Both the position numbers and the translations under genes were made by a program. Under the pieces are notes generated by a model. That model had not been told where the DNA came from. It made no database searches and saw nothing but the letters and a program-made list of their open reading frames with translations. 64,000 bases of DNA. Source: Erythrobacter sp. WG (lineage in GTDB: Bacteria > Pseudomonadota > Alphaproteobacteria > Sphingomonadales > Sphingomonadaceae). Of this stretch, positions 1-64,000 are shown piece after piece (positions within the stretch are counted from its first letter, which is position 1; the number at the start of each line of letters is the position of its first letter). Location of the stretch: contig NZ_JAPFGY010000003.1 of NCBI RefSeq assembly GCF_026586795.1, positions 1 to 64,000 on the forward strand, read 5' to 3'.

Positions 1-21
1 CCCGGCCGCAGGGCGGCCGGG
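1..21. other. Strong GC hairpin at the window edge
   Basis: A perfect 9-bp inverted repeat (CCCGGCCGC at 1-9, GCGGCCGGG at 13-21) with a 3-base loop lies downstream of the leuA stop codon. No T-tract is visible on either side. It may be a terminator-like hairpin for leuA or for a gene outside the window. Bases 22-81 hold nothing else that I can support. Confidence 0.4.
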
Positions 22-81
22 CGCGCTTCAGCTTCGTGCCCCGGCGGCAGCCGCTTCGCAGGGGGGGCGGGTGCTTGCCGG

Positions 82-1770
82 TCAGCCGCCGCGCGCGCCC
101 ACCGCCGAATTGGCGGCCGAAAGCACCGCGCGCACGCTCGCCGTGGCGATGTCCTCGTCGATCCCGCAGCCCCAGACGGTGCGGCCATCGGACGCGCGGC
201 ATTCGAGATAGGCGGCCGCACGCGCATCGGTCCCGGCGCCCAGCGCGTGCTCAGTGTAGTCGATGACCTCAAGCTCCACCCCGAAGGCCTCTCGCAGCGT
301 GCCCATCACCGAGGAAATGAGGCCGTTGCCCCGGCCCAAGACCGATTGCTCCGCACCCTCGACCGCGATGGTGCCCGCGAAGATGCGCGTGCCATCGGCG
401 GCGCGGCTTTCCTCGTAGCGGACGAGCTGGAAGTGCTTGGGGTGGATCTTGACGTGATAGGCGCGGCGGAAGGCGTCCCAGATGTCGGCGGCATTGAGCT
501 CGCGGCCCAGTTCGTCCGCCATCGTCTGCACGTGCCGCGAGAAATCGGCCTGCATCCGCTTGGGGAGCTTCAGGCCCTGGTCCTTCTCGAGCACCCAGGC
601 AAAGCCCCCCTTGCCGGACTGCGAGTTGACGCGGATCACCGCCTCGTAGGAGCGCCCGAGATCGGCGGGGTCAACGGGGAGGTAGGGCACGCGCCAGACC
701 GGATCGTTCTGCGTCTCGCGCGCCTCGAAGCCCTTCTTGATCGCGTCCTGGTGGCTGCCGGAAAAGGCGGTGTAGACCAGCTCCCCGCCATAGGGGTGGC
801 GCTGGTGGACCGGGATGGCGTTGCAGTATTCCACGGTCTCGATCACCCGGTCGATGTCCGAGAAATCAAGGCCCGGATCGACTCCTTGCGTGTAGAGGTT
901 CAGGGCCATCGTGACGAGGCAGCAATTGCCGGTGCGCTCGCCGTTCCCGAACAGGCAGCCCTCGACCCGGTCCGCGCCCGCCATCAGCCCCAGCTCTGCC
1001 GCCGCGACACCCGTGCCGCGGTCGTTGTGGGTGTGGAGCGAAATGACCGCCTTCTCGCGCCCCGGCAGGTGGCGGCAGAAATACTCGATCTGGTCGGCAT
1101 AGACATTGGGCGTCGCCGCTTCGACCGTGGCGGGCAGGTTGAGGATGATCGGATGATCCGGCGTGGGCTGGAGCACCTCCATCACTGCCGCGCAGACCTC
1201 GATGGAGAAGTCCAGCTCGGCGGTGGAGAAGGTCTCCGGCGAATACTGGAAGTGCCACTCGGTGCCCGGATAGCGCGCCGCCTCGTCGCGCATCACCTTG
1301 GCCCCGGCGACGGCGATCGCCTTCACCTCCTCGCGGCTCATGCGGAACACGATGTCGCGCCACGCGGGAGAGACGGCGTTGTAGAGGTGGACGATCGCCG
1401 CCCGCGCGCCCTCGAGGCTGGCGAAGGACGTGCGGATCAGGTCCTCGCGGCTTTGGGTCAGCACCTGGACGATCACGTCCTCGGGGATCGCGTCCGATTT
1501 CACGAGGCCGGCGATGAAGTCGAACTCGGTCGCCCCGGCGCTGGGAAAGCCGATCTCGATTTCCTTGAGGCCGATCTCGACGAGGAGGTCGAAGAAGCGG
1601 CGCTTCTTCACCGCGTCCATCGGATCGATGATCGACTGGTTGCCGTCGCGCAGGTCGGTCGAAAGCCAGCGGGGGGCGCGCTCGATCAGCTTGGAAGGCC
1701 ACTGGCGGTCGGGCAGGTCAATCCGGCCGAAGGGCCGGTACTTGGCGGAAGGCTCTTTGAGCATGGGCAT
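82..1770 (-). CDS. leuA: 2-isopropylmalate synthase (LeuA type 2)
   Basis: This enzyme condenses acetyl-CoA with 2-oxoisovalerate, the first committed step of leucine synthesis in the cytosol. The 562-residue protein has the HMGL-like barrel with the LRDGNQ motif at about residues 40-45, the metal-binding HTHND motif near 245 and a GNGERTGN segment near 278. These are followed by a C-terminal LeuA allosteric dimer domain (about 430-560) that in this family senses leucine. The length fits the longer type-2 form. Two ATG codons lie six bases apart (1770 and 1764), and either could be used. A leucine-rich leader peptide and complementary repeats lie just upstream on the same strand (1857-1910), so attenuation is likely in addition to feedback inhibition. 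ilvC, ilvN and ilvB, on the same strand further upstream, supply its pathway precursor. Confidence 0.97.
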   Translation of the reverse strand: MPMLKEPSAKYRPFGRIDLPDRQWPSKLIERAPRWLSTDLRDGNQSIIDPMDAVKKRRFFDLLVEIGLKEIEIGFPSAGATEFDFIAGLVKSDAIPEDVIVQVLTQSREDLIRTSFASLEGARAAIVHLYNAVSPAWRDIVFRMSREEVKAIAVAGAKVMRDEAARYPGTEWHFQYSPETFSTAELDFSIEVCAAVMEVLQPTPDHPIILNLPATVEAATPNVYADQIEYFCRHLPGREKAVISLHTHNDRGTGVAAAELGLMAGADRVEGCLFGNGERTGNCCLVTMALNLYTQGVDPGLDFSDIDRVIETVEYCNAIPVHQRHPYGGELVYTAFSGSHQDAIKKGFEARETQNDPVWRVPYLPVDPADLGRSYEAVIRVNSQSGKGGFAWVLEKDQGLKLPKRMQADFSRHVQTMADELGRELNAADIWDAFRRAYHVKIHPKHFQLVRYEESRAADGTRIFAGTIAVEGAEQSVLGRGNGLISSVMGTLREAFGVELEVIDYTEHALGAGTDARAAAYLECRASDGRTVWGCGIDEDIATASVRAVLSAANSAVGARGG

Positions 1771-1815
1771 GGAACAAGGCTCGCGCGGGAAGGATCGGGA
1801 AGCTGCGGCGGTTCA

Positions 1816-1869
1816 CCCTTGGGAGCGGTGCCGCGCTGCCTGATGCGCGCGCCGACCTACGCCCAAGGG
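1816..1869 (-). promoter_or_regulatory. Putative leuA attenuator: pairing arms downstream of the leader
   Basis: On the minus-strand transcript CCCTTGGG (1869-1862, overlapping the last codons of the leader peptide) is complementary to CCCAAGGG (1823-1816). A competing GC-rich hairpin (CGCGC...GCGCG) lies between them. A ribosome that completes the leader would cover the first arm, whereas one stalled at the Leu codons would leave it free. That arrangement is typical of transcription attenuators. No T-run follows the structure, so whether a terminator or a ribosome-site block is controlled is unknown. Mechanism is inferred. Confidence 0.45.
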
Positions 1870-1910
1870 CGCATAAGTCGAAGCAGCAGCGCAAGTCCGT
1901 GTCCCGTCAT
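1857..1910 (-). CDS. leuL: Leucine-rich leader peptide of leuA
   Basis: A 17-codon open frame on the leuA strand encodes MTGHGLALLLRLMRPWA and ends 86 bases before the leuA start. Five of 17 residues are leucine, including three consecutive Leu codons. This is the hallmark of an amino-acid-responsive leader peptide. An in-frame ATG at 1922 would give a 21-residue version. No convincing Shine-Dalgarno sequence precedes either ATG, so leaderless translation is possible, as known for some alphaproteobacterial leader peptides. The frame lies between the stop of the upstream lipoprotein gene (1966) and leuA. The gene symbol is by analogy with enterobacterial leuL and does not imply homology. Confidence 0.6.
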   Translation of the reverse strand: MTGHGLALLLRLMRPWA

Positions 1911-1965
1911 GCCGGCTGTCATTGCCGATTCTTGCGTGGGGCGCAAGCCGGGAATGGCCCTGATT

Positions 1966-2433
1966 TCATCCGCAGCGCGCGTCGCGGATGATGTTCTGCG
2001 CATCGAGCATGATCGAGAGGCGCGGATTGGTCGGGTCGGGGTTGACGAAGCCGTCCCCGCCGAAGGCGACGAAGCGCAGGTTGTCGGTCCGGCCGAGCGT
2101 CTTCGCGATGGCCGCGCGCGTCGCCTGGTCGGCGGGCTTGCCGAGGAAGGGGCCCATCAGCGGTGCGCCACATTTCGCGGCGGCAGGATCGGTGAGGGTG
2201 CCGCGCGCGAAGGCGCCGGGCGCGGCGCCGGGCAGGGGCGCTGCCACCTTGGGAGCGACGGTCGCGGCGGCTGTCGGCGCGCCGACACCGGCAGAAGGCG
2301 TCGCCTCGCCGCCAGCGCCGATGCGCGCGGCGAAGCTTTCGGCATCATTGCCCGGCTGCGCGGGCTCGCTCCCGCAGGCGGCAAGGGCGACGGGGGCAAG
2401 GGCGAGGACGAGCGAGCGGCGGCTTGTGATCAT
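1966..2433 (-). CDS. Lipoprotein with I78-type peptidase inhibitor domain
   Basis: The protein is about 155 residues. It starts with an arginine-containing signal peptide and a lipobox LAAC with the modified Cys at about residue 20, so it should be a membrane-anchored lipoprotein. An Ala/Pro/Gly-rich linker follows. The C-terminal 65 residues resemble the inhibitor I78 family: a Cys, a GKPAD-like turn, an Arg-rich strand, PTNPRLSIMLDAQN and a closing CG. I78 proteins inhibit serine proteases; the target here is unknown. The start at 2433 was preferred over an upstream ATG at 2469 because it gives a canonical lipoprotein signal. The gene precedes the leuA leader on the same strand with no obvious terminator between apart from a CTTGCG/CGCAAG hairpin. 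Confidence 0.75.
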   Translation of the reverse strand: MITSRRSLVLALAPVALAACGSEPAQPGNDAESFAARIGAGGEATPSAGVGAPTAAATVAPKVAAPLPGAAPGAFARGTLTDPAAAKCGAPLMGPFLGKPADQATRAAIAKTLGRTDNLRFVAFGGDGFVNPDPTNPRLSIMLDAQNIIRDARCG

Positions 2434-2489
2434 GGTGACGGGTCCAATGAAGAAGATCGGCTCGTCCAAACGCGCCTTCTATTACCGGA

Positions 2490-3647
2490 TCATGACAGCG
2501 GCCGGGGGCGCAGGCGGTCGGGTGTGAGTTGGTCAACCCGCGTCACCCCCATCAGCCGCATCCCGCGCTCGATCTCGTCCCTGAGGATGCCGAGCGCGCG
2601 CTCGACCCCATCCTGCCCCGCCGCCGCCAAGGCGTAGAGGTAGAGCCGCCCGCCCGAAGCGGCGCTCGCCCCGCTGCACAGGGCCTTCAACACGTGGGTG
2701 CCGCGCCGCACCCCGCCGTCGCAGATGATCTCTATCCGCCCGCCGACTGCATCGACGATCTCGGGGAGCTGGTCGAAGGGCGCGCGGGACCCGTCGAGCT
2801 GGCGTCCGCCGTGGTTCGATACCATGATGGCGTCCGCTCCGATCTCGACGGCCCGGCGCGCGTCCGCGGCGCTCATCACGCCCTTGAGGACGAAGGTGCC
2901 GCCCCAGTCCTGCCGGATGCGGGCGGCGGTGTCCCAGTCCATCGCGGTATCGAGCATGGTGTTGAAGTATTCGGCGATGCTCACCGCCTTGCCGGTTCCC
3001 TCGGCCACGTGAGTGTCGAGGTTGGGGAGGCGGAATTTCTCGCGCAGCACGTAGTCGAGCGTCCAGCGCGGCCGCGTCGCATAGCTCCACACGCTCGCGG
3101 GGGTGAAGCGCGGCGGAGTGGTGAAGCCCGAGCGCAGGCACCGCTCGCGCTTGCCCGACACGATGGTGTCGACCGTCAGCGCGAGGGCATCGAACCGCGC
3201 CGCCTGGCAGCGCTGGATCATGCTGGCGTTGAGCCCCTTGTCCTTGTGGACGTAGAGCTGGAACAGCTTGGGGCCTGTGGTGAGCGCGGCAATCTCCTCG
3301 ATGCTGCGGGTCGCGAGGCTCGAGATGCCGAACCACAGGCCGAACTTTTCGGCGGCGCGGGCGACAGCGGTCTCGCCTTGCCAGTGGAAGGCGCGCTGGA
3401 CGGCGGTGGGCGAGAGCATCAGCGGGAGGGCCGAAGGGCGGCCGAGGATCGTGCAGGACGTGTCGATCGTCTCGACCCCCGCGAGGACGTCGGGGACAAG
3501 ATCGACGCCCGCGAAGGCGGCGGTGTTGCGCGCCTTGGTCAGCTCGTCGTCCGCCGCACCGTCGATGTAGTCGAACACCGGGAAGGGCAGCCGCGCCTTT
3601 GCGAGCCTGCGAAAATCATCGATGTTGTGGCAATCGGACAGGCCCAT
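2490..3647 (-). CDS. FMN-dependent alpha-hydroxy-acid oxidase/dehydrogenase (LldD-like)
   Basis: A 385-residue member of the FMN-dependent alpha-hydroxy-acid dehydrogenase family, which oxidises L-lactate or related 2-hydroxy acids. The family signature SNHGGRQLDG carries the catalytic histidine at about residue 279. The FMN phosphate-binding CDGGVRRG segment lies near 310, and the N-terminal FDYIDGAADDE motif is intact. Substrate cannot be fixed from sequence; L-lactate is the commonest. The ATG at 3647 was chosen over a GTG at 3650 immediately before it. No transmembrane segment is evident, so peripheral membrane or cytosolic location is expected. Confidence 0.9.
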   Translation of the reverse strand: MGLSDCHNIDDFRRLAKARLPFPVFDYIDGAADDELTKARNTAAFAGVDLVPDVLAGVETIDTSCTILGRPSALPLMLSPTAVQRAFHWQGETAVARAAEKFGLWFGISSLATRSIEEIAALTTGPKLFQLYVHKDKGLNASMIQRCQAARFDALALTVDTIVSGKRERCLRSGFTTPPRFTPASVWSYATRPRWTLDYVLREKFRLPNLDTHVAEGTGKAVSIAEYFNTMLDTAMDWDTAARIRQDWGGTFVLKGVMSAADARRAVEIGADAIMVSNHGGRQLDGSRAPFDQLPEIVDAVGGRIEIICDGGVRRGTHVLKALCSGASAASGGRLYLYALAAAGQDGVERALGILRDEIERGMRLMGVTRVDQLTPDRLRPRPLS

Positions 3648-3793
3648 CACGGCGCGCAGTCTTGAAGCAGTCGCTTCGCCAAGTCGACGATTTTTGTGCG
3701 CGCCCTGTCACCTCCGCCCGCGGCAATGCGAAAGACAGGCGAGCGGGTGATGCACGATCATCCGCAGGCATCACGCAGTCAAGGATATCCCCG

Positions 3794-4285
3794 ATGAAGC
3801 CCATCCGCCTGCTCGTGGCACTCGCTGCCATCGCCGCACCGCTCGCGCTCGCTGTTCCCGCAATGGCCGATGGCGGGATTTATGCCGCCAGCGCCAATGT
3901 CGCGGTCGGCGGCTACGACACGGTCAGCTATTTCCGCGGCAAGGGCACCCCGTTGAGGGGCAGCGCGGCGCACAAGGTGATGTGGAAGGGCGCCGAATGG
4001 CGCTTTGCCACCGCTCAGAACGCCGCCGCCTTCAAGGCCGACCCGGCCGCCTTCGCCCCGCAATATGGCGGCCACTGCGCCTGGGCGATTGCGCAGGGCT
4101 ATCTCGCCCCGGGCGACCCGACGGCCTACGACATCGTCGGCGGCAAGCTTTACCTCAACTACGATCAGCCCATCCGCGCCAAGTGGCACAAGAATATTGC
4201 CGGCTTCATCGCCAAGGGTGGGCCGAATTGGGCCAGGATCCCGGCCGGCAAGACCTACAGCGGATCGTCCTTCTTCGGGTTCTGA
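3794..4285 (+). CDS. Secreted YHS-domain protein
   Basis: The 163-residue protein has a clear signal peptide (cleavage expected after AMA near residue 25), followed by a YHS-type domain: GGYDTVSYF, an aromatic WRFAT strand, an APQYGGHCAWA segment and a C-terminal GGKLYLNY motif. YHS domains are linked to metal binding or copper/oxidative-stress proteins, but no specific role is established for this periplasmic subgroup. An AAGGAT ribosome-binding site sits about 8 bases before the ATG at 3794. The gene diverges from the oxidase gene and converges with the YceI gene. Confidence 0.85.
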   Translation: MKPIRLLVALAAIAAPLALAVPAMADGGIYAASANVAVGGYDTVSYFRGKGTPLRGSAAHKVMWKGAEWRFATAQNAAAFKADPAAFAPQYGGHCAWAIAQGYLAPGDPTAYDIVGGKLYLNYDQPIRAKWHKNIAGFIAKGGPNWARIPAGKTYSGSSFFGF

Positions 4286-4295
4286 TCCGCTGCAT

Positions 4296-4349
4296 GGCGG
4301 GCGACTGGCGGGCTTACCCCTTTGCGGCCCGTCAGTCGCCTTGCCCGCC
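4296..4349. terminator. Bidirectional hairpin between YHS and YceI genes
   Basis: GGCGGGCGACTG (4296-4307) with a further GGGC pairs with a distal arm containing CAGTCGCC and GCCCGCC (4333-4349). This forms a long GC stem between two convergent genes, and its far edge touches the yceI-family stop codon. There is no strong T-tract, so efficiency as an intrinsic terminator is uncertain. Confidence 0.45.
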
Positions 4350-5017
4350 TATTGCTTTTCAAAGGCGACCGAGATGTCGAGCTCGACCTCGTTGCTGACC
4401 AGCGGGATGCCGTAGTTCACGCCGAAGTCAGACCGCTTGATTTCGGTTTCCGCCTCGAAGCCGACGGTCTCCTTCTTGTTGAAGGGGTTGACGCCCGCGC
4501 CGGTGAATTCGGCCTCGAAGGTGATCGGCTTGGTCACGCCGTTGAGGGTGAGGTTGCCGGTGATGACCGCCTTGGCGGTATCCTTGGGATCGACCTTGAC
4601 GGCGGTCGACACGAAGCGGGCCGGGGCAGGCGCGGGGCCGAAGAAGTCGGGCTTGCCGCCGTCCTTGCCCGCGCGCAGCAGATGCTCGGTCAGGCCCTTG
4701 CTCGCGGTGGTGACGCTTGCGACGGGGATCGTCACGTCCACCTTGGCCGCATTGGGGTTGGCCGGATCGAGCACCAAAGTGCCCGCGACATCGCCGAAGA
4801 TGCCGTAATAGTCGTTGAAGCCGAAGTGGTTGACCTCGAAGGCGATCAGCGAATGCGCCGGATCGGCGGCATAGGTTCCGGCGGTCACGCGCGCAGGGTC
4901 GGCGGCGCCGGGAACCTGAGGTGCGCCTTGCGCGAACAGTGCCGGGGCGGCGGCAATCCCGCCGGTCACGAATGCGAGAGTTGCGGCCGCGGCGGCGGTA
5001 AAGGCGATGCGGTTCAT
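4349..5017 (-). CDS. Periplasmic YceI family protein
   Basis: A 222-residue protein with an N-terminal signal peptide (about 1-30) followed by a YceI lipocalin-like barrel. It begins with GTYAADPAHSLIAFEVNHFG and ends with the typical KRSDFGVNYG...VELDISVAFE strand series. YceI proteins bind isoprenoid-like lipids such as polyprenyl chains in the periplasm. The loop rich in Pro/Ala (PDFFGPAPAPARFVS) is normal for the family. It lies 69 bases downstream of ilvC on the same strand but is unlikely to be functionally tied to it. Confidence 0.92.
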   Translation of the reverse strand: MNRIAFTAAAAATLAFVTGGIAAAPALFAQGAPQVPGAADPARVTAGTYAADPAHSLIAFEVNHFGFNDYYGIFGDVAGTLVLDPANPNAAKVDVTIPVASVTTASKGLTEHLLRAGKDGGKPDFFGPAPAPARFVSTAVKVDPKDTAKAVITGNLTLNGVTKPITFEAEFTGAGVNPFNKKETVGFEAETEIKRSDFGVNYGIPLVSNEVELDISVAFEKQ

Positions 5018-5086
5018 CTTGGTTGATCCTCCTGATGTTCAGGCTTCAATCCCCGACGAACCGCACCGGTTCCACGCTTCGGCGCG

Positions 5087-6130
<1,044 letters not shown>

Positions 6131-6136
6131 TCACCT

Positions 6137-6210
6137 CCCCGGCCTTGCGCCGGGGCCCCGCTGCCTTCCTGCATCGCCGAAGAAAGCGGGGTCCCGGGTC
6201 AAGCCCGGGA
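6137..6210. repeat. Composite palindromic element between ilvN and ilvC
   Basis: Three nested inverted repeats are packed together: CCCCGGC/GCCGGGG (6137-6155), CCCCGCT/AGCGGGG (6156-6162 with 6185-6191) and TCCCGGG/CCCGGGA (6192-6210). The last unit (CCCGGGTCAAGCCCGGGA) resembles dispersed intergenic palindromes common in alphaproteobacteria. It separates two genes of the same operon and could stabilise or process the mRNA. Confidence 0.6.
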
Positions 6211-6230
6211 AGGCGGAGTGATGAAAAGTC

Positions 6231-6746
6231 TCAGGTCCCTTGCGCCCCGCGCATCATGCCGACCACGCCCGAGCGGCCGACCTCGACCAGCCCGAGATCG
6301 CGCATCAGGGCGATGAAGCTCTCGATCTTCTCCGGCGCGCCGGTCAGTTCGAAGACGAAGCTGGTGGTGGTGGTGTCGACCACGTGGGCGCGGAAGATCT
6401 CCGCCACCCGCAAGGCCTCGACCCGCTTGTCGCCCGTGCCGGTGACCTTGATCAGCGCGAGCTCGCGCTCGACATGCGGGCCGGCGGTGGTGAGGTCGGT
6501 GACCTTGTGCACCGGCACGAGCCGCTCCAGTTGCGCCTCGATCTGGTCGATCACCTGCGGCGGGCCGTTGGTGACGATGGTGATGCGGCTTACCGCGTGG
6601 TCCTCGGTGATGTCGGCCACGGTCAGGCTGTCGATGTTGTACCCGCGCGCGGTGAACAGGCCGGTGATCTTGGCGAGGATCCCGGGTTCGTTGTCGACCA
6701 TGACAGCGAGCACGTGGCGTTCGGAGGCCGCTTCGGTGATCTTCAT
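6231..6746 (-). CDS. ilvN: Acetolactate synthase small (regulatory) subunit
   Basis: IlvN activates the catalytic subunit and confers valine feedback inhibition. The 171-residue protein has an N-terminal ACT domain (HVLAVMVDNEPGILAKITGLF, followed by a GYNIDSL stretch, about residues 10-85) and a C-terminal second domain. This is the long form usual in alphaproteobacteria. The ATG at 6746 fits the family start. An upstream GTG at 6797 lies inside a palindromic repeat and would add 17 non-homologous residues. It sits between ilvB and ilvC, but the gap to ilvB carries a repeat element. Confidence 0.97.
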   Translation of the reverse strand: MKITEAASERHVLAVMVDNEPGILAKITGLFTARGYNIDSLTVADITEDHAVSRITIVTNGPPQVIDQIEAQLERLVPVHKVTDLTTAGPHVERELALIKVTGTGDKRVEALRVAEIFRAHVVDTTTTSFVFELTGAPEKIESFIALMRDLGLVEVGRSGVVGMMRGAQGT

Positions 6747-6761
6747 CCCTGCACACCCATC

Positions 6762-6826
6762 CCGTTCGCCTCGAGCGCAGTCGAGAGGCCAGTACACGGT
6801 GTCTCGACTTCGCTCGACACGAACGG
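6762..6826. repeat. Class A palindromic repeat between ilvB and ilvN
   Basis: The element opens with CCGTTCGCCTCGAGCG and a GTCGAGAGGC arm and closes with TGTCTCGACTTCGCTCG and ACACGAACGG. Its two halves form a long imperfect hairpin. It matches the copies at 35073-35138 and 35153-35220 almost base for base. Its position inside the ilvBNC operon means it is transcribed. Confidence 0.85.
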
Positions 6827-6843
6827 ATATTGAACAAGCTCCA

Positions 6844-8655
6844 TCACACCAGCGCCTTGGCTTCGTCGTCCATCGTGCCGTCGACGTGATCGCCGTAGAG
6901 CAGCATATCGGTGTGCGCCGCCCCGCTCGGGATCATCGGCAGGCAATTGGCGTCCTGCGCGACGAGGCAATCGACGATCACCGGGCCGTTGTGGTCAAGC
7001 ATCCGCATGATCCCGTCGTCGAGATCCTTTTCTTCGGTGATGCGGATGCCCTTCCAGCCATAAGCCTCGGCAAGCTTCACGAAATCGGGGAGGCTGTCCG
7101 AGTAGGAGTTCGAATAGCGGCTCTCATAGGTCAGTTCCTGCCACTGGCGGACCATGCCCATGTATTCGTTGTTGAGGATGAAGATCTTGACCGGCAGGCG
7201 ATACTGGCTGGCGGTGCCGAGCTCCTGGATGTTCATCTGGATGCTCGCCTCCCCCGCGATGTCGATCACCAGCGCGTCCGGGTGCCCGAGCTGCGCGCCG
7301 ATCGCCGCCGGGAGCCCGTAGCCCATCGTGCCGAGGCCGCCGCTGGTCAGCCACTTGTTGGGCGCCTCGAAGCCGAAATACTGCGCCGCCCACATCTGGT
7401 GCTGGCCGACCTCGGTGGTGATGATGGGCTCGCGCCCGCGGGTGAGGGCATGGAGACGCTCGACCGCCTTCTGCGGCATGATCATCCCTGGGTGCTTGGC
7501 CGAACGATCCGGATAGGCAAGGCATTCGCGCGCCCGCCAACCGGCGATCCGCGCCTTCCATTCGCCGAGGTTGCGCGCCTGCCGGCTGCCCCAGGCCTCG
7601 ATCAGCTGGCCGAGCACCGTGGCGCAGTCCCCGACGATGCCGAGATCGACCGGGACGACCTTGTTGATCGAGGAGCGGTCGATGTCGATGTGGATCTTCT
7701 TCGATCCCGGCGAGAAGGCATCGAGGCGCCCCGTCACCCGGTCATCGAAGCGCGCGCCGATGCAGACCATCACGTCGCACTGGTTCATCGCCATGTTGGC
7801 TTCATAGGTGCCGTGCATCCCCAGCATCCCCAGCCAGTCGGGATGGGTCGAGGGGAAGGCGCCGAGGCCCATCAGGGTCGAGGTCACGGGGGCGCTGGTC
7901 AGGTCCTGGAACTGCCGCAGCAACCGGCTCGCCTCGGGCCCTGAATTGATGATCCCGCCGCCGGTGTAGAGGATCGGCGCGCGCGCGCCCGCGATCAGCT
8001 CCACCGCCTCGACGATCTGCTCGGCCGGGGCGACCGTCTGCGGCGCGTAGCGGTGCGCGCCGGTGCGGACATTGGCGCGGCGCTCGGAGGGGACGGCGAT
8101 CTGCACGTTCTTGGGAATGTCGATCACCACCGGGCCGGGCCGGCCGGTGGTGGCGATCCTGAAGGCCTCCTTGATCGTCGCGGCGAGATCGGCCGGGTCC
8201 TTCACGAGATAATTGTGCTTGGTGCAGTGGCGGGTGATGCCGATCGTGTCGGCTTCCTGAAAGGCATCGGTGCCGATCAGGCTGGTGGGAACCTGACCGG
8301 TGATGACGACGAGCGGGATCGAATCCATCCACGCATCGGCAATGCCGGTGATGGCGTTGGTCGCTCCCGGGCCGGAGGTGACGAGCACGACGCCGGGCTT
8401 GCCGGTGGCGCGCGCATAGCCTTCCGCCGCATGGGCCGCGCCCGCTTCGTGGCGGACGAGGATGTGGCGGATGCGTTCATCGCCGAACAGCTCGTCATAG
8501 ATGGGGAGGACCGCGCCGCCGGGATAGCCGAACACGAATTCCACGCCCTGTTCGATCAGGGCATTCACAAGGATCGCCGCCCCGCTCATCGCAGTGGCAG
8601 GATCGGGTGCGGAAGGCGCGGGGCTGGCCGGCTTGCCGGTCACGGGGCACTCCAT
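6844..8655 (-). CDS. ilvB: Acetolactate synthase large subunit
   Basis: This is the thiamine-diphosphate enzyme that makes acetolactate from two pyruvates, or acetohydroxybutyrate from pyruvate plus 2-oxobutyrate. The 603-residue protein shows the N-terminal FGYPGGAVLPIYDEL segment with the catalytic region RHEAGAAHAAEGYARA, the central FAD-related domain and the C-terminal TPP motif ending in FILNNEYMGMVRQW. The first Asp of the usual GD motif is Glu here (AGEASIQMN), a conservative change. The start at 8655 is uncertain: residues 1-22 are low-complexity and an internal ATG at 8589 aligns better with short homologues. It is the first gene of ilvB-ilvN-ilvC. Confidence 0.97.
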   Translation of the reverse strand: MECPVTGKPASPAPSAPDPATAMSGAAILVNALIEQGVEFVFGYPGGAVLPIYDELFGDERIRHILVRHEAGAAHAAEGYARATGKPGVVLVTSGPGATNAITGIADAWMDSIPLVVITGQVPTSLIGTDAFQEADTIGITRHCTKHNYLVKDPADLAATIKEAFRIATTGRPGPVVIDIPKNVQIAVPSERRANVRTGAHRYAPQTVAPAEQIVEAVELIAGARAPILYTGGGIINSGPEASRLLRQFQDLTSAPVTSTLMGLGAFPSTHPDWLGMLGMHGTYEANMAMNQCDVMVCIGARFDDRVTGRLDAFSPGSKKIHIDIDRSSINKVVPVDLGIVGDCATVLGQLIEAWGSRQARNLGEWKARIAGWRARECLAYPDRSAKHPGMIMPQKAVERLHALTRGREPIITTEVGQHQMWAAQYFGFEAPNKWLTSGGLGTMGYGLPAAIGAQLGHPDALVIDIAGEASIQMNIQELGTASQYRLPVKIFILNNEYMGMVRQWQELTYESRYSNSYSDSLPDFVKLAEAYGWKGIRITEEKDLDDGIMRMLDHNGPVIVDCLVAQDANCLPMIPSGAAHTDMLLYGDHVDGTMDDEAKALV

Positions 8656-8734
8656 CGACGGGTCGGGCCTTCATCGGCCCTGGTGGATAAACGACCGGCC
8701 CGATGCGCCGAGGCGACATCGGACCGTGACCGCG

Positions 8735-8763
8735 GCGCTAGATGTCATAATCTGACAAGTCAA
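8735..8763 (-). promoter_or_regulatory. Candidate promoter of ilvB
   Basis: On the minus strand TTGACT (8763-8758) is followed 17 bases later by TAGCGC (8740-8735), about 80 bases before the ilvB start. The -35 box is good and the -10 box is poor, as often seen in alphaproteobacteria. It lies immediately beyond the stop codon of miaA. Confidence 0.35.
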
Positions 8764-8766
8764 GCG

Positions 8767-9723
8767 CTATTCGTGTAACAAAGATGCAAAATACGTATCG
8801 ATCGCGACAGATTCCTGTTCCCACTTCGGATGGGCCCGCGGCCATTCCGGCGGAGGCTGGCGCCGGAACCAGGTGAACTGGCGCTTGGCATAGTTGCGGG
8901 TCGCCTGCTGCCCGGCCGCCAGCATCCGCTCGCCGTCGATCGCACCCGCCAGATAGGCGGCGATCTCGGGCACACCGATCGCGCGCATCACCGGCAGGTC
9001 GGGATCGAGCCCGCGCGCAAGCAGCGCCTCGACCTCGGCAATCGCCCCCGCGTCCAGCATCGCCGCGAAGCGTGCATCGCACCGCTCGTAGACCCAGGCG
9101 CGCTCGGGCTCGACGATCAGGGGGACGAGGTTGACCATGTCCGCAATCCCCCCCGCCTTGGCGCGCTGCCAGTCGGCCAGCGTCACCCCGGTCGAGCGCT
9201 TGACCTCGAGCGCGCGGGCAATCCGCTGGCGGTCGCCGGGGTCGAGCTGCATGGCGCGTTCGGGGTCCTCGATCGCGAGGAGCTTGTAGGCGTCGCCCTC
9301 GTCCATCGCTCGCACCGCCGCGCGCACCGCCGGGTCGATGGCCGGGATCGGGGCGATGCCCTCGAGCAGGACCTTGAGATAGAGCCCGGTGCCGCCGACC
9401 AGGATGGGCACCGCACCCGCCTCGTGGCAGGCCGCGATCTCGGCCCGCGCCCGTGCGGCCCAGGCGGCGGCCGAGCAGGCTTCCGCCCCGTCCCAGGCGC
9501 CGAACAGCCGGTGCTCGATGCCTGCCATCTCCTCCTCGGAAGGCCGCGCCGAAAGAATGGCGAGGTCGGCATAGACCTGCGCCGAATCCGCGTTGATCAC
9601 CACGCCGCGCCGGCCTGCCGCGCCGAGCCGCTGCGCCAGCGCCACGGCAACCGCGCTCTTGCCGCTCGCGGTCGGCCCTGCAATGAGCGCCAGCGGCTCG
9701 GAAGGAGAAGTCGGTATGGTCAT
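8767..9723 (-). CDS. miaA: tRNA dimethylallyltransferase
   Basis: MiaA prenylates A37 of tRNAs that read codons starting with U. The 318-residue protein has the P-loop GPTASGKS at residues 16-23, a conserved DSAQVYADL motif near 50 (the DSxQVY signature) and the VGGTGLYLK motif near 120. The length matches the family. The start at 9723 was chosen because it places the P-loop at the normal distance. The open frame continues 90 codons upstream, but that region is the serB gene on the other strand. Its start codon overlaps that of serB on the opposite strand. No clear ribosome-binding site is present. Confidence 0.97.
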
Positions 9724-10591
9724 GGCGCGGCTGATAGCAGAGACCGGCACAAGTGAAACGCGTCTCGCGCGGATCGCCGAGCGGCTTGCGGGGGAGGGGG
9801 GCGAGCTGACCGCCTCGGCCCGCGACGGCGAGATGCTCGAGCTGCGCTGCGCGGGCACCACCGTCACCGCCCTGCTCGATGCGGTCGACGCCGTCTTCGC
9901 CCCCGCCGCCGTGCTCGCGAGCGAGACGGAGATCCGCGTGCCGGCCGTGTTCGTCTCCGACATGGATTCGACCATGATCGGGCAGGAATGCATCGACGAG
10001 CTTGCCGATTACGCCGGTCTCAAGCCGCAGATCGCCGCAATCACCGAGCGCGCGATGCAGGGCGAGCTCGATTTCGCGAGCGCGCTGCGTGAACGGGTGG
10101 GGCTGCTCGAGGGGCTCGACGAGCGCGCGATCGACGCCTGCCTTGCCGAGCGGGTGAGCGCCTCGCCCGGGGCGCGCACCCTTGTCGCGACGCTGGCGGC
10201 GCTCGGCACCCGCACCGTGCTGGTGACGGGCGGCTTCCACCACTTCGCCGATCCGGTGGGCGCAATGCTGGGTTTCCACCGCGTCGTGGGCAACCGGCTC
10301 GAGGTTGCGGACGGCCGCCTGACAGGCAGACTGGTCGGCGACATCGTCGACAGCGCGGTGAAGGCGGCGGTGCTCGCCGAGGAGGTCGCCGCGGCAGGCG
10401 AGGGCGCGCTCAGCCTCGCCACCGGGGACGGCGCCAACGACATTCCGATGATCGCGGCCGCGAGCTACGGCTTTGCCTTCAAGGCCAAGCCGCGCGCGCG
10501 GGCGGCCGCGAACGGGCGGGTGGACGATGCCGATCTCACCGCGGTTCTGACATTGCTGGGCATTCCGCGGTTGCAGTGGCGGGATTCGTGA
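9716..10591 (+). CDS. serB: Phosphoserine phosphatase
   Basis: SerB removes phosphate from phosphoserine in the last step of serine synthesis. The 291-residue protein has the HAD nucleophile motif [10 protein letters not shown] at about residues 82-91, the motif II region [10 protein letters not shown] and motif [13 protein letters not shown]. About 75 residues precede the HAD core; they lack the sequence of a well-formed ACT domain. An AAGGAGA ribosome-binding site at 9702-9708 supports the ATG at 9716; a second ATG at 9722 is possible. The first eight bases overlap the start of miaA on the other strand. Confidence 0.95.
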
Positions 10592-10641
10592 CCGACCGGG
10601 CTTTTGCGGAACGGGTTGCAACAGAGATACCGAATCGGCTA

Positions 10642-10657
10642 TTAACATTCATGTAAG
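10642..10657. promoter_or_regulatory. Palindrome upstream of the first coq4 gene
   Basis: TTAACATTCATGTAAG is an imperfect palindrome with core ACA-N4-TGT, 43 bases before the coq4 start. Its T-n-ACA-N4-TGT-n-A pattern is shared with the palindrome upstream of the second coq4 gene (11672-11689). The form resembles TetR-family operators, but no TetR gene lies in the window. Function is inferred. Confidence 0.4.
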
Positions 10658-10700
10658 CAAGCATGGCGTAAGTGCAGGCCAACGCTCAGGAACCCCGACG

Positions 10701-11540
10701 ATGACCCAGACCGCCCGCGACGACTACAGCCGGATATTCGCCTCCGACGGCACGGTGCTGCTGCATCCGGACCGCCCGGTTGCGCGCTACCGCCCGCTGC
10801 GCGCGGTGCGCAACTTCCAGAAGCTCATCAAGGACAAGGAAGACACGTCGCTGGTCTTCAAGATCTTCGAATCCCTGCCCTCGAAGGACTTCCTGCCGCG
10901 CGTCGAAGAACTGGCGCTGTCCGAGCGCGGCGCGGCGCTGCGGGCGAGCGAGCCCTATCTGCCCGAAATCCTCGACGATCACGAGGCGCTGCGCCGCACG
11001 CCCAGGGGATCGCTCGCGCACGCCTATTGCGATTTCATGGAGGCCGAGGGCCTTTCCGCCGCCGGGCTGGTCGCCGAATACGACCGGGTGGGGCGTCCCA
11101 GGTATCCCGACCTCGTCGAGTGGTTCATCAACCGCTCGCGCGACACGCACGACCTGTTCCACGTGCTCACCGGCTATGGCCGCGATGCGCTGGGCGAGCA
11201 GTGCGTGCTGCTGTTCACCCACGGCCAGGCGCCCAGCCATGGGCACCTGCTGATCGGCTATGCGGGCGCGGCGAACATCGCCAAGACCGTGCGCGGCAGC
11301 AAGGCGCCGGTGTTCGGCGCGGTCCGTCAGGCGCACCGCACCGGCAAGGGCGCGCCGTCGCTGATGGCGCAGCCGATCCGCGAACTGCTCGCCCGGCCGC
11401 TCGAGGAGGTGCGCCGCGACCTGCGCATCCCCGAACCGACGGTCTATCGCGAGTGCCATCGCATCTGGCGCCGCGAGGGGATCGACCCCTACGACCTCCT
11501 CTCCGGCAAGCCGGTCGAGCCGCAACTCCTCGCCGCCTGA
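10701..11540 (+). CDS. Coq4 family protein, first tandem copy
   Basis: A 279-residue Coq4-family protein. The defining motif HDxxH-x11-E is intact (His150, Asp151, His154, Glu166 in THDLFHVLTGYGRDALGE). Yeast and human COQ4 work in ubiquinone synthesis, recently linked to C1 decarboxylation/hydroxylation of the ring. In bacteria the role of these proteins is less certain, and sphingomonads often encode several. The N-terminal RPLRAVRNFQKLIKDKEDT segment is shared with the next gene, showing that the two are paralogues. An AGGA motif lies about 9 bases before the ATG. Confidence 0.85.
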   Translation: MTQTARDDYSRIFASDGTVLLHPDRPVARYRPLRAVRNFQKLIKDKEDTSLVFKIFESLPSKDFLPRVEELALSERGAALRASEPYLPEILDDHEALRRTPRGSLAHAYCDFMEAEGLSAAGLVAEYDRVGRPRYPDLVEWFINRSRDTHDLFHVLTGYGRDALGEQCVLLFTHGQAPSHGHLLIGYAGAANIAKTVRGSKAPVFGAVRQAHRTGKGAPSLMAQPIRELLARPLEEVRRDLRIPEPTVYRECHRIWRREGIDPYDLLSGKPVEPQLLAA

Positions 11541-11671
11541 TCGCGCTACCGGCCGCCGAAGCGACCTGATGCGAGGGGACCAGCCGCTTGTGTCCAGTGC
11601 GGGTGTGTCGGAACGGTTCGAAGTGCCAGACCGCGCACGGATGGCGCCCTCATCGGCGGGCATGGACAGCA

Positions 11672-11689
11672 ACTGACACCAATGTTAGT
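11672..11689. promoter_or_regulatory. Palindrome upstream of the second coq4 gene
   Basis: ACTGACACCAATGTTAGT is an 18-bp palindrome with 7-bp half-sites (one mismatch) and a 4-bp centre, located 52 bases before the coq4 paralogue at 11741. The remainder of the 200-base gap between the two coq4 genes shows no terminator or other gene. An operator for a TetR-type repressor is the likeliest reading; this is inference. Confidence 0.45.
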
Positions 11690-11740
11690 AAGGCTCCCGA
11701 AAGTGGCCCGCCCGCGAATCGCAAGAAGGATGTGACGGAC

Positions 11741-12532
11741 ATGACGTTGCTCGATCTCCCGCTGGTTGCGCCCGAGCGCCGGGTGTCGGGCTTCCGGCCG
11801 CTCAAGGTGCTCCGTCACTTCGGAAAGCTGGTCGAGGACAAGGAGGATACCGAACAGGTCTTCCACATCATCGAGGCGACCAAGGGGCGGCGCAGCCATG
11901 CCCAGGCGCACGACTTCATCGCCTCGCCCCAGGGCCAGCGCCTGCTGCGCCAGGGCGCCAGCATCCCCGCCATGCTCGACGATCACGCGCGCTGGGCCGA
12001 TTGCGGTCCCGAAACGGTCGCGGCGCATTACATCGCCTTCATGAAGCGCGAGGGACTGTCGGCGGCAGGCTTGGTGGCGGAAAGCCACAAGTGGGCCCCG
12101 CCCGAAAGCCTGCCCAAGGATCAGACCCAGTGGTATTTCGATCGCCTGCGCGACACGCATGACCTGTTTCACGTGCTCACCGGCTATGGCCGCGACGCGC
12201 TGGGCGAGGTGAGCCTGCTGGCCTTCAGTTACGAGCAGAACCACAATCTCGGCATCCTGTTCATCGCCTATGCCGGCGCCCGCCAGATCAGGAAGGTGAG
12301 CGGCACCCGGGCGCCGATCTACGCCGCGATCAGCGAGGGCCGGCGGCTCGGCCGGGCGGCGGCCAAGATTGCGCACCAGGACATCGAGGCGCTGATGCGC
12401 GAGAATATCGCCGCGGCCCGCGCGCGGCTCGGGATCGGCAGGCCGGAGGTCTATCGCCAGTGCCTTGCGATCCTGCATTCGGAAGGCACCCTGAGCGAGA
12501 ACATCTCCCTCAGCGGGGCGCAGGCGGCTTAG
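11741..12532 (+). CDS. Coq4 family protein, second tandem copy
   Basis: A 263-residue paralogue of the preceding gene. The Coq4 motif is intact (His140, Asp141, His144, Glu156) and the FRPLKVLRHFGKLVEDKEDTEQVF opening mirrors the first copy. The two copies diverge in the N-terminal third (this one lacks about ten residues) and in the C-terminus. The ATG at 11741 was chosen because the 51 codons before it in frame cross the putative operator and show no conservation with the paralogue. The 200-base gap and separate palindrome suggest it has its own promoter. Confidence 0.85.
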   Translation: MTLLDLPLVAPERRVSGFRPLKVLRHFGKLVEDKEDTEQVFHIIEATKGRRSHAQAHDFIASPQGQRLLRQGASIPAMLDDHARWADCGPETVAAHYIAFMKREGLSAAGLVAESHKWAPPESLPKDQTQWYFDRLRDTHDLFHVLTGYGRDALGEVSLLAFSYEQNHNLGILFIAYAGARQIRKVSGTRAPIYAAISEGRRLGRAAAKIAHQDIEALMRENIAAARARLGIGRPEVYRQCLAILHSEGTLSENISLSGAQAA

Positions 12533-12555
12533 AGCGAAAATTCCTTCGCTCTAAG
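12528..12555 (+). terminator. Hairpin overlapping the stop of the second coq4 gene
   Basis: CTTAGAGCGAA (12528-12538) pairs perfectly with TTCGCTCTAAG (12545-12555) across a 6-base loop. The TAG stop codon lies inside the left arm. No T-tract follows. It could terminate the coq4 transcript or protect its 3' end. Confidence 0.45.
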
Positions 12556-12641
12556 CCCGTCTTAGGGCCGCCTTCCCTTTGCACGCGCCATGAAAGTGAA
12601 GAAAGGGGCTGCGACAGGCTCGGCCCGGACGCAGGGTGCGC

Positions 12642-14879
<2,238 letters not shown>

Positions 14880-14908
14880 GCGGGTTCTCCTTGCCCAGCG
14901 CCCCTAGA

Positions 14909-15583
14909 TCAGCGGGCGCGCGAGGCCAAGCCGCCGCGTTTCCTGAACCAGCGATTCTGCGCAACCCACCCGGCCAGCGCGGTGAGCACGCCGAAGGCGA
15001 AGAGCGCCTGAAGGTAGAGGAGCGGTCCCGCCGCTGCGGGTGCCGGGCCGAACCAGCTGATGGCCTGAAACAGCAGCATCGCTCCCGCCAGCCCCGCTGG
15101 CGGCCCGAGCGGCCCGCGGGTGCGCCGCATGAAGAAGGCGAAGGCCGTGCCGGTCAGCGCCAGTTCGAGCGGGATCGCGGCCCACGGCCAGTTCCACAGG
15201 CCGAGACCGAGCTTGGGCGGGGTGCCGTCCCAGGTGAGATCGGGGACGTGGACCAGCCAGTCGAGGAACCAGTGGGACAGCGCGACGAGCCCGGCCAGCA
15301 CCCCCAGCCGCACATCGCGCCGCCACAGCGCCACGAGCGCGCAGAAGGTCGCGGCCCAGATCGCCGTGCCGAGAAGCGAGTGGGTGTAGGGCATATGGTA
15401 GAGGTCGAAGGGCACCATCACGCTCGCTGCGGGATCGACTCGCATCGCTTCGGCGCCCACCAGGGCAAGGCTGAAGAAGCCCCAGTCCGCCAGTTGCGCC
15501 GCGACGAACATGGTCGCGAGCCGCGGACGATCGGGCGTGACCGCGGCGGCCACGAAGGCCGGGGCGAAATGGCCGATGAACAT
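14909..15583 (-). CDS. Integral membrane protein, putative metal-dependent hydrolase (YdjM/DUF457-like)
   Basis: A 224-residue protein with about six to seven hydrophobic segments. The motifs GHFAPAFVAA at the N-terminus, YTHSLLGT near residue 85 and SHWFLDWLVHVPDL near 118 match the His/Asp pattern of the LexA-regulated inner-membrane hydrolase family (YdjM, DUF457). Catalysis has not been shown for most members. The start at 15583 was preferred over 15640 because the extra 19 residues are not hydrophobic and overlap the upstream gene. It lies 29 bases before purL on the same strand. Confidence 0.65.
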   Translation of the reverse strand: MFIGHFAPAFVAAAVTPDRPRLATMFVAAQLADWGFFSLALVGAEAMRVDPAASVMVPFDLYHMPYTHSLLGTAIWAATFCALVALWRRDVRLGVLAGLVALSHWFLDWLVHVPDLTWDGTPPKLGLGLWNWPWAAIPLELALTGTAFAFFMRRTRGPLGPPAGLAGAMLLFQAISWFGPAPAAAGPLLYLQALFAFGVLTALAGWVAQNRWFRKRGGLASRAR

Positions 15584-15608
15584 GGTGCCTCCCCCCCGAG
15601 CCCCCGCT

Positions 15609-16022
15609 TCAGGCCGAGGCGGGTGCGAAGCGCAGCACACCCAGCGTCGCGATCGCGCTCGCCGCGCCGGTGACGAAGGCGCCCCACAGGATGTCGAGCA
15701 CGCTGATATGCGTGGCCCACACCTTCATCACCGCCTGATTGGTGAGGTCGAAGGTCGCATAGCACAGGGCGCCGAGCAGGATCCCGTTAAGCAGCGCCGG
15801 CTGCACCGCGCCCGCTTCCAGGCCCGGCCGGATCGCGAACCAGGTGATCCCGGCGATGTAGATGAGGTAGAAGGCGACCGCCGCGCCGCCATTGAAGTTT
15901 TCGGCCATGATCTCGCCGATCACCGGCTTGTAGAGATTGACCGAGGCCCAGCGCAGCCACACCATGTCGAGCGCCAGGAAGGACACGGCGGCTATGCCGT
16001 AGGCGATGATCCACTTCAACAT
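15609..16022 (-). CDS. DUF2177 family membrane protein
   Basis: A 137-residue protein with four predicted transmembrane helices. It begins MLKWIIAYGIAAVSFLALDMVWL; the LDMVWL/Y pattern, a buried KPVIGEIM region and a C-terminal LDILWGAFVTG helix are those of DUF2177. No function is known. The start at 16022 gives the family length; the frame is open 66 codons further upstream over the xseB region. It is divergent from xseB with an 82-base gap that holds nothing obvious beyond promoters. Confidence 0.8.
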   Translation of the reverse strand: MLKWIIAYGIAAVSFLALDMVWLRWASVNLYKPVIGEIMAENFNGGAAVAFYLIYIAGITWFAIRPGLEAGAVQPALLNGILLGALCYATFDLTNQAVMKVWATHISVLDILWGAFVTGAASAIATLGVLRFAPASA

Positions 16023-16104
16023 CGTAAGGCTATCCCTGTGTTCTGCGGCCCGGCGAACGCGGTCAGCCTTGACCGCGCCAGCGCGCCCCGTCAATGCTCG
16101 CGGC

Positions 16105-16356
16105 ATGGACGAGGGCACCCCGGATATCACTGCCATGAGCTTCGAGCAGGCGCTCGGCCAGCTCGAGGCGATCGTGCAGCAATTGGAGCGCGGCGACGTG
16201 CCGCTCGACCAGTCGATCACGCTTTACGAACGCGGCGAGGCGCTGCGCGCGGCCTGCCAGCAGCGGCTCGATGCGGCGCAGGCGCGGATCGAGCGGATCG
16301 TGACGGCTGCCGACGGGCGCGCGACCGGCACGCGCCCGTTCGATGCGGAAGGTTGA
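16105..16356 (+). CDS. xseB: Exodeoxyribonuclease VII small subunit
   Basis: An 83-residue protein with the XseB pattern: MSFEQALGQLEAIVQQLERGDVPLDQSITLYERGEAL followed by a coiled region. XseB associates in multiple copies with XseA to degrade single-stranded DNA. The acidic N-terminal extension MDEGTPDIT is common in this order. The stop is six bases before ispA, so the two are cotranscribed, an arrangement conserved in many proteobacteria (xseB-ispA). Confidence 0.95.
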   Translation: MDEGTPDITAMSFEQALGQLEAIVQQLERGDVPLDQSITLYERGEALRAACQQRLDAAQARIERIVTAADGRATGTRPFDAEG

Positions 16357-16362
16357 GGGACG

Positions 16363-17274
16363 ATGCTGATGGAAACGGGGGTTAGCGTGCTGAGCGAGGC
16401 ATTGGGGCGCGTGCAATCGGAGATCGACTCCGTGTTCGACGCGCTGTTGCCGGTGCCGGACGACACCTCGGCGCGGCTCGTCGAGGCGATGCGCTATGCC
16501 GCAATCGGCGGCGGCAAGCGGGTGCGTCCCTTGCTGGTGTGCAGCACCGCGAGCCTGTTCGGCGTCGCCCGCGATGCGGCGCTGCGCGCGGGCGCGGCGA
16601 TCGAGGCGATCCACGTCTATTCGCTGATCCACGACGACCTGCCCTGCATGGACAATGACGACCTGCGGCACGGCAAGCCGACCCTGCACAAGGCCTATGA
16701 CGAGGCGACCGCGGTCCTCGCGGGCGATGCGCTCCACGCGCTCGCCTTCGAGATCCTCGCCGACGATGCGACGAGCGAGGATCCCTTCACGCGCAGCGAG
16801 CTGATCCTGACGCTCGGCCAGGCGTCGGGCATGAACGGGATGGCCGGCGGGCAGATGATGGATATGGTCGCCGACGAGGAGGGCGTGGTCTACGATCTCC
16901 ACGCCGTCACCCGGCTCCAGCAGCTCAAGACCGGCGCGCTGCTCGCCGCCGCGGTCGAGATGGGGGCGATCCTCGGCAAGGTTCCTCCGCAGGGCCGCGC
17001 GCATCTCAGGGCCTATGCCCGCGACATCGGGCTCGCCTTCCAGATCGCCGATGACCTGCTCGACGTCGAGGGCGATATCGCAAAGGCTGGGAAGGCGCTG
17101 CGCAAGGACAGCGAACAGGGCAAGCAGACCTTCGTCACCCTGCTGGGTGTCGATCGCGCCCGCGAACAGGCCCGCGCGCTGGTCGATCAGGCGGTGCTGC
17201 GGCTTGCCTCCTACGGCGCGGAGGCCGACATCCTGCGCGCCCTGGCCCGTTACATCGTCGAGCGCGACCGCTGA
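16363..17274 (+). CDS. ispA: Polyprenyl synthetase, farnesyl-diphosphate synthase type
   Basis: This protein makes C15 (or C20) prenyl diphosphates for ubiquinone, undecaprenyl phosphate and carotenoids. The 303-residue sequence has the first Asp-rich motif DDLPCMD at residues 91-97, of the DDx4D form typical of bacterial IspA, and the second motif DDLLD near 232. GGKRVRPLL precedes the first motif. A GAGGGA ribosome-binding site lies between the xseB stop and the ATG. Farnesyl and geranylgeranyl synthases cannot be separated with certainty by eye; the linkage to xseB favours IspA. Confidence 0.94.
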   Translation: MLMETGVSVLSEALGRVQSEIDSVFDALLPVPDDTSARLVEAMRYAAIGGGKRVRPLLVCSTASLFGVARDAALRAGAAIEAIHVYSLIHDDLPCMDNDDLRHGKPTLHKAYDEATAVLAGDALHALAFEILADDATSEDPFTRSELILTLGQASGMNGMAGGQMMDMVADEEGVVYDLHAVTRLQQLKTGALLAAAVEMGAILGKVPPQGRAHLRAYARDIGLAFQIADDLLDVEGDIAKAGKALRKDSEQGKQTFVTLLGVDRAREQARALVDQAVLRLASYGAEADILRALARYIVERDR

Positions 17275-17300
17275 TCGCGGCGTCGGGGAGGACACACGCC

Positions 17301-17813
17301 ATGACACGCCGCGTCGGGATCTATCCCGGGACCTTCGATCCCATCACCCTCGGCCATGCCGACATCATCCGCCGCGGCTCGCGCCTGGTCGATCACCTCA
17401 TCATCGGCGTCACCACCAACATCGCCAAGAGCCCGATGTTCACCGACGCCGAGCGCATCGCGATGGTCGAACGCGAGGTGGCGAGCCTATCCCTCAGCAA
17501 TGTCGAGGTGGTCGGCTTCAACGCGCTGCTCGTCGACTTTGCCGATGCGCAAGGCGCCTCGGTGGTGATCCGCGGCATCCGCGGCGTCACCGATTTCGAG
17601 TACGAATACCAGCTCACCGGCATGAACCGGCAATTGAACGATCATGTCGAGACGATCTTCCTGATGGCCGATGTCAGCCTTCAGCCGATCGCCAGCCGGC
17701 TCGTGAAGGAGATCGCGCTCTACGGCGGCGACATCCACAGGTTCGTCAGCCCTGCTGTTTGCGCGGATGTGGTCGCCCGCGTGCGCGAGCAGGGGCTGAA
17801 GGGCGGCGGCTGA
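17301..17813 (+). CDS. coaD: Phosphopantetheine adenylyltransferase
   Basis: CoaD transfers AMP to 4'-phosphopantetheine in coenzyme A synthesis. The 170-residue protein carries the nucleotidyltransferase motif YPGTFDPITLGH at residues 8-19 and the RGIRGVTDFEYE segment near 92. The usual C-terminal ISSS motif is replaced by FVSPAV, a variant I have seen in alphaproteobacterial CoaD. It lies 26 bases after ispA on the same strand. Confidence 0.97.
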   Translation: MTRRVGIYPGTFDPITLGHADIIRRGSRLVDHLIIGVTTNIAKSPMFTDAERIAMVEREVASLSLSNVEVVGFNALLVDFADAQGASVVIRGIRGVTDFEYEYQLTGMNRQLNDHVETIFLMADVSLQPIASRLVKEIALYGGDIHRFVSPAVCADVVARVREQGLKGGG

Positions 17814-17903
17814 GGCGGGGCCGCCCGCACCGCGTGCCGCCATCATTCATTGCAGTGTCAGCCGGGCGGGTCTAACAGGCCCTCCACCAATCCGGACGGA
17901 ACC

Positions 17904-18644
17904 ATGACCATACCCAAGTTCGCGACTGCCCTTGCCGCCCTGGCTCTCCTCTCCGCGCCGCACGCGGCCTTCGCGCAGAAGAAGGGCAACGAGCCGCCGC
18001 CCGAGGCCTTCGGGGAGAACGCGTCCAAGGAAAAGCAGAAGGAGATGGAGCGGCAGGCGCCTGCGCGCATTTATGCGCCCATCGAATATGATGCGTCCGT
18101 CGAGCCCGAGAACGTCTGGGTGCTCGACCTGTCGAACGGCCAGCGGGTCAAGATCCGTCTGATGCCCGACTGGGCGCCCGAGCACGTCAAGCGCGTCAAG
18201 GAACTGACCGAAGCGGGCTTCTACAACGGCGTCGTGTTCCACCGCGTGATCGACGGCTTCATGGCGCAGGGCGGCGATCCGACCGGCACCGGGCAGGGCG
18301 GCAGCGAGCTTCCCGACCTCAAAGCCGAATTCAACCCCATGCCCCACGTGCGCGGCAGCGTGTCGATGGCCCGCGCCGCCTCGGAAGACAGCGCCAACAG
18401 CCAGTTCTTCATCGTCTTCTATCCGCGCTTCAGCCTCGACAAGAAGTACACCAACTTCGGCCGGGTGATCGAGAACATGGAAGCGGTCGACGCCATCCAG
18501 CGCGGCGAGCCGCCGCAGCAGCCGACCTACATCCTCCAGGCCTCGCTCGGCAGCGACAACAAGCCGCAGGTAATGCCGGCGCCGGCGAAGGAAGCGCCGA
18601 TCACCGCCGACGCCTTGAGCGCGCCGATCCCGCCGAGCAAGTAA
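17904..18644 (+). CDS. Periplasmic cyclophilin-type peptidyl-prolyl isomerase
   Basis: A 246-residue protein with a signal peptide (cleavage after AAFA near residue 24), a charged Lys/Glu-rich linker and a cyclophilin domain. Visible cyclophilin features are FYNGVVFHRVIDGFMAQGGDPTGTGQGG near 115 and the SMARAASEDSANSQFFI strand near 155, with the conserved catalytic Arg in FHRV. A tail of about 40 residues follows the domain. It should assist folding of exported proteins. The start at 17904 gives a canonical signal peptide; the frame is open 18 codons further upstream. Confidence 0.92.
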   Translation: MTIPKFATALAALALLSAPHAAFAQKKGNEPPPEAFGENASKEKQKEMERQAPARIYAPIEYDASVEPENVWVLDLSNGQRVKIRLMPDWAPEHVKRVKELTEAGFYNGVVFHRVIDGFMAQGGDPTGTGQGGSELPDLKAEFNPMPHVRGSVSMARAASEDSANSQFFIVFYPRFSLDKKYTNFGRVIENMEAVDAIQRGEPPQQPTYILQASLGSDNKPQVMPAPAKEAPITADALSAPIPPSK

Positions 18645-18686
18645 GCCCCTTCCTTCAGGCGCGATGAACCGTTAGGGGCGCGCGCC

Positions 18687-19724
18687 ATGAAGGTTGACCT
18701 GTTCGATTTCGCGCTGCCGCAAGAGCGTATCGCTCTGAGGCCCGTGCGCCCGCGCGATGCGGCGCGGATGCTGGTGGTGCGCGGGCAGGACGCGCCCTTC
18801 GAGGACCGCGGTGTGCGCGATCTACCGAGCCTGCTATCGCCCGGCGACGTGCTGGTCTTCAACGACACCCGCGTCATCCCCGCCCAGCTCGAAGGCCGCC
18901 GCGCCGACGGGGAAGCGAAGATCGGCGCGACGCTCCACAAGCGCATCGACCTCCGCCGTTGGCAGGCCTTCCTCAGGAACGCCAAGCGCGTGAAGGAGGG
19001 CGACCACCTGATCTTCGGCGGCGGCGTCACCGCAATCGCCGAGGCGCGCCACGCCGACGGCTCGCTGACCCTGTTCTTCGAGGGCGGCGAGCCGGTCGAG
19101 GTGCTGCTCGACCGCGCCGGGACCATGCCGCTGCCGCCCTATATCGCGTCGAAGCGCGGCGTGGATGCGCAGGATCTAGAGGACTATCAGACGATGTTCG
19201 CCCGCGAGGAAGGCGCGGTCGCCGCGCCGACCGCCTCGCTGCACTTCACCCAGCGGCTCGTCGATGCGATCGACGCCGCCGGGATCGGGCGGGCGATGCT
19301 GACGCTGCACGTGGGTGCGGGCACCTTCCTCCCGGTGAAGGCCGAGGACACCGACGACCACCAGATGCACGCCGAGTTCGGCCGGATCTCTGCCGAGACC
19401 GCCGATCAGCTCAACGCGGTGCGGGAAGCGGGCGGCCGCATCATCGCGGTCGGCACCACCTCGCTGCGCCTGCTCGAGAGCGCGGTGGACGAGAACGGCG
19501 TGATCCAGCCCTTCGCGGGCGACACCAGCATCTTCATCACCCCGGGCTACAGGTTGAAGGCGGTCGACGGCCTGATGACCAACTTCCACCTGCCCAAGTC
19601 GACGCTGATGATGCTGGTCAGCGCGCTGATGGGGCGCGAGCGGATGATGGCCGCCTATGCCCATGCCATCGACAGCGAATACCGCTTCTATTCCTATGGT
19701 GACTCCTCGCTGCTGCTCCCGTAG
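18687..19724 (+). CDS. queA: tRNA preQ1(34) S-adenosylmethionine ribosyltransferase-isomerase
   Basis: QueA uses the ribosyl group of SAM to convert preQ1 to epoxyqueuosine in tRNA. The 345-residue protein begins [19 protein letters not shown] and has the LFNDT-like [11 protein letters not shown] motif near 50, LPPYI near 150, and the TLHVGAGTF and [10 protein letters not shown] motifs of the C-terminal half. tgt, for the insertion step of the same pathway, lies 2.5 kb downstream on the same strand, separated by the ABC exporter and a barrel protein. Confidence 0.97.
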
Positions 19725-19733
19725 TCGGTAGCC

Positions 19734-20678
19734 ATGAGCGAACCCATCCTGTCGATCCGCGGGCTGACCAAGACCTACAGGAACGGGCCGCGCGCGCTCG
19801 ATTCGGTCGATCTCGACGTGCGCGCGGGCGAGATCTTCGCGCTGCTCGGGCCCAATGGGGCGGGCAAGACCACGCTGATCGGCGCGGTGTGCGGGCTGGT
19901 GCGGCCGACCGGCGGCACGATCACAGCCTTCGGGCAGGACCTGTCGCGCGACTGGCGCGCAGCGCGCGCGCGCATCGGGCTCGTGCCGCAGGAGCTCGCC
20001 ACCGACATGTTCGAGACCGTGTGGCACGCGGTCGTCTATTCGCAGGGCCTGTTCGGCAAGCCTTCCGACCCGGCGCGGCTCGAGGAAATCCTGAAAAGCC
20101 TATCTCTGTGGGACAAGAAGGACGCCCAGATCCGCGCGCTCAGCGGCGGCATGAAGCGCCGCGTGCTGATCGCCAAGGCGCTCGCGCATGATCCCGAACT
20201 GCTGTTCCTCGACGAGCCCACCGCCGGGGTCGACGTCGAACTACGCAAGGGGATGTGGGAACAGATCGCGGCGCTGAAGCAGCGCGGCGTCACCATCATC
20301 CTCACCACCCACTACATCGAGGAAGCCGAGGAAATGGCCGACCGTGTCGGCATCATCCGCGGCGGGCGCATCCTGATGGTGGACGAAAAGCGCGCGATGA
20401 TGGAGCGATTGGGCACCACCGAGGCGGTGATCGACCTCGCTGCGCCGCTGGCGCAGGTGCCGGAGGCGCTTGCCGCATTCCCGGTCGAACTGGCGGACGG
20501 CGGCACGCGCCTCGTCTATCGCGGGGGCAACGGGCAGGGCAGGGGCCGTGCCGAGGTCGCCGACCTCGCCCAGGCGCTGACCCGCACCGGGATCGGCTAC
20601 ACCAGCCTCGACATCCACGACAGCTCGCTCGAGGAGATCTTCGTCAGCCTGCTCGGCAAAGAGCAGGAGGCGGCATGA
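19734..20678 (+). CDS. ABC-2 type exporter, ATP-binding subunit (YadG-like)
   Basis: A 314-residue ATPase with Walker [10 protein letters not shown] near residue 41, the signature LSGGMKRRV near 138, Walker [13 protein letters not shown] near 158 and a switch His in [11 protein letters not shown]. The C-terminal extension of about 100 residues is that of the DrrA/YadG subfamily. The stop codon overlaps the start of the permease gene in ATGA, so translation is coupled. Substrate is unknown. It follows queA by 9 bases. Confidence 0.93.
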
Positions 20679-21445
20679 TGCACTTCTCCGCGCGCAGCGC
20701 CTACGCCATCTACCGCCGCGAGATGGCCCGCGCCTTCCGCACCGCCTTCCAGTCGATCCTCTCGCCGGTGCTCACCACCTCGCTCTACTTCGTGGTGTTC
20801 GGATCGGTGATCGGCGCGCGCATGGAGCCGGTGGGCGGCGTGCCCTATGGCGCCTTCATCATCCCCGGCCTCCTGATGCTCACCCTGCTCGGCGAGACCA
20901 CCAGCAACGCGAGCTTCGGCATCTATATGCCGCGCTTCACCGGCACGATCTACGAACTGCTTTCCGCCCCCGTCGGCGTCGCCGAGACGCTCACCGGCTT
21001 TGTCGGGGCGGCGGCAACAAAGGGCCTGATCCTCGCCGCGATCATCCTGACGACGGCGCGGTTCTTCGTCGATTACCAGATCGCCCACCCGCTGCTGGCG
21101 GCGGTCTACATCATGCTGGTCGCAGCGAGCTTCGCGCTGTTCGGCTTCATCCTCGGCATCTGGGCGGATTCGTTCGAGAAGCTCGGCATCATCCCGATGC
21201 TGATCCTCACTCCGCTGACCTTCCTTGGCGGCACCTTCTACGCGATCCGCGACCTGCCCGCGCCGTGGGACGCCATCGCACTCGCCAATCCCATCGCCTT
21301 CCTGGTGAGCGGGCTGCGCTACAGTTTTTACGGGGTCTCGGACGTGCCGATCGCGGTGTCGCTTGGCCTGACCCTTGGGTTCCTGGCGGTCTGCGTGATC
21401 ATCATTGCGCTGATCTTCCGCACCGGATGGCGGCTGAGGGAGTGA
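20675..21445 (+). CDS. ABC-2 type exporter, permease subunit (YadH-like)
   Basis: A 256-residue membrane protein with six predicted helices and the ABC-2 family pattern (FFYLFGSVIG-like segment near residue 40, [24 protein letters not shown] near 185). It pairs with the ATPase immediately upstream to form a homodimeric exporter resembling YadGH. The start at 20675 overlaps the ATPase stop; a second ATG follows directly at 20678. Substrate cannot be deduced. Confidence 0.92.
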
Positions 21446-21555
21446 TCCAAACCGTCCGACACATGGCGTTCGTCGGACATGAATCACCCCCAATCGGACA
21501 TGAACGACAAGCGATAGGTTCGTTCATTGCCGGGCAAAGCGGCCCTTCCTAGGTC

Positions 21556-21587
21556 CGATCCGTCGTCGCACCCCTAGCGACGGATCG
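21556..21587 (+). promoter_or_regulatory. 5' leader hairpin before the barrel-protein gene
   Basis: CGATCCGTCG (21556-21565) and CGACGGATCG (21578-21587) form a perfect 10-bp stem with a 12-base loop. It ends one base before the AAAGGA ribosome-binding site of the gene at 21603. A second inverted pair (GTCCGA/TCGGAC) and a repeated TCGGACATGAA lie at about 21454-21510. An mRNA-stabilising or RNA-thermometer-like leader is possible; this is inference. Confidence 0.5.
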
Positions 21588-21602
21588 AAAAGGACATGAA
21601 AA

Positions 21603-22130
21603 ATGAAGAAGATCGTCTTCACCACGCTTGCGGTGGCCGCTGCCGCCGCCCTGCCTGCTGCTGCGCAGGCCCAGTCGACCACCCGCACCGCCGAACCCTA
21701 TGTCGGCGCGACGATCGGTATCCACGATCTCGGTGTCGGCCTGCCCGATGACGACGGCGGCATCTACGGTGTCGTCGCCGGCGTCGACGTCCCGGTGGGC
21801 GAGCGGTTCTTCGTCGGCGCGGAAGGCAACTTCAACCTCGGCGACGGCGCGATCGACCAGGAATACGGCGTCGCGGCCCGCGCGGGCGTGCGCGTCGGCG
21901 AGCGTGGCAAGGTCTACGTCCGCGGCGGCTACCAGGAGGTCAAGTTCGACGTCCGCAACCTCATCGGCGTGAACCCGCCGGCGGGCTTCGACCGCACCGA
22001 TGGTGACTACCTCGTCGGTGCCGGCGTCGAATTCGGCCTCGGGGATGCGCCGGTTCGCTTCCGTGCCGGCGTCGACACGATCGCCTTCGATTCGACCCGT
22101 GCCACCGTCGGCGTGCTGTTCGGCTTCTGA
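21603..22130 (+). CDS. Small outer-membrane beta-barrel protein (opacity/OmpA-like porin fold)
   Basis: A 175-residue protein with a signal peptide (MKKIVFTTLAVAAAAALPAAAQAQ) and alternating aromatic/hydrophobic strands (PYVGATIGIHD, FFVGAEGNFNLG, YVRGGYQEVKF) that end in FGF with a terminal Phe. This is the sorting signal for Bam-dependent outer-membrane insertion. Eight strands are expected. It is flanked by its own leader hairpin and a strong terminator, so it is a single-gene, probably highly expressed unit. Its role (structural or surface) is unknown. Confidence 0.85.
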   Translation: MKKIVFTTLAVAAAAALPAAAQAQSTTRTAEPYVGATIGIHDLGVGLPDDDGGIYGVVAGVDVPVGERFFVGAEGNFNLGDGAIDQEYGVAARAGVRVGERGKVYVRGGYQEVKFDVRNLIGVNPPAGFDRTDGDYLVGAGVEFGLGDAPVRFRAGVDTIAFDSTRATVGVLFGF

Positions 22131-22159
22131 GCCGGCCGGCATTCCAACGGCATGATCGA

Positions 22160-22199
22160 GGCCGGAGCAGCCCCCCGCGCTGCTCCGGCCTTTCCTTTG
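22160..22199 (+). terminator. Rho-independent terminator of the barrel-protein gene
   Basis: GGCCGGAGCAG (22160-22170) pairs perfectly with CTGCTCCGGCC (22180-22190) over a 9-base loop and is followed by TTTCCTTTG. This is the clearest intrinsic terminator on the plus strand. Confidence 0.85.
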
Positions 22200-22244
22200 C
22201 CGGGCGTGACATCGCCCGCGCGCGCCGCTAGCGGGCGAGGCGCC

Positions 22245-23381
22245 ATGACCGCACCCCGTTTCCAGTTCACCCTCCACGCGACCGACGGCAAGGCCCGCAC
22301 CGGCACCATCGCCATGCAGCGCGGGGACATCCGCACGCCCGCCTTCATGCCGGTCGGCACCGCCGCTACGGTCAAAGCGATGAAGCCCGAGGCCGTGCGC
22401 GCCACCGGCGCCGATATCATCCTCGGCAACACCTACCACCTGATGCTGCGCCCCGGCGCCGAGCGCGTCGCGCGCCTGGGCGGCCTGCATCGCTTCATGA
22501 ACTGGCAGCGCCCGATCCTCACCGACAGCGGCGGCTATCAGGTGATGAGCCTGTCCGAGCTCCGGAAGCTGACCGAGCAGGGCGTCGAATTCCGAAGCCA
22601 CCTCGACGGCTCGAAGCATATGCTCACGCCCGAGCGCAGCATGGAAATCCAGCGCCTGCTCGGCAGCGACATCGTCATGGCCTTCGACGAATGCCCCCGC
22701 GCCGACCGCCCGAGGGACGAGATCGCCGCCAGCATGGAACTCTCGATGCGCTGGGCGGCGAGGAGCCGCGCCGGGTTCGACAGCGGCGAGGAACACGCCG
22801 GCCGCGCCGCGCTGTTCGGCATCCAGCAGGGCGCGCTTCACGAGGACCTGAGGCAGATCAGCGCCGAGAAGCTCACCGCGATCGGCTTCGATGGCTATGC
22901 GGTCGGCGGCCTTGCCGTGGGCGAGGGACAGGAGGCGATGTTCGGGGTGCTCGACTATGCCCCCGCCATGCTCCCCGCCGACCGGCCCCGTTATCTGATG
23001 GGGGTCGGCAAGCCCGACGATCTTGTCGGTGCCGTGGAACGCGGCATCGATATGTTCGACTGCGTGCTGCCGACCCGCTCGGGCCGCAACGGGCAGGCGT
23101 TCACGTGGAACGGGCCGCTCAATCTCAGGAACGCGCGCCATGCCGAGGACACCGGGCCGCTCGATCCGCGTTGCCAGTGTCCGGTCTGCACCACCTATTC
23201 CCGCGCCTATATCCACCATCTCGTCAAGTCGGGCGAGATGCTCGGGGCGATGCTGGTGACCGAGCACAACCTCAGCTTCTATCAGGCCTTGATGGGCGGC
23301 ATGCGCGATGCCATTGCGGGCGGGCGCTTTGCCGATTTTGCCGCCGCGTTCCGGCGCGATTACCTTGGAAGTTCCGCTTGA
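22245..23381 (+). CDS. tgt: tRNA-guanine(34) transglycosylase
   Basis: Tgt exchanges guanine 34 for preQ1 in tRNAs with GUN anticodons. The 378-residue protein has the [10 protein letters not shown] motif near residue 93, the nucleophile region FDCVLPTR near 270 and the zinc site CQCPVC...H near 308-337. Length and motif spacing are normal. The start at 22245 follows the upstream terminator; the frame is open 31 codons earlier but runs through the terminator. Its stop overlaps the start of the chorismate mutase gene. Confidence 0.97.
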
Positions 23382-23683
23382 TGCCCAAAGCCCCCGAAGA
23401 CTGCGAGACCATGGTCGAGGTGCGCGCCGGCGTCGACGCGCTCGACCGCGAGCTGGTGGCGCTGCTGGCGAAGCGGTTCGGCTATATGCGCGCCGCCGCC
23501 CGCATCAAGCCCGCGCGCGATGCTGTGCGCGACGAGGCGCGCAAGGCCAGCGTGATCGCCGCCGCGGTCGCCGAGGCCGAGGCGCACGCGATCCCGGCGG
23601 ACGTGATCGCCGACATCTGGGAGCGGCTCGTCGAAGGCTCGATCGCCTACGAATTCGGCGAGTGGGACCGGATCAGGGCGTAA
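23381..23683 (+). CDS. Chorismate mutase (AroQ class, short)
   Basis: A 100-residue all-helical protein. AGVDALDRELVALLAKRFGYMRAAARIKP (about residues 17-45) carries the N-terminal Arg and Lys of the AroQ active site, and the C-terminal helix VIADIWERLVEGSIAYEFGEW completes the fold. It should make prephenate for Phe/Tyr. Isochorismate-pyruvate lyases (PchB) share this fold, so a lyase role is not excluded. The ATG overlaps the tgt stop (TGATG), and its 3' end overlaps that of the convergent oxidoreductase gene by 11 bases. Confidence 0.85.
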   Translation: MPKAPEDCETMVEVRAGVDALDRELVALLAKRFGYMRAAARIKPARDAVRDEARKASVIAAAVAEAEAHAIPADVIADIWERLVEGSIAYEFGEWDRIRA

Positions 23684-24311
23684 CCTCCTTGCGCAGGAAG
23701 GCGGCGAGGCGCGGCTGTTTCTTGTGCGGCACCTTCTGACGGACCGTCCGCGCGAGCCGCGCCACCCGCGCCTCCCATCTTGCGAGGTTGCGTGGCGGGG
23801 TCCTCTCGCCGACCGGGCCAAGCTTCAGCGTGCGCACGGGCGCGAAGCCGCAGAAGCCAAGCACTTGACCCTTCCAGCGCCGCAGCAAGGCGTTACCGTA
23901 CCAGAGCCACAGGATGAAGGGCGGGGTGTCCATCGTCGCAATCAGGTCGGCCGAGCGGCCTTCCATCAGCCTGTCCCACCACGGATCGTCCTTGTGATAG
24001 GCGAAAGCGAAGCCGGGCAGGAACAGCCGATCGATCAACCCCTTCAGCGGCGCCGGTTCGGCTCCCCGCCACATCGGGAAGGCGACCGCGAGGTGATCGC
24101 AGGCGTCGAGCCTCTCGGCAAGGCGGTGGAGATCGGGCTCCCATTCGGTGCGCTGGCGATAGCCGTGCGCGAGCACGGGCGTGAAGGCGAGGTCGCGCAC
24201 CGCAACCCGGGTGACCTCGGCGGAAGCGGGCAGGGCGGCGGCGTAGGTGTCGAGAAGGTGGGTGGTCAGGCGGCCAGCGTCCGGATGGCCATCGATCAGC
24301 AGCACCTTCAT
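23673..24311 (-). CDS. Flavodoxin-fold NAD(P)H-dependent oxidoreductase
   Basis: A 212-residue protein with the NQO1/KefF-type flavodoxin-2 fold. MKVLLIDGHPDAGRLTTHLL is the FMN phosphate loop, and HLAVAFPMWRGAEPAPLKGLIDRLFLPGFAF is the family's P-M-W-W-like cofactor segment. It probably reduces quinones or related electrophiles using NAD(P)H. It lies downstream of rpsD and its terminator, so it probably has its own promoter in 24312-24360. Confidence 0.85.
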   Translation of the reverse strand: MKVLLIDGHPDAGRLTTHLLDTYAAALPASAEVTRVAVRDLAFTPVLAHGYRQRTEWEPDLHRLAERLDACDHLAVAFPMWRGAEPAPLKGLIDRLFLPGFAFAYHKDDPWWDRLMEGRSADLIATMDTPPFILWLWYGNALLRRWKGQVLGFCGFAPVRTLKLGPVGERTPPRNLARWEARVARLARTVRQKVPHKKQPRLAAFLRKEVTP

Positions 24312-24364
24312 CCCTGCACCTCCTTGTCAGGCCGGGAGATTTGCAAACCGCCGCGCAAAAGAAA

Positions 24365-24388
24365 AGGGCGGCCCCAAAAGGCCGCCCT
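24365..24388 (-). terminator. Rho-independent terminator of rpsD
   Basis: AGGGCGGCC (24365-24373) pairs with GGCCGCCCT (24380-24388) over the loop CCAAAA. Read on the minus strand the stem is followed by TTTTCTTTTG, giving a strong T-tract just after rpsD. Confidence 0.85.
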
Positions 24389-24417
24389 CTTGCTTCGCAT
24401 ATTGCCGGAAGGCCGGA

Positions 24418-25032
24418 TCAGCGCGAGTAGAACTCGACCACCAGGTTCGGTTCCATCGTGACGGGGTAGGGCACCTCGTCGAGCTTCGGCACGCGGGTGA
24501 AGGTGATCTTGTCGTTGCCGTCGGGCTGGACGTAATCGGGAATGTCACGCTCGGCGAGGCTCTGCGCCTCGATCACCAGCGCCATTTCCTTGGCCTTGGC
24601 ACCCAGGCTGACGACGTCGCCCACGTTCACGCGGCGCGAGGCGATGTTGCACTTCTGGCCGTTGACGTAGATGTGGCCGTGGCTGACGATCTGGCGCGCG
24701 GCGAAGATCGTCGGGGCGAACTTGGCGCGGTAGACCACCATGTCGAGACGCTGCTCGAGCAGGCCGATCAGGTTCTGGCTGGTGTCGCCCTTCATGCGCG
24801 AGGCTTCGAGGTAGCTGCGCTTGAACTGCTTTTCGGTGACGTCGCCGTAGTAGCCCTTGAGCTTCTGCTTGGCGCGCAGCTGCAGGCCATAGTCGCTCAT
24901 CTTGCCCTTGCGGCGCTGGCCGTGCTGGCCGGGACCGTAGGAGCGCTTGTTCACCGGGGAATTCGGGCGGCCCCAGATGTTCTCGCCCATGCGGCGGTCA
25001 AGCTTGTGCTTGGCGCTCTTGCGCTTCGACAT
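24418..25032 (-). CDS. rpsD: 30S ribosomal protein S4
   Basis: A 204-residue S4 protein that nucleates 30S assembly by binding 16S rRNA. It starts [22 protein letters not shown], has the basic [20 protein letters not shown] segment near 30-50 and an S4 RNA-binding domain ([31 protein letters not shown]) at about 92-125. It stands outside any ribosomal-protein operon, as is common in alphaproteobacteria, and has its own promoter and terminator. Confidence 0.98.
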
Positions 25033-25159
25033 AAGTCGTTTCCTTCAAATTTGCTGGGCCGCCCACTGCGGGAGGCCTTGAACCCGGCACCGCACCATCC
25101 AGCGATTGCCGGATGCGGCCACTGCTTCACCGGGGTGCAGGGCCAATTGCGAAGGCGCG

Positions 25160-25187
25160 CGCATAGCAGGAACGCCGGTGAGGTCAA
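25160..25187 (-). promoter_or_regulatory. Probable promoter of rpsD
   Basis: On the minus strand TTGACC (25187-25182) and TATGCG (25165-25160) are spaced by 16 bases, 128 bases before the rpsD start. A second TTGACG lies seven bases further upstream. The rest of the 178-base gap shows no other clear element. Confidence 0.5.
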
Positions 25188-25210
25188 GCGTCAAGCCGCT
25201 TGCGGCAGGC

Positions 25211-25966
25211 TCAGTTGCGCGGATCGTCCCGGTCGCGTTCGAGATAGCTCAGAACCCCGCGCAGGGTGCGCACCTCGAGATGGTTCCAGCCCGGCTTGGT
25301 CAGCAGACCGCGCAGCGTGCGGCGGGTTGCTTCCGCACGCGTGGCGGGACGGAAATAGCCGCGCGGGGTCAGCAGTTTCTCGAAGTGCGCGATCATCGCC
25401 TCGAGCTCTTCCTGCGGGGCAGGGGGAAGGGTGTCCTCGAGCGTCGGCTGCACCAGCACCTCGCCCGCGTCGGCGATCTCGCGCCCGATTCGCGACCATT
25501 CATAGGCGACGAGGATCACCGCCTGCGCAAGGTTCAGCGAGCCGAATTCGGGGTTGATCGGGATTGTGAGGATATTGCGCGCGAGCGCCACGTCCTCGGT
25601 CTCCAGCCCCGAGCGCTCCGGCCCGAAGATGATCGCGTGGCGCCCGGCGAGGGTATGGACCTGCCGCCCCGCCTCGTCGGCGCCGATCACCGGCTTGGTG
25701 ACGCCGCGCTTTCTCACCGTGGTGGCATGGACGTGCGCACAGTCGGCGACGGCTTCGGCGGTGGTAGCGTAAATCTTCGCCTGTTCGAGCACGATGTCCG
25801 CCCCCGCCGCCGCAGGCCCCGCCGAGGGATTGGGCCACCCGTCGCGGGGGGCGACGAGACGCATCTCGGTGAGCCCGAAGTTGAGCATCGCGCGCGCCGC
25901 CTTGCCGATGTTCTCGCCCAATTGCGGGCGCACGAGGACGATCACCGGCTTGTTGAGGTCGGCCAT
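25211..25966 (-). CDS. SPOUT-class RNA methyltransferase (TrmJ/TrmH family)
   Basis: A 251-residue protein of the TrmH family group 1 (TrmJ-like). It starts MADLNKPVIVLVRPQLGENIGKAARAMLNFGL, the N-terminal motif for ribose-2'-O methyltransferases. The SAM-binding trefoil-knot motifs IIFGPERSGLETEDVALA (near 133) and IPINPEFGSLNLAQAV (near 155) are clear. TrmJ methylates position 32 of tRNAs; the exact target here is inferred. The start at 25966 lies 8 bases after nrdR, in the rpiB-glyA-nrdR operon. Confidence 0.9.
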   Translation of the reverse strand: MADLNKPVIVLVRPQLGENIGKAARAMLNFGLTEMRLVAPRDGWPNPSAGPAAAGADIVLEQAKIYATTAEAVADCAHVHATTVRKRGVTKPVIGADEAGRQVHTLAGRHAIIFGPERSGLETEDVALARNILTIPINPEFGSLNLAQAVILVAYEWSRIGREIADAGEVLVQPTLEDTLPPAPQEELEAMIAHFEKLLTPRGYFRPATRAEATRRTLRGLLTKPGWNHLEVRTLRGVLSYLERDRDDPRN

Positions 25967-25973
25967 TATGTCC

Positions 25974-26435
25974 TCAATCCTTGGCGGCTTGCTGCACGGT
26001 GTGGGCAAATTCCTCGAAGTCGCGCGCCTCGGAAAAATCGCGGTACACGGATGCGAAGCGGATATAGGCGACCGAGTCGATCTGCCGCAGCCCCTCCATC
26101 ACCAGCTCCCCGATTCTGGCGGAAGGGACCTCGGCCTCGCCCGAGGTTTCGACCTGGCGCTGGATACCGCTGATGAGCTGGTCCAGGCGCTCCTGATCGA
26201 TCCCGCGCTTCCTCGAGGCGAGGGCGATCGACTGTTCGAGCTTGGCGCGCTCGAACGGCTCCCGGCGTTCACCGGATTTGACCACCACGACCTCGCGCAG
26301 CTGCACCCGCTCGAAGGTGGTGAAGCGCGCCCCGCAGGACGAGCACTGGCGACGCCGCCGGATCGAGGCATTGTCCTCGGTCGGGCGGCTGTCCTTTACC
26401 TGAGTATCGTCATGGGCGCAGAAGGGGCAGCGCAT
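25974..26435 (-). CDS. nrdR: Transcriptional repressor NrdR
   Basis: NrdR represses ribonucleotide reductase genes in response to dATP/ATP. The 153-residue protein has an N-terminal zinc ribbon (MRCPFC, then CSSCGARF, Cys3/6/31/34) and an ATP-cone domain from about residue 49 ([29 protein letters not shown]). No ribonucleotide reductase gene is in the window. It is cotranscribed with glyA, a pairing seen in many proteobacteria. Confidence 0.98.
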
Positions 26436-26443
26436 TCAGAAGC

Positions 26444-26659
26444 TTACTTCTTGATCCTCGTGTAGAGCATATAGCCCGCGCCCGCCAGCAGGCCGAGCGG
26501 CCACGAGACCACCGGGAGCACGGCCCCGGCCAGCGCGCCCACCGCGGCGCCGGTCAGCACCGGCTTGGTCGAGGGGTGGTTCATTCCCTCCTTCGCCATC
26601 CCGGAAACTTCGGCCTTCACATCTTCCACCCAGTCCTGGGTGCCGTTGGGTTCGTTCAT
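26444..26659 (-). CDS. Small single-pass or hairpin membrane protein
   Basis: A 71-residue protein of unknown function. The N-terminal half is polar (MNEPNGTQDWVEDVKAEVSGMAKEG) and the C-terminal half is a Gly/Ala-rich hydrophobic stretch, VLTGAAVGALAGAVLPVVSW, ending TRIKK, long enough for one or two short membrane helices. It lies between glyA (11 bases) and nrdR (8 bases) in the same operon, so it is certainly transcribed. The start at 26659 fits better than 26704, which overlaps glyA. Confidence 0.75.
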   Translation of the reverse strand: MNEPNGTQDWVEDVKAEVSGMAKEGMNHPSTKPVLTGAAVGALAGAVLPVVSWPLGLLAGAGYMLYTRIKK

Positions 26660-26670
26660 GGCAGGGGTCC

Positions 26671-27989
<1,319 letters not shown>

Positions 27990-27993
<4 letters not shown>

Positions 27994-28469
27994 TGATGGG
28001 TCTCGATGTGATCGGGAAGGAAGGGCGGCTTGCCAAGCTTGCCGACCCGGCGCTGGTGGCGCCCGGACGGATCGCCGGCATCGGCGAATTCTGTGTCGAG
28101 AAAGGTGGCAACGCAGGATTTCGCCATTTCGATCCCTACGAGACGCGCGCCCAATGCGATGCAATTGGCATCGTTGTGCTCGCGAGCGAGGGCGGCGGAC
28201 AGCGGCTCGGAGACGAGCGCGCAGCGCACATCGGGATGGCGGTTGACGCTGATCGAAATGCCGATCCCCGATCCGCACAGGGCGATGCCGTATTCGGCCG
28301 TCCCTTCGGCGATGATCTCGGCGAGGCGGTAGCCGTAATCGGGGTAATCGACGCTCTGCCCCGGCTCGGGGCCGAGGTCGGCGACCTCGTGACCCTCCTC
28401 GATGAGCCACTCGGCAAGGTCCGCCTTGAGCTCCACGGCGGCATGGTCTGAGGCGATGGCGATGCGCAT
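27990..28469 (-). CDS. rpiB: Ribose-5-phosphate isomerase B
   Basis: RpiB interconverts ribose-5-phosphate and ribulose-5-phosphate. The 159-residue protein starts [15 protein letters not shown] and has the active-site Cys in [13 protein letters not shown] near residue 70 and the NHDANC-like [12 protein letters not shown] motif near 105. It is the first gene of the rpiB-glyA-small membrane protein-nrdR-methyltransferase operon. A start at 28505 is possible but adds non-family residues. Confidence 0.95.
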
Positions 28470-28574
28470 GGGGCTGCCATAGTCGCTGGCGGGAGAATTC
28501 TCCACCCCGCCCGCAGCCTTTTTTGGGCGAGGGGCTTAACCACTTCGGGACGGCGCGCGTGCTATGGCGGCGGC

Positions 28575-29723
28575 ATGGATGCCCCTGCGCCCCGGATGAG
28601 CGCCGAGCGATGGCTCGCCCGCGTCTTCGCGGACGATCGCCCGCGCCATGTCGGCACGGGCTGGCTGAGCGGGGTGCTGGGGATCGCCCTCGCGCTGCTG
28701 GCGCTGATGGCGGTGTTGTGCCTGCATTTCCCGCAGTACCTCACCTTGCCCGAGCTGCGCGCGCGCTATCCGCTGGGTCTGGTGCGGCTTGCGATCGACC
28801 TCGCCCTGCTCGCGGCGATGGCGCTGGCAGGACTGTCGATGCTGCTGCGGCGCAGGAAGGCGCTCGGGCTTGCGGGCCTTGCGCTGGCGGGCGCGGCGCT
28901 GGCGCTCGGCGCGGGCGGGGTGGATATCCCGCGTGGGGAAGCGAGCACCATCTACCTCGGGCTCGACTGGTTCGTGCTCGGGACACTGACGACCGCGGCC
29001 GTGTTCGTGCCGCTCGAACGCGCCTTTGCGCAGCGCAAGGGGCAGGGCACGTTCCGCAGGGGCTGGCTGACCGACACGCAATATTTCTTCGCCAGCCACG
29101 CGCTGGCGCAGGTGATGAGCGTCGCGGTGCTCGCCCCGGCGGTGATGCTCGGCGAGGCGCTGGCGGTGCCCGCCTTGCAGGGCGCGGTGCAGAGCCTGCC
29201 TTGGCTCGTGCAGTTCGCCCTCGCGGTGCTGGTCGCGGACCTCGCGCAATACGGCGTCCACCGCGCCTTCCACCGCGTGCCAGTGCTGTGGCGCTTCCAC
29301 AAGGTGCACCACTCGGTGGAAACGATGGACTGGATCGCGGGATCGCGCCTGCACCTTGTCGATGTGATCGTCACGCGCGGGCTGGTGCTGCTGGCGCTGC
29401 TGGTGGCGGGCTTCGAACAAAGCGCGGTCTACGCCTATCTCGCGCTCGTCAGCTTTCACGCCGTCTTCATCCACGCGAACTTCGCGCCGCGTGCGGCCTG
29501 GCCGGAGAGGTGGATCGCCATGCCCCGCTTCCACCACTGGCACCACGCCATCGAAGCCGAAGCGCGGGACGTCAACTTCGCCGTGCACCTGCCGATGATC
29601 GACCGCTGGTTCGGCACGCATCATATGCCGGAAAGCCGCTGGCCCGCCGGCTACGGCATCGCCGGCGAGCGCGCGCCCGAGGGCTGGGCGGCGCAGCTGG
29701 TGTGGCCTTTCAGGCGGCGCTGA
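28575..29723 (+). CDS. Sterol desaturase / fatty acid hydroxylase family membrane protein
   Basis: A 382-residue integral membrane protein of the di-iron fatty-acid-hydroxylase superfamily. The His clusters HRAFH (near 238), HKVHHS (near 250) and HHWHH (near 325) supply the iron ligands. About four to six helices precede and separate them, including three in an N-terminal half that is absent from short family members. Substrate is unknown; in related marine alphaproteobacteria such proteins hydroxylate lipids, carotenoids or ornithine lipids. The gene diverges from rpiB. Confidence 0.85.
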
Positions 29724-29795
29724 CCTGGTTTAGGGGCGGCCCGGCGGCGCGCGCCTAGAGTGGCGGCACCTTTCCAGCCCAAAGGAGAACCCGCC

Positions 29796-29978
29796 ATGCC
29801 AGCCAAGTCGAAAGCCCAGCAGAAGGCCGCCGGAGCCGCTCTCTCCGCCAAGCGCGGCGAGACGCCGAAGAAGGACCTGAAAGGCGCCTCGAAGAGCATG
29901 GAGAAATCGATGAGCGAGGAGGAGCTGGAGGAGCTCGCCGCCACCAAGCGTGAGGGCCTTCCGGAGAAAAAGGACTGA
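29796..29978 (+). CDS. DUF3008 family small basic protein
   Basis: A 60-residue, highly charged protein starting MPAKSKAQQKAAGAALSAKR. It has the DUF3008 pattern DLKGASKSMEKSMSEEELEELA and ends GLPEKKD. The function of DUF3008 is unknown. An AAAGGAGAA ribosome-binding site precedes the ATG at 29796, ruling out the upstream start at 29760. The following gap (29979-30123) shows no further feature. Confidence 0.85.
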   Translation: MPAKSKAQQKAAGAALSAKRGETPKKDLKGASKSMEKSMSEEELEELAATKREGLPEKKD

Positions 29979-30123
29979 TCCGCCCAGAGCCTCGGTCGAC
30001 GCCCAGCCCGGCATGGTTCGGACAGTCGGAAGCCGAGTTCATCAACGGGCAAGGCGACCATGATTGCAGGCATCAGCGGCAGCGGGCCGAATGTTCGCGC
30101 GGCAGTCGCCCACTGCGGGGCGA

Positions 30124-30728
30124 TCAGGACCCGGACTTCTGCAATCGTTCGAGCACCTGCGGGTTGGCGATCAGGTAATCCTCGACCTGCTGGCGCAAAC
30201 GGGCGCTCGCCGCCTGCTGGATCGGCGCCAGATCGGCAAACATCGCCTGATTTGCCGCCGCGACGACCGGGTCGCTCTGGAACTTCTGCAGGCTGATGAA
30301 GTAGCGCTGCCCGCTGGGCGTGCGTGCGAAGGCGCTGATATCACGCAGTTCCTCAAGCGTGAATTCGCGGGTGTAGGCAACCGCGGTTGCCTCGAAGATC
30401 CGGGGCATGTGCTTGGCGAACAGCGGCCGGAAGTTGGTCGGCAGGTCTGCCAAATAGGCGTCCACAATCGCCTTGATCCCGGGCTCCTCGAAGAGCTGGC
30501 CGGTCATCACGCCAGCGGCTGCCTGGCTTGCCACCGCGCCCGCAAGATCGAGAAGGATTTGCTCTCGCTTGTCGGGCGGGAACATCGCATCGATGATGAT
30601 GCTGGCCTCGGCCAGTTCGTCGGCGGGCGGGACATAGGATTCAGCCCGCCCAAGCGCCGCCGCCGGCACAGCCGACAGGAGCGCCGCGGCAAAGGCGGTG
30701 GCGGCACGGGCGACGTTCGGCACGCCTG

Positions 30729-30732
<4 letters not shown>
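30124..30732 (-). CDS. Secreted DUF2059-like protein
   Basis: A 202-residue protein with a signal peptide ([22 protein letters not shown]) and an all-helical domain containing [23 protein letters not shown], characteristic of DUF2059. The role is unknown. It starts with GTG at 30732, and the codon overlaps the rpoD stop codon (GTGA), so its translation is coupled to that of the sigma factor gene. Confidence 0.8.
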
Positions 30733-32759
<2,027 letters not shown>

Positions 32760-32842
32760 AAATGCGTTTCAATCCGTCGTCAGGGGTCGCCCGCCGCTTG
32801 CGCACTGCCCGCGGGTCACCCGTTAATCCCATGTCCGCCGCG

Positions 32843-34702
32843 TCAGGCGGTATCCTTCGTCCCGGCGACGGGTGCCGCCTTGCGGCGCCCGAAGGCCTTC
32901 AACCGTTCCTCGACTGCCATGAGCTGCGTGCGCAGGCGGGTCTGCTCGGCAAACGATCCTTCCGGATCGCTGTCGAAACGGGCGATCGTGGCCGCAAGCG
33001 CAGCCTCAAGCGCCGGCCTTTCGACCAGCAGCGACACAGCTTCGGCCAGCTCCTCGCACGCAGCGTCGGGATCGGTGCCTTCATCGAGAAAGGCGTAGCG
33101 GGTATCTGCCGACGGGACGGGTTGGCCTTGCGTGGCTGTGCATATGGCGGTTGCGTCGCGCGAATCAAGCGTTTCCGCAAGTTCGAAGAGGGATTCGATG
33201 AAGGGGGCGGCGCCGCGATCATGCCGGGCGAGGGCGGAGAGCGCCTCGGCATGGCGCGCGATCTGCCCCGGATAGCGTGCAAGCCCCCCCAGCACCGCCG
33301 CGAGCAGCCCCTGTCGCTGCGCCCCTGCCATGATCGCCGCAAGCCGCCCGCGCGCCTCGTCCGAGAGGCCGGGCGGGGGCATCGCGGCGCCCTTCCACGG
33401 CCCGCGCCGCGCGGGGGCGGACGGACGGGGCGGACGGGGCGGGTAGGCGAAGGCCGAGAAGCGGTCCGAAAGCTCGCGGCGGTAGAGGCTCTTCACTTCG
33501 GGATCGGCGATGGTCTCGACATGGGCCATGAGCCGCGCCTTCAGCCCGGCCTTGGCCTCGGGGGTGGCGAGCGGCTGCGCGTCGCGCTCGAACTCCCACA
33601 GCGCGTCGATGAGGCTGGCGGGCCGGGCGAGGAGGTCCTCCATCGCCCTGGCCCCTTGCGCCTTGACGAGGTCGTCGGGATCGAGCCCCGCCGGCAGCCG
33701 CACGATGGCGAGCGATCGCATCGGGCCAAGCAGCGGCAGGGCGCGGGTGATGGCCCGCATCGCCGCGCGCTGGCCCGCCGCATCGCCGTCGAAGCACAAG
33801 ACCGGCACCTCGACCATGCGCCACAGCATCTCGAGCTGCATTTCGGTCAGCGCCGTCCCCAAGGGCGCGACCACGTCGGCGATCCCCGCGTTGGCGAGCG
33901 CGATCACGTCCATGTAGCCCTCGACCACCACCACCCGCCCCGACTGGCGCGCGGCGGGCGCGGCGCGGTGGAGATTGTAGAGGGTGCGCCCCTTGTCGAA
34001 GAGCTCGGTGTCGGGGGAGTTGAGGTATTTCGCCACCCCGTCGCGTTGCCCGAGGATCCGCCCCCCGAAGGCGATCACCCGCCCGCGCTGGTCCTGGATC
34101 GGGAGCATGACACGCCCCCGGAAGCGGTCGTAGCGCTCGCCAGCCTCGTTGCTCGCGCGCATCCCGGCGCCCTCGAGCATATCCTCGCCGAAAGCGGGCA
34201 GGGCGCGGGGGAGCGCCTGCCGGTCATCGGGCGCCCAGCCGAAGCCGAATTCGCGCATCACCTGCGGGGAAAACCCGCGCCGCTGGAGATAGTCCCGCGC
34301 CGCCGCGCCGGAAGGCCCGGCGAGGCTCTCGACGTAGAACTTCTGCGCCGCCTCGGTCACGTCGATCAGGCTGGCGCGGGCCTCGGCCTTCTTCGCCTGC
34401 ACCGGATCGGGGGCGGGGACCTCCATCCCGGCGATGCCCGCCAGCTCCTTGATGGCGTCCATGAAGGCGAGGCCCTGGTTGTCGACCATCCAGCTGATCG
34501 CATCGCCATGCGCCCCGCAGCCGAAGCAGTGGTAGAACTGCTTGCTGTCGTTGACGTAGAAGCTCGGCGTCTTCTCGTCGTGGAACGGACAACACCCCTT
34601 CCACTCGCGCCCCGCCCGGGTGAGCTTGACCGACCGCTGGACAAGCGAGGACAACGTGATCCGCGCACGCAGCTCGTCCTTCCATTGCGGGGTGATGGCC
34701 AT
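32843..34702 (-). CDS. dnaG: DNA primase
   Basis: DnaG synthesises RNA primers at the replication fork. The 619-residue protein has an N-terminal CHC2 zinc finger (CCPFHDEKTPSFYV and FYHCFGCGAHGD, about residues 37-65), a TOPRIM core with VVVVEGYMDVIAL near 260 and DGDAAGQRAA near 308, and a C-terminal helicase-binding region. An AGGA motif before the ATG serves as ribosome-binding site. Its usual upstream neighbour in this group is yqeY, but here a GIY-YIG gene and repeats lie between. Confidence 0.98.
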   Translation of the reverse strand: MAITPQWKDELRARITLSSLVQRSVKLTRAGREWKGCCPFHDEKTPSFYVNDSKQFYHCFGCGAHGDAISWMVDNQGLAFMDAIKELAGIAGMEVPAPDPVQAKKAEARASLIDVTEAAQKFYVESLAGPSGAAARDYLQRRGFSPQVMREFGFGWAPDDRQALPRALPAFGEDMLEGAGMRASNEAGERYDRFRGRVMLPIQDQRGRVIAFGGRILGQRDGVAKYLNSPDTELFDKGRTLYNLHRAAPAARQSGRVVVVEGYMDVIALANAGIADVVAPLGTALTEMQLEMLWRMVEVPVLCFDGDAAGQRAAMRAITRALPLLGPMRSLAIVRLPAGLDPDDLVKAQGARAMEDLLARPASLIDALWEFERDAQPLATPEAKAGLKARLMAHVETIADPEVKSLYRRELSDRFSAFAYPPRPPRPSAPARRGPWKGAAMPPPGLSDEARGRLAAIMAGAQRQGLLAAVLGGLARYPGQIARHAEALSALARHDRGAAPFIESLFELAETLDSRDATAICTATQGQPVPSADTRYAFLDEGTDPDAACEELAEAVSLLVERPALEAALAATIARFDSDPEGSFAEQTRLRTQLMAVEERLKAFGRRKAAPVAGTKDTA

Positions 34703-34708
34703 GGGGTC

Positions 34709-35059
34709 CTACTGCGCCCCATCCCCGTTCGTGTCGAGCGCAGTCGAGACACCTATCGGTGGAGTGCCTGTGGATCGTTCCGAAGGCGGCTTGGCGAAGT
34801 GCGAAAGCGCCTGCCAGTCGGACCGCGCGAGAGCCTCCTTCTTGGCGCGCGACCATTTCTTCACGCGCAGCTCCGCATCGAGAGCTTCGTATCGCGTCGG
34901 GAAATCTTCCGCCCACAGCAGCGTTACAGGACGGCGCTTCGACGTGAAATCGCAGTGACCATCGTGCTGATGTTCGGCAACCCGGCGATCGAGATCATCG
35001 GTATGCCCGGTGTAATATTTGCCGTCGGAACAGCGCAATATGTAGCACCAGAAGGCCAT
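34709..35059 (-). CDS. GIY-YIG nuclease domain protein
   Basis: A 116-residue single-domain GIY-YIG protein. The N-terminal signature is WCYILRCSDGKYYTGHT with DDLDRRVAEHQ, containing the catalytic Tyr and Arg. EALDAELRVKKWSRAKKEAL follows, and an RRPVTLLWAEDF strand lies between. Residues from about 92 on (the segment GTPPIGVSTALDTNGDGAQ) are translated from a class A palindromic repeat that overlaps the 3' end. Further repeat copies begin 14 bases upstream of the start. The gene therefore sits between repeats in a normally conserved yqeY-dnaG junction. GIY-YIG proteins of this small type have few assigned functions; nuclease activity is inferred. Confidence 0.88.
   Translation of the reverse strand: MAFWCYILRCSDGKYYTGHTDDLDRRVAEHQHDGHCDFTSKRRPVTLLWAEDFPTRYEALDAELRVKKWSRAKKEALARSDWQALSHFAKPPSERSTGTPPIGVSTALDTNGDGAQ
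34725..34752. repeat. Class A repeat, single arm, at the 3' end of the GIY-YIG gene
   Basis: CCGTTCGTGTCGAGCG followed by CAGTCGAGACAC matches the outer arm of the full class A elements at 35073-35220, in the TGTC-type version. It is read as the C-terminal residues of the GIY-YIG protein and lies 23 bases upstream of the dnaG start. Confidence 0.8.
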
Positions 35060-35072
35060 CCCTGCCTCATAC

Positions 35073-35138
35073 CCGTTCGCCTCGAGCGAAGTCGAGAGGC
35101 CATCGCAACTGTGTCTCGACTACGCTCGACACGAACGG
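35073..35138. repeat. Class A palindromic repeat, tandem copy 1
   Basis: The element opens with CCGTTCGCCTCGAGCG/AAGTCGAGAGGC and closes with TGTCTCGACTACGCTCG/ACACGAACGG. Left and right arms are complementary over most of their length, giving a roughly 28-bp hairpin with an 8-12-base loop. It lies 14 bases from the start of the GIY-YIG gene. Confidence 0.9.
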
Positions 35139-35152
35139 AGGTTTGATGAGAT

Positions 35153-35220
35153 CCGTTCGCCTCGAGCGAAGTCGAGAGGCTGCCTCGCACAGGTGTCTCG
35201 ACTTCGCTCGACACGACCGG
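35153..35220. repeat. Class A palindromic repeat, tandem copy 2
   Basis: This is a second full copy in the same orientation, 14 bases after the first, with one change in the terminal box (ACACGACCGG). It ends 11 bases before the yqeY stop codon. The two copies fill most of the 172-base gap between the GIY-YIG and yqeY genes. Confidence 0.9.
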
Positions 35221-35231
35221 AAGGGGTGGAA

Positions 35232-35684
35232 CTACGAAAGCGCCGCCTTCACCAGCCCGCTCGCGAGCTTCCCGTCGATCACCGCGCCGTGCCGCGCTTT
35301 CAGCTCGGCCATGACGGTGCCCATGTCCTTCATGCTCGATGCACCCGTCTCCGCCTTGATAGCCTCGATCGCCGCGCGGGTGGCGGCCTCGTCCATCATC
35401 TGCGGCAGAAATTCCTCGATCACCGCGAGCTCCGCGCGCTCGACCGCCGCAAGCTCCGCGCGGCCGCCATTGTCGTACATCTCGATCGATTCGCGGCGCT
35501 GCTTGGCCATCTTCTGGAGCACGCTCACCACCAGCTCGTCGTCGGGCGTGGGCTTCGACGCGGTGCGCTCCTCGATGTCGCGGTCCTTGATCTTGGCGGC
35601 GATCTGGCGGAGCGCGGCGGTGCGGTCCTTTTCGCCTGCCTTCATCGCGGCGATGGTGGCGGCCTTGATGTCGTCACGGATCAT
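35232..35684 (-). CDS. yqeY: GatB/YqeY domain protein
   Basis: A 150-residue YqeY protein: MIRDDIKAATIAAMKAGEKDRTAALR at the start, an IEEFLPQMMDEAATRAAIEAI segment near 90 and a MGTVMAELKARHGAVIDGKLASGLVK C-terminus, as in the tRNA-binding tail domain of GatB. It is thought to interact with tRNA or aminoacyl-tRNA metabolism, but its role is unproven. The ATG at 35684 is the family start. It is divergent from carA, with 140 bases between that should hold both promoters. Confidence 0.93.
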   Translation of the reverse strand: MIRDDIKAATIAAMKAGEKDRTAALRQIAAKIKDRDIEERTASKPTPDDELVVSVLQKMAKQRRESIEMYDNGGRAELAAVERAELAVIEEFLPQMMDEAATRAAIEAIKAETGASSMKDMGTVMAELKARHGAVIDGKLASGLVKAALS

Positions 35685-35824
35685 TTCGATATTCCTGTGG
35701 ATGGGGTTGCGGCCCGCGCCCCTAACGCAATTCAAGGCACACGCCTAGGTTGACGGCAGGGGGCGAGGGGCCTAGCGGGCAAAACTTAGCACCATCGCCG
35801 GTAACACCATCAACGGAGCGCCCC

Positions 35825-37177
35825 ATGGCCGACCCCGCACCCTCTCGCGCGCAACCTTCAGGGGCGTTTAACAGTGGGCGCCCCTCGGGGGCGACGGGAG
35901 TCCTCGTCCTGGCTGATGGCACGGTGCTGTGGGGCAGGGGCTTCGGCCATGTCGGCGCGAGCGTGGGCGAGGTGTGCTTCAACACCGCGATGACCGGCTA
36001 CCAGGAGATCATGACCGATCCCTCCTACGCAGCCCAGATCGTCACCTTCACCTTCCCGCATATCGGCAATGTCGGCGCCAATGGTGAAGACGTCGAGAGC
36101 AAGGTGGAGGGCGCGGTCGGCTGCGTGGTGCGCGAGGACGTGACCGAGCCCTCCAACTTCCGTTCGGCCGAGCGGTTCGTCGAGTGGATGGCGAGGAACG
36201 GCAAGATTGGGCTGGCGGGCATCGACACCCGCGCATTGACCCGCCGCATCCGCCATTCCGGCGCGCCCAATGCGGTGATCGCCCACGCGCCGGACGGCAA
36301 GTTCGACCTCGACGCCCTGCTGAAGCGCGCGCAGGAGTGGCCGGGGCTCGAGGGCATGGACCTCGCGATCCGCGTCACCCGCGACAAGCACGAGGGCTGG
36401 GAGGGCGGCTACTGGACCCTCGGCAAGGGCTACGGCCGCGCGCCCTGGTCGAAAAAACCCGCCCCGTCGGTGGCGGGCAAACAATCCCCGTTCGTGTCGA
36501 GCGACGTCGAGACACAAGGCGAAGGCCTCTCGACTGACGACAGAATGTCGGCAGTTCATCCTGAGCCTGCCGAAGGGCTCGAGGCGAACGGAGGCGGCGA
36601 TTTGCCTCATGTCGTCGCGATCGACTACGGCTCCAAGGACAACATCTTCCGCAATCTGGTGAAAGCCGGGGCGCGGGTGACGGTGGTGCCCGCCAAGACC
36701 TCGTTCGACGAAGTGATGGCCTTGCAGCCCGACGGCGTGTTCCTCTCCAACGGCCCGGGCGATCCGGCGGCGACGGGCGAATATGCCGTGCCGGTGATCA
36801 GGGCGCTGCTCGATGCGGATGTGCCGCTGTTCGGCATCTGCCTCGGCCACCAGATGCTCGCGCTCGCCGCGGGGGCGAAGACGATCAAGATGCACCAGGG
36901 CCACCGCGGCGCGAACCACCCTGTCCAGCGCGTCGGCGAGGGCTGGGGGGAGACCACCGGCCTCGTCGAGATCACCTCGATGAACCACGGCTTCGCGGTG
37001 GACGCGGCGACCTTGCCCGAAGGTGTGGAGCAGACCCATGTTTCGCTGTTCGATGGGACGAATTGCGGGATCGCGATCAAGGGCAAGCGGGCGTTTGCGG
37101 TGCAGTATCACCCCGAGGCGAGCCCGGGGCCGCAGGACAGCTTCTATCTGTTCGAGAAGTTCGTGGGGGGGCTGTGA
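35825..37177 (+). CDS. carA: Carbamoyl-phosphate synthase small subunit, with in-frame repeat insertion
   Basis: CarA hydrolyses glutamine and delivers ammonia to CarB for arginine and pyrimidine synthesis. The 450-residue protein is about 40-60 residues longer than usual. The N-terminal domain ([38 protein letters not shown]) and the class I glutaminase (catalytic Cys339 in FGICLGHQM, His429 and Glu431 in YHPEA) are intact. Between them, at about residues 220-257, lies a hydrophilic stretch encoded by a palindromic repeat (36488-36591) with no family counterpart. The insertion keeps the frame and falls in the interdomain linker, so activity is probably retained. The start at 35825 was preferred over 35750. 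Confidence 0.96.
36488..36591. repeat. Mosaic palindromic repeat inside carA
   Basis: The element opens with CCGTTCGTGTCGAGCGACGT and CGAGACAC (class A arm, as at 34725). It contains GTTCATCCTGAGCCTGCCGA, which resembles the element upstream of ychF, and closes with CTCGAGGCGAACGG (class A arm of the CCTC type). Outer ends are inverted repeats. It is translated in the carA frame without a stop codon. Confidence 0.88.
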
Positions 37178-37193
37178 TGGCTCAGCCAACATA

Positions 37194-37229
37194 CTCCCTT
37201 CCCCTTGGGGAAGGGTTGGGGATGGGGGT
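37194..37229. repeat. Class B repeat, inverted copy, after carA
   Basis: The core is the 20-bp palindrome CCCTTCCCCTTGGGGAAGGG (37196-37215), followed by TTGGGGATGGGGGT. It is the reverse orientation of the copies at 37270 and 37663. It begins 17 bases after the carA stop. Confidence 0.88.
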
Positions 37230-37269
37230 TCGGCGGTGAGGGGGCAGGGCTACTCATCGGGTGTGGAGC

Positions 37270-37303
37270 ACCCATCCCCAACCCCTTCCCTCAAGGGAAG
37301 GGG
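37270..37303. repeat. Class B repeat at the 3' end of the DUF559 gene
   Basis: ACCCATCCCCAACCCC is followed by TTCCCTCAAGGGAAGGGG, forming a palindromic core of about 20 bp. It ends one base before the stop codon of the DUF559 gene. The 37230-37269 stretch between this copy and the inverted copy has no feature. Confidence 0.9.
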
Positions 37304-37304
37304 C

Positions 37305-37655
37305 CTAGCGATTTCGCGCTATGGCTATCTCTTGCGCAATTACCGTCAGAACGCCGTCCAAGTTCTCGAGAACCTCGTTGTTCCAGAAGCGGATCACGCG
37401 GTAACCGTGGGCCTCGATGATGCGCGTGCGGTTCGCGTCGGCGGCACTGCCGGAATGCTGCCCGCCGTCGAGTTCGATGGCGAGGCGCAGGCTCCGGCAC
37501 GCGAAGTCGGCGATGAAGTTGCCGATGGGAAACTGCCGGGTGAACTTGGCGCCCTCGAAGCGGCTCGCGCGCAGGTGCAGCCACAGGCGCTGCTCCGCAT
37601 CGGTCGCATTGTTGCGCAGGTTGCGCGCGAGGCCTGTCAGTTTCTTCTCCGCCAT
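37305..37655 (-). CDS. DUF559 endonuclease-like protein (Vsr/PD-(D/E)XK fold)
   Basis: A 116-residue DUF559 protein. It has the family opening [20 protein letters not shown], the central [20 protein letters not shown] with QH (Asp, Glu and Asp/Gln positions of a Vsr-like nuclease site) and the C-terminal [18 protein letters not shown]. Nuclease activity is inferred from the fold. It is encoded antisense between carA and carB, which are normally adjacent. Near-identical palindromic repeats lie 1 base beyond its stop (37270-37303) and 7 bases before its start (37663-37698), so gene plus repeats look like one inserted unit. Confidence 0.9.
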
Positions 37656-37662
37656 CGTGGCA

Positions 37663-37698
37663 CACCCATCCCCAACCCCTTCCCTCGAGGGAAGGGGC
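37663..37698. repeat. Class B repeat at the 5' end of the DUF559 gene
   Basis: ACCCATCCCCAACCCC with the core CCCCTTCCCTCGAGGGAAGGGG (a perfect 22-bp palindrome at positions 37676-37697) is a direct repeat of the copy at 37270. It lies between the DUF559 start and carB, 22 bases upstream of the carB ATG. Confidence 0.9.
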
Positions 37699-37720
37699 TT
37701 TCAATAGCAAAGCTCACCTG

Positions 37721-41047
<3,327 letters not shown>

Positions 41048-41155
41048 TTGAAACTCCCCCCGACAGCGACAAGTGCCTGACGCCGTGCGGATCGGACGGC
41101 GGCAGGCCCTTTCTTCCCAGCGGCATCGGGCACAGAGAGAGAAAGACAAGGACAT

Positions 41156-41632
41156 ATGGCGACGATGGAAAAGGTCCCGATGCTGGCCGAGGGTTACGAG
41201 CGGCTGACCGCCGACCTCAAGGTCCTGCGCGAGGAACGCCCCAGGATCGTCGAGGCGATCGAGGAGGCCCGCGCTCACGGCGACCTGTCCGAAAACGCCG
41301 AATATCACGCCGCCAAGGAACGCCAGGGCCAGGTCGAGGCGCAGATCGCCGAGATCGAGGACAAGGTCAGCCGCGCGCAGATCATCGATCCGACCACGCT
41401 GTCGGGCGACAAGATCATCTTCGGCGCGACCGTGACCCTGCTCGACGAGAACGACAAGCCGGTGCGCTACCAGATCTGCGGCCAGACCGAGGCCGACGCC
41501 AATCGCGGCCGGATCAGCTACAACTCGCCGCTGGCGCGCGCGCTGATCGGCAAGCAGGTGGGTGACGAGATCGAGGTGACGGTGCCTGCGGGCGAGAAGT
41601 TCTACCTCGTCGACAAGATCGAGTTCATCTGA
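41156..41632 (+). CDS. greA: Transcription elongation factor GreA
   Basis: GreA stimulates transcript cleavage by backtracked RNA polymerase. The 158-residue protein has the N-terminal coiled coil ([39 protein letters not shown]) with the acidic tip, and a C-terminal FKBP-like domain ([35 protein letters not shown]). An AAGGA motif precedes the ATG at 41156. It follows carB on the same strand, a conserved alphaproteobacterial order. Confidence 0.98.
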
Positions 41633-41655
41633 CTCACCGGTAAGGGGGGCGCATC

Positions 41656-41943
41656 ATGGCAGTGGTTCCGGTAAGGCCGATTGCCGAACGCAAGGTAGCT
41701 GCCCATTTCCTCGAGGCGGGCGCCGTGAGCATGGCGGACGCCATTCCCTTCACCTCTGCCCGGCCAAGCCGCCAGCGCGCCTTCGAGCGGCTGAAGGGCC
41801 TCGATATCGTCCGCACCGATGGCCAGGGCAAGTGGTGGCTCGACGAGCACCGCTGGGAAGACCGCCGTGCGGGCCGTCTCGCCCGCGCCGGCTTCGCGAT
41901 GCTGGCGGTGGCCGTGGCAGCGGCGGTGGCGGCGCTGCGCTGA
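41656..41943 (+). CDS. Small hypothetical protein with C-terminal membrane segment
   Basis: A 95-residue protein. The first 65 residues could form a winged-helix-like domain (AAHFLEAGAVSMADAIPF, RQRAFERLKGLDIVRTDGQGKWWLDEHRW). The last 18 are a hydrophobic Ala/Val-rich segment that should anchor it with the N-terminus in the cytosol. It is 23 bases after greA with an AAGGGGGG ribosome-binding site. I do not recognise a named family. Confidence 0.65.
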   Translation: MAVVPVRPIAERKVAAHFLEAGAVSMADAIPFTSARPSRQRAFERLKGLDIVRTDGQGKWWLDEHRWEDRRAGRLARAGFAMLAVAVAAAVAALR

Positions 41944-42072
41944 TCCGAGCCGAGCGGTCTCGCCCGCAGACCCCTGAAAGCGGGCGCAAGGTCCCGCTCA
42001 GACGGGGCTCGGGCTGGCTTTGCCTGGGGTCAGACCCCCTCTAGCCCCCCTTCAGCCCCCCCTCCCGATGCG

Positions 42073-42088
42073 TGTTTCACGTGAAACA
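42073..42088. other. parS centromere-like site (ParB binding site)
   Basis: TGTTTCACGTGAAACA is a perfect 16-bp palindrome identical to the consensus parS recognised by ParB/Spo0J proteins across bacteria, including Caulobacter. It lies in the intergenic region between two convergent genes, 2 bases from the stop of the GNAT gene. Such sites cluster near the chromosomal origin, so this window is probably origin-proximal. No parA or parB gene is present here. The preceding bases (41944-42072) contain a GGGGT/ACCCC mini-hairpin at 42026-42038. Confidence 0.88.
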
Positions 42089-42089
42089 G

Positions 42090-42572
42090 TCAGCCGAGCC
42101 ATTTTGCCATGGCATAATTGTGGATCGCCACTGCGCGGCCCTGATGACGAATGGCGAAATCGCGGCGATGGAGCCGTTCAAAGCCCGCCTTGGCAAACAC
42201 CGGCCACGCCAATTCGCTCGCCTCGGTGGTGAGGCGGGGCACCCTTGTTGCCCGCGCCTGCGTCTCGAGCGCGGCGAGCAGGGCTCCGGCGAGGCCCTTA
42301 CCGGTATGCGCGGGGTGGCAATAGAGCATCTCGACGATACCGCCCTCGGCCAGAACGGTGTAGGCGAGCGGGGCGTCGTTCGCGTCCACCGCGACGAGGA
42401 TCGTGTCCCCCCGCGCGGCCCAGTCCAACACACGCTGCGGCGAAAAACGCGCCGCCCAGGCCGCGACCTGCTCGGGCGAATAGGCCTTCAGCGCCGTCGT
42501 GCGGATCGCCGCCAGCGTCAGGTCGGCGATCGCACCGGCATCCTGCGGAAGGTACGGGCGGATCACCGCCAT
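42090..42572 (-). CDS. GNAT family N-acetyltransferase
   Basis: A 160-residue acetyltransferase of the GNAT fold. The acetyl-CoA-binding motif lies at about residue 92 in IVEMLYCHPAHTGKGLAGALLAALE (the QxxGxG/A equivalent is HTGKGLA). The C-terminal EASELAWPVFAKAGFERLHRRDFAIRHQG is typical of the YafP-like subgroup. Substrate is unknown. It is 8 bases downstream of the DUF4170 gene. Confidence 0.85.
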   Translation of the reverse strand: MAVIRPYLPQDAGAIADLTLAAIRTTALKAYSPEQVAAWAARFSPQRVLDWAARGDTILVAVDANDAPLAYTVLAEGGIVEMLYCHPAHTGKGLAGALLAALETQARATRVPRLTTEASELAWPVFAKAGFERLHRRDFAIRHQGRAVAIHNYAMAKWLG

Positions 42573-42579
42573 CGCGCAT

Positions 42580-42810
42580 TTAATCTTCCGGAGTCAGCAG
42601 CTTGTGGATGTGGACGACGACATATTTCATCTCCGCATCGTCCACCGTCCGCTGTGCCTGCGCGCGCCACGCATCGACCGCAGCGTCATAGGAGCTGAAC
42701 ACGCCGACCACGTGGATGCTCTCGGGATCCTGGAACTCGAGCCCGCGCGGGTCCTTGACGCGGCCGCCCATGACGAGGTGGAGCCGCTGGGTAGGGGTGG
42801 TTTCTGCCAT
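42580..42810 (-). CDS. DUF4170 domain protein
   Basis: A 76-residue protein matching DUF4170: QRLHLVMGGRVKDPRG, IHVVGVFSSYDAAVDAWRAQAQRTVDDAEMKYVVVHIHKLL. DUF4170 is a small alphaproteobacterial domain of unknown function, often near inositol phosphatase or lipid A genes; no such neighbour is seen here. It is in one transcription unit with the GNAT gene. Confidence 0.85.
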   Translation of the reverse strand: MAETTPTQRLHLVMGGRVKDPRGLEFQDPESIHVVGVFSSYDAAVDAWRAQAQRTVDDAEMKYVVVHIHKLLTPED

Positions 42811-42894
42811 CGATTGAAGCCCTTGGGGAGGAAGGTTGCGCGTTCCTCTAGCGCCTCGCGCGCCGAGGGCAAGCCTTCCCCGCTCGGGAGCGGA

Positions 42895-43464
42895 TCAGAC
42901 CTTGGTCTTGCGCCGGATATCGCGCACCACGCCCGCCGCCACATCGGCGGTCTTGCGCACGATGTCGCGGGTGCTGTCCGCGGCAGCCCCGGCGGCGCCC
43001 GACGCTTCGGCCGAGAGCTTGCGCGCCTGCGTGCCCGCAGCCTCGCCCAGATCAGCGGCGCGCTCCTGCCCCGTGCGGGCGGCCTCGAGCAGCTCGTCGA
43101 TCGCGGCCATGACATAGCCCATAACCGCCTCGCCGATCCGTTCGCCAAGCGGCGATCCGCGGCGCCGGGTAACGCGCTTCACGCTGGAGGAAGCGGTTGA
43201 TGCGGCATCGGAAATCGCATCGCTGGCGGAGTGATAAGCCTCGCTCGCGAAGCGCCGTCCGGGGCGGGTCAGCAGGCCGATGACAAGGCCGAGCGCGACG
43301 GCTCCGCCGATCACGGTGAGCGGGTGCGCGCGGGTGTAGTCGGCGGCCGTCTCGGCGGCTTCGCGGGCCTGATCGGCCAGCGTGCGCTCGGCATTGCGGC
43401 GCTCGGCGGCCTCGATCCGGGCACGCAGCGCATCGCGCTTGTCGATGGGGACTAGGTCGGTCAT
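42895..43464 (-). CDS. Membrane-anchored helical protein, envelope cluster gene 4
   Basis: A 189-residue protein with one transmembrane segment (PLTVIGGAVALGLVIGLLTRPG, about residues 48-69), a ribosome-associated ElaB/YqjD-like arrangement, and a long amphipathic Ala/Ser/Thr-rich C-terminal region (AARTGQERAADLGEAAGTQARKL) that probably forms a coiled coil. The start overlaps the previous gene by 4 bases (ATGA). Function is unknown; similar proteins may be involved in envelope stress or ribosome anchoring. Confidence 0.75.
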   Translation of the reverse strand: MTDLVPIDKRDALRARIEAAERRNAERTLADQAREAAETAADYTRAHPLTVIGGAVALGLVIGLLTRPGRRFASEAYHSASDAISDAASTASSSVKRVTRRRGSPLGERIGEAVMGYVMAAIDELLEAARTGQERAADLGEAAGTQARKLSAEASGAAGAAADSTRDIVRKTADVAAGVVRDIRRKTKV

Positions 43465-43841
43465 GCGGGGTCTCCTTGAGGAGGCGCCTCGGGGGCGGGC
43501 GCCTCGGGGTCTTGGCTTGCGTCGGCTTCATCGAAGCCTTCGCGAAGCTCTTCAATCCATTCGAAAATCGGGCCGCGCGCGAACCACAGGAGGAGCGCGC
43601 CGATGAGCACGGCGAGCACGCCCTTGCGGTCCCCCGCAGCGCCTTTCGCCTGATCGAGCACGTCGCGCGCGCCGGTGCGGATGCGGGTGGAGATCGATGA
43701 GGTCACGCCCGAAGACACGCGGCTCGCGATGCCCTGCTCGCCCAGATTGTCCCGCAGGCGCGCGATATCCTCGGCGAGCACGGCGCGCGCCTTGTCGCGA
43801 AGGACCCGGTCCTCGACGAAGCGGGCGGGAAGCTGCGTCAT
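43461..43841 (-). CDS. Small single-pass membrane protein, envelope cluster gene 3
   Basis: A 126-residue protein. A charged helical N-terminal half (RFVEDRVLRDKARAVLAEDIARLRDNL) is followed by a hydrophobic segment, GVLAVLIGALLLWFARGPIF (about residues 75-94), and an acidic Pro/Glu tail. It overlaps both neighbours by 4 bases. I do not recognise a named family. Confidence 0.72.
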   Translation of the reverse strand: MTQLPARFVEDRVLRDKARAVLAEDIARLRDNLGEQGIASRVSSGVTSSISTRIRTGARDVLDQAKGAAGDRKGVLAVLIGALLLWFARGPIFEWIEELREGFDEADASQDPEAPAPEAPPQGDPA

Positions 43842-44272
43842 GCCTCGCCCCCCTCACCGAACATCGCCGAGAGCGTGCGCCCGTCGGCGAGCGCCTTCAT
43901 CACCAGCACCGCCACGCCGATCAGCAACACGCCGACGACGATCCCGATCGCCCCCCAGATCGTCACCAGCGGCGCGAGCGCGATCACTGCGCCCACCGCC
44001 AGCGCGATCAGCGCGAGGTTGAGGAGCACCAGCGCGAGCACCAGCCAGACGACCGCGCGGGCGGCCGTCTTGCCGGCCAGCCCCGCGCGGGTCTTCTGGA
44101 AGGCGATCTCCGCCGCAGCGTAGGTGCGCGCGTCCTCGACCAGAGCGCTGAGGTCGTCCTTGAGCGCGCCGAGCCCGCTGCCCTCGCCGTCATCGTCGAG
44201 GGTCGCTTCGGGCTCGGGCGCGGTCAGGGGCGGGTCCTCGGACCGCAGCGTGCCGGGTTCGGTATCGAGCAT
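43838..44272 (-). CDS. YqjE-like ("phage holin family") membrane protein, envelope cluster gene 2
   Basis: A 144-residue protein with an acidic N-terminus, a helical stretch LKDDLSALVEDARTYAAAEIAFQKTRAG and two adjacent transmembrane helices (ARAVVWLVLALVLLNLALIALAVG and TIWGAIGIVVGVLLIGVAVLVM). This pattern is shared by YqjE/Actinobacterial holin-X families, which are named after fold only; there is no prophage context here. It overlaps the next gene by 4 bases. Confidence 0.75.
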   Translation of the reverse strand: MLDTEPGTLRSEDPPLTAPEPEATLDDDGEGSGLGALKDDLSALVEDARTYAAAEIAFQKTRAGLAGKTAARAVVWLVLALVLLNLALIALAVGAVIALAPLVTIWGAIGIVVGVLLIGVAVLVMKALADGRTLSAMFGEGGEA

Positions 44273-44295
44273 CGTGTCAGGTGCCTCGCGCCCGA

Positions 44296-44922
44296 TCAGC
44301 GCCGCCCGCCGCCGAACATCCGTGCAAGAAAGAAGCCGAACACCGCGGCGACGCCGACTGCGACGCCCGGGCTCTTGCGGACCAGCTCGCGGGCGTCCTC
44401 GCCGAGTTCCTCGACGCTCTTGGCATCGAGCTTGGCCGAGGTCTCCTGCAACGTGCGCGAGGCCTTGCGGGCGTAGTCGCCATAGGGCGCGCCGAGCTTC
44501 TCGTCGATCTGGGCGGCAGTGTCGCCGACCACCTTGCCGAGCGAGGCGATCGCGTCGCTGGTCACCTTCTTGCCCTCGACGGCGAGTTCGCCGGCGCGGC
44601 CAAGTGCCTGATCGCCATAGGACTTCGCTTCGGCAACGAGATCGTCGCCCTTGCCCTTGGCCTGGCCCCCGACCACGGTAAGGCGGTTCTCCGCCTCGGC
44701 GCGCAGCGCGGCGGCACCGGCCTTGGCTTCCTCGAGCGCGGCATTGAAGCGGCTCTTGGCTTCGACGACCTGCGGAGAGGCAGCAGTCGGCTCGGCCGCA
44801 GGGGCTGCGGCGACCGCAGCTGTCTTGCGCGAGGCGGCCTTGACCGGGCCCTCGGTCTTGTCGGCCGCGCCCTTGGTGGATTTGGCGGGGGTCTTCTTGG
44901 CGGTTTGCGGGGTGTCTGCCAT
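44296..44922 (-). CDS. YqjD/ElaB-like Lys/Ala-rich membrane protein, envelope cluster gene 1
   Basis: A 208-residue protein. The first 50 residues are a histone-H1-like Lys/Ala/Pro-rich tail (TPQTAKKTPAKSTKGAADK). A long amphipathic helical region of about 120 residues follows, then a C-terminal SPGVAVGVAAVFGFFLARMF membrane segment with GGGRR, the typical DUF883 ending. The start at 44922 has an AAGGAGAA ribosome-binding site. It is first of four same-strand genes (44922 to 42895) separated by 23 bases or overlapping. Confidence 0.78.
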   Translation of the reverse strand: MADTPQTAKKTPAKSTKGAADKTEGPVKAASRKTAAVAAAPAAEPTAASPQVVEAKSRFNAALEEAKAGAAALRAEAENRLTVVGGQAKGKGDDLVAEAKSYGDQALGRAGELAVEGKKVTSDAIASLGKVVGDTAAQIDEKLGAPYGDYARKASRTLQETSAKLDAKSVEELGEDARELVRKSPGVAVGVAAVFGFFLARMFGGGRR

Positions 44923-45110
44923 TGCGATTCTCCTTGTCCTTCGGCGTTCTTCTGCGTCGTTCGGCCAGCCCGGCCCGGTTCCCGCGCCATCCGCTTGCAC
45001 ACGGCTGCTGCCGCGCATAGGGACGGGGCGCGTTCGGCCGGTGCTGGAATCGTCACGCCAGAATCATGCCGTTCCCAATACCATAGGCACGGAATGCGCC
45101 GACAACCTAA

Positions 45111-46966
<1,856 letters not shown>

Positions 46967-47074
46967 CGCTCTGCCCCTCGGCAAAAGGCCGGCGCTACGC
47001 CTGTCCGTCCTGCCCTGGCCGCAAGAATAACCTTTCTGGCGCGCGGTGGCTTTAAGGGCTAATACGCAGGTCTC

Positions 47075-47263
47075 TCAAATCTCTTGAGAAATATTCATGG
47101 CTTGGCGCGCCGCATCGAGCTGAAGCTGCTGGATCGCCGCATCGCAATGGGCGGCGGCGATATGGGCGCCGATCCGGTCGAGGGCGGATAGCTGCTGCTT
47201 GAGTACGGCAAGAATGGCCTGCGCGCTCGCGGGTTGCGAGGCGTCCTTTTCGATTAATTGCAA
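47075..47263 (-). CDS. Candidate small helical protein with non-ATG start
   Basis: This is the only candidate in a gap of 457 bases (46967-47423). The 62-residue frame starts at TTG and encodes an Ala/Gln-rich amphipathic helix (PASAQAILAVLKQQLSALDRIGAHIAAAH). The same frame remains open and protein-like upstream to a TAG at 47378-47380, with an AGGGGA motif before a CTG at 47368. That would give about 97 residues, but no ATG or GTG is available. It could be a gene with a rare start or a decayed one. The rest of the gap (46967-47074, 47381-47423) shows no feature. Confidence 0.4.
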   Translation of the reverse strand: MQLIEKDASQPASAQAILAVLKQQLSALDRIGAHIAAAHCDAAIQQLQLDAARQAMNISQEI

Positions 47264-47423
47264 AGTCGTGTCCCACTGAAGCTCGGTCTGCCGCCACCTT
47301 CCAGGAACGCCCTCGGGCAGCGGAAGCTGGGCGGATATCGCGTTAATCGCCTCGGTAAATCCACTCAGGAATTTCCCCTAGGAATGACAGCGCGTCGTGG
47401 CGGGACATTAACCCTCGCGGGCG

Positions 47424-47849
47424 TTACCGACCTGCGAAGCGGTCCTGCAAGGCGAGCAGCGCCAGCGCCGCCTTGGCCGCCTCTCCGCCCTTGTCCTTCT
47501 GCGCGGGGTCGGCGCGCACGAGCGCCTGGGCCTCGTTCTCGACCGTCAGGATGCCGTTGCCGATGGCGATCCCGTCCATCGTCAGCGCCATGATCGCGCG
47601 CGCGCTTTCGCCCGCGACGATCTCGAAGTGATAGGTCTCGCCGCGGATCACCACGCCGATCGCGACGAAGGCATCGTAGCGGTCGGCCTCCGCAGCGAGC
47701 GCGATGGCGCCGGGGATCTCGAGGGCGCCGGGGACGGTCAGCACCTCGACCTTGTGGCCCTGCGCCTCGAGCGCCGCACGCGCGCCGGCAATGAGCATAT
47801 CGTTGAGGTGGGCGTAGAAGCGCGCTTCGACGATGAGGATGTCGGCCAT
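47424..47849 (-). CDS. ribH: 6,7-dimethyl-8-ribityllumazine synthase
   Basis: RibH condenses 3,4-dihydroxy-2-butanone 4-phosphate with the pyrimidine amine in riboflavin synthesis. The 141-residue protein has [19 protein letters not shown] at the start, the [16 protein letters not shown] motif near 50 and a [23 protein letters not shown] segment near 80 with the catalytic His. The N-terminus is short compared with Bacillus RibH, as is common in alphaproteobacteria. It lies 6 bases after the RibB fusion gene. Confidence 0.96.
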
Positions 47850-47855
47850 GTGGGG

Positions 47856-49112
47856 TTACTCCGGAATGGGATGGAAGTCGGTGATGGTGAGGCCGTAGCC
47901 CTCGATTGCGATGAGGTCGGGACGGCTGTTCGAGAGCAGCACCATCTCGGAGACGCCGAGGTCGACGAGGATCTGCGAGCCGATGCCGATGCTGCGCAGC
48001 TCCTCGCCCGGTTGCCAGGCGCCAGTGCCGACGCGGCCGGTGAGGATCACGATTACCCCCGAGCCGTGCTCGCCCACCGCCTGCATCGCGCGCTGCAAGG
48101 TGCGCTTGCGCGGGCCGGGGGCGCCCAGGACGTCGTCGAAGACCGAGATCGGATGGACGCGGGCGAGGGTGGGCTCGCCGGGGATGACGTGGCCCTTCTG
48201 GAGCACGTAGGCCTCGCTGCCCGCCACCCGGTCGCGATAGGTGATCATCCGCCACTGGCCACCGTAGTCCGAGGTGAAGGCGCGCTCCGACAGGCGCTCT
48301 ACGAGGTGGTCGTGGCGCATCCGGTAGGCGATGAGGTCGCGGATCGTTCCGATCTTCAGATCATGCTTGCGGGCGAATGTGATGAGGTCGTCGAGCCGGG
48401 CCATGGTCCCGTCTTCGTTCATGATCTCGCAGATCACGCCGCTGGGGTTGAGGCCGGCGAGGCGCGAGATGTCGACCGCCGCCTCGGTGTGCCCGGCGCG
48501 CACCAGCGTGCCGCCGTCGCGCGCCATCAGCGGGAAGACGTGCCCCGGCGTGACGAGGTCGTCCGCGCCCTTGGCGGCGTCGATCGCGACCGAGATGGTG
48601 CGTGCCCTGTCGGCGGCGGAGATGCCGGTGGTGACGCCTTCCCTCGCCTCGATCGAGATGGTGAAGGCGGTCTGCATCGATTCCTTGTTGTTGCGGCTCA
48701 TCGGGGTGAGGCCGAGGTGGTCGACGCGGTCCTTGGTAAGCGCGAGGCAGATCAGGCCGCGGCCGTGCGTCGCCATGAAGTTGATCGCCTGCGGGGTCGC
48801 CATCTGCGCGGGAATGATGAGGTCGCCCTCGTTCTCGCGGTCCTCGTCGTCGACGAGGATGTACATGCGCCCGTTGCGCGCCTCGTCGATGATTTCCTCG
48901 ATGGTGGCGAGAACGGGCCGGTCGCCATTGGCGTCGAGGAAGGCTTCGAGCTTGGCGAGGGTTTCGGCGGTCGGGTTCCAACCGGCCTCCGTGCAATCGC
49001 GCAGGGTGTTGGCATGAAGCCCCGCAGCGCGAGCGAGGCCCGCGCGGGTCATGGCCCCCGATGTGACGAGATCGCGGACGCGTGTGATGAGCGATGTGTT
49101 CATCGCGTCCAT
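47856..49112 (-). CDS. ribB: HTH-RibB-degenerate RibA fusion (3,4-dihydroxy-2-butanone-4-phosphate synthase)
   Basis: A 418-residue three-part protein. Residues 5-60 form an XRE-like helix-turn-helix (AMTRAGLARAAGLHANTLRDC, then NPTAETLAKLEAFL). Residues 68-270 are a complete RibB domain (ILVDDEDRENEGDL metal site near 86-99, GHTEAAVD near 205), which makes the four-carbon riboflavin precursor. Residues 285-418 resemble RibA (GTP cyclohydrolase II), but the zinc Cys triad and the RQEGRGIGL motif are absent, so this part should be inactive, as in RibBX proteins. GTP cyclohydrolase II must be encoded elsewhere. A 7-2-7 palindrome lies 4 bases upstream of the start. A second ATG at 49103 is possible. 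Confidence 0.93.
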   Translation of the reverse strand: MDAMNTSLITRVRDLVTSGAMTRAGLARAAGLHANTLRDCTEAGWNPTAETLAKLEAFLDANGDRPVLATIEEIIDEARNGRMYILVDDEDRENEGDLIIPAQMATPQAINFMATHGRGLICLALTKDRVDHLGLTPMSRNNKESMQTAFTISIEAREGVTTGISAADRARTISVAIDAAKGADDLVTPGHVFPLMARDGGTLVRAGHTEAAVDISRLAGLNPSGVICEIMNEDGTMARLDDLITFARKHDLKIGTIRDLIAYRMRHDHLVERLSERAFTSDYGGQWRMITYRDRVAGSEAYVLQKGHVIPGEPTLARVHPISVFDDVLGAPGPRKRTLQRAMQAVGEHGSGVIVILTGRVGTGAWQPGEELRSIGIGSQILVDLGVSEMVLLSNSRPDLIAIEGYGLTITDFHPIPE

Positions 49113-49115
49113 GTA

Positions 49116-49131
49116 TCACACTTTAGTGTGA
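49116..49131. promoter_or_regulatory. Palindrome at the start of the HTH-RibB gene
   Basis: TCACACTTTAGTGTGA consists of two perfect 7-bp half-sites around TT. It ends 4 bases before the ATG at 49112 (13 before the ATG at 49103), where it would overlap the promoter or transcription start. Because the gene product has an N-terminal HTH domain, autoregulation is a natural hypothesis. No FMN riboswitch is visible in the 192-base gap. Confidence 0.5.
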
Positions 49132-49304
49132 AGGCAAGTGGGAGCATGCTGTCCGGACTTGGTGCCTATGGCCTGCCGCGATACCTGAATTGGGCTTTGC
49201 AAATAGGCTTTGGCCTGTGCGATAGATGCCCCGTCAGGGCGCGCAATCGGCGGAACGGCAGGCCAGAAGAGAGCCGCCTTCCTGCCATGACAGGGGGTAT
49301 TTGC

Positions 49305-50267
49305 ATGAACGGGACCATCTCTCGTACGCTCGGATTGCTGGCAGGAGTCGCACTGGCGCTACCTGCACCGGCTGCCGCGCAGATCAAGGCCGGGCGCAAG
49401 GGAGGCATCGAGGCCACCCGCGCCAAGAAGACGGCAGAATTGCCGACTTGCAGCCAGCCCATCGGCACGCTGGCGCTGTCCGAACCGGACAACCGCTGGT
49501 GGATCGATCTTGATCTGGGCTCGCCGGAAGCCTTGCTGCGGGTCTATGCCCAGAAGTCGGGCTGCTTCAAGCTGGTGAACCGCTCGCAGCGCGGCATGGC
49601 GGCGATGCAGCAGGAACGCGCGCTGGCATCGGGCGGCGAATTGCGCGGCGGCGGGGCGGTCGGCAAGGGCCAGATGGTCGAGGCCGAATTCACCCTGATC
49701 CCCGACATCGTGACCGCCAACCGCAACCGCGGCGGCATGAGGATCGGCGGTCTGCTCGGGGCGGTCGTACCGGGGGTCGGCGGTGCCCTCCTCGGTGGGC
49801 TCGACGTGAAGAAGCGCTCGGCCAACGTCGTCCTTAACGTCGTCAACAACAAGTCTTCAGAAGAATTCGTGATGGAAGGTTCCGCCACCAAGACCGACGT
49901 CGGCTTCGGCGGCGGCGGCGGGATCTTCGCCGGCGGCTTCCTGGGGGCAGGCGGCGCGTCGGGCTATGCGGAAAGCGAGATCGGCCAGGTGGTCGCGCTC
50001 GCCTATCTCGACGCCTTCCGCAAGCTCGTGTCCGACCTCGGCGGCATGGAAGGCGCCATCGGCGGCCCCGCGCCGGAGAAGGCCGTGGTGATGAAGAACG
50101 CCGGCCGGATGTTCACCGGTCCCTCGGTGTCGAGTGTGCTCAAGCCGCTCGATGCCGGTGCCATGCTCTATCCCACCGGCAACAAGCAGAACGGCTTCTG
50201 GGAAGTCACCGACGAACTCGGCACCAAGGGCTGGGTGAGCGAGGTGGCGATCGGCGTCGCCAGGTAA
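49305..50267 (+). CDS. Secreted CsgG-like protein with C-terminal SH3-like region
   Basis: A 320-residue protein with a signal peptide (MNGTISRTLGLLAGVALALPAPAAA). The middle part resembles CsgG/HfaB-type domains: SPEALLRVYAQKSGCFKLVNRSQRGMAAMQQERALASGGE, then GQMVEAEFTLIPDIV. It contains Gly-rich hydrophobic segments (GGLLGAVVPGVGGALLGGLD, GFGGGGGIFAGGFLGAGGASG). The last 65 residues (AGRMFTGPSVSSVLKPLDAGAMLYPTGNKQNGFWEV) look like a bacterial SH3 domain. There is no lipobox Cys. An AGGGGGT ribosome-binding site 7 bases before the ATG supports this start. The role is unknown; envelope-associated. Confidence 0.72.
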   Translation: MNGTISRTLGLLAGVALALPAPAAAQIKAGRKGGIEATRAKKTAELPTCSQPIGTLALSEPDNRWWIDLDLGSPEALLRVYAQKSGCFKLVNRSQRGMAAMQQERALASGGELRGGGAVGKGQMVEAEFTLIPDIVTANRNRGGMRIGGLLGAVVPGVGGALLGGLDVKKRSANVVLNVVNNKSSEEFVMEGSATKTDVGFGGGGGIFAGGFLGAGGASGYAESEIGQVVALAYLDAFRKLVSDLGGMEGAIGGPAPEKAVVMKNAGRMFTGPSVSSVLKPLDAGAMLYPTGNKQNGFWEVTDELGTKGWVSEVAIGVAR

Positions 50268-50286
50268 GGATTGTCAGCCCTCCACC

Positions 50287-50321
50287 GAGCGGTCATCCGC
50301 CAAGCTGGCGGGTGGCCGCTC
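50287..50321 (+). terminator. Hairpin after the CsgG-like gene
   Basis: GAGCGGTCATCCGCC (50287-50301) pairs with GGCGGGTGGCCGCTC (50307-50321) through 15 base pairs including two G-U pairs, over the loop AAGCT. No T-tract follows. It separates the plus-strand gene from the minus-strand tRNA. Confidence 0.5.
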
Positions 50322-50351
50322 CGGCGCCCGGTCTGTGGACGGCGAAGAGGG

Positions 50352-50427
<76 letters not shown>

Positions 50428-50546
50428 ATTCCGATCAGGTCGGAAAACCGCGATCCGAAGTGGCCGAGGGCCGTGTCCCGATTCGCGTGAGGCGCTGCAT
50501 TTAGCGCGGCTGTGCGCGCTGGCAAGGGGCTAATCGCGACAAATCG

Positions 50547-51683
50547 TCAGCCGAACGACAATCCCCGGCGCGGCGCCACGCGGTTCCAGCGGTTGACCAT
50601 CATCAACAGGCCGATGCAGATCATGTTGGTCATCATCGACGAGCCCCCGTGGCTCATCCACGGGAGCGGGATGCCCTTGGCCGGCGCCATGCCCATGACC
50701 ATCAGCAGGTTAATGGCGATGTAGAAGAAGATCGTCGCCGTCGCGCCCGCGGCGAGCAGCGCGCAGAAGCGATCCTGGCTCTCGCTCGCCACCTTCCAGC
50801 CCCAGCGCAGGATCAGCGCATACATGGCGAGCACGAACAGCCCGCCCATCAGCCCCCATTCCTCGACCATCGAGGCGAAGACGAAGTCGGTGTGGGGTTC
50901 GGGCAGGTAGTTGAGGTGGCTCTGGGTGCCGTTGTTGAAGCCCTTGCCGAAGATCCCGCCGCTGCCGATCGCGATCTTGGACTGGGCGATGTGATAGCCC
51001 GCACCCAGCGGATCGCTTTCGGGGTCGAGGAAGGTCGTCACCCGGGCGCGCTGGTAATCGTGGAGGAGGAAGAAATAGACCAGCGGCATGGCCGCGACAC
51101 CGGCGCCGAGCGCGGTCAGGAACCACCACAGGGGCAGCCCGGCAAGGAACATCACGACCACGCCCCCGAAGGCGATCGCGATCGAGGTGCCGAGATCCGG
51201 CTGCAGCAGCACGAGGCCGATCGGCAGGACGATCAGCAGGCCCGCCGGCAGGACCGAGCGCCACGAGCCGATCATCCCGGAGGGCAGCGTCTCATAGAAC
51301 CGCGCCATGGCGAGGACCACCGCCGGCTTCATGATTTCCGAGGGCTGGATGCGGATCGGCCCGACCTCGAGCCAGCGCTGGCTTCCGCCGCCGACCTGGC
51401 CGACGATCTCGACCGCGAGCAGCATCAGCAGCACCAGAGTGTAGGCCGGATAGGTGACGATCCGCACCGCTTCGCGCGGCATGGAGGCGATCACCGCCGC
51501 CATCACCGAGAGGACCAGAAACCGGATCAGGTGCGGCAGCGCGAAGGGTTCCCAGGATCCGCCCCCGGCCGAATAGAGAACGAGCGCGCCGAAACCGGTG
51601 AGCAGCAGCAGCGGGATCAGCATTTCCCAAGGCAGGCGGGCGATGGGATCAGGAACGATGCCGCGGGCCGCAAGCGTGTTCAT
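50547..51683 (-). CDS. rodA: Rod-shape peptidoglycan polymerase RodA
   Basis: RodA is the SEDS-family glycosyltransferase that polymerises lipid II during elongation together with PBP2. The 378-residue protein has ten predicted membrane helices, QPDLGTSIAIAFGGVVVMF near 175, and the signature SKIAIGSGGIFGKGFNNGTQSHLNYLPEPHTDFVFA near 230-265 with the conserved Asp in EPHTDF. It begins directly after the mrdA stop codon. Confidence 0.97.
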   Translation of the reverse strand: MNTLAARGIVPDPIARLPWEMLIPLLLLTGFGALVLYSAGGGSWEPFALPHLIRFLVLSVMAAVIASMPREAVRIVTYPAYTLVLLMLLAVEIVGQVGGGSQRWLEVGPIRIQPSEIMKPAVVLAMARFYETLPSGMIGSWRSVLPAGLLIVLPIGLVLLQPDLGTSIAIAFGGVVVMFLAGLPLWWFLTALGAGVAAMPLVYFFLLHDYQRARVTTFLDPESDPLGAGYHIAQSKIAIGSGGIFGKGFNNGTQSHLNYLPEPHTDFVFASMVEEWGLMGGLFVLAMYALILRWGWKVASESQDRFCALLAAGATATIFFYIAINLLMVMGMAPAKGIPLPWMSHGGSSMMTNMICIGLLMMVNRWNRVAPRRGLSFG

Positions 51684-53819
51684 CTATTGACCTTCCGGAG
51701 TGGGGGAGGGGGCAGCGGGCGCCTCTGCGCCCGCGGGAGCGACGGGCTGCGGCGCCGGCGGCGGTGCGGCCGCCGAGGGGTTCGCCTCGGGGCGCGGCGC
51801 GATCACCTGTTCGGCGATGGCGTCGGTCTGGGTGGCGGCACGGCGCGCCTCGGCCTCGACCCGGTCGAAGATCTCCTCGTCGCGGCGCGGCGGGCGGCTG
51901 ACGCTCGCCCCGCGCGCGGCGGCATAGGCGGCATAGCGGGCATCGAGCCGCTGCTGCGCGGTCCCGCCCCACTGCCTCTCGAGCGCTTCCAGCGCCGCCA
52001 GCCCCTTGGCCGGATCGAACAGGAAGGTCATCACATCGCGTGCGATCGGGTAGGCCGCGCCCGAGCCGCCGCCGTGCTCGATCACCACCGCGCCGGCATA
52101 GCGCGGGTTGTCGTAGGGCGCGAAGAAGATGAAGAGGCCGTGGTCGCGATACTTCCACGGGCCCGACTTGCCGTTCGAGATCGACAGCGAGACCACCTGC
52201 GCCGTGCCGGTCTTGCCCGCCATCAGCGTCCCATCGATCGGCAGGCGCGCGCGGCCTGCAGTGCCGGGGCCGTTGACGACGTCGCTCATCGCCTTCCTGA
52301 CATATTCGACCTGATCGGGGGGAAAATCGATGTTCTCGAAACCCTGCGGCTTGGTGTCGAGCGTGAGGCGCGGCATGACATGGCGGCCCGTGGCGAGGCG
52401 CGAGGCCATCACCGCGAGCTGCAGCGGGCTCGAGAGCATGTAGCCCTGCCCGATGGTGGCGTTGACCGTGTCGAAGGCCTGCCACTCGCGGCCCCACTTC
52501 TTCATCTTCCACGCCGGATCGGGCACGGTGCCGAAAAACTGGCTGGTGACGGGCAGCGGGAATTCCTGCCCCATCCCGCAGCGCCGCGCCATCGCCGCGA
52601 TCGGGTCTATCCCGGTGCGCTGGGCCATGGCGTAGAAATAGACATCGCAGCTCTGGTAAATGGCCTTGGCCATGTTGGTCGGGCCGTGGCCACGCCGGTT
52701 CCAGCAGCCGAACACGCGGTTGCCGACCCTGAGGCCGCCGCCGCAGTTCACTGTCTCGTCGGGGTCGATCCCCGCCTGCATCAGCGCCATCGACACCATC
52801 GGCTTGACGGTGGAGCCCGGCGGGTAGAGGCCTTTCAGTACCTTGTTGCGCAGCGGCACCCGTTCATCCTCGCGCAGCATCGCATATTCCACCCCGCCGA
52901 TCCCGTCGGAGAAGGAATTGGGGTCGAAGCTCGGCATCGAGGCCATGCAGAGCAGGTCACCACTGCGGCAGTCCATGATGACGACCGAGCCGCTTTCGAG
53001 ACCGATGCGGCGCGCGGCATAGTCCTGCAAGGGGCCGTCGATGGTGAGCTTGATCGGCGCGCCCTGCACGTCCTCGCGAGTCTCGAGATCGCGCACGATG
53101 CGGCCGCCCGCGGTCACCTCGACGCGGCGCGCGCCGGGGACCCCGCGCAACTCCTTTTCGAACTGTTTTTCAAGCCCGTCCTTGCCGATCTTGTAACCGG
53201 GTGTGATGAGCAGCGGGTTTGGGTCCTTCTCGTACTCCTCGGCCGAGGCGGGGCCGACATAGCCGATCAGGTGGCCGACGGTGCATCCGGTCGGATAGAA
53301 GCGCGAAAAGCCGCGCTGGGGAACCACGCCGGGGAACTCGGGGAGGCGCACCGAGAGCGCCGCGAACTGCTCGTAGCGCACGCTGCTCGCCACCTCGACA
53401 GGCTGGAAACCGCGCGCGGCCGAGACCTTGTCCTTGATGTCGGCGATGCGCGCAGGTTCGAGCGAGAGCAGCTCGCCGAGCCGATCGATGGTGCCTTCGG
53501 GATCCTGGAGCCGCTCCGGAATGAGATCGACGCGGAAATCGGCCCGGTTCGAGGCGAGCGGGGCACCGTTGCGGTCGAGGATCCAGCCACGACGGGGCGG
53601 GATCAGGGTGAGATTGACGCGGTTGCTCTCGGATTCGAGCCGATACTTCTCGTTCTCCGCCACCGACAGGTAGCCGAGGCGCAGCGCCAGCATCACGCCG
53701 ATGGTGCCCTGGAAGGCGCCGATCAGCACCGATCTGCGCTCGAAGGTGCTGCGCAGGATCGAGGCGTTGACCATCTTCGTGTTGCGGAGGGGTCCGAAGC
53801 CGAGGAAGGGGATCTTCAT
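51684..53819 (-). CDS. mrdA: Penicillin-binding protein 2 (elongation transpeptidase)
   Basis: PBP2 cross-links peptidoglycan in the elongasome. The 711-residue protein has an N-terminal membrane anchor (about 32-52), a dimerisation domain, and a transpeptidase domain with SxxK in PPGSTVKP (near 350), the SxN-type region and KTG in MAGKTGTAQ (near 550). A Pro/Ala-rich tail of about 60 residues follows the catalytic domain. The start at 53819 overlaps the mreD stop by one base; the longer open frame upstream is antisense to nothing real and runs through mreD. Confidence 0.97.
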   Translation of the reverse strand: MKIPFLGFGPLRNTKMVNASILRSTFERRSVLIGAFQGTIGVMLALRLGYLSVAENEKYRLESESNRVNLTLIPPRRGWILDRNGAPLASNRADFRVDLIPERLQDPEGTIDRLGELLSLEPARIADIKDKVSAARGFQPVEVASSVRYEQFAALSVRLPEFPGVVPQRGFSRFYPTGCTVGHLIGYVGPASAEEYEKDPNPLLITPGYKIGKDGLEKQFEKELRGVPGARRVEVTAGGRIVRDLETREDVQGAPIKLTIDGPLQDYAARRIGLESGSVVIMDCRSGDLLCMASMPSFDPNSFSDGIGGVEYAMLREDERVPLRNKVLKGLYPPGSTVKPMVSMALMQAGIDPDETVNCGGGLRVGNRVFGCWNRRGHGPTNMAKAIYQSCDVYFYAMAQRTGIDPIAAMARRCGMGQEFPLPVTSQFFGTVPDPAWKMKKWGREWQAFDTVNATIGQGYMLSSPLQLAVMASRLATGRHVMPRLTLDTKPQGFENIDFPPDQVEYVRKAMSDVVNGPGTAGRARLPIDGTLMAGKTGTAQVVSLSISNGKSGPWKYRDHGLFIFFAPYDNPRYAGAVVIEHGGGSGAAYPIARDVMTFLFDPAKGLAALEALERQWGGTAQQRLDARYAAYAAARGASVSRPPRRDEEIFDRVEAEARRAATQTDAIAEQVIAPRPEANPSAAAPPPAPQPVAPAGAEAPAAPSPTPEGQ

Positions 53820-54373
53820 CAGCTGATGACCCGCGCGCGGGAGAGCCGGAACCGGTCGAGGCTCGCGACAAGGCGCGCGACGATCGGGTAGAGCAGCACC
53901 GTCAGCACCCCCTGGGGCAGGGCCGCAAACAGCATTTCCGGCGTCAGCCTCGCGCCCGAAACGATGAGGGCGCAAAGCCAGTAGACGAGGCCGATCACCC
54001 CGGCGGTGAACCAGTCCTGCCAGAATCCGCGCCAGGGGAAGCGGGTCTCGATCAGCTCGATGGCGATCAGCGCCAGCGACCAGAGCAGGATGGCGCTGCC
54101 AAACGGCTGCCCGCTGACCAGATCGTCGAAGGCACCGAGCGGCGCCCCGGCCCACAGCGGCAGCAGGCCCGGGCGCACCATCCGCCACCCGAGCAGCAGC
54201 AGGAACCCGAACGGCGGGCTCAGCGGCATGAGGTCGGCGATCAGCAGCACCGGCAGGAGCGAACCCGCCATGATCGACAGGTAGGGCACGCTGCGCGCGC
54301 GCAGCGGCGAGGGCGCGCGATTGATGCGCCGCCCGTACATATCCGAGCGCGCGCGCGGATCCAGCCGCTCCAT
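53819..54373 (-). CDS. mreD: Rod-shape-determining protein MreD
   Basis: A 184-residue membrane protein with about five helices, including PYLSIMAGSLLPVLLIADLMPLSP and an AILLWSLALIAIELIE segment. It links MreB and MreC with the elongation machinery. Sequence conservation in MreD is low; the call relies on topology, length and position between mreC and mrdA. The start overlaps the mreC stop (TGATG). Confidence 0.9.
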   Translation of the reverse strand: MERLDPRARSDMYGRRINRAPSPLRARSVPYLSIMAGSLLPVLLIADLMPLSPPFGFLLLLGWRMVRPGLLPLWAGAPLGAFDDLVSGQPFGSAILLWSLALIAIELIETRFPWRGFWQDWFTAGVIGLVYWLCALIVSGARLTPEMLFAALPQGVLTVLLYPIVARLVASLDRFRLSRARVIS

Positions 54374-55332
54374 CAGTCGAGCGTCTCGAGCGCTTCGGGC
54401 GAGGGCGAAGCGGAAGGCGCCGGCTGCGGCCTCGGGGTGGCGGCGCTGCCCGACTCTCCGCGTTCCGGCGCTTCGAGCGCGGCAACGGCGGCGGCCTGCG
54501 CGATCGGCTCGATCGCGACATAATTGGTCGCACCCGGCTCCGCGACGAGCTGCCCGATGCCGCCATCGGGGGTGAGCTTGGCGATCACCGCGACCGCCAC
54601 GCCGGGGCGGTAGTACCCGCCCGCGCCGCTGGTCACCATCACGTCGCCGACCTTGAGCGGATTGACCCCGAGGTTGACGAGCCGGATGCGCAGCAGGCCG
54701 TCACCGCGGCCTTCGGCGAAGGCGATGACGTTGTCGGCAGCGCGGCGCACCGGCAGCACGCTCTCGCTGTCCGTCAGCAGCAGCACGCGCGCGGAGGAAC
54801 GCCCGGTCTCGAGCACCCGGCCGATCACCCCGCGCTCGGAAAGCACCGGCATTCCCGGCGCAACACCGTCACTGGCGCCAGCGTTGACATAGGCGTGGCG
54901 GCGCCCGCTGGTGGCGGTCGTGCCGACGAGGCGCGCCACCGCGATGGGTCGGGTGGTCCCCTCATTGAGGCCGAGCAGGCCCCTGAGGCGCGCGTTCTCG
55001 GCCTTGACCCCTTCGGCCTCGGCGAGGCGGATGCGGGCGATCTCGACTTCGCGGCGCAGTTCCGCGTTCTGGCGCCCCGCGTTGAAGTAGCCGGCGATTG
55101 CCTCGAAGACCCCTTGAGACCCTGCGCGCGCAGCCGCGGTCGCGCTGCCGACCGGCGCCACGGCATCGCTCGCCACGCCGCGCACGGGCGCGAAGGCGGC
55201 GGGCTGCCACAAGGACAGCGCCAGCAGTCCGAGGCCCAGCAGAGCACCCGCCCCGGCCAGGAGGTAGCCGGTGAACAGCGAGTACTGCGCCTTCTTCGAA
55301 AAGCCCGAGCGGCGCGAAGAGGGGGGCGCCAT
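54373..55332 (-). CDS. mreC: Rod-shape-determining protein MreC
   Basis: A 319-residue bitopic protein. A short cytosolic tail and one membrane helix (about 20-42) are followed by a coiled coil (AELRREVEIARIRLAEAEGVKAENARLRGLLGL) and a beta-rich periplasmic domain with the LVGTTATSGRRHAYVNAGASDGV and VMTSGAGGYYRPGVAV motifs. It scaffolds the elongasome. A Pro-rich C-terminal tail is normal for this group. It lies 36 bases after mreB. Confidence 0.95.
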   Translation of the reverse strand: MAPPSSRRSGFSKKAQYSLFTGYLLAGAGALLGLGLLALSLWQPAAFAPVRGVASDAVAPVGSATAAARAGSQGVFEAIAGYFNAGRQNAELRREVEIARIRLAEAEGVKAENARLRGLLGLNEGTTRPIAVARLVGTTATSGRRHAYVNAGASDGVAPGMPVLSERGVIGRVLETGRSSARVLLLTDSESVLPVRRAADNVIAFAEGRGDGLLRIRLVNLGVNPLKVGDVMVTSGAGGYYRPGVAVAVIAKLTPDGGIGQLVAEPGATNYVAIEPIAQAAAVAALEAPERGESGSAATPRPQPAPSASPSPEALETLD

Positions 55333-55368
55333 GGCTTTAGGGTCCCTTCTGACTTACATGAGCGCGGA

Positions 55369-56604
<1,236 letters not shown>

Positions 56605-56620
56605 CTAGCGTTGCGGGCCC

Positions 56621-58477
56621 ATGCCGCAAATCCGCCGCCTCCCCTCGACACTGGTCGACCGCATCGCCGCCGGCGAGGTCGTGGAACGGCCGGCGGCGGC
56701 GCTGAAGGAGCTTGTCGAGAACGCGATCGACGGCGGCGCGCGGCGAATCGGTGTGGTGCTGGGCGAGGGGGGCCTTGCGCGCATCGAAGTGATGGACGAC
56801 GGCTGCGGGATGGACCCGCAGAGCATGGCGCTCGCGCTCGAACGCCATGCGACATCGAAGCTGCCCGAGGCATTGATCGGCGCGGACGGCGCGATCGAGC
56901 TGGTCACCACCCTCGGCTTTCGCGGCGAGGCGCTGCCGTCGATCTCCAGCGTCGCGCGGCTCACCATCGAGAGCCGCGAGGCCGGCGCCGCAGAAGGCTG
57001 GCGGCGGGTGGTCGACCACGGCGCGCTCATTGCCGACGAGCCCGCCGCGCTCCCGCCGGGCACCCGGGTGCGGGTCGAGGAGCTGTTCGCCAAGGTGCCT
57101 GCGCGCCGCAAATTCCTGCGCTCGGCACGCAGCGAGTATGCTGCCTGCCTCGACGTGGTCCGCCGCCTCGCCATGGCGCGGCCCGATATCGGCTTCACGC
57201 TCGAGACGCTGGGGGAGGGGGCCAAGCGCACAGTTCTCTCGCTGCAATCGGGCGAGGAGCTGGCGACGCGGGTGGCGCGGATCATCGCGCTCGATCTCAA
57301 GCACAACTCGGTTCCCATCGCGCTGGAACGCGACACGCCGCACGGCACGATGCGGCTCACCGGGGTGGCGGGGCTGCCCACCTGGAACCGCGGGGTGGCC
57401 GATCACCAGTATCTGTTTGTCAATGGCCGCCCGGTGAAGGACCGCCTGCTGGTCGGCGCGGTGCGCGGGGCCTATGCCGATATGCTGGCGCGCGATCGCC
57501 ATGCGGTGCTCGCGCTGTTCCTCGAACTGCCGCCGCAGGACGTCGATGTAAACGTCCACCCGGCCAAGACCGAGGTGCGCTTCCGCGACAGCGCCGGGGT
57601 GCGCGGGTTCATCGTCTCCGGGCTCAGACAGGCGCTGGCGACGGGCGACCGTCGGAGCGCGCAGGGGCCGGACCGGGCGGCGATGGCGCGCTGGGTCAGC
57701 GAGCCGGTTGCGCCTCGGGGCGCGCCTATGGCGCCGCTGCTCGAAAGCGTATTCAATGGGCGGGACTGGTCTGCCCCACAACCGCACGTCGGCGAGGCAA
57801 GGCCCGCATGGTCGGCGCCCCTGGCACAGCCTCAGGGCCGCGCCGAGGAAGCCGCGCCGATCCCGGAACAAGCGCATTCCTTCCCCCTCGGCATCGCGCG
57901 GGGGCAGGTCGCCAACACCTACATCGTCGCTGAGGCCGCCGACGGGCTCGTCCTGGTCGATCAGCACGCCGCGCACGAACGCCTCGTCCTCGAACGCCTG
58001 CGCGCCGCCGGGGCGGAGGAGGGCGTGCGCCGTTCGCAGGCGTTGCTGGTGCCCGACGTGGTCGAGATGGACGAGGTCGAGTGCGACCGGCTCGAGGAGG
58101 CCGCCGAGGGCCTCGCCCGCTATGGGCTCGTGATCGAACGCTTCGGTCCCGCTGCCCTGCTGGTCCGCGCCGTCCCCGCCGCCATCGCGCAGGCCGATAC
58201 GGGCAAGCTGCTGCGCGACCTTGCCGATGACATCGCCAAGCATGGCAAGCAGGAAGACAGCGGCGCGCTGCTGCTCGCCGAACGGCTCGAACTGGTACTG
58301 GCGACGATGGCCTGCCACGGCTCGGTGAGGGCGGGGCGCACCCTCAGCGTCGCAGAGATGAACGCACTCCTGCGCGAGATGGAAGCAACGCCGCGCTCGG
58401 GCCAGTGCAACCACGGGCGGCCGACCTGGGTGAAGCTCAGCATGGAGGACGTCGAGAAACTGTTCGGGCGGCACTAG
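56621..58477 (+). CDS. mutL: DNA mismatch repair protein MutL, endonuclease type
   Basis: A 618-residue MutL. The N-terminal GHKL ATPase has LVENAIDGGARRI, DDGCGMD and GFRGEALPSI motifs within the first 110 residues. The C-terminal domain carries DQHAAHERLVLE (near 447), matching the endonuclease motif DQHA(X)2E(X)4E, as well as ACHGSVRAG and CNHGRPT near the C-terminus, the other metal-site motifs. Such MutL proteins nick DNA themselves and replace MutH, which alphaproteobacteria lack. An intervening linker of about 90 residues is Pro/Ala-rich. Confidence 0.97.
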   Translation: MPQIRRLPSTLVDRIAAGEVVERPAAALKELVENAIDGGARRIGVVLGEGGLARIEVMDDGCGMDPQSMALALERHATSKLPEALIGADGAIELVTTLGFRGEALPSISSVARLTIESREAGAAEGWRRVVDHGALIADEPAALPPGTRVRVEELFAKVPARRKFLRSARSEYAACLDVVRRLAMARPDIGFTLETLGEGAKRTVLSLQSGEELATRVARIIALDLKHNSVPIALERDTPHGTMRLTGVAGLPTWNRGVADHQYLFVNGRPVKDRLLVGAVRGAYADMLARDRHAVLALFLELPPQDVDVNVHPAKTEVRFRDSAGVRGFIVSGLRQALATGDRRSAQGPDRAAMARWVSEPVAPRGAPMAPLLESVFNGRDWSAPQPHVGEARPAWSAPLAQPQGRAEEAAPIPEQAHSFPLGIARGQVANTYIVAEAADGLVLVDQHAAHERLVLERLRAAGAEEGVRRSQALLVPDVVEMDEVECDRLEEAAEGLARYGLVIERFGPAALLVRAVPAAIAQADTGKLLRDLADDIAKHGKQEDSGALLLAERLELVLATMACHGSVRAGRTLSVAEMNALLREMEATPRSGQCNHGRPTWVKLSMEDVEKLFGRH

Positions 58478-58523
58478 CCATCGCGCGTCACCCCGGTGAA
58501 ATTTCGGGCGGCGAAGGACGGGG

Positions 58524-59723
58524 TTACTTCAGCGCCGCCCGCACATCCGCCAGCTTCCCGTCTGCATCCGCATCCTGCGGCAGGCCGAGCACGGCGCGCA
58601 GCAGCGCTGCCACCGCGACGTTGTCGAACACCGGAAGCTCGACGCGGCGTGCGAAGGCCGGGCCGCGGGCGATGAAGATCGCGAGCATCTCGGGATCGGC
58701 ATTGTCGTAGCCGTGCGCGCCGCCCTTCACCGGATAGGCAGGCGGCCCGGAAAGGATCGTCCAGCCCGCCTCGGCAATGCAGATGATCGCCGCGACCCGC
58801 GGGTTCTTGCCCCAGTGGAGGCGCTCGGGCAGGTCCTCCTTGCGGGTGCAGGTCATGTGTTCGTGGGGCACCAGCAGCGCCTCAGCCACCCGGTCGTCGG
58901 TGCCGGCGGCGGGCTCGATCGCGGCATAGGGTCCGGTCTCGACCGCGATGTAGCTGGCCTTGTCGATCAGGTCGGTGAGCTGGATGACGCGGCTCTCGTC
59001 GGTCGCGCGCATCCCGTGGTCGGCGACCACCACCAGGTTCAGCCTGACGCCGAGCTTGGCGGCGCCATCGACGATGTCGCCGATGCGCGCATCGACCTCG
59101 GCGAGCGCGGCATTCAGCTCGGCGCTGTCGGGTCCGAACTCGTGGCCGACGGTGTCGACCGTGTCGAAATAGATGGTGGCGAAGGCCGGACGGATCGCCG
59201 CCGGACGCCGCAGCCAGTCGAGGAGGGTGTTCACGCGCTGAACGTTGGTGACGTTCTGGTCGAAGCGCATCCAGTCGCTGGGCCGCGTGCCGCCGAAGGC
59301 GACCTCGCTGCCGGGCCAGAACATCGTCGCGGTGCGCAGCCCTGCGCGCTCCGCGGTGATCCAGATCGGCTCGGCCTCGCTCCACCAGAAGGGGTCGAGC
59401 GCTTGGCTCGCATTGCCGAGGCTGAACATCACCCCGGGCCGGCGCGGGTCGATCATCGAATTGCCGACGATGCCGTTGCGGTCCGGCCGCTTGCCCGTGA
59501 CGAGCGCGTAGTGGTTGGGGAAGGTCTTGGTGGGAAAGCTCGGGCGCATCGGGCCGGTCGCACCTTCCTTGGCCAAGGCTGCAAGGCGGGGGGTGAAGCC
59601 GCGCGCAAGATAGTCGGCCCGGAACCCGTCGATCCCCACCAGCACAGTGACCGTGCGGGCGGGCTCCTTGGCGGCAAGGCCAGCGGGAAGGAACAGGGCG
59701 GCGAGCAGAAGGATCAGACGCAT
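58524..59723 (-). CDS. Ectonucleotide pyrophosphatase/phosphodiesterase family protein
   Basis: A 399-residue secreted protein with signal peptide (MRLILLLAALFLPAGLAAKE) and an alkaline-phosphatase-like fold. Metal and nucleophile sites follow the NPP pattern: LVGIDGFRADY, the catalytic Thr in PTKTFPNHYALVTG, DTVDTVGHEFGP, VVADHGM and AHGYDN. It should hydrolyse phosphodiester or pyrophosphate bonds in nucleotides or lipids in the periplasm. Substrate is unknown. It is convergent with mutL. Confidence 0.9.
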   Translation of the reverse strand: MRLILLLAALFLPAGLAAKEPARTVTVLVGIDGFRADYLARGFTPRLAALAKEGATGPMRPSFPTKTFPNHYALVTGKRPDRNGIVGNSMIDPRRPGVMFSLGNASQALDPFWWSEAEPIWITAERAGLRTATMFWPGSEVAFGGTRPSDWMRFDQNVTNVQRVNTLLDWLRRPAAIRPAFATIYFDTVDTVGHEFGPDSAELNAALAEVDARIGDIVDGAAKLGVRLNLVVVADHGMRATDESRVIQLTDLIDKASYIAVETGPYAAIEPAAGTDDRVAEALLVPHEHMTCTRKEDLPERLHWGKNPRVAAIICIAEAGWTILSGPPAYPVKGGAHGYDNADPEMLAIFIARGPAFARRVELPVFDNVAVAALLRAVLGLPQDADADGKLADVRAALK

Positions 59724-59779
59724 GGCCTGATCGCCTAGCGGCTCTCCATGACAAATGCGAGAGGGGCGAGGGTGGCGCC

Positions 59780-60583
59780 TTACCGAGGCGAAGGCACCGG
59801 CACCGTGCCGCGCGCCGACAGCTCGGGAATGATCCGCCAGCGGGCGAGAACGGCGCTGAACAGGCCGAACAGCAGCAGGCCTGTCGCCGTGAGGGTGAAC
59901 AGCGTCCCGGTGCTCGCCAAGGAGGCGACCGCTTCGCCAAGGGTCATGACGTTCTGCGCATCCCGGGCGAGAAAGCCGACCTCCACCAACGACCACCCAA
60001 TCACCGCGAACACCACGGCGCGGGCGAGATAGCCGAGACCGCCGATCAGCCGGGTGGCCTTGGGGGCCTGCGGAGCGATGCGCTTCATGAACTCCCCCGA
60101 CAGGCCCTTCAGCACCTGCGCGGCGGCGGCGGCGAAGAAGGCGATGCCGAGCAGGCCGATGGCGACGTTCCCGAATTCGATCGAGAGCACCCCGGCAGTC
60201 GCCTGCGGGGTTCCCTCACCGCTGTCGCTGCCGGTGCCGTCGATGAACCTGTAGGCCGTCCAGGCGAGCAGGAAATGGCCGACCGCGCTCGCGCCGTGGC
60301 CCGCGCGCTTGGCCCAGCCCTTGCCGTCCGAACCGTTGTTCTCGATATCGAAGACAAGGCTTGCGAGCCGGAACAGGCCATAGGCGGCAAGGCCAACCGC
60401 GAGCACCCCGAGCGCCACCTTTCCGAGCGGCGCGTTGCCGATGGTCTGGAAGATCCCGTCGGTGCCGCTGGCGACGCTCTGCGCGCCGGTCAGCGCGATG
60501 AAACCGAGCAGCACATAGAGCACCGCGCGGGCAAGAAAGCCGATCCGGACCAGTGGCGTGAGATTGGCAGATATGTCGGCCAT
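59780..60583 (-). CDS. DUF1206 membrane protein
   Basis: A 267-residue protein with six predicted helices arranged as three two-helix repeats, each starting with a Gly-Ala-Arg pattern (IGFLARAVLYVLLGFIAL, AGHGASAVGHFLLAWTAYR, GGLGYLARAVVFAVIGW), as in DUF1206. Function is unknown. The start at 60583 fits the repeat; the frame is open 34 codons further upstream without hydrophobic content. Confidence 0.87.
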   Translation of the reverse strand: MADISANLTPLVRIGFLARAVLYVLLGFIALTGAQSVASGTDGIFQTIGNAPLGKVALGVLAVGLAAYGLFRLASLVFDIENNGSDGKGWAKRAGHGASAVGHFLLAWTAYRFIDGTGSDSGEGTPQATAGVLSIEFGNVAIGLLGIAFFAAAAAQVLKGLSGEFMKRIAPQAPKATRLIGGLGYLARAVVFAVIGWSLVEVGFLARDAQNVMTLGEAVASLASTGTLFTLTATGLLLFGLFSAVLARWRIIPELSARGTVPVPSPR

Positions 60584-60704
60584 GCGCGGGCGCTCCCCCT
60601 CTTGCGTGTGGCAGGGGATACCCGTGCACGCCCGGCGCTGTTCCGTAAGGAGGAGGCGAACCGCCGCTTCTCGGCCACGCTCCATGGAACGTGGAGCCTA
60701 AGCC

Positions 60705-61805
60705 TCAGACGTTGAACTTGAACAGCAGCACATCGCCGTCCTGCACGACGTATTCCTTGCCTTCCTGCCTGAGCTTGCCCGCTTCCTTCGCACCCGCCTC
60801 GCCGCCGAGGGTGACGTAATCCTCGTAGGCGATGGTCTCGGCGCGGATGAAGCCGCGTTCGAAATCCGAGTGGATTTCGCCCGCGGCTTGCGGCGCCTTG
60901 GCCCCCGCCGGGAAGGTCCAAGCGCGCGCTTCTTTGGGGCCGGCGGTGAAGAAGGTCTTGAGGCCCAGCAGCTTGTACCCGGCGCGGATCACCCGGGCGA
61001 GGCCGCTTTCGGTGAGGCCGAGCGCTTCGAGGAACTCGCCCCGGTCCTCTTCCGGCATGGCGACGAGCTCGGCCTCGATGGCAGCCGAGACGACAACTGC
61101 CTCAGCACCTTCAGCGGCGGCTTTCGCAAAAACCTTCTCGGAGAGCGCATTGCCGGTCGCGGCGTCCTCTTCCGCGACGTTGCAGACATAGAGCACTGGC
61201 TTGGCCGTCAGCAGCTGCGCCTGACGGAACAGGCGCGCTTCCTCCTCGTCCTTCGGCTCGGTGAGACGGGCGGGCTTGCCTTCGCGCAGCAGCCCCAACG
61301 CCTGGCCGAGCACGCTCGCCATCGCCTTGGCCTCCTTGTCGCCCGCCGCCCCGCGCTTGGCGGCGGCGGGAACGCGCTTTTCGAGGCTTTCGAGGTCGGC
61401 AAGCATCAGCTCGGTCTCGACCACTTCGGCGTCGGCGATGGGATCGACCTTGTTGGCGACGTGCTGGATGTCGTCATCCTCGAAGCAGCGCAACACGTGG
61501 ACGATCGCGTCGACCTCGCGGATGTTGCCGAGGAACTGGTTGCCGAGGCCTTCGCCCTTGCTCGCGCCCTTCACGAGGCCCGCGATGTCGACGAAGCCCA
61601 ATTGCGTCTCGATCACCTTGGCGCTCTTGGCGATGGCGGCGATCTTCTGGAGCCGCTCGTCGGGCACGGCGACCTGACCGACATTGGGCTCGATGGTGCA
61701 GAAGGGATAGTTCGCCGCCTGCGCGGCCTGCGTCTCGGTGAGCGCATTGAACAGCGTGGACTTGCCGACATTCGGAAGGCCTACGATCCCGCAACGGAAA
61801 CCCAT
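60705..61805 (-). CDS. ychF: Redox-regulated ATPase YchF
   Basis: A 366-residue universal Obg-family P-loop protein. It has G1 GLPNVGKSTLFNAL (residues 8-21), G3 DIAGLVKGASKGEGLGNQFL, and a TGS domain at the C-terminus (IHSDFERGFIRAETIAYEDYV, VQDGDVLLFKFNV). YchF prefers ATP to GTP and associates with ribosomes. Its start is followed upstream by a palindromic repeat. Confidence 0.98.
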   Translation of the reverse strand: MGFRCGIVGLPNVGKSTLFNALTETQAAQAANYPFCTIEPNVGQVAVPDERLQKIAAIAKSAKVIETQLGFVDIAGLVKGASKGEGLGNQFLGNIREVDAIVHVLRCFEDDDIQHVANKVDPIADAEVVETELMLADLESLEKRVPAAAKRGAAGDKEAKAMASVLGQALGLLREGKPARLTEPKDEEEARLFRQAQLLTAKPVLYVCNVAEEDAATGNALSEKVFAKAAAEGAEAVVVSAAIEAELVAMPEEDRGEFLEALGLTESGLARVIRAGYKLLGLKTFFTAGPKEARAWTFPAGAKAPQAAGEIHSDFERGFIRAETIAYEDYVTLGGEAGAKEAGKLRQEGKEYVVQDGDVLLFKFNV

Positions 61806-61823
61806 GATCTGTCTTTCTCTAAA

Positions 61824-61916
61824 CCGTTCGCCCTGAGCTTGCCTGGGGGCCGCACTTCTTGGGAGGCGCGCGCTCTATAGAGAAAAGCGATCCTTCGACA
61901 AGCTCAGGATGAACGG
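61824..61916. repeat. Palindromic repeat upstream of ychF
   Basis: CCGTTCGCCCTGAGCTTG (61824-61841) is nearly the reverse complement of CAAGCTCAGGATGAACGG (61899-61916), with 16 of 18 positions matching. The terminal CCGTTCG box is the same as in class A repeats, and GTTCATCCTGAGC also occurs within the carA insertion. The element fills most of the gap between ychF and the SDR gene. Confidence 0.8.
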
Positions 61917-61928
61917 CAGCAAGGGAGG

Positions 61929-62927
61929 TCAGCGCTGGTTCACCGCCTTGACCAGCGGACCCATCACCGGCGAGGGGCCGAGCCACTCGGTCTGGACGCG
62001 GGCGGTCACCTCGTTGATCGGCACCTGCGGCTTGTTGCCCGGCGAGACGGGCAGACGCAGCGGGCGGGTGCCGGGGGGCAGGGCGATGAGGCTGCTGATC
62101 GCCTTTGCCACGTCCGCGGGATCGTTGGCGCGGCCAGAGCCGTCCTCAGTGCCCATCGCCGCCACCTGCCGGGGGTAGCCGTCCGTGTGGACCGCCTCGG
62201 CCCGCGCCTTCAGTGCCTGCGAATAGGTGTTGCGATTGACCCAGACCCTAGTGGGATAGCCGCCCGGCTCGATGATCGAGACGTCGATATTGTGCGGCAC
62301 CAGCTCGTAGGCGAGCTGCTCGCTCATCGCCTCGAGGGCGAACTTCGTCGCCGAGTAATGCCCAGACCAGGGGGTGATCACGCGCCCGAGCTGGCTCGAG
62401 ATCTGGATGATTTGCCCTGCGCCCTTCCTGCGCATCCCCGGCAGCACCGCGCGCGCCATGCGGTGGGGGCCGAAGACGTTGGTCTCGAACATCAGGCGGG
62501 TGGCCGCCATGTCCTGCACCTCGATCGGCGAGGTGATGCCGATCCCTGCATTGTTGACGAGCACGTCGAGAGGGCCGCCGTTGATCCGTTCGGCCTCGGC
62601 AACGGCAGCGGCGACTTGGTCGTCCAGCGTCACGTCGAGCGCGATCACATGGATGTCGAGTTTTTCCTTGCGGGCAAGGGCGGCCAGCTCTGCGCCTTCC
62701 GGGCGGGGCAGGCCGCGCATCGTGGCGAAGACCCGCGCGCCCTGACGCGCCAGCAGCTCGGCCGTCAGCCGCCCGAAGCCCGAGGAGCAGCCGGTGATGA
62801 GCACGCTGCGGCCCTTCAGGCTCACGTCGGGGCGATAGACCGGCTCGGCACCTGACGCGCGGGCGGTGGCGGCCAGCGCGCCCGTGGCGGCGGCTCCGGC
62901 GAGAAGCGTGCGGCGGTCGAGGCTCAT
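61929..62927 (-). CDS. Exported SDR-family oxidoreductase
   Basis: A 332-residue short-chain dehydrogenase with an unusual N-terminal Tat-like signal (LDRRTLLAGAAATGALAATARA). The SDR motifs are ITGCSSGFGRLTAEL (cofactor loop near 44), NNAGIG near 125 and the catalytic YSATK near 190 with Ser in SSQLGRV upstream. A transported SDR would have to carry its nicotinamide cofactor, which is what the Tat route permits. Substrate is unknown. Confidence 0.85.
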   Translation of the reverse strand: MSLDRRTLLAGAAATGALAATARASGAEPVYRPDVSLKGRSVLITGCSSGFGRLTAELLARQGARVFATMRGLPRPEGAELAALARKEKLDIHVIALDVTLDDQVAAAVAEAERINGGPLDVLVNNAGIGITSPIEVQDMAATRLMFETNVFGPHRMARAVLPGMRRKGAGQIIQISSQLGRVITPWSGHYSATKFALEAMSEQLAYELVPHNIDVSIIEPGGYPTRVWVNRNTYSQALKARAEAVHTDGYPRQVAAMGTEDGSGRANDPADVAKAISSLIALPPGTRPLRLPVSPGNKPQVPINEVTARVQTEWLGPSPVMGPLVKAVNQR

Positions 62928-62951
62928 GGGGCAATCCTTGGCTGACAGGTG

Positions 62952-63458
62952 TCAGGCAAGGTTATTGGCTTTGCGCCATTCTGCAAGCGCGCGGGGACTG
63001 GCGAGCCGGACGATGCGTCCGGTGTAGCCTTTCAGCTTGGCCTCCGTGCGCACGCGCGGGCCGCTGTTCCAGTTCAGCACGTACCAGAAGAACGCGGCAT
63101 CGAAGCATTCGGGGCAGCCATCGGGCATATCGGGCCGGGAGCGGCCGCGGTGCGTGACGATGCGCCTCACCAGGCGCCACAGGCACAGAGAGATCGGGAA
63201 ATCGAGGTAGATCACCGTGTCCGCCCGGGCGAGCCGGGGGGCGAGGGTGCTGCCGTAGTTGCCCTCGATCAGCCATTCATCCTGCGCCACCGCCTCGGCA
63301 AGCCGGGCGCCGAGTTCGGCCTTTGGCGTCTCGACCCAGCCCGCCCGCCAGCCCAGCTGGTCCATGTGGACGAGCGGCAGGCCCATCCGCGGGGCGAGCT
63401 CGCGTGCCAGCGTGCTCTTGCCCGATCCGCAGGGGCCGATCACGAGGACTCGGCGCAT
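62952..63458 (-). CDS. P-loop kinase-like protein (FlaR/adenylate-kinase-like)
   Basis: A 168-residue protein with Walker A GPCGSGKSTLARELA at residues 8-22, a typical HMDQLGWRAGWVE substrate-region segment at about 33-45, the DEWLIEGNYGSTLAPRLARADTVIYLDFP segment and a basic lid (RRIVTHRGRSRPDMPDGCPE). Proteins of this DNA topology modulation (FlaR-related) type are annotated as adenylate kinase-like; real substrates are unknown. It lies 8 bases after pth on the same strand. Confidence 0.82.
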   Translation of the reverse strand: MRRVLVIGPCGSGKSTLARELAPRMGLPLVHMDQLGWRAGWVETPKAELGARLAEAVAQDEWLIEGNYGSTLAPRLARADTVIYLDFPISLCLWRLVRRIVTHRGRSRPDMPDGCPECFDAAFFWYVLNWNSGPRVRTEAKLKGYTGRIVRLASPRALAEWRKANNLA

Positions 63459-63466
63459 GTCATGCC

Positions 63467-64000
63467 TCAGCCCTGCATCCTCAGCGCGACGTCGTTCATG
63501 AAGCGCACGTCCTCGCCCTTGGCGAGCCAGTCGGCCTCCGCGCCGATCGCGCCGAGCATTGCGGCCAGATCGTCCTGCTCGTCCTTGGCGAAATTGCCGA
63601 GGACGTGGCCGGTCACCCGGTCCTTGTGCCCCGGGTGGCCGATCCCGAGCCGGATGCGGCGGAAATCGGGGCCGAGGTGCTGGTTGATCGAGCGCAGCCC
63701 GTTATGCCCCGCGTGCCCGCCGCCCTGCTTCACCTTGACCTTGAAAGGGGCAAGATCGAGCTCGTCGTGGAACACCGTGAGCGCGTCGGTGCCGAGCTTG
63801 TAGAAGCGCAGGCACTCGCCGATGCTGCGGCCGCTCTCGTTCATGAAGGTCGCGGGTTTCAGCAGCAGCACCTTCTGCGTGCCGATCCGTCCCTCCTGCA
63901 GCCACCCGGAGAACTTGGTCTGGACCGGGCCGAAGGAATGCATATCGGCGATCACATCGACGGCCATGAAGCCGACATTGTGCCGGTGGAGCGCGTAGCG
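63467..64000 (-). CDS. pth: Peptidyl-tRNA hydrolase (5' end beyond the window)
   Basis: Pth releases tRNA from dropped-off peptidyl-tRNAs. The visible part covers about 177 residues. It includes KPATFMNESGRSIG, the catalytic Asp region TVFHDELDLAPFKVKVKQGGGHAGHNGLRSI and RLGIGHPGH. The frame continues past an internal ATG at 63967 into RYALHRHNVGF (catalytic His) and off the window edge, so the true start with the GLGNPG motif is outside. Apart from this truncation the gene looks intact. Confidence 0.96.
   Translation of the reverse strand, partial: RYALHRHNVGFMAVDVIADMHSFGPVQTKFSGWLQEGRIGTQKVLLLKPATFMNESGRSIGECLRFYKLGTDALTVFHDELDLAPFKVKVKQGGGHAGHNGLRSINQHLGPDFRRIRLGIGHPGHKDRVTGHVLGNFAKDEQDDLAAMLGAIGAEADWLAKGEDVRFMNDVALRMQG

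Follow-up and report, generated by a model that had tools for sequence, protein, structure and literature searches.

The closest described counterpart of the locus considered here is the REPIN/RAYT system, in which the enzyme gene is flanked by its own type of REP, REPs occur mostly as inverted pairs, the RAYT gene is vertically inherited and repeat numbers are higher where it is present (PMC3116915, PMC8049555). A second relevant group is that of the CGTC-tagged REPs described by Di Nocera in 2013, which occur in five phyla, mainly in Alphaproteobacteria and with several families per genome, and which are characterized by a CGTC tag, an AT that forms the foot of the hairpin stem, a CCA tail and head-to-head pairing; they include Neisseria dRS3 and Rickettsia RPE-4 and RPE-6, and RPE elements lie inside Rickettsia genes (PMC3733652). 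The 2013 authors stated that these repeats 'apparently lack a dedicated transposase' and left their spread open, and GIY-YIG goes unmentioned in that paper (PMC3733652). Our literature search covered open-access papers, with preprints and most subscription journals outside it, and among the matches listed no paper linked REP-like repeats to genes of either the GIY-YIG or the DUF559 kind. We propose small stand-alone nucleases, present in many bacteria, as strong candidates for the enzyme that this widespread repeat class was said to be without, because they are bracketed by one scattered repeat and because related enzymes are accompanied by related repeats.

The window, that is, the whole 64,000-nucleotide stretch analysed here, carries two such genes. 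ORFs, Pfam matches and located repeat copies confirm the original prediction that a GIY-YIG gene and a DUF559 gene are each accompanied there by their own class of palindromic repeat, and PF01541 (GIY-YIG) and PF04480/PF18741 are the only Pfam domains matched by the two proteins. The GIY-YIG gene (34709..35059, minus strand; 116 aa; clade I, class-A type; PF01541, 60.7 bits) has dnaG (32843..34702, minus strand) as its downstream and yqeY (35232..35684, minus strand) as its upstream neighbour. One class A REP on its downstream side (34725..34752, minus strand) overlaps its 3' end, lying within the C-terminal codons of the ORF, a head-to-head pair stands just 5' of the start codon (35073..35138) and a second pair adjoins the yqeY stop codon (35153..35220); a further pair stands alone, without a nuclease, at 6762..6826. 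The DUF559 (Vsr-fold) gene (37305..37655, minus strand; 116 aa; PF04480, 131.4 bits) lies between carA (35825..37177, plus strand) and carB (37721..41047, plus strand), and the class B repeats on its 3' side (37270..37303, plus strand) and 5' side (37664..37697, plus strand) differ by one mismatch; a diverged inverted copy (about 37194..37229, minus strand) was read by eye. Class A repeats exceed chance: a genome-wide count gave 117 for their core and 1 for the reversed control pattern, and they are paired head to head. In a 463-kb sample such pairs, with starts 39-44 nt apart, hold 20 of 25 class A copies; this predominance of inverted pairs, also seen for the M-type repeats, is a likeness to REPINs. 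For class B the pattern GGGAGAGGGTTGGG was counted, and its control is void since the reversed pattern is itself part of the repeat.

The bracketing of nuclease genes by one repeat is general and extends beyond the window to the host's bacterial family and to other taxa. In this genome the same repeat flanks both sides of 4/4 small GIY-YIG genes and 3/4 DUF559 genes, with a different repeat each time. With bracketing defined as the same repeat on both sides at a score of 20 or more, 70/92 GIY-YIG loci and 37/49 DUF559 loci in the family are bracketed (incomplete loci L053, L191, L070, L075, L087 and L216 omitted), and the other 22 of the 92 GIY loci have no flanking repeat at this score threshold. 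These locus sets leave out at least 13 of the small GIY matches listed (counted by eye) and take in only 20 of the extra DUF559 matches listed outside the automatic set. Control genes were bracketed in 0/20 (UvrC), 1/30 (ParE) and 0/30 (HNH) cases and shifted positions in 0/152 (GIY), 2/68 (DUF559), 0/39 (UvrC) and 0/31 (ParE); Fisher tests against UvrC plus ParE gave 1.2e-19 for GIY and 1.3e-15 for DUF559. Some loci share one site across genera, a sharing allowed for by counting independent sites, of which 41/54 (GIY) and 22/28 (DUF559) are bracketed, and by the one-per-site tests given below. In other taxa, 55/70 loci are bracketed versus 5/255 (70 of 80 loci used, those with a flank below 450 nt being left out). 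Across the phylum, DUF559 genes are bracketed in 18/27 cases versus 1/27, and five named records fit in 5/5 cases versus 0/5 shifted positions, one of them being gonococcal with a dRS3-type repeat. Enrichment of these nucleases beside repeats elsewhere, the point on which the original prediction had staked itself, is therefore found (70/92, 37/49 and 55/70), as it is in copy number. The innermost repeats are directed toward the gene from both sides in 50/64 typed loci. In the two M-type GIY elements that were read, the gene occupies the place of the spacer within a repeat pair, a spacer that measures 47 nt in 16 of 20 pairs hand-picked from those listed, 48 nt in three and 56 nt in one.

Most of the GIY-linked repeats start with CGTC or CGTT, and most are CGTC-tagged REPs. 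The S and M types share the full definition of that group (tag, AT at the foot of the stem, CCA tail and head-to-head pairing), and the H and D types have the CGTC tag in common with a different stem. Class A, the window's own GIY-linked type, and the P repeats are CGTT variants with an imperfect stem. REP pairs fold strongly as single-stranded DNA (z = -6.1, for the pair at 35073-35138, and -4.6), and the class B copy at 37664-37697 folds at z = -2.7; single repeats fold no better than shuffles, of which 47 and 74 in 200 did as well for class A, 24 for P and 87 for H, in a test that excludes rows L134:1944-1976 and L150. The tag, CGTC or CGTT here, is one difference from RAYT-associated REPs, which are tagged GTAG.

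Repeat type agrees with the phylogeny of the GIY proteins. Mapping of the types onto the tree gave 33 changes, compared with 57.8 after shuffling (0/200 shuffles as low), with 26 untyped loci treated as a group of their own; when each site contributed a single typed locus (34 rows) there were 9 changes versus 20.5 (0/200), and a Mantel test of GIY protein against repeat type gave r = 0.52 (n = 39, 0/5000). On the first GIY tree, P labels clustered less than those of any other type, with 8 changes versus 9.7 (16/500). The small GIY genes, bracketed by a REP type of their own at 70/92 loci with the type following the protein clade, are like RAYT genes in this respect. A rule that each genome holds a single enzyme for any one repeat type is not borne out, as 6/77 within-genome pairs are alike against an expectation of 5.6 (689/1000 shuffles gave no higher a value). 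The prediction that the enzymes closest to the H-type one always go with H repeats holds only in part, since these stand in both flanks at 23/70 loci and in either flank at 32/70; many of the non-H loci among these relatives bear further CGTC types.

Repeat copy number also follows the presence of the cognate GIY clade, with exceptions, as does that of REPINs with RAYT genes. The ten genomes with a clade-A GIY gene contain 4-201 class A cores, whereas 41/49 genomes without one contain 0 or 1 (p = 1.6e-7, genome relatedness ignored), and M-type cores are likewise associated with M-clade GIY genes (p = 6e-6, 14 versus 45 genomes, relatedness again ignored); both genome sets were chosen by hand from the GIY tree, and locus L405 was omitted. 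The exceptions comprise genomes with 100, 42, 36, 23 and 15 class A cores that lack a clade-A GIY, one genome with a clade-A GIY and only 4 cores, one M-clade genome with 0 M cores and two genomes without the M clade that have 13.

The class-A GIY gene has a fixed home. All ten class-A genes found, in ten genera, are located between yqeY and dnaG; at L037 and L132 roughly 800-900 nt of extra DNA precedes yqeY. Among 25 same-genus loci used out of 30, the window's own genome included, 12 have a bare junction (18-102 nt) and 3 have one occupied by other DNA of about 830 nt. GIY is missing from 5 junctions that hold REP pairs of other types and from 2 that hold an S-like hairpin, and 3 hold GIY with class A repeats. 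The seven GIY-free junctions with REP pairs or a hairpin retain, just before dnaG, a CTCGACA... stretch similar to one half of a class A repeat. In 12 loci, GIY divergence correlates with that of YqeY (r = 0.53, 3/5000) and DnaG (r = 0.43, 29/5000). Because the gene stands between dnaG and yqeY in 10/10 class-A loci, we reject a recent invasion, and the original prediction that the nuclease genes 'have invaded' these junctions is misleading for GIY; the picture is one of an old resident with patchy loss, as for RAYT genes, or of homing at one site. The same prediction had called both junctions normally tight, which does not hold for carA-carB in this genus, where 18 of the 21 same-genus genomes in which the carA end was found (own genome included; 21 loci used out of 30) have 266-1197 nt, mostly of other sequence that by eye resembles small genes.

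That yqeY-dnaG also accommodates nuclease-free REP pairs (5/25) and another hairpin (2/25), and can hold either a DUF559 or a GIY gene, might suggest that repeats and small dispensable genes merely gather in permissive junctions with no functional link. Such gathering is not shown by ParE (1/30), HNH (0/30) or shifted positions (0/152), and the matching of GIY clade to repeat type survives the restriction to one locus per site; we regard this explanation as very improbable overall, and for GIY-YIG it is already disfavoured.

The features of the protein bear on two further alternatives. In an alignment of 43 GIY sequences, Tyr6, Tyr16, Gly18, His30 and Glu63 are invariant and Arg26 is present in 90% or more; we take these six to be the GIY-YIG catalytic residues. 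The nearest solved folds are HIGLE/Slx1 (Slx1 6sei) and I-TevI (Z 6.8), and the nearest solved sequences are 1zg2 and 1ywl (UPF0213 / Slx1-type), a group for which we know of no tie to repeats. A tblastn search of 50,697 phage records with the L003 protein gave no match. Free-standing GIY-YIG homing endonucleases, such as the T4 Seg proteins, are similar to the present enzyme in fold (I-TevI kin), in being encoded by a lone small intergenic gene and in their patchy presence at one conserved site, a feature of homing genes that GIY displays at yqeY-dnaG. The nuclease gene itself could accordingly be mobile, cutting alleles of its home junction, or an isolated REP pair at that junction, from which the gene is absent, with repair from the filled copy installing the gene and its flanking repeats and with the dispersed repeats being cut sites or by-products. 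This would suit both enzymes, which are homing-endonuclease-like in fold (I-TevI for GIY; I-Bth0305I, Z 12.6, for DUF559), and a junction that is filled in only 3/25 same-genus genomes yet houses 10/10 class-A genes from ten genera. However, GIY divergence tracks that of YqeY and DnaG, as vertical descent predicts, and homing alone leaves unexplained the up to about 200 dispersed copies tied to enzyme presence; bracketing by dispersed palindromes whose copies follow the enzyme is what sets the present genes apart from homing endonucleases. We consider homing unlikely. A host role is somewhat less probable again: the enzyme might cut or resolve REP-pair cruciforms and be kept by repeat-rich genomes, the repeats at the gene serving autoregulation or having caught the gene. 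Slx1, one of the near folds together with HIGLE, is a branched-DNA nuclease, REP pairs fold strongly, and residence at one site with co-divergence of the neighbours is what such a role would give, but the clade-specific repeat type on both sides, its preferred orientation and the patchiness of the gene between close relatives are left unexplained.

The bracketing, clade-type matching, copy-number co-variation, recurrence in other phyla and fixed home site instead argue that the GIY-YIG gene encodes an enzyme dedicated to the class A repeats by which it is surrounded, within a widespread, RAYT-like arrangement of nuclease and REP pairs, and we think this somewhat more probable than not. A small structure-selective nuclease would then serve one CGTC- or CGTT-tagged REP pair family, as RAYT transposases serve GTAG-tagged REPs. 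We infer that it may recognise the hairpin or cruciform that a REP pair forms and cut at or near the tag, after which host replication or repair would copy the pair to new places; host functions must be assumed because joining ends is beyond a hydrolytic nuclease on its own. REP pairs would thus spread in trans, with the nuclease gene keeping to a home site, of which yqeY-dnaG is an example. The original prediction of a REP/RAYT-like logic with different enzyme folds is well supported for GIY-YIG, the enzyme here having a GIY-YIG (or Vsr-like) fold and being no HUH tyrosine transposase. A candidate enzyme and a testable code relating nuclease clade to repeat type make the spread of CGTC-REPs directly testable, and would show that REP-type repeat populations can be run by enzymes unable to join DNA themselves.

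The DUF559 gene probably encodes another enzyme, unrelated to the first, that plays the same part for CCCTCTCCC...GGGAGAGGG-like repeats, on less evidence than for GIY. Its bracketing is as strong as that of GIY, and the specificity of enzyme for repeat is weak: protein and repeat correlate over all 37 loci (r = 0.41, 0/2000), and we treat the matching as weak because r falls to 0.18 with one locus per site (204/5000, n = 18). The predicted pairing of each nuclease with its own palindrome consequently stands well for GIY-YIG, and for DUF559 it stands as to bracketing and is weak as to specific matching. The DUF559 protein has the fold of Vsr (1cw0; Z 9.8, 97 residues, rmsd 2.5), of I-Bth0305I (3r3p) and of gonococcal NGO0050 (3hrl; Z 15.7), proteins for which we found no description of the REP bracketing that marks the DUF559 loci here. 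The match to Vsr would fit an endonuclease of mismatch repair that works with a solitary cytosine methyltransferase, with the repeats incidental, and Caulobacter VsrA, which has a DUF559 domain, has been proposed to act in this way (PMC12907096). Repeat bracketing at 37/49 and 18/27 loci, nearly always by one C-rich/G-rich palindrome class, is unexpected of a repair gene, and a repair role for DUF559 is in our judgement improbable.

Taken more broadly, it is quite possible, though somewhat less likely than not, that GIY-YIG and Vsr-like DUF559 nucleases, of unrelated folds, are each the engine of their own dispersed palindromic repeat class across bacteria. If so, transposase-free propagation of repeats through structure-specific cutting together with host repair would represent a general mode of genome mobility that has yet to be named, in which a gene-bearing REP pair would be the full element and the common REP pair its miniature. 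Separately, the linker of CarA contains an in-frame insertion (about 36487..36592, plus strand) of class A and P-type (CCTGAGC..GAAGG) repeats, which the original prediction did not mention.

On the minus strand of the window a GIY-YIG gene (116 aa) lies between yqeY and dnaG, and beyond this block a DUF559 gene (116 aa, minus strand) lies between carA and carB. The original prediction placed class A repeats (CGTT-tagged REPs, short palindromic repeats) around the first gene and class B repeats (C-rich/G-rich palindromes) around the second, and both sets of positions were borne out in the window sequence. Two head-to-head class A pairs separate yqeY from the GIY start, the 3' end of the GIY reading frame is itself made up of a class A copy, and the DUF559 frame has class B copies at distances of 2 nt and 9 nt. 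The class A core has 117 matches in the 3.31-Mb genome versus 1 for the reversed pattern, and of the 25 copies present in a 463-kb sample, 20 belong to tag-outward pairs with starts 39-44 nt apart. The same genome encodes four DUF559 genes and four small GIY-YIG genes, the latter in addition to a 700-aa UvrC-like frame. Each of the four small GIY genes has an identical repeat type on either side, and the type differs at each: class A, P (CCCTGAGCTTGTCGAAGGG-like), H (CGTCATTGCGAG...CAATCC) and D (CCCCGGGCTTGACCCGGGG). Three of the four DUF559 genes are flanked on both sides, each by its own variant of the C-rich/G-rich palindrome, while at the remaining one a D-type pair stands on just one side.

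The pairing of nuclease gene and repeat holds family-wide. When the 450 nt left and right of the domain were compared by best local alignment at each locus, a score of at least 20 was reached at 70/92 GIY and 37/49 DUF559 loci, versus 0/20 for UvrC, which has the same GIY-YIG domain, 1/30 for ParE toxins, which are small, mobile genes, and 0/30 for HNH genes. Shifted positions in the same loci gave 0/152 (GIY), 2/68 (DUF559), 0/39 (UvrC) and 0/31 (ParE). Cut-offs from 16 to 25 left the picture unchanged (Fisher test against UvrC and ParE, 1.1e-12 or better for GIY and 2.2e-10 or better for DUF559). As part of the loci represent one site recurring in several genera, independent sites were recounted, giving 41/54 for GIY and 22/28 for DUF559. 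Phylum-wide, the DUF559 figures were 18/27 versus 1/27. When named genomes were scanned with clade II GIY proteins, 55 of the 70 loci with full flanks among the best 80 were at or above the cut-off, compared with 5/255 shifted positions; the phyla represented include Elusimicrobiota, Chlorobiota, Myxococcota and Bdellovibrionota. One of the 55, a 'Frankia' record, has a Bradyrhizobium-like repeat and may be contamination. The GIY gene is also enclosed by copies of one repeat in all five additional named records (Neisseria gonorrhoeae, Sinorhizobium meliloti pSymB, Azospirillum lipoferum 4B, Novosphingobium aromaticivorans pNL2 and Rhizobium sp. CIAT894), versus 0/5 shifted positions. PMC3733652 names CGTC repeats for the species or genera of the first four (N. 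gonorrhoeae to N. aromaticivorans), and after it the gonococcal flanking repeat, ATTCCCGC...GCGGGAAT, is equated with dRS3.

The type of repeat also goes with the clade of the GIY enzyme. With a motif required in both flanks, 66 of 92 GIY loci could be typed, 45 as CGTC (S, M, D, H) and 21 as CGTT (A, P). The tree, built from the protein domain only, has a deep split between enzymes with A/P repeats and those with S/M/D/H repeats, and shows 33 label changes, the 26 untyped loci forming their own group, versus 57.8 when shuffled (0/200 as low). Protein and repeat similarity are correlated (Mantel r 0.56, 70 loci, 0/2000), also within either deep clade (r ~0.5) and with one locus per site (r 0.52, n=39, 0/5000); the tree reduced in the same way (34 typed rows) has 9 changes versus 20.5 shuffled (0/200). 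For DUF559, r is 0.41 over 37 loci (0/2000) and falls to 0.18 when each site is represented once (n=18, 204/5000), so that an enzyme-repeat code is not secure for this family.

The original prediction took the two genes to have invaded the yqeY-dnaG / carA-carB block, a claim that gives way to residence at a home site. Clade-A GIY genes lie between dnaG and yqeY in 10/10 cases from ten genera, and GIY divergence across these ten loci, plus two more from the genus of the window, tracks that of YqeY (r 0.53, 3/5000) and DnaG (r 0.43, 29/5000). Among 25 same-genus genomes, the yqeY-dnaG junction holds the GIY gene in 3, is bare (18-102 nt) in 12, and contains REP pairs of other types in 5, an S-like hairpin in 2 and other DNA of ~830 nt in 3. 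Patchy occurrence of a vertically inherited gene at one fixed site fits RAYT-like residence with loss (RAYT, REP-associated tyrosine transposase); homing at the home site is a possible alternative account. In L300, L303, L304, L307 and L309 the junction holds P or D REP pairs, differing by relative, close behind the yqeY stop codon. A CTCGACA... sequence resembling half a class A repeat stands just upstream of dnaG in seven junctions of near relatives without GIY (L300, L301, L303-L305, L307, L309), and could be either native sequence or a scar left where a GIY element was lost. The carA-carB junction gives a DUF559 protein match in 3/21 same-genus genomes, in one more it retains what appears to be the 5' part of a DUF559 gene together with a class B repeat, and the remaining junctions hold other sequence; by eye, the contents vary between species (L329-L348), mostly reading as different small genes. 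In other genera DUF559 occurs at carA-carB in three more loci and between yqeY and dnaG in four (L063, L064, L082, L199); therefore, two unrelated nucleases have home sites in common.

Repeat numbers follow the presence of the enzyme. The ten genomes with clade-A GIY contain 4, 33, 52, 55, 57, 112, 117, 132, 135 and 201 class A cores, and the 49 without it contain 100, 42, 36, 23, 15, 8, 7 and 3, the rest 0 or 1 (p 1.6e-7, in a test that ignores genome kinship). M cores number 0 to 56 in 14 clade-M GIY genomes versus at most 13 in 45 others (p 6e-6, kinship likewise ignored). The innermost repeats face the gene from either side at 50 of 64 loci typed with a directional motif. In two genomes, M-type pairs hand-picked among those listed have CGTC at each outer end and a spacer of 47 nt (16/20), 48 nt (3/20) or 56 nt (1/20); GIY-bearing copies there have identical ends, with the gene replacing the spacer, as if the common pair were a miniature of the full element. 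Whole repeat pairs on each side are possible in other types (some H and A). The two repeats of one M pair (genome G033, C1:668039-668420) are separated by 368 nt, as in a GIY-bearing element, with no GIY among the matches listed there, and may enclose a decayed gene.

Both enzymes retain conserved residues: in 43 GIY sequences Tyr6, Tyr16, Gly18, His30 and Glu63 do not vary and Arg26 hardly does, and in 40 DUF559 sequences Glu61, Asp63 and His67 are invariant. The AlphaFold models (mean pLDDT 84 and 90, respectively) match HIGLE (Z 7.8), Slx1 (7.2), I-TevI (6.8) and UvrC (6.8) for GIY, and 3hrl (15.7), I-Bth0305I (12.6) and Vsr (9.8) for DUF559; although the GIY Z-scores are below 8, the top 16 rows are all GIY-YIG proteins, and Pfam concurs. 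The data establish the gene-repeat pairing, the match of GIY clade to repeat type, the relation between enzyme and repeat number, and the residence at home sites. From these we infer that the nuclease would recognise a hairpin or cruciform and cut near the tag, after which the REP pair would be copied via host repair or replication. As single-stranded DNA, pairs show strong folding (z -6.1 for class A, -4.6 for M), and class B and S repeats also fold well on their own, but lone class A, P and H copies do no better than shuffles, which makes a pair or cruciform more likely as the substrate.

CGTC REPs were defined in PMC3733652, which describes them as elements that 'apparently lack a dedicated transposase', a conclusion drawn there from looking at transposase genes. 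Full-text searches of open-access journal papers gave, among the matches listed, none that links REP-like repeats with either GIY-YIG or DUF559 genes. For REPINs (paired REPs) and RAYTs the same logic has been described, with a different enzyme. By its defining features, the enzyme and tag of a RAYT system being absent here, the nuclease-repeat arrangement is not such a system, although it works like one.

Some GIY frames stay open across the repeats downstream and continue into the neighbouring gene, producing apparent fusions with what we take to be a JAB-like domain (L002 1492-2190, L042), presumably a TrmJ-like RNA methyltransferase (L030, L031, L032, L034) and a putative alanine racemase (L044); in L031 and L032 a clear repeat on both sides was not found. 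By eye, CarA carries in-frame repeat insertions at one common linker in 3 of the 15 same-genus loci in range (window 36487-36592, L343, L337), with three differing repeat make-ups, a situation close to that of the palindromic elements within Rickettsia proteins.
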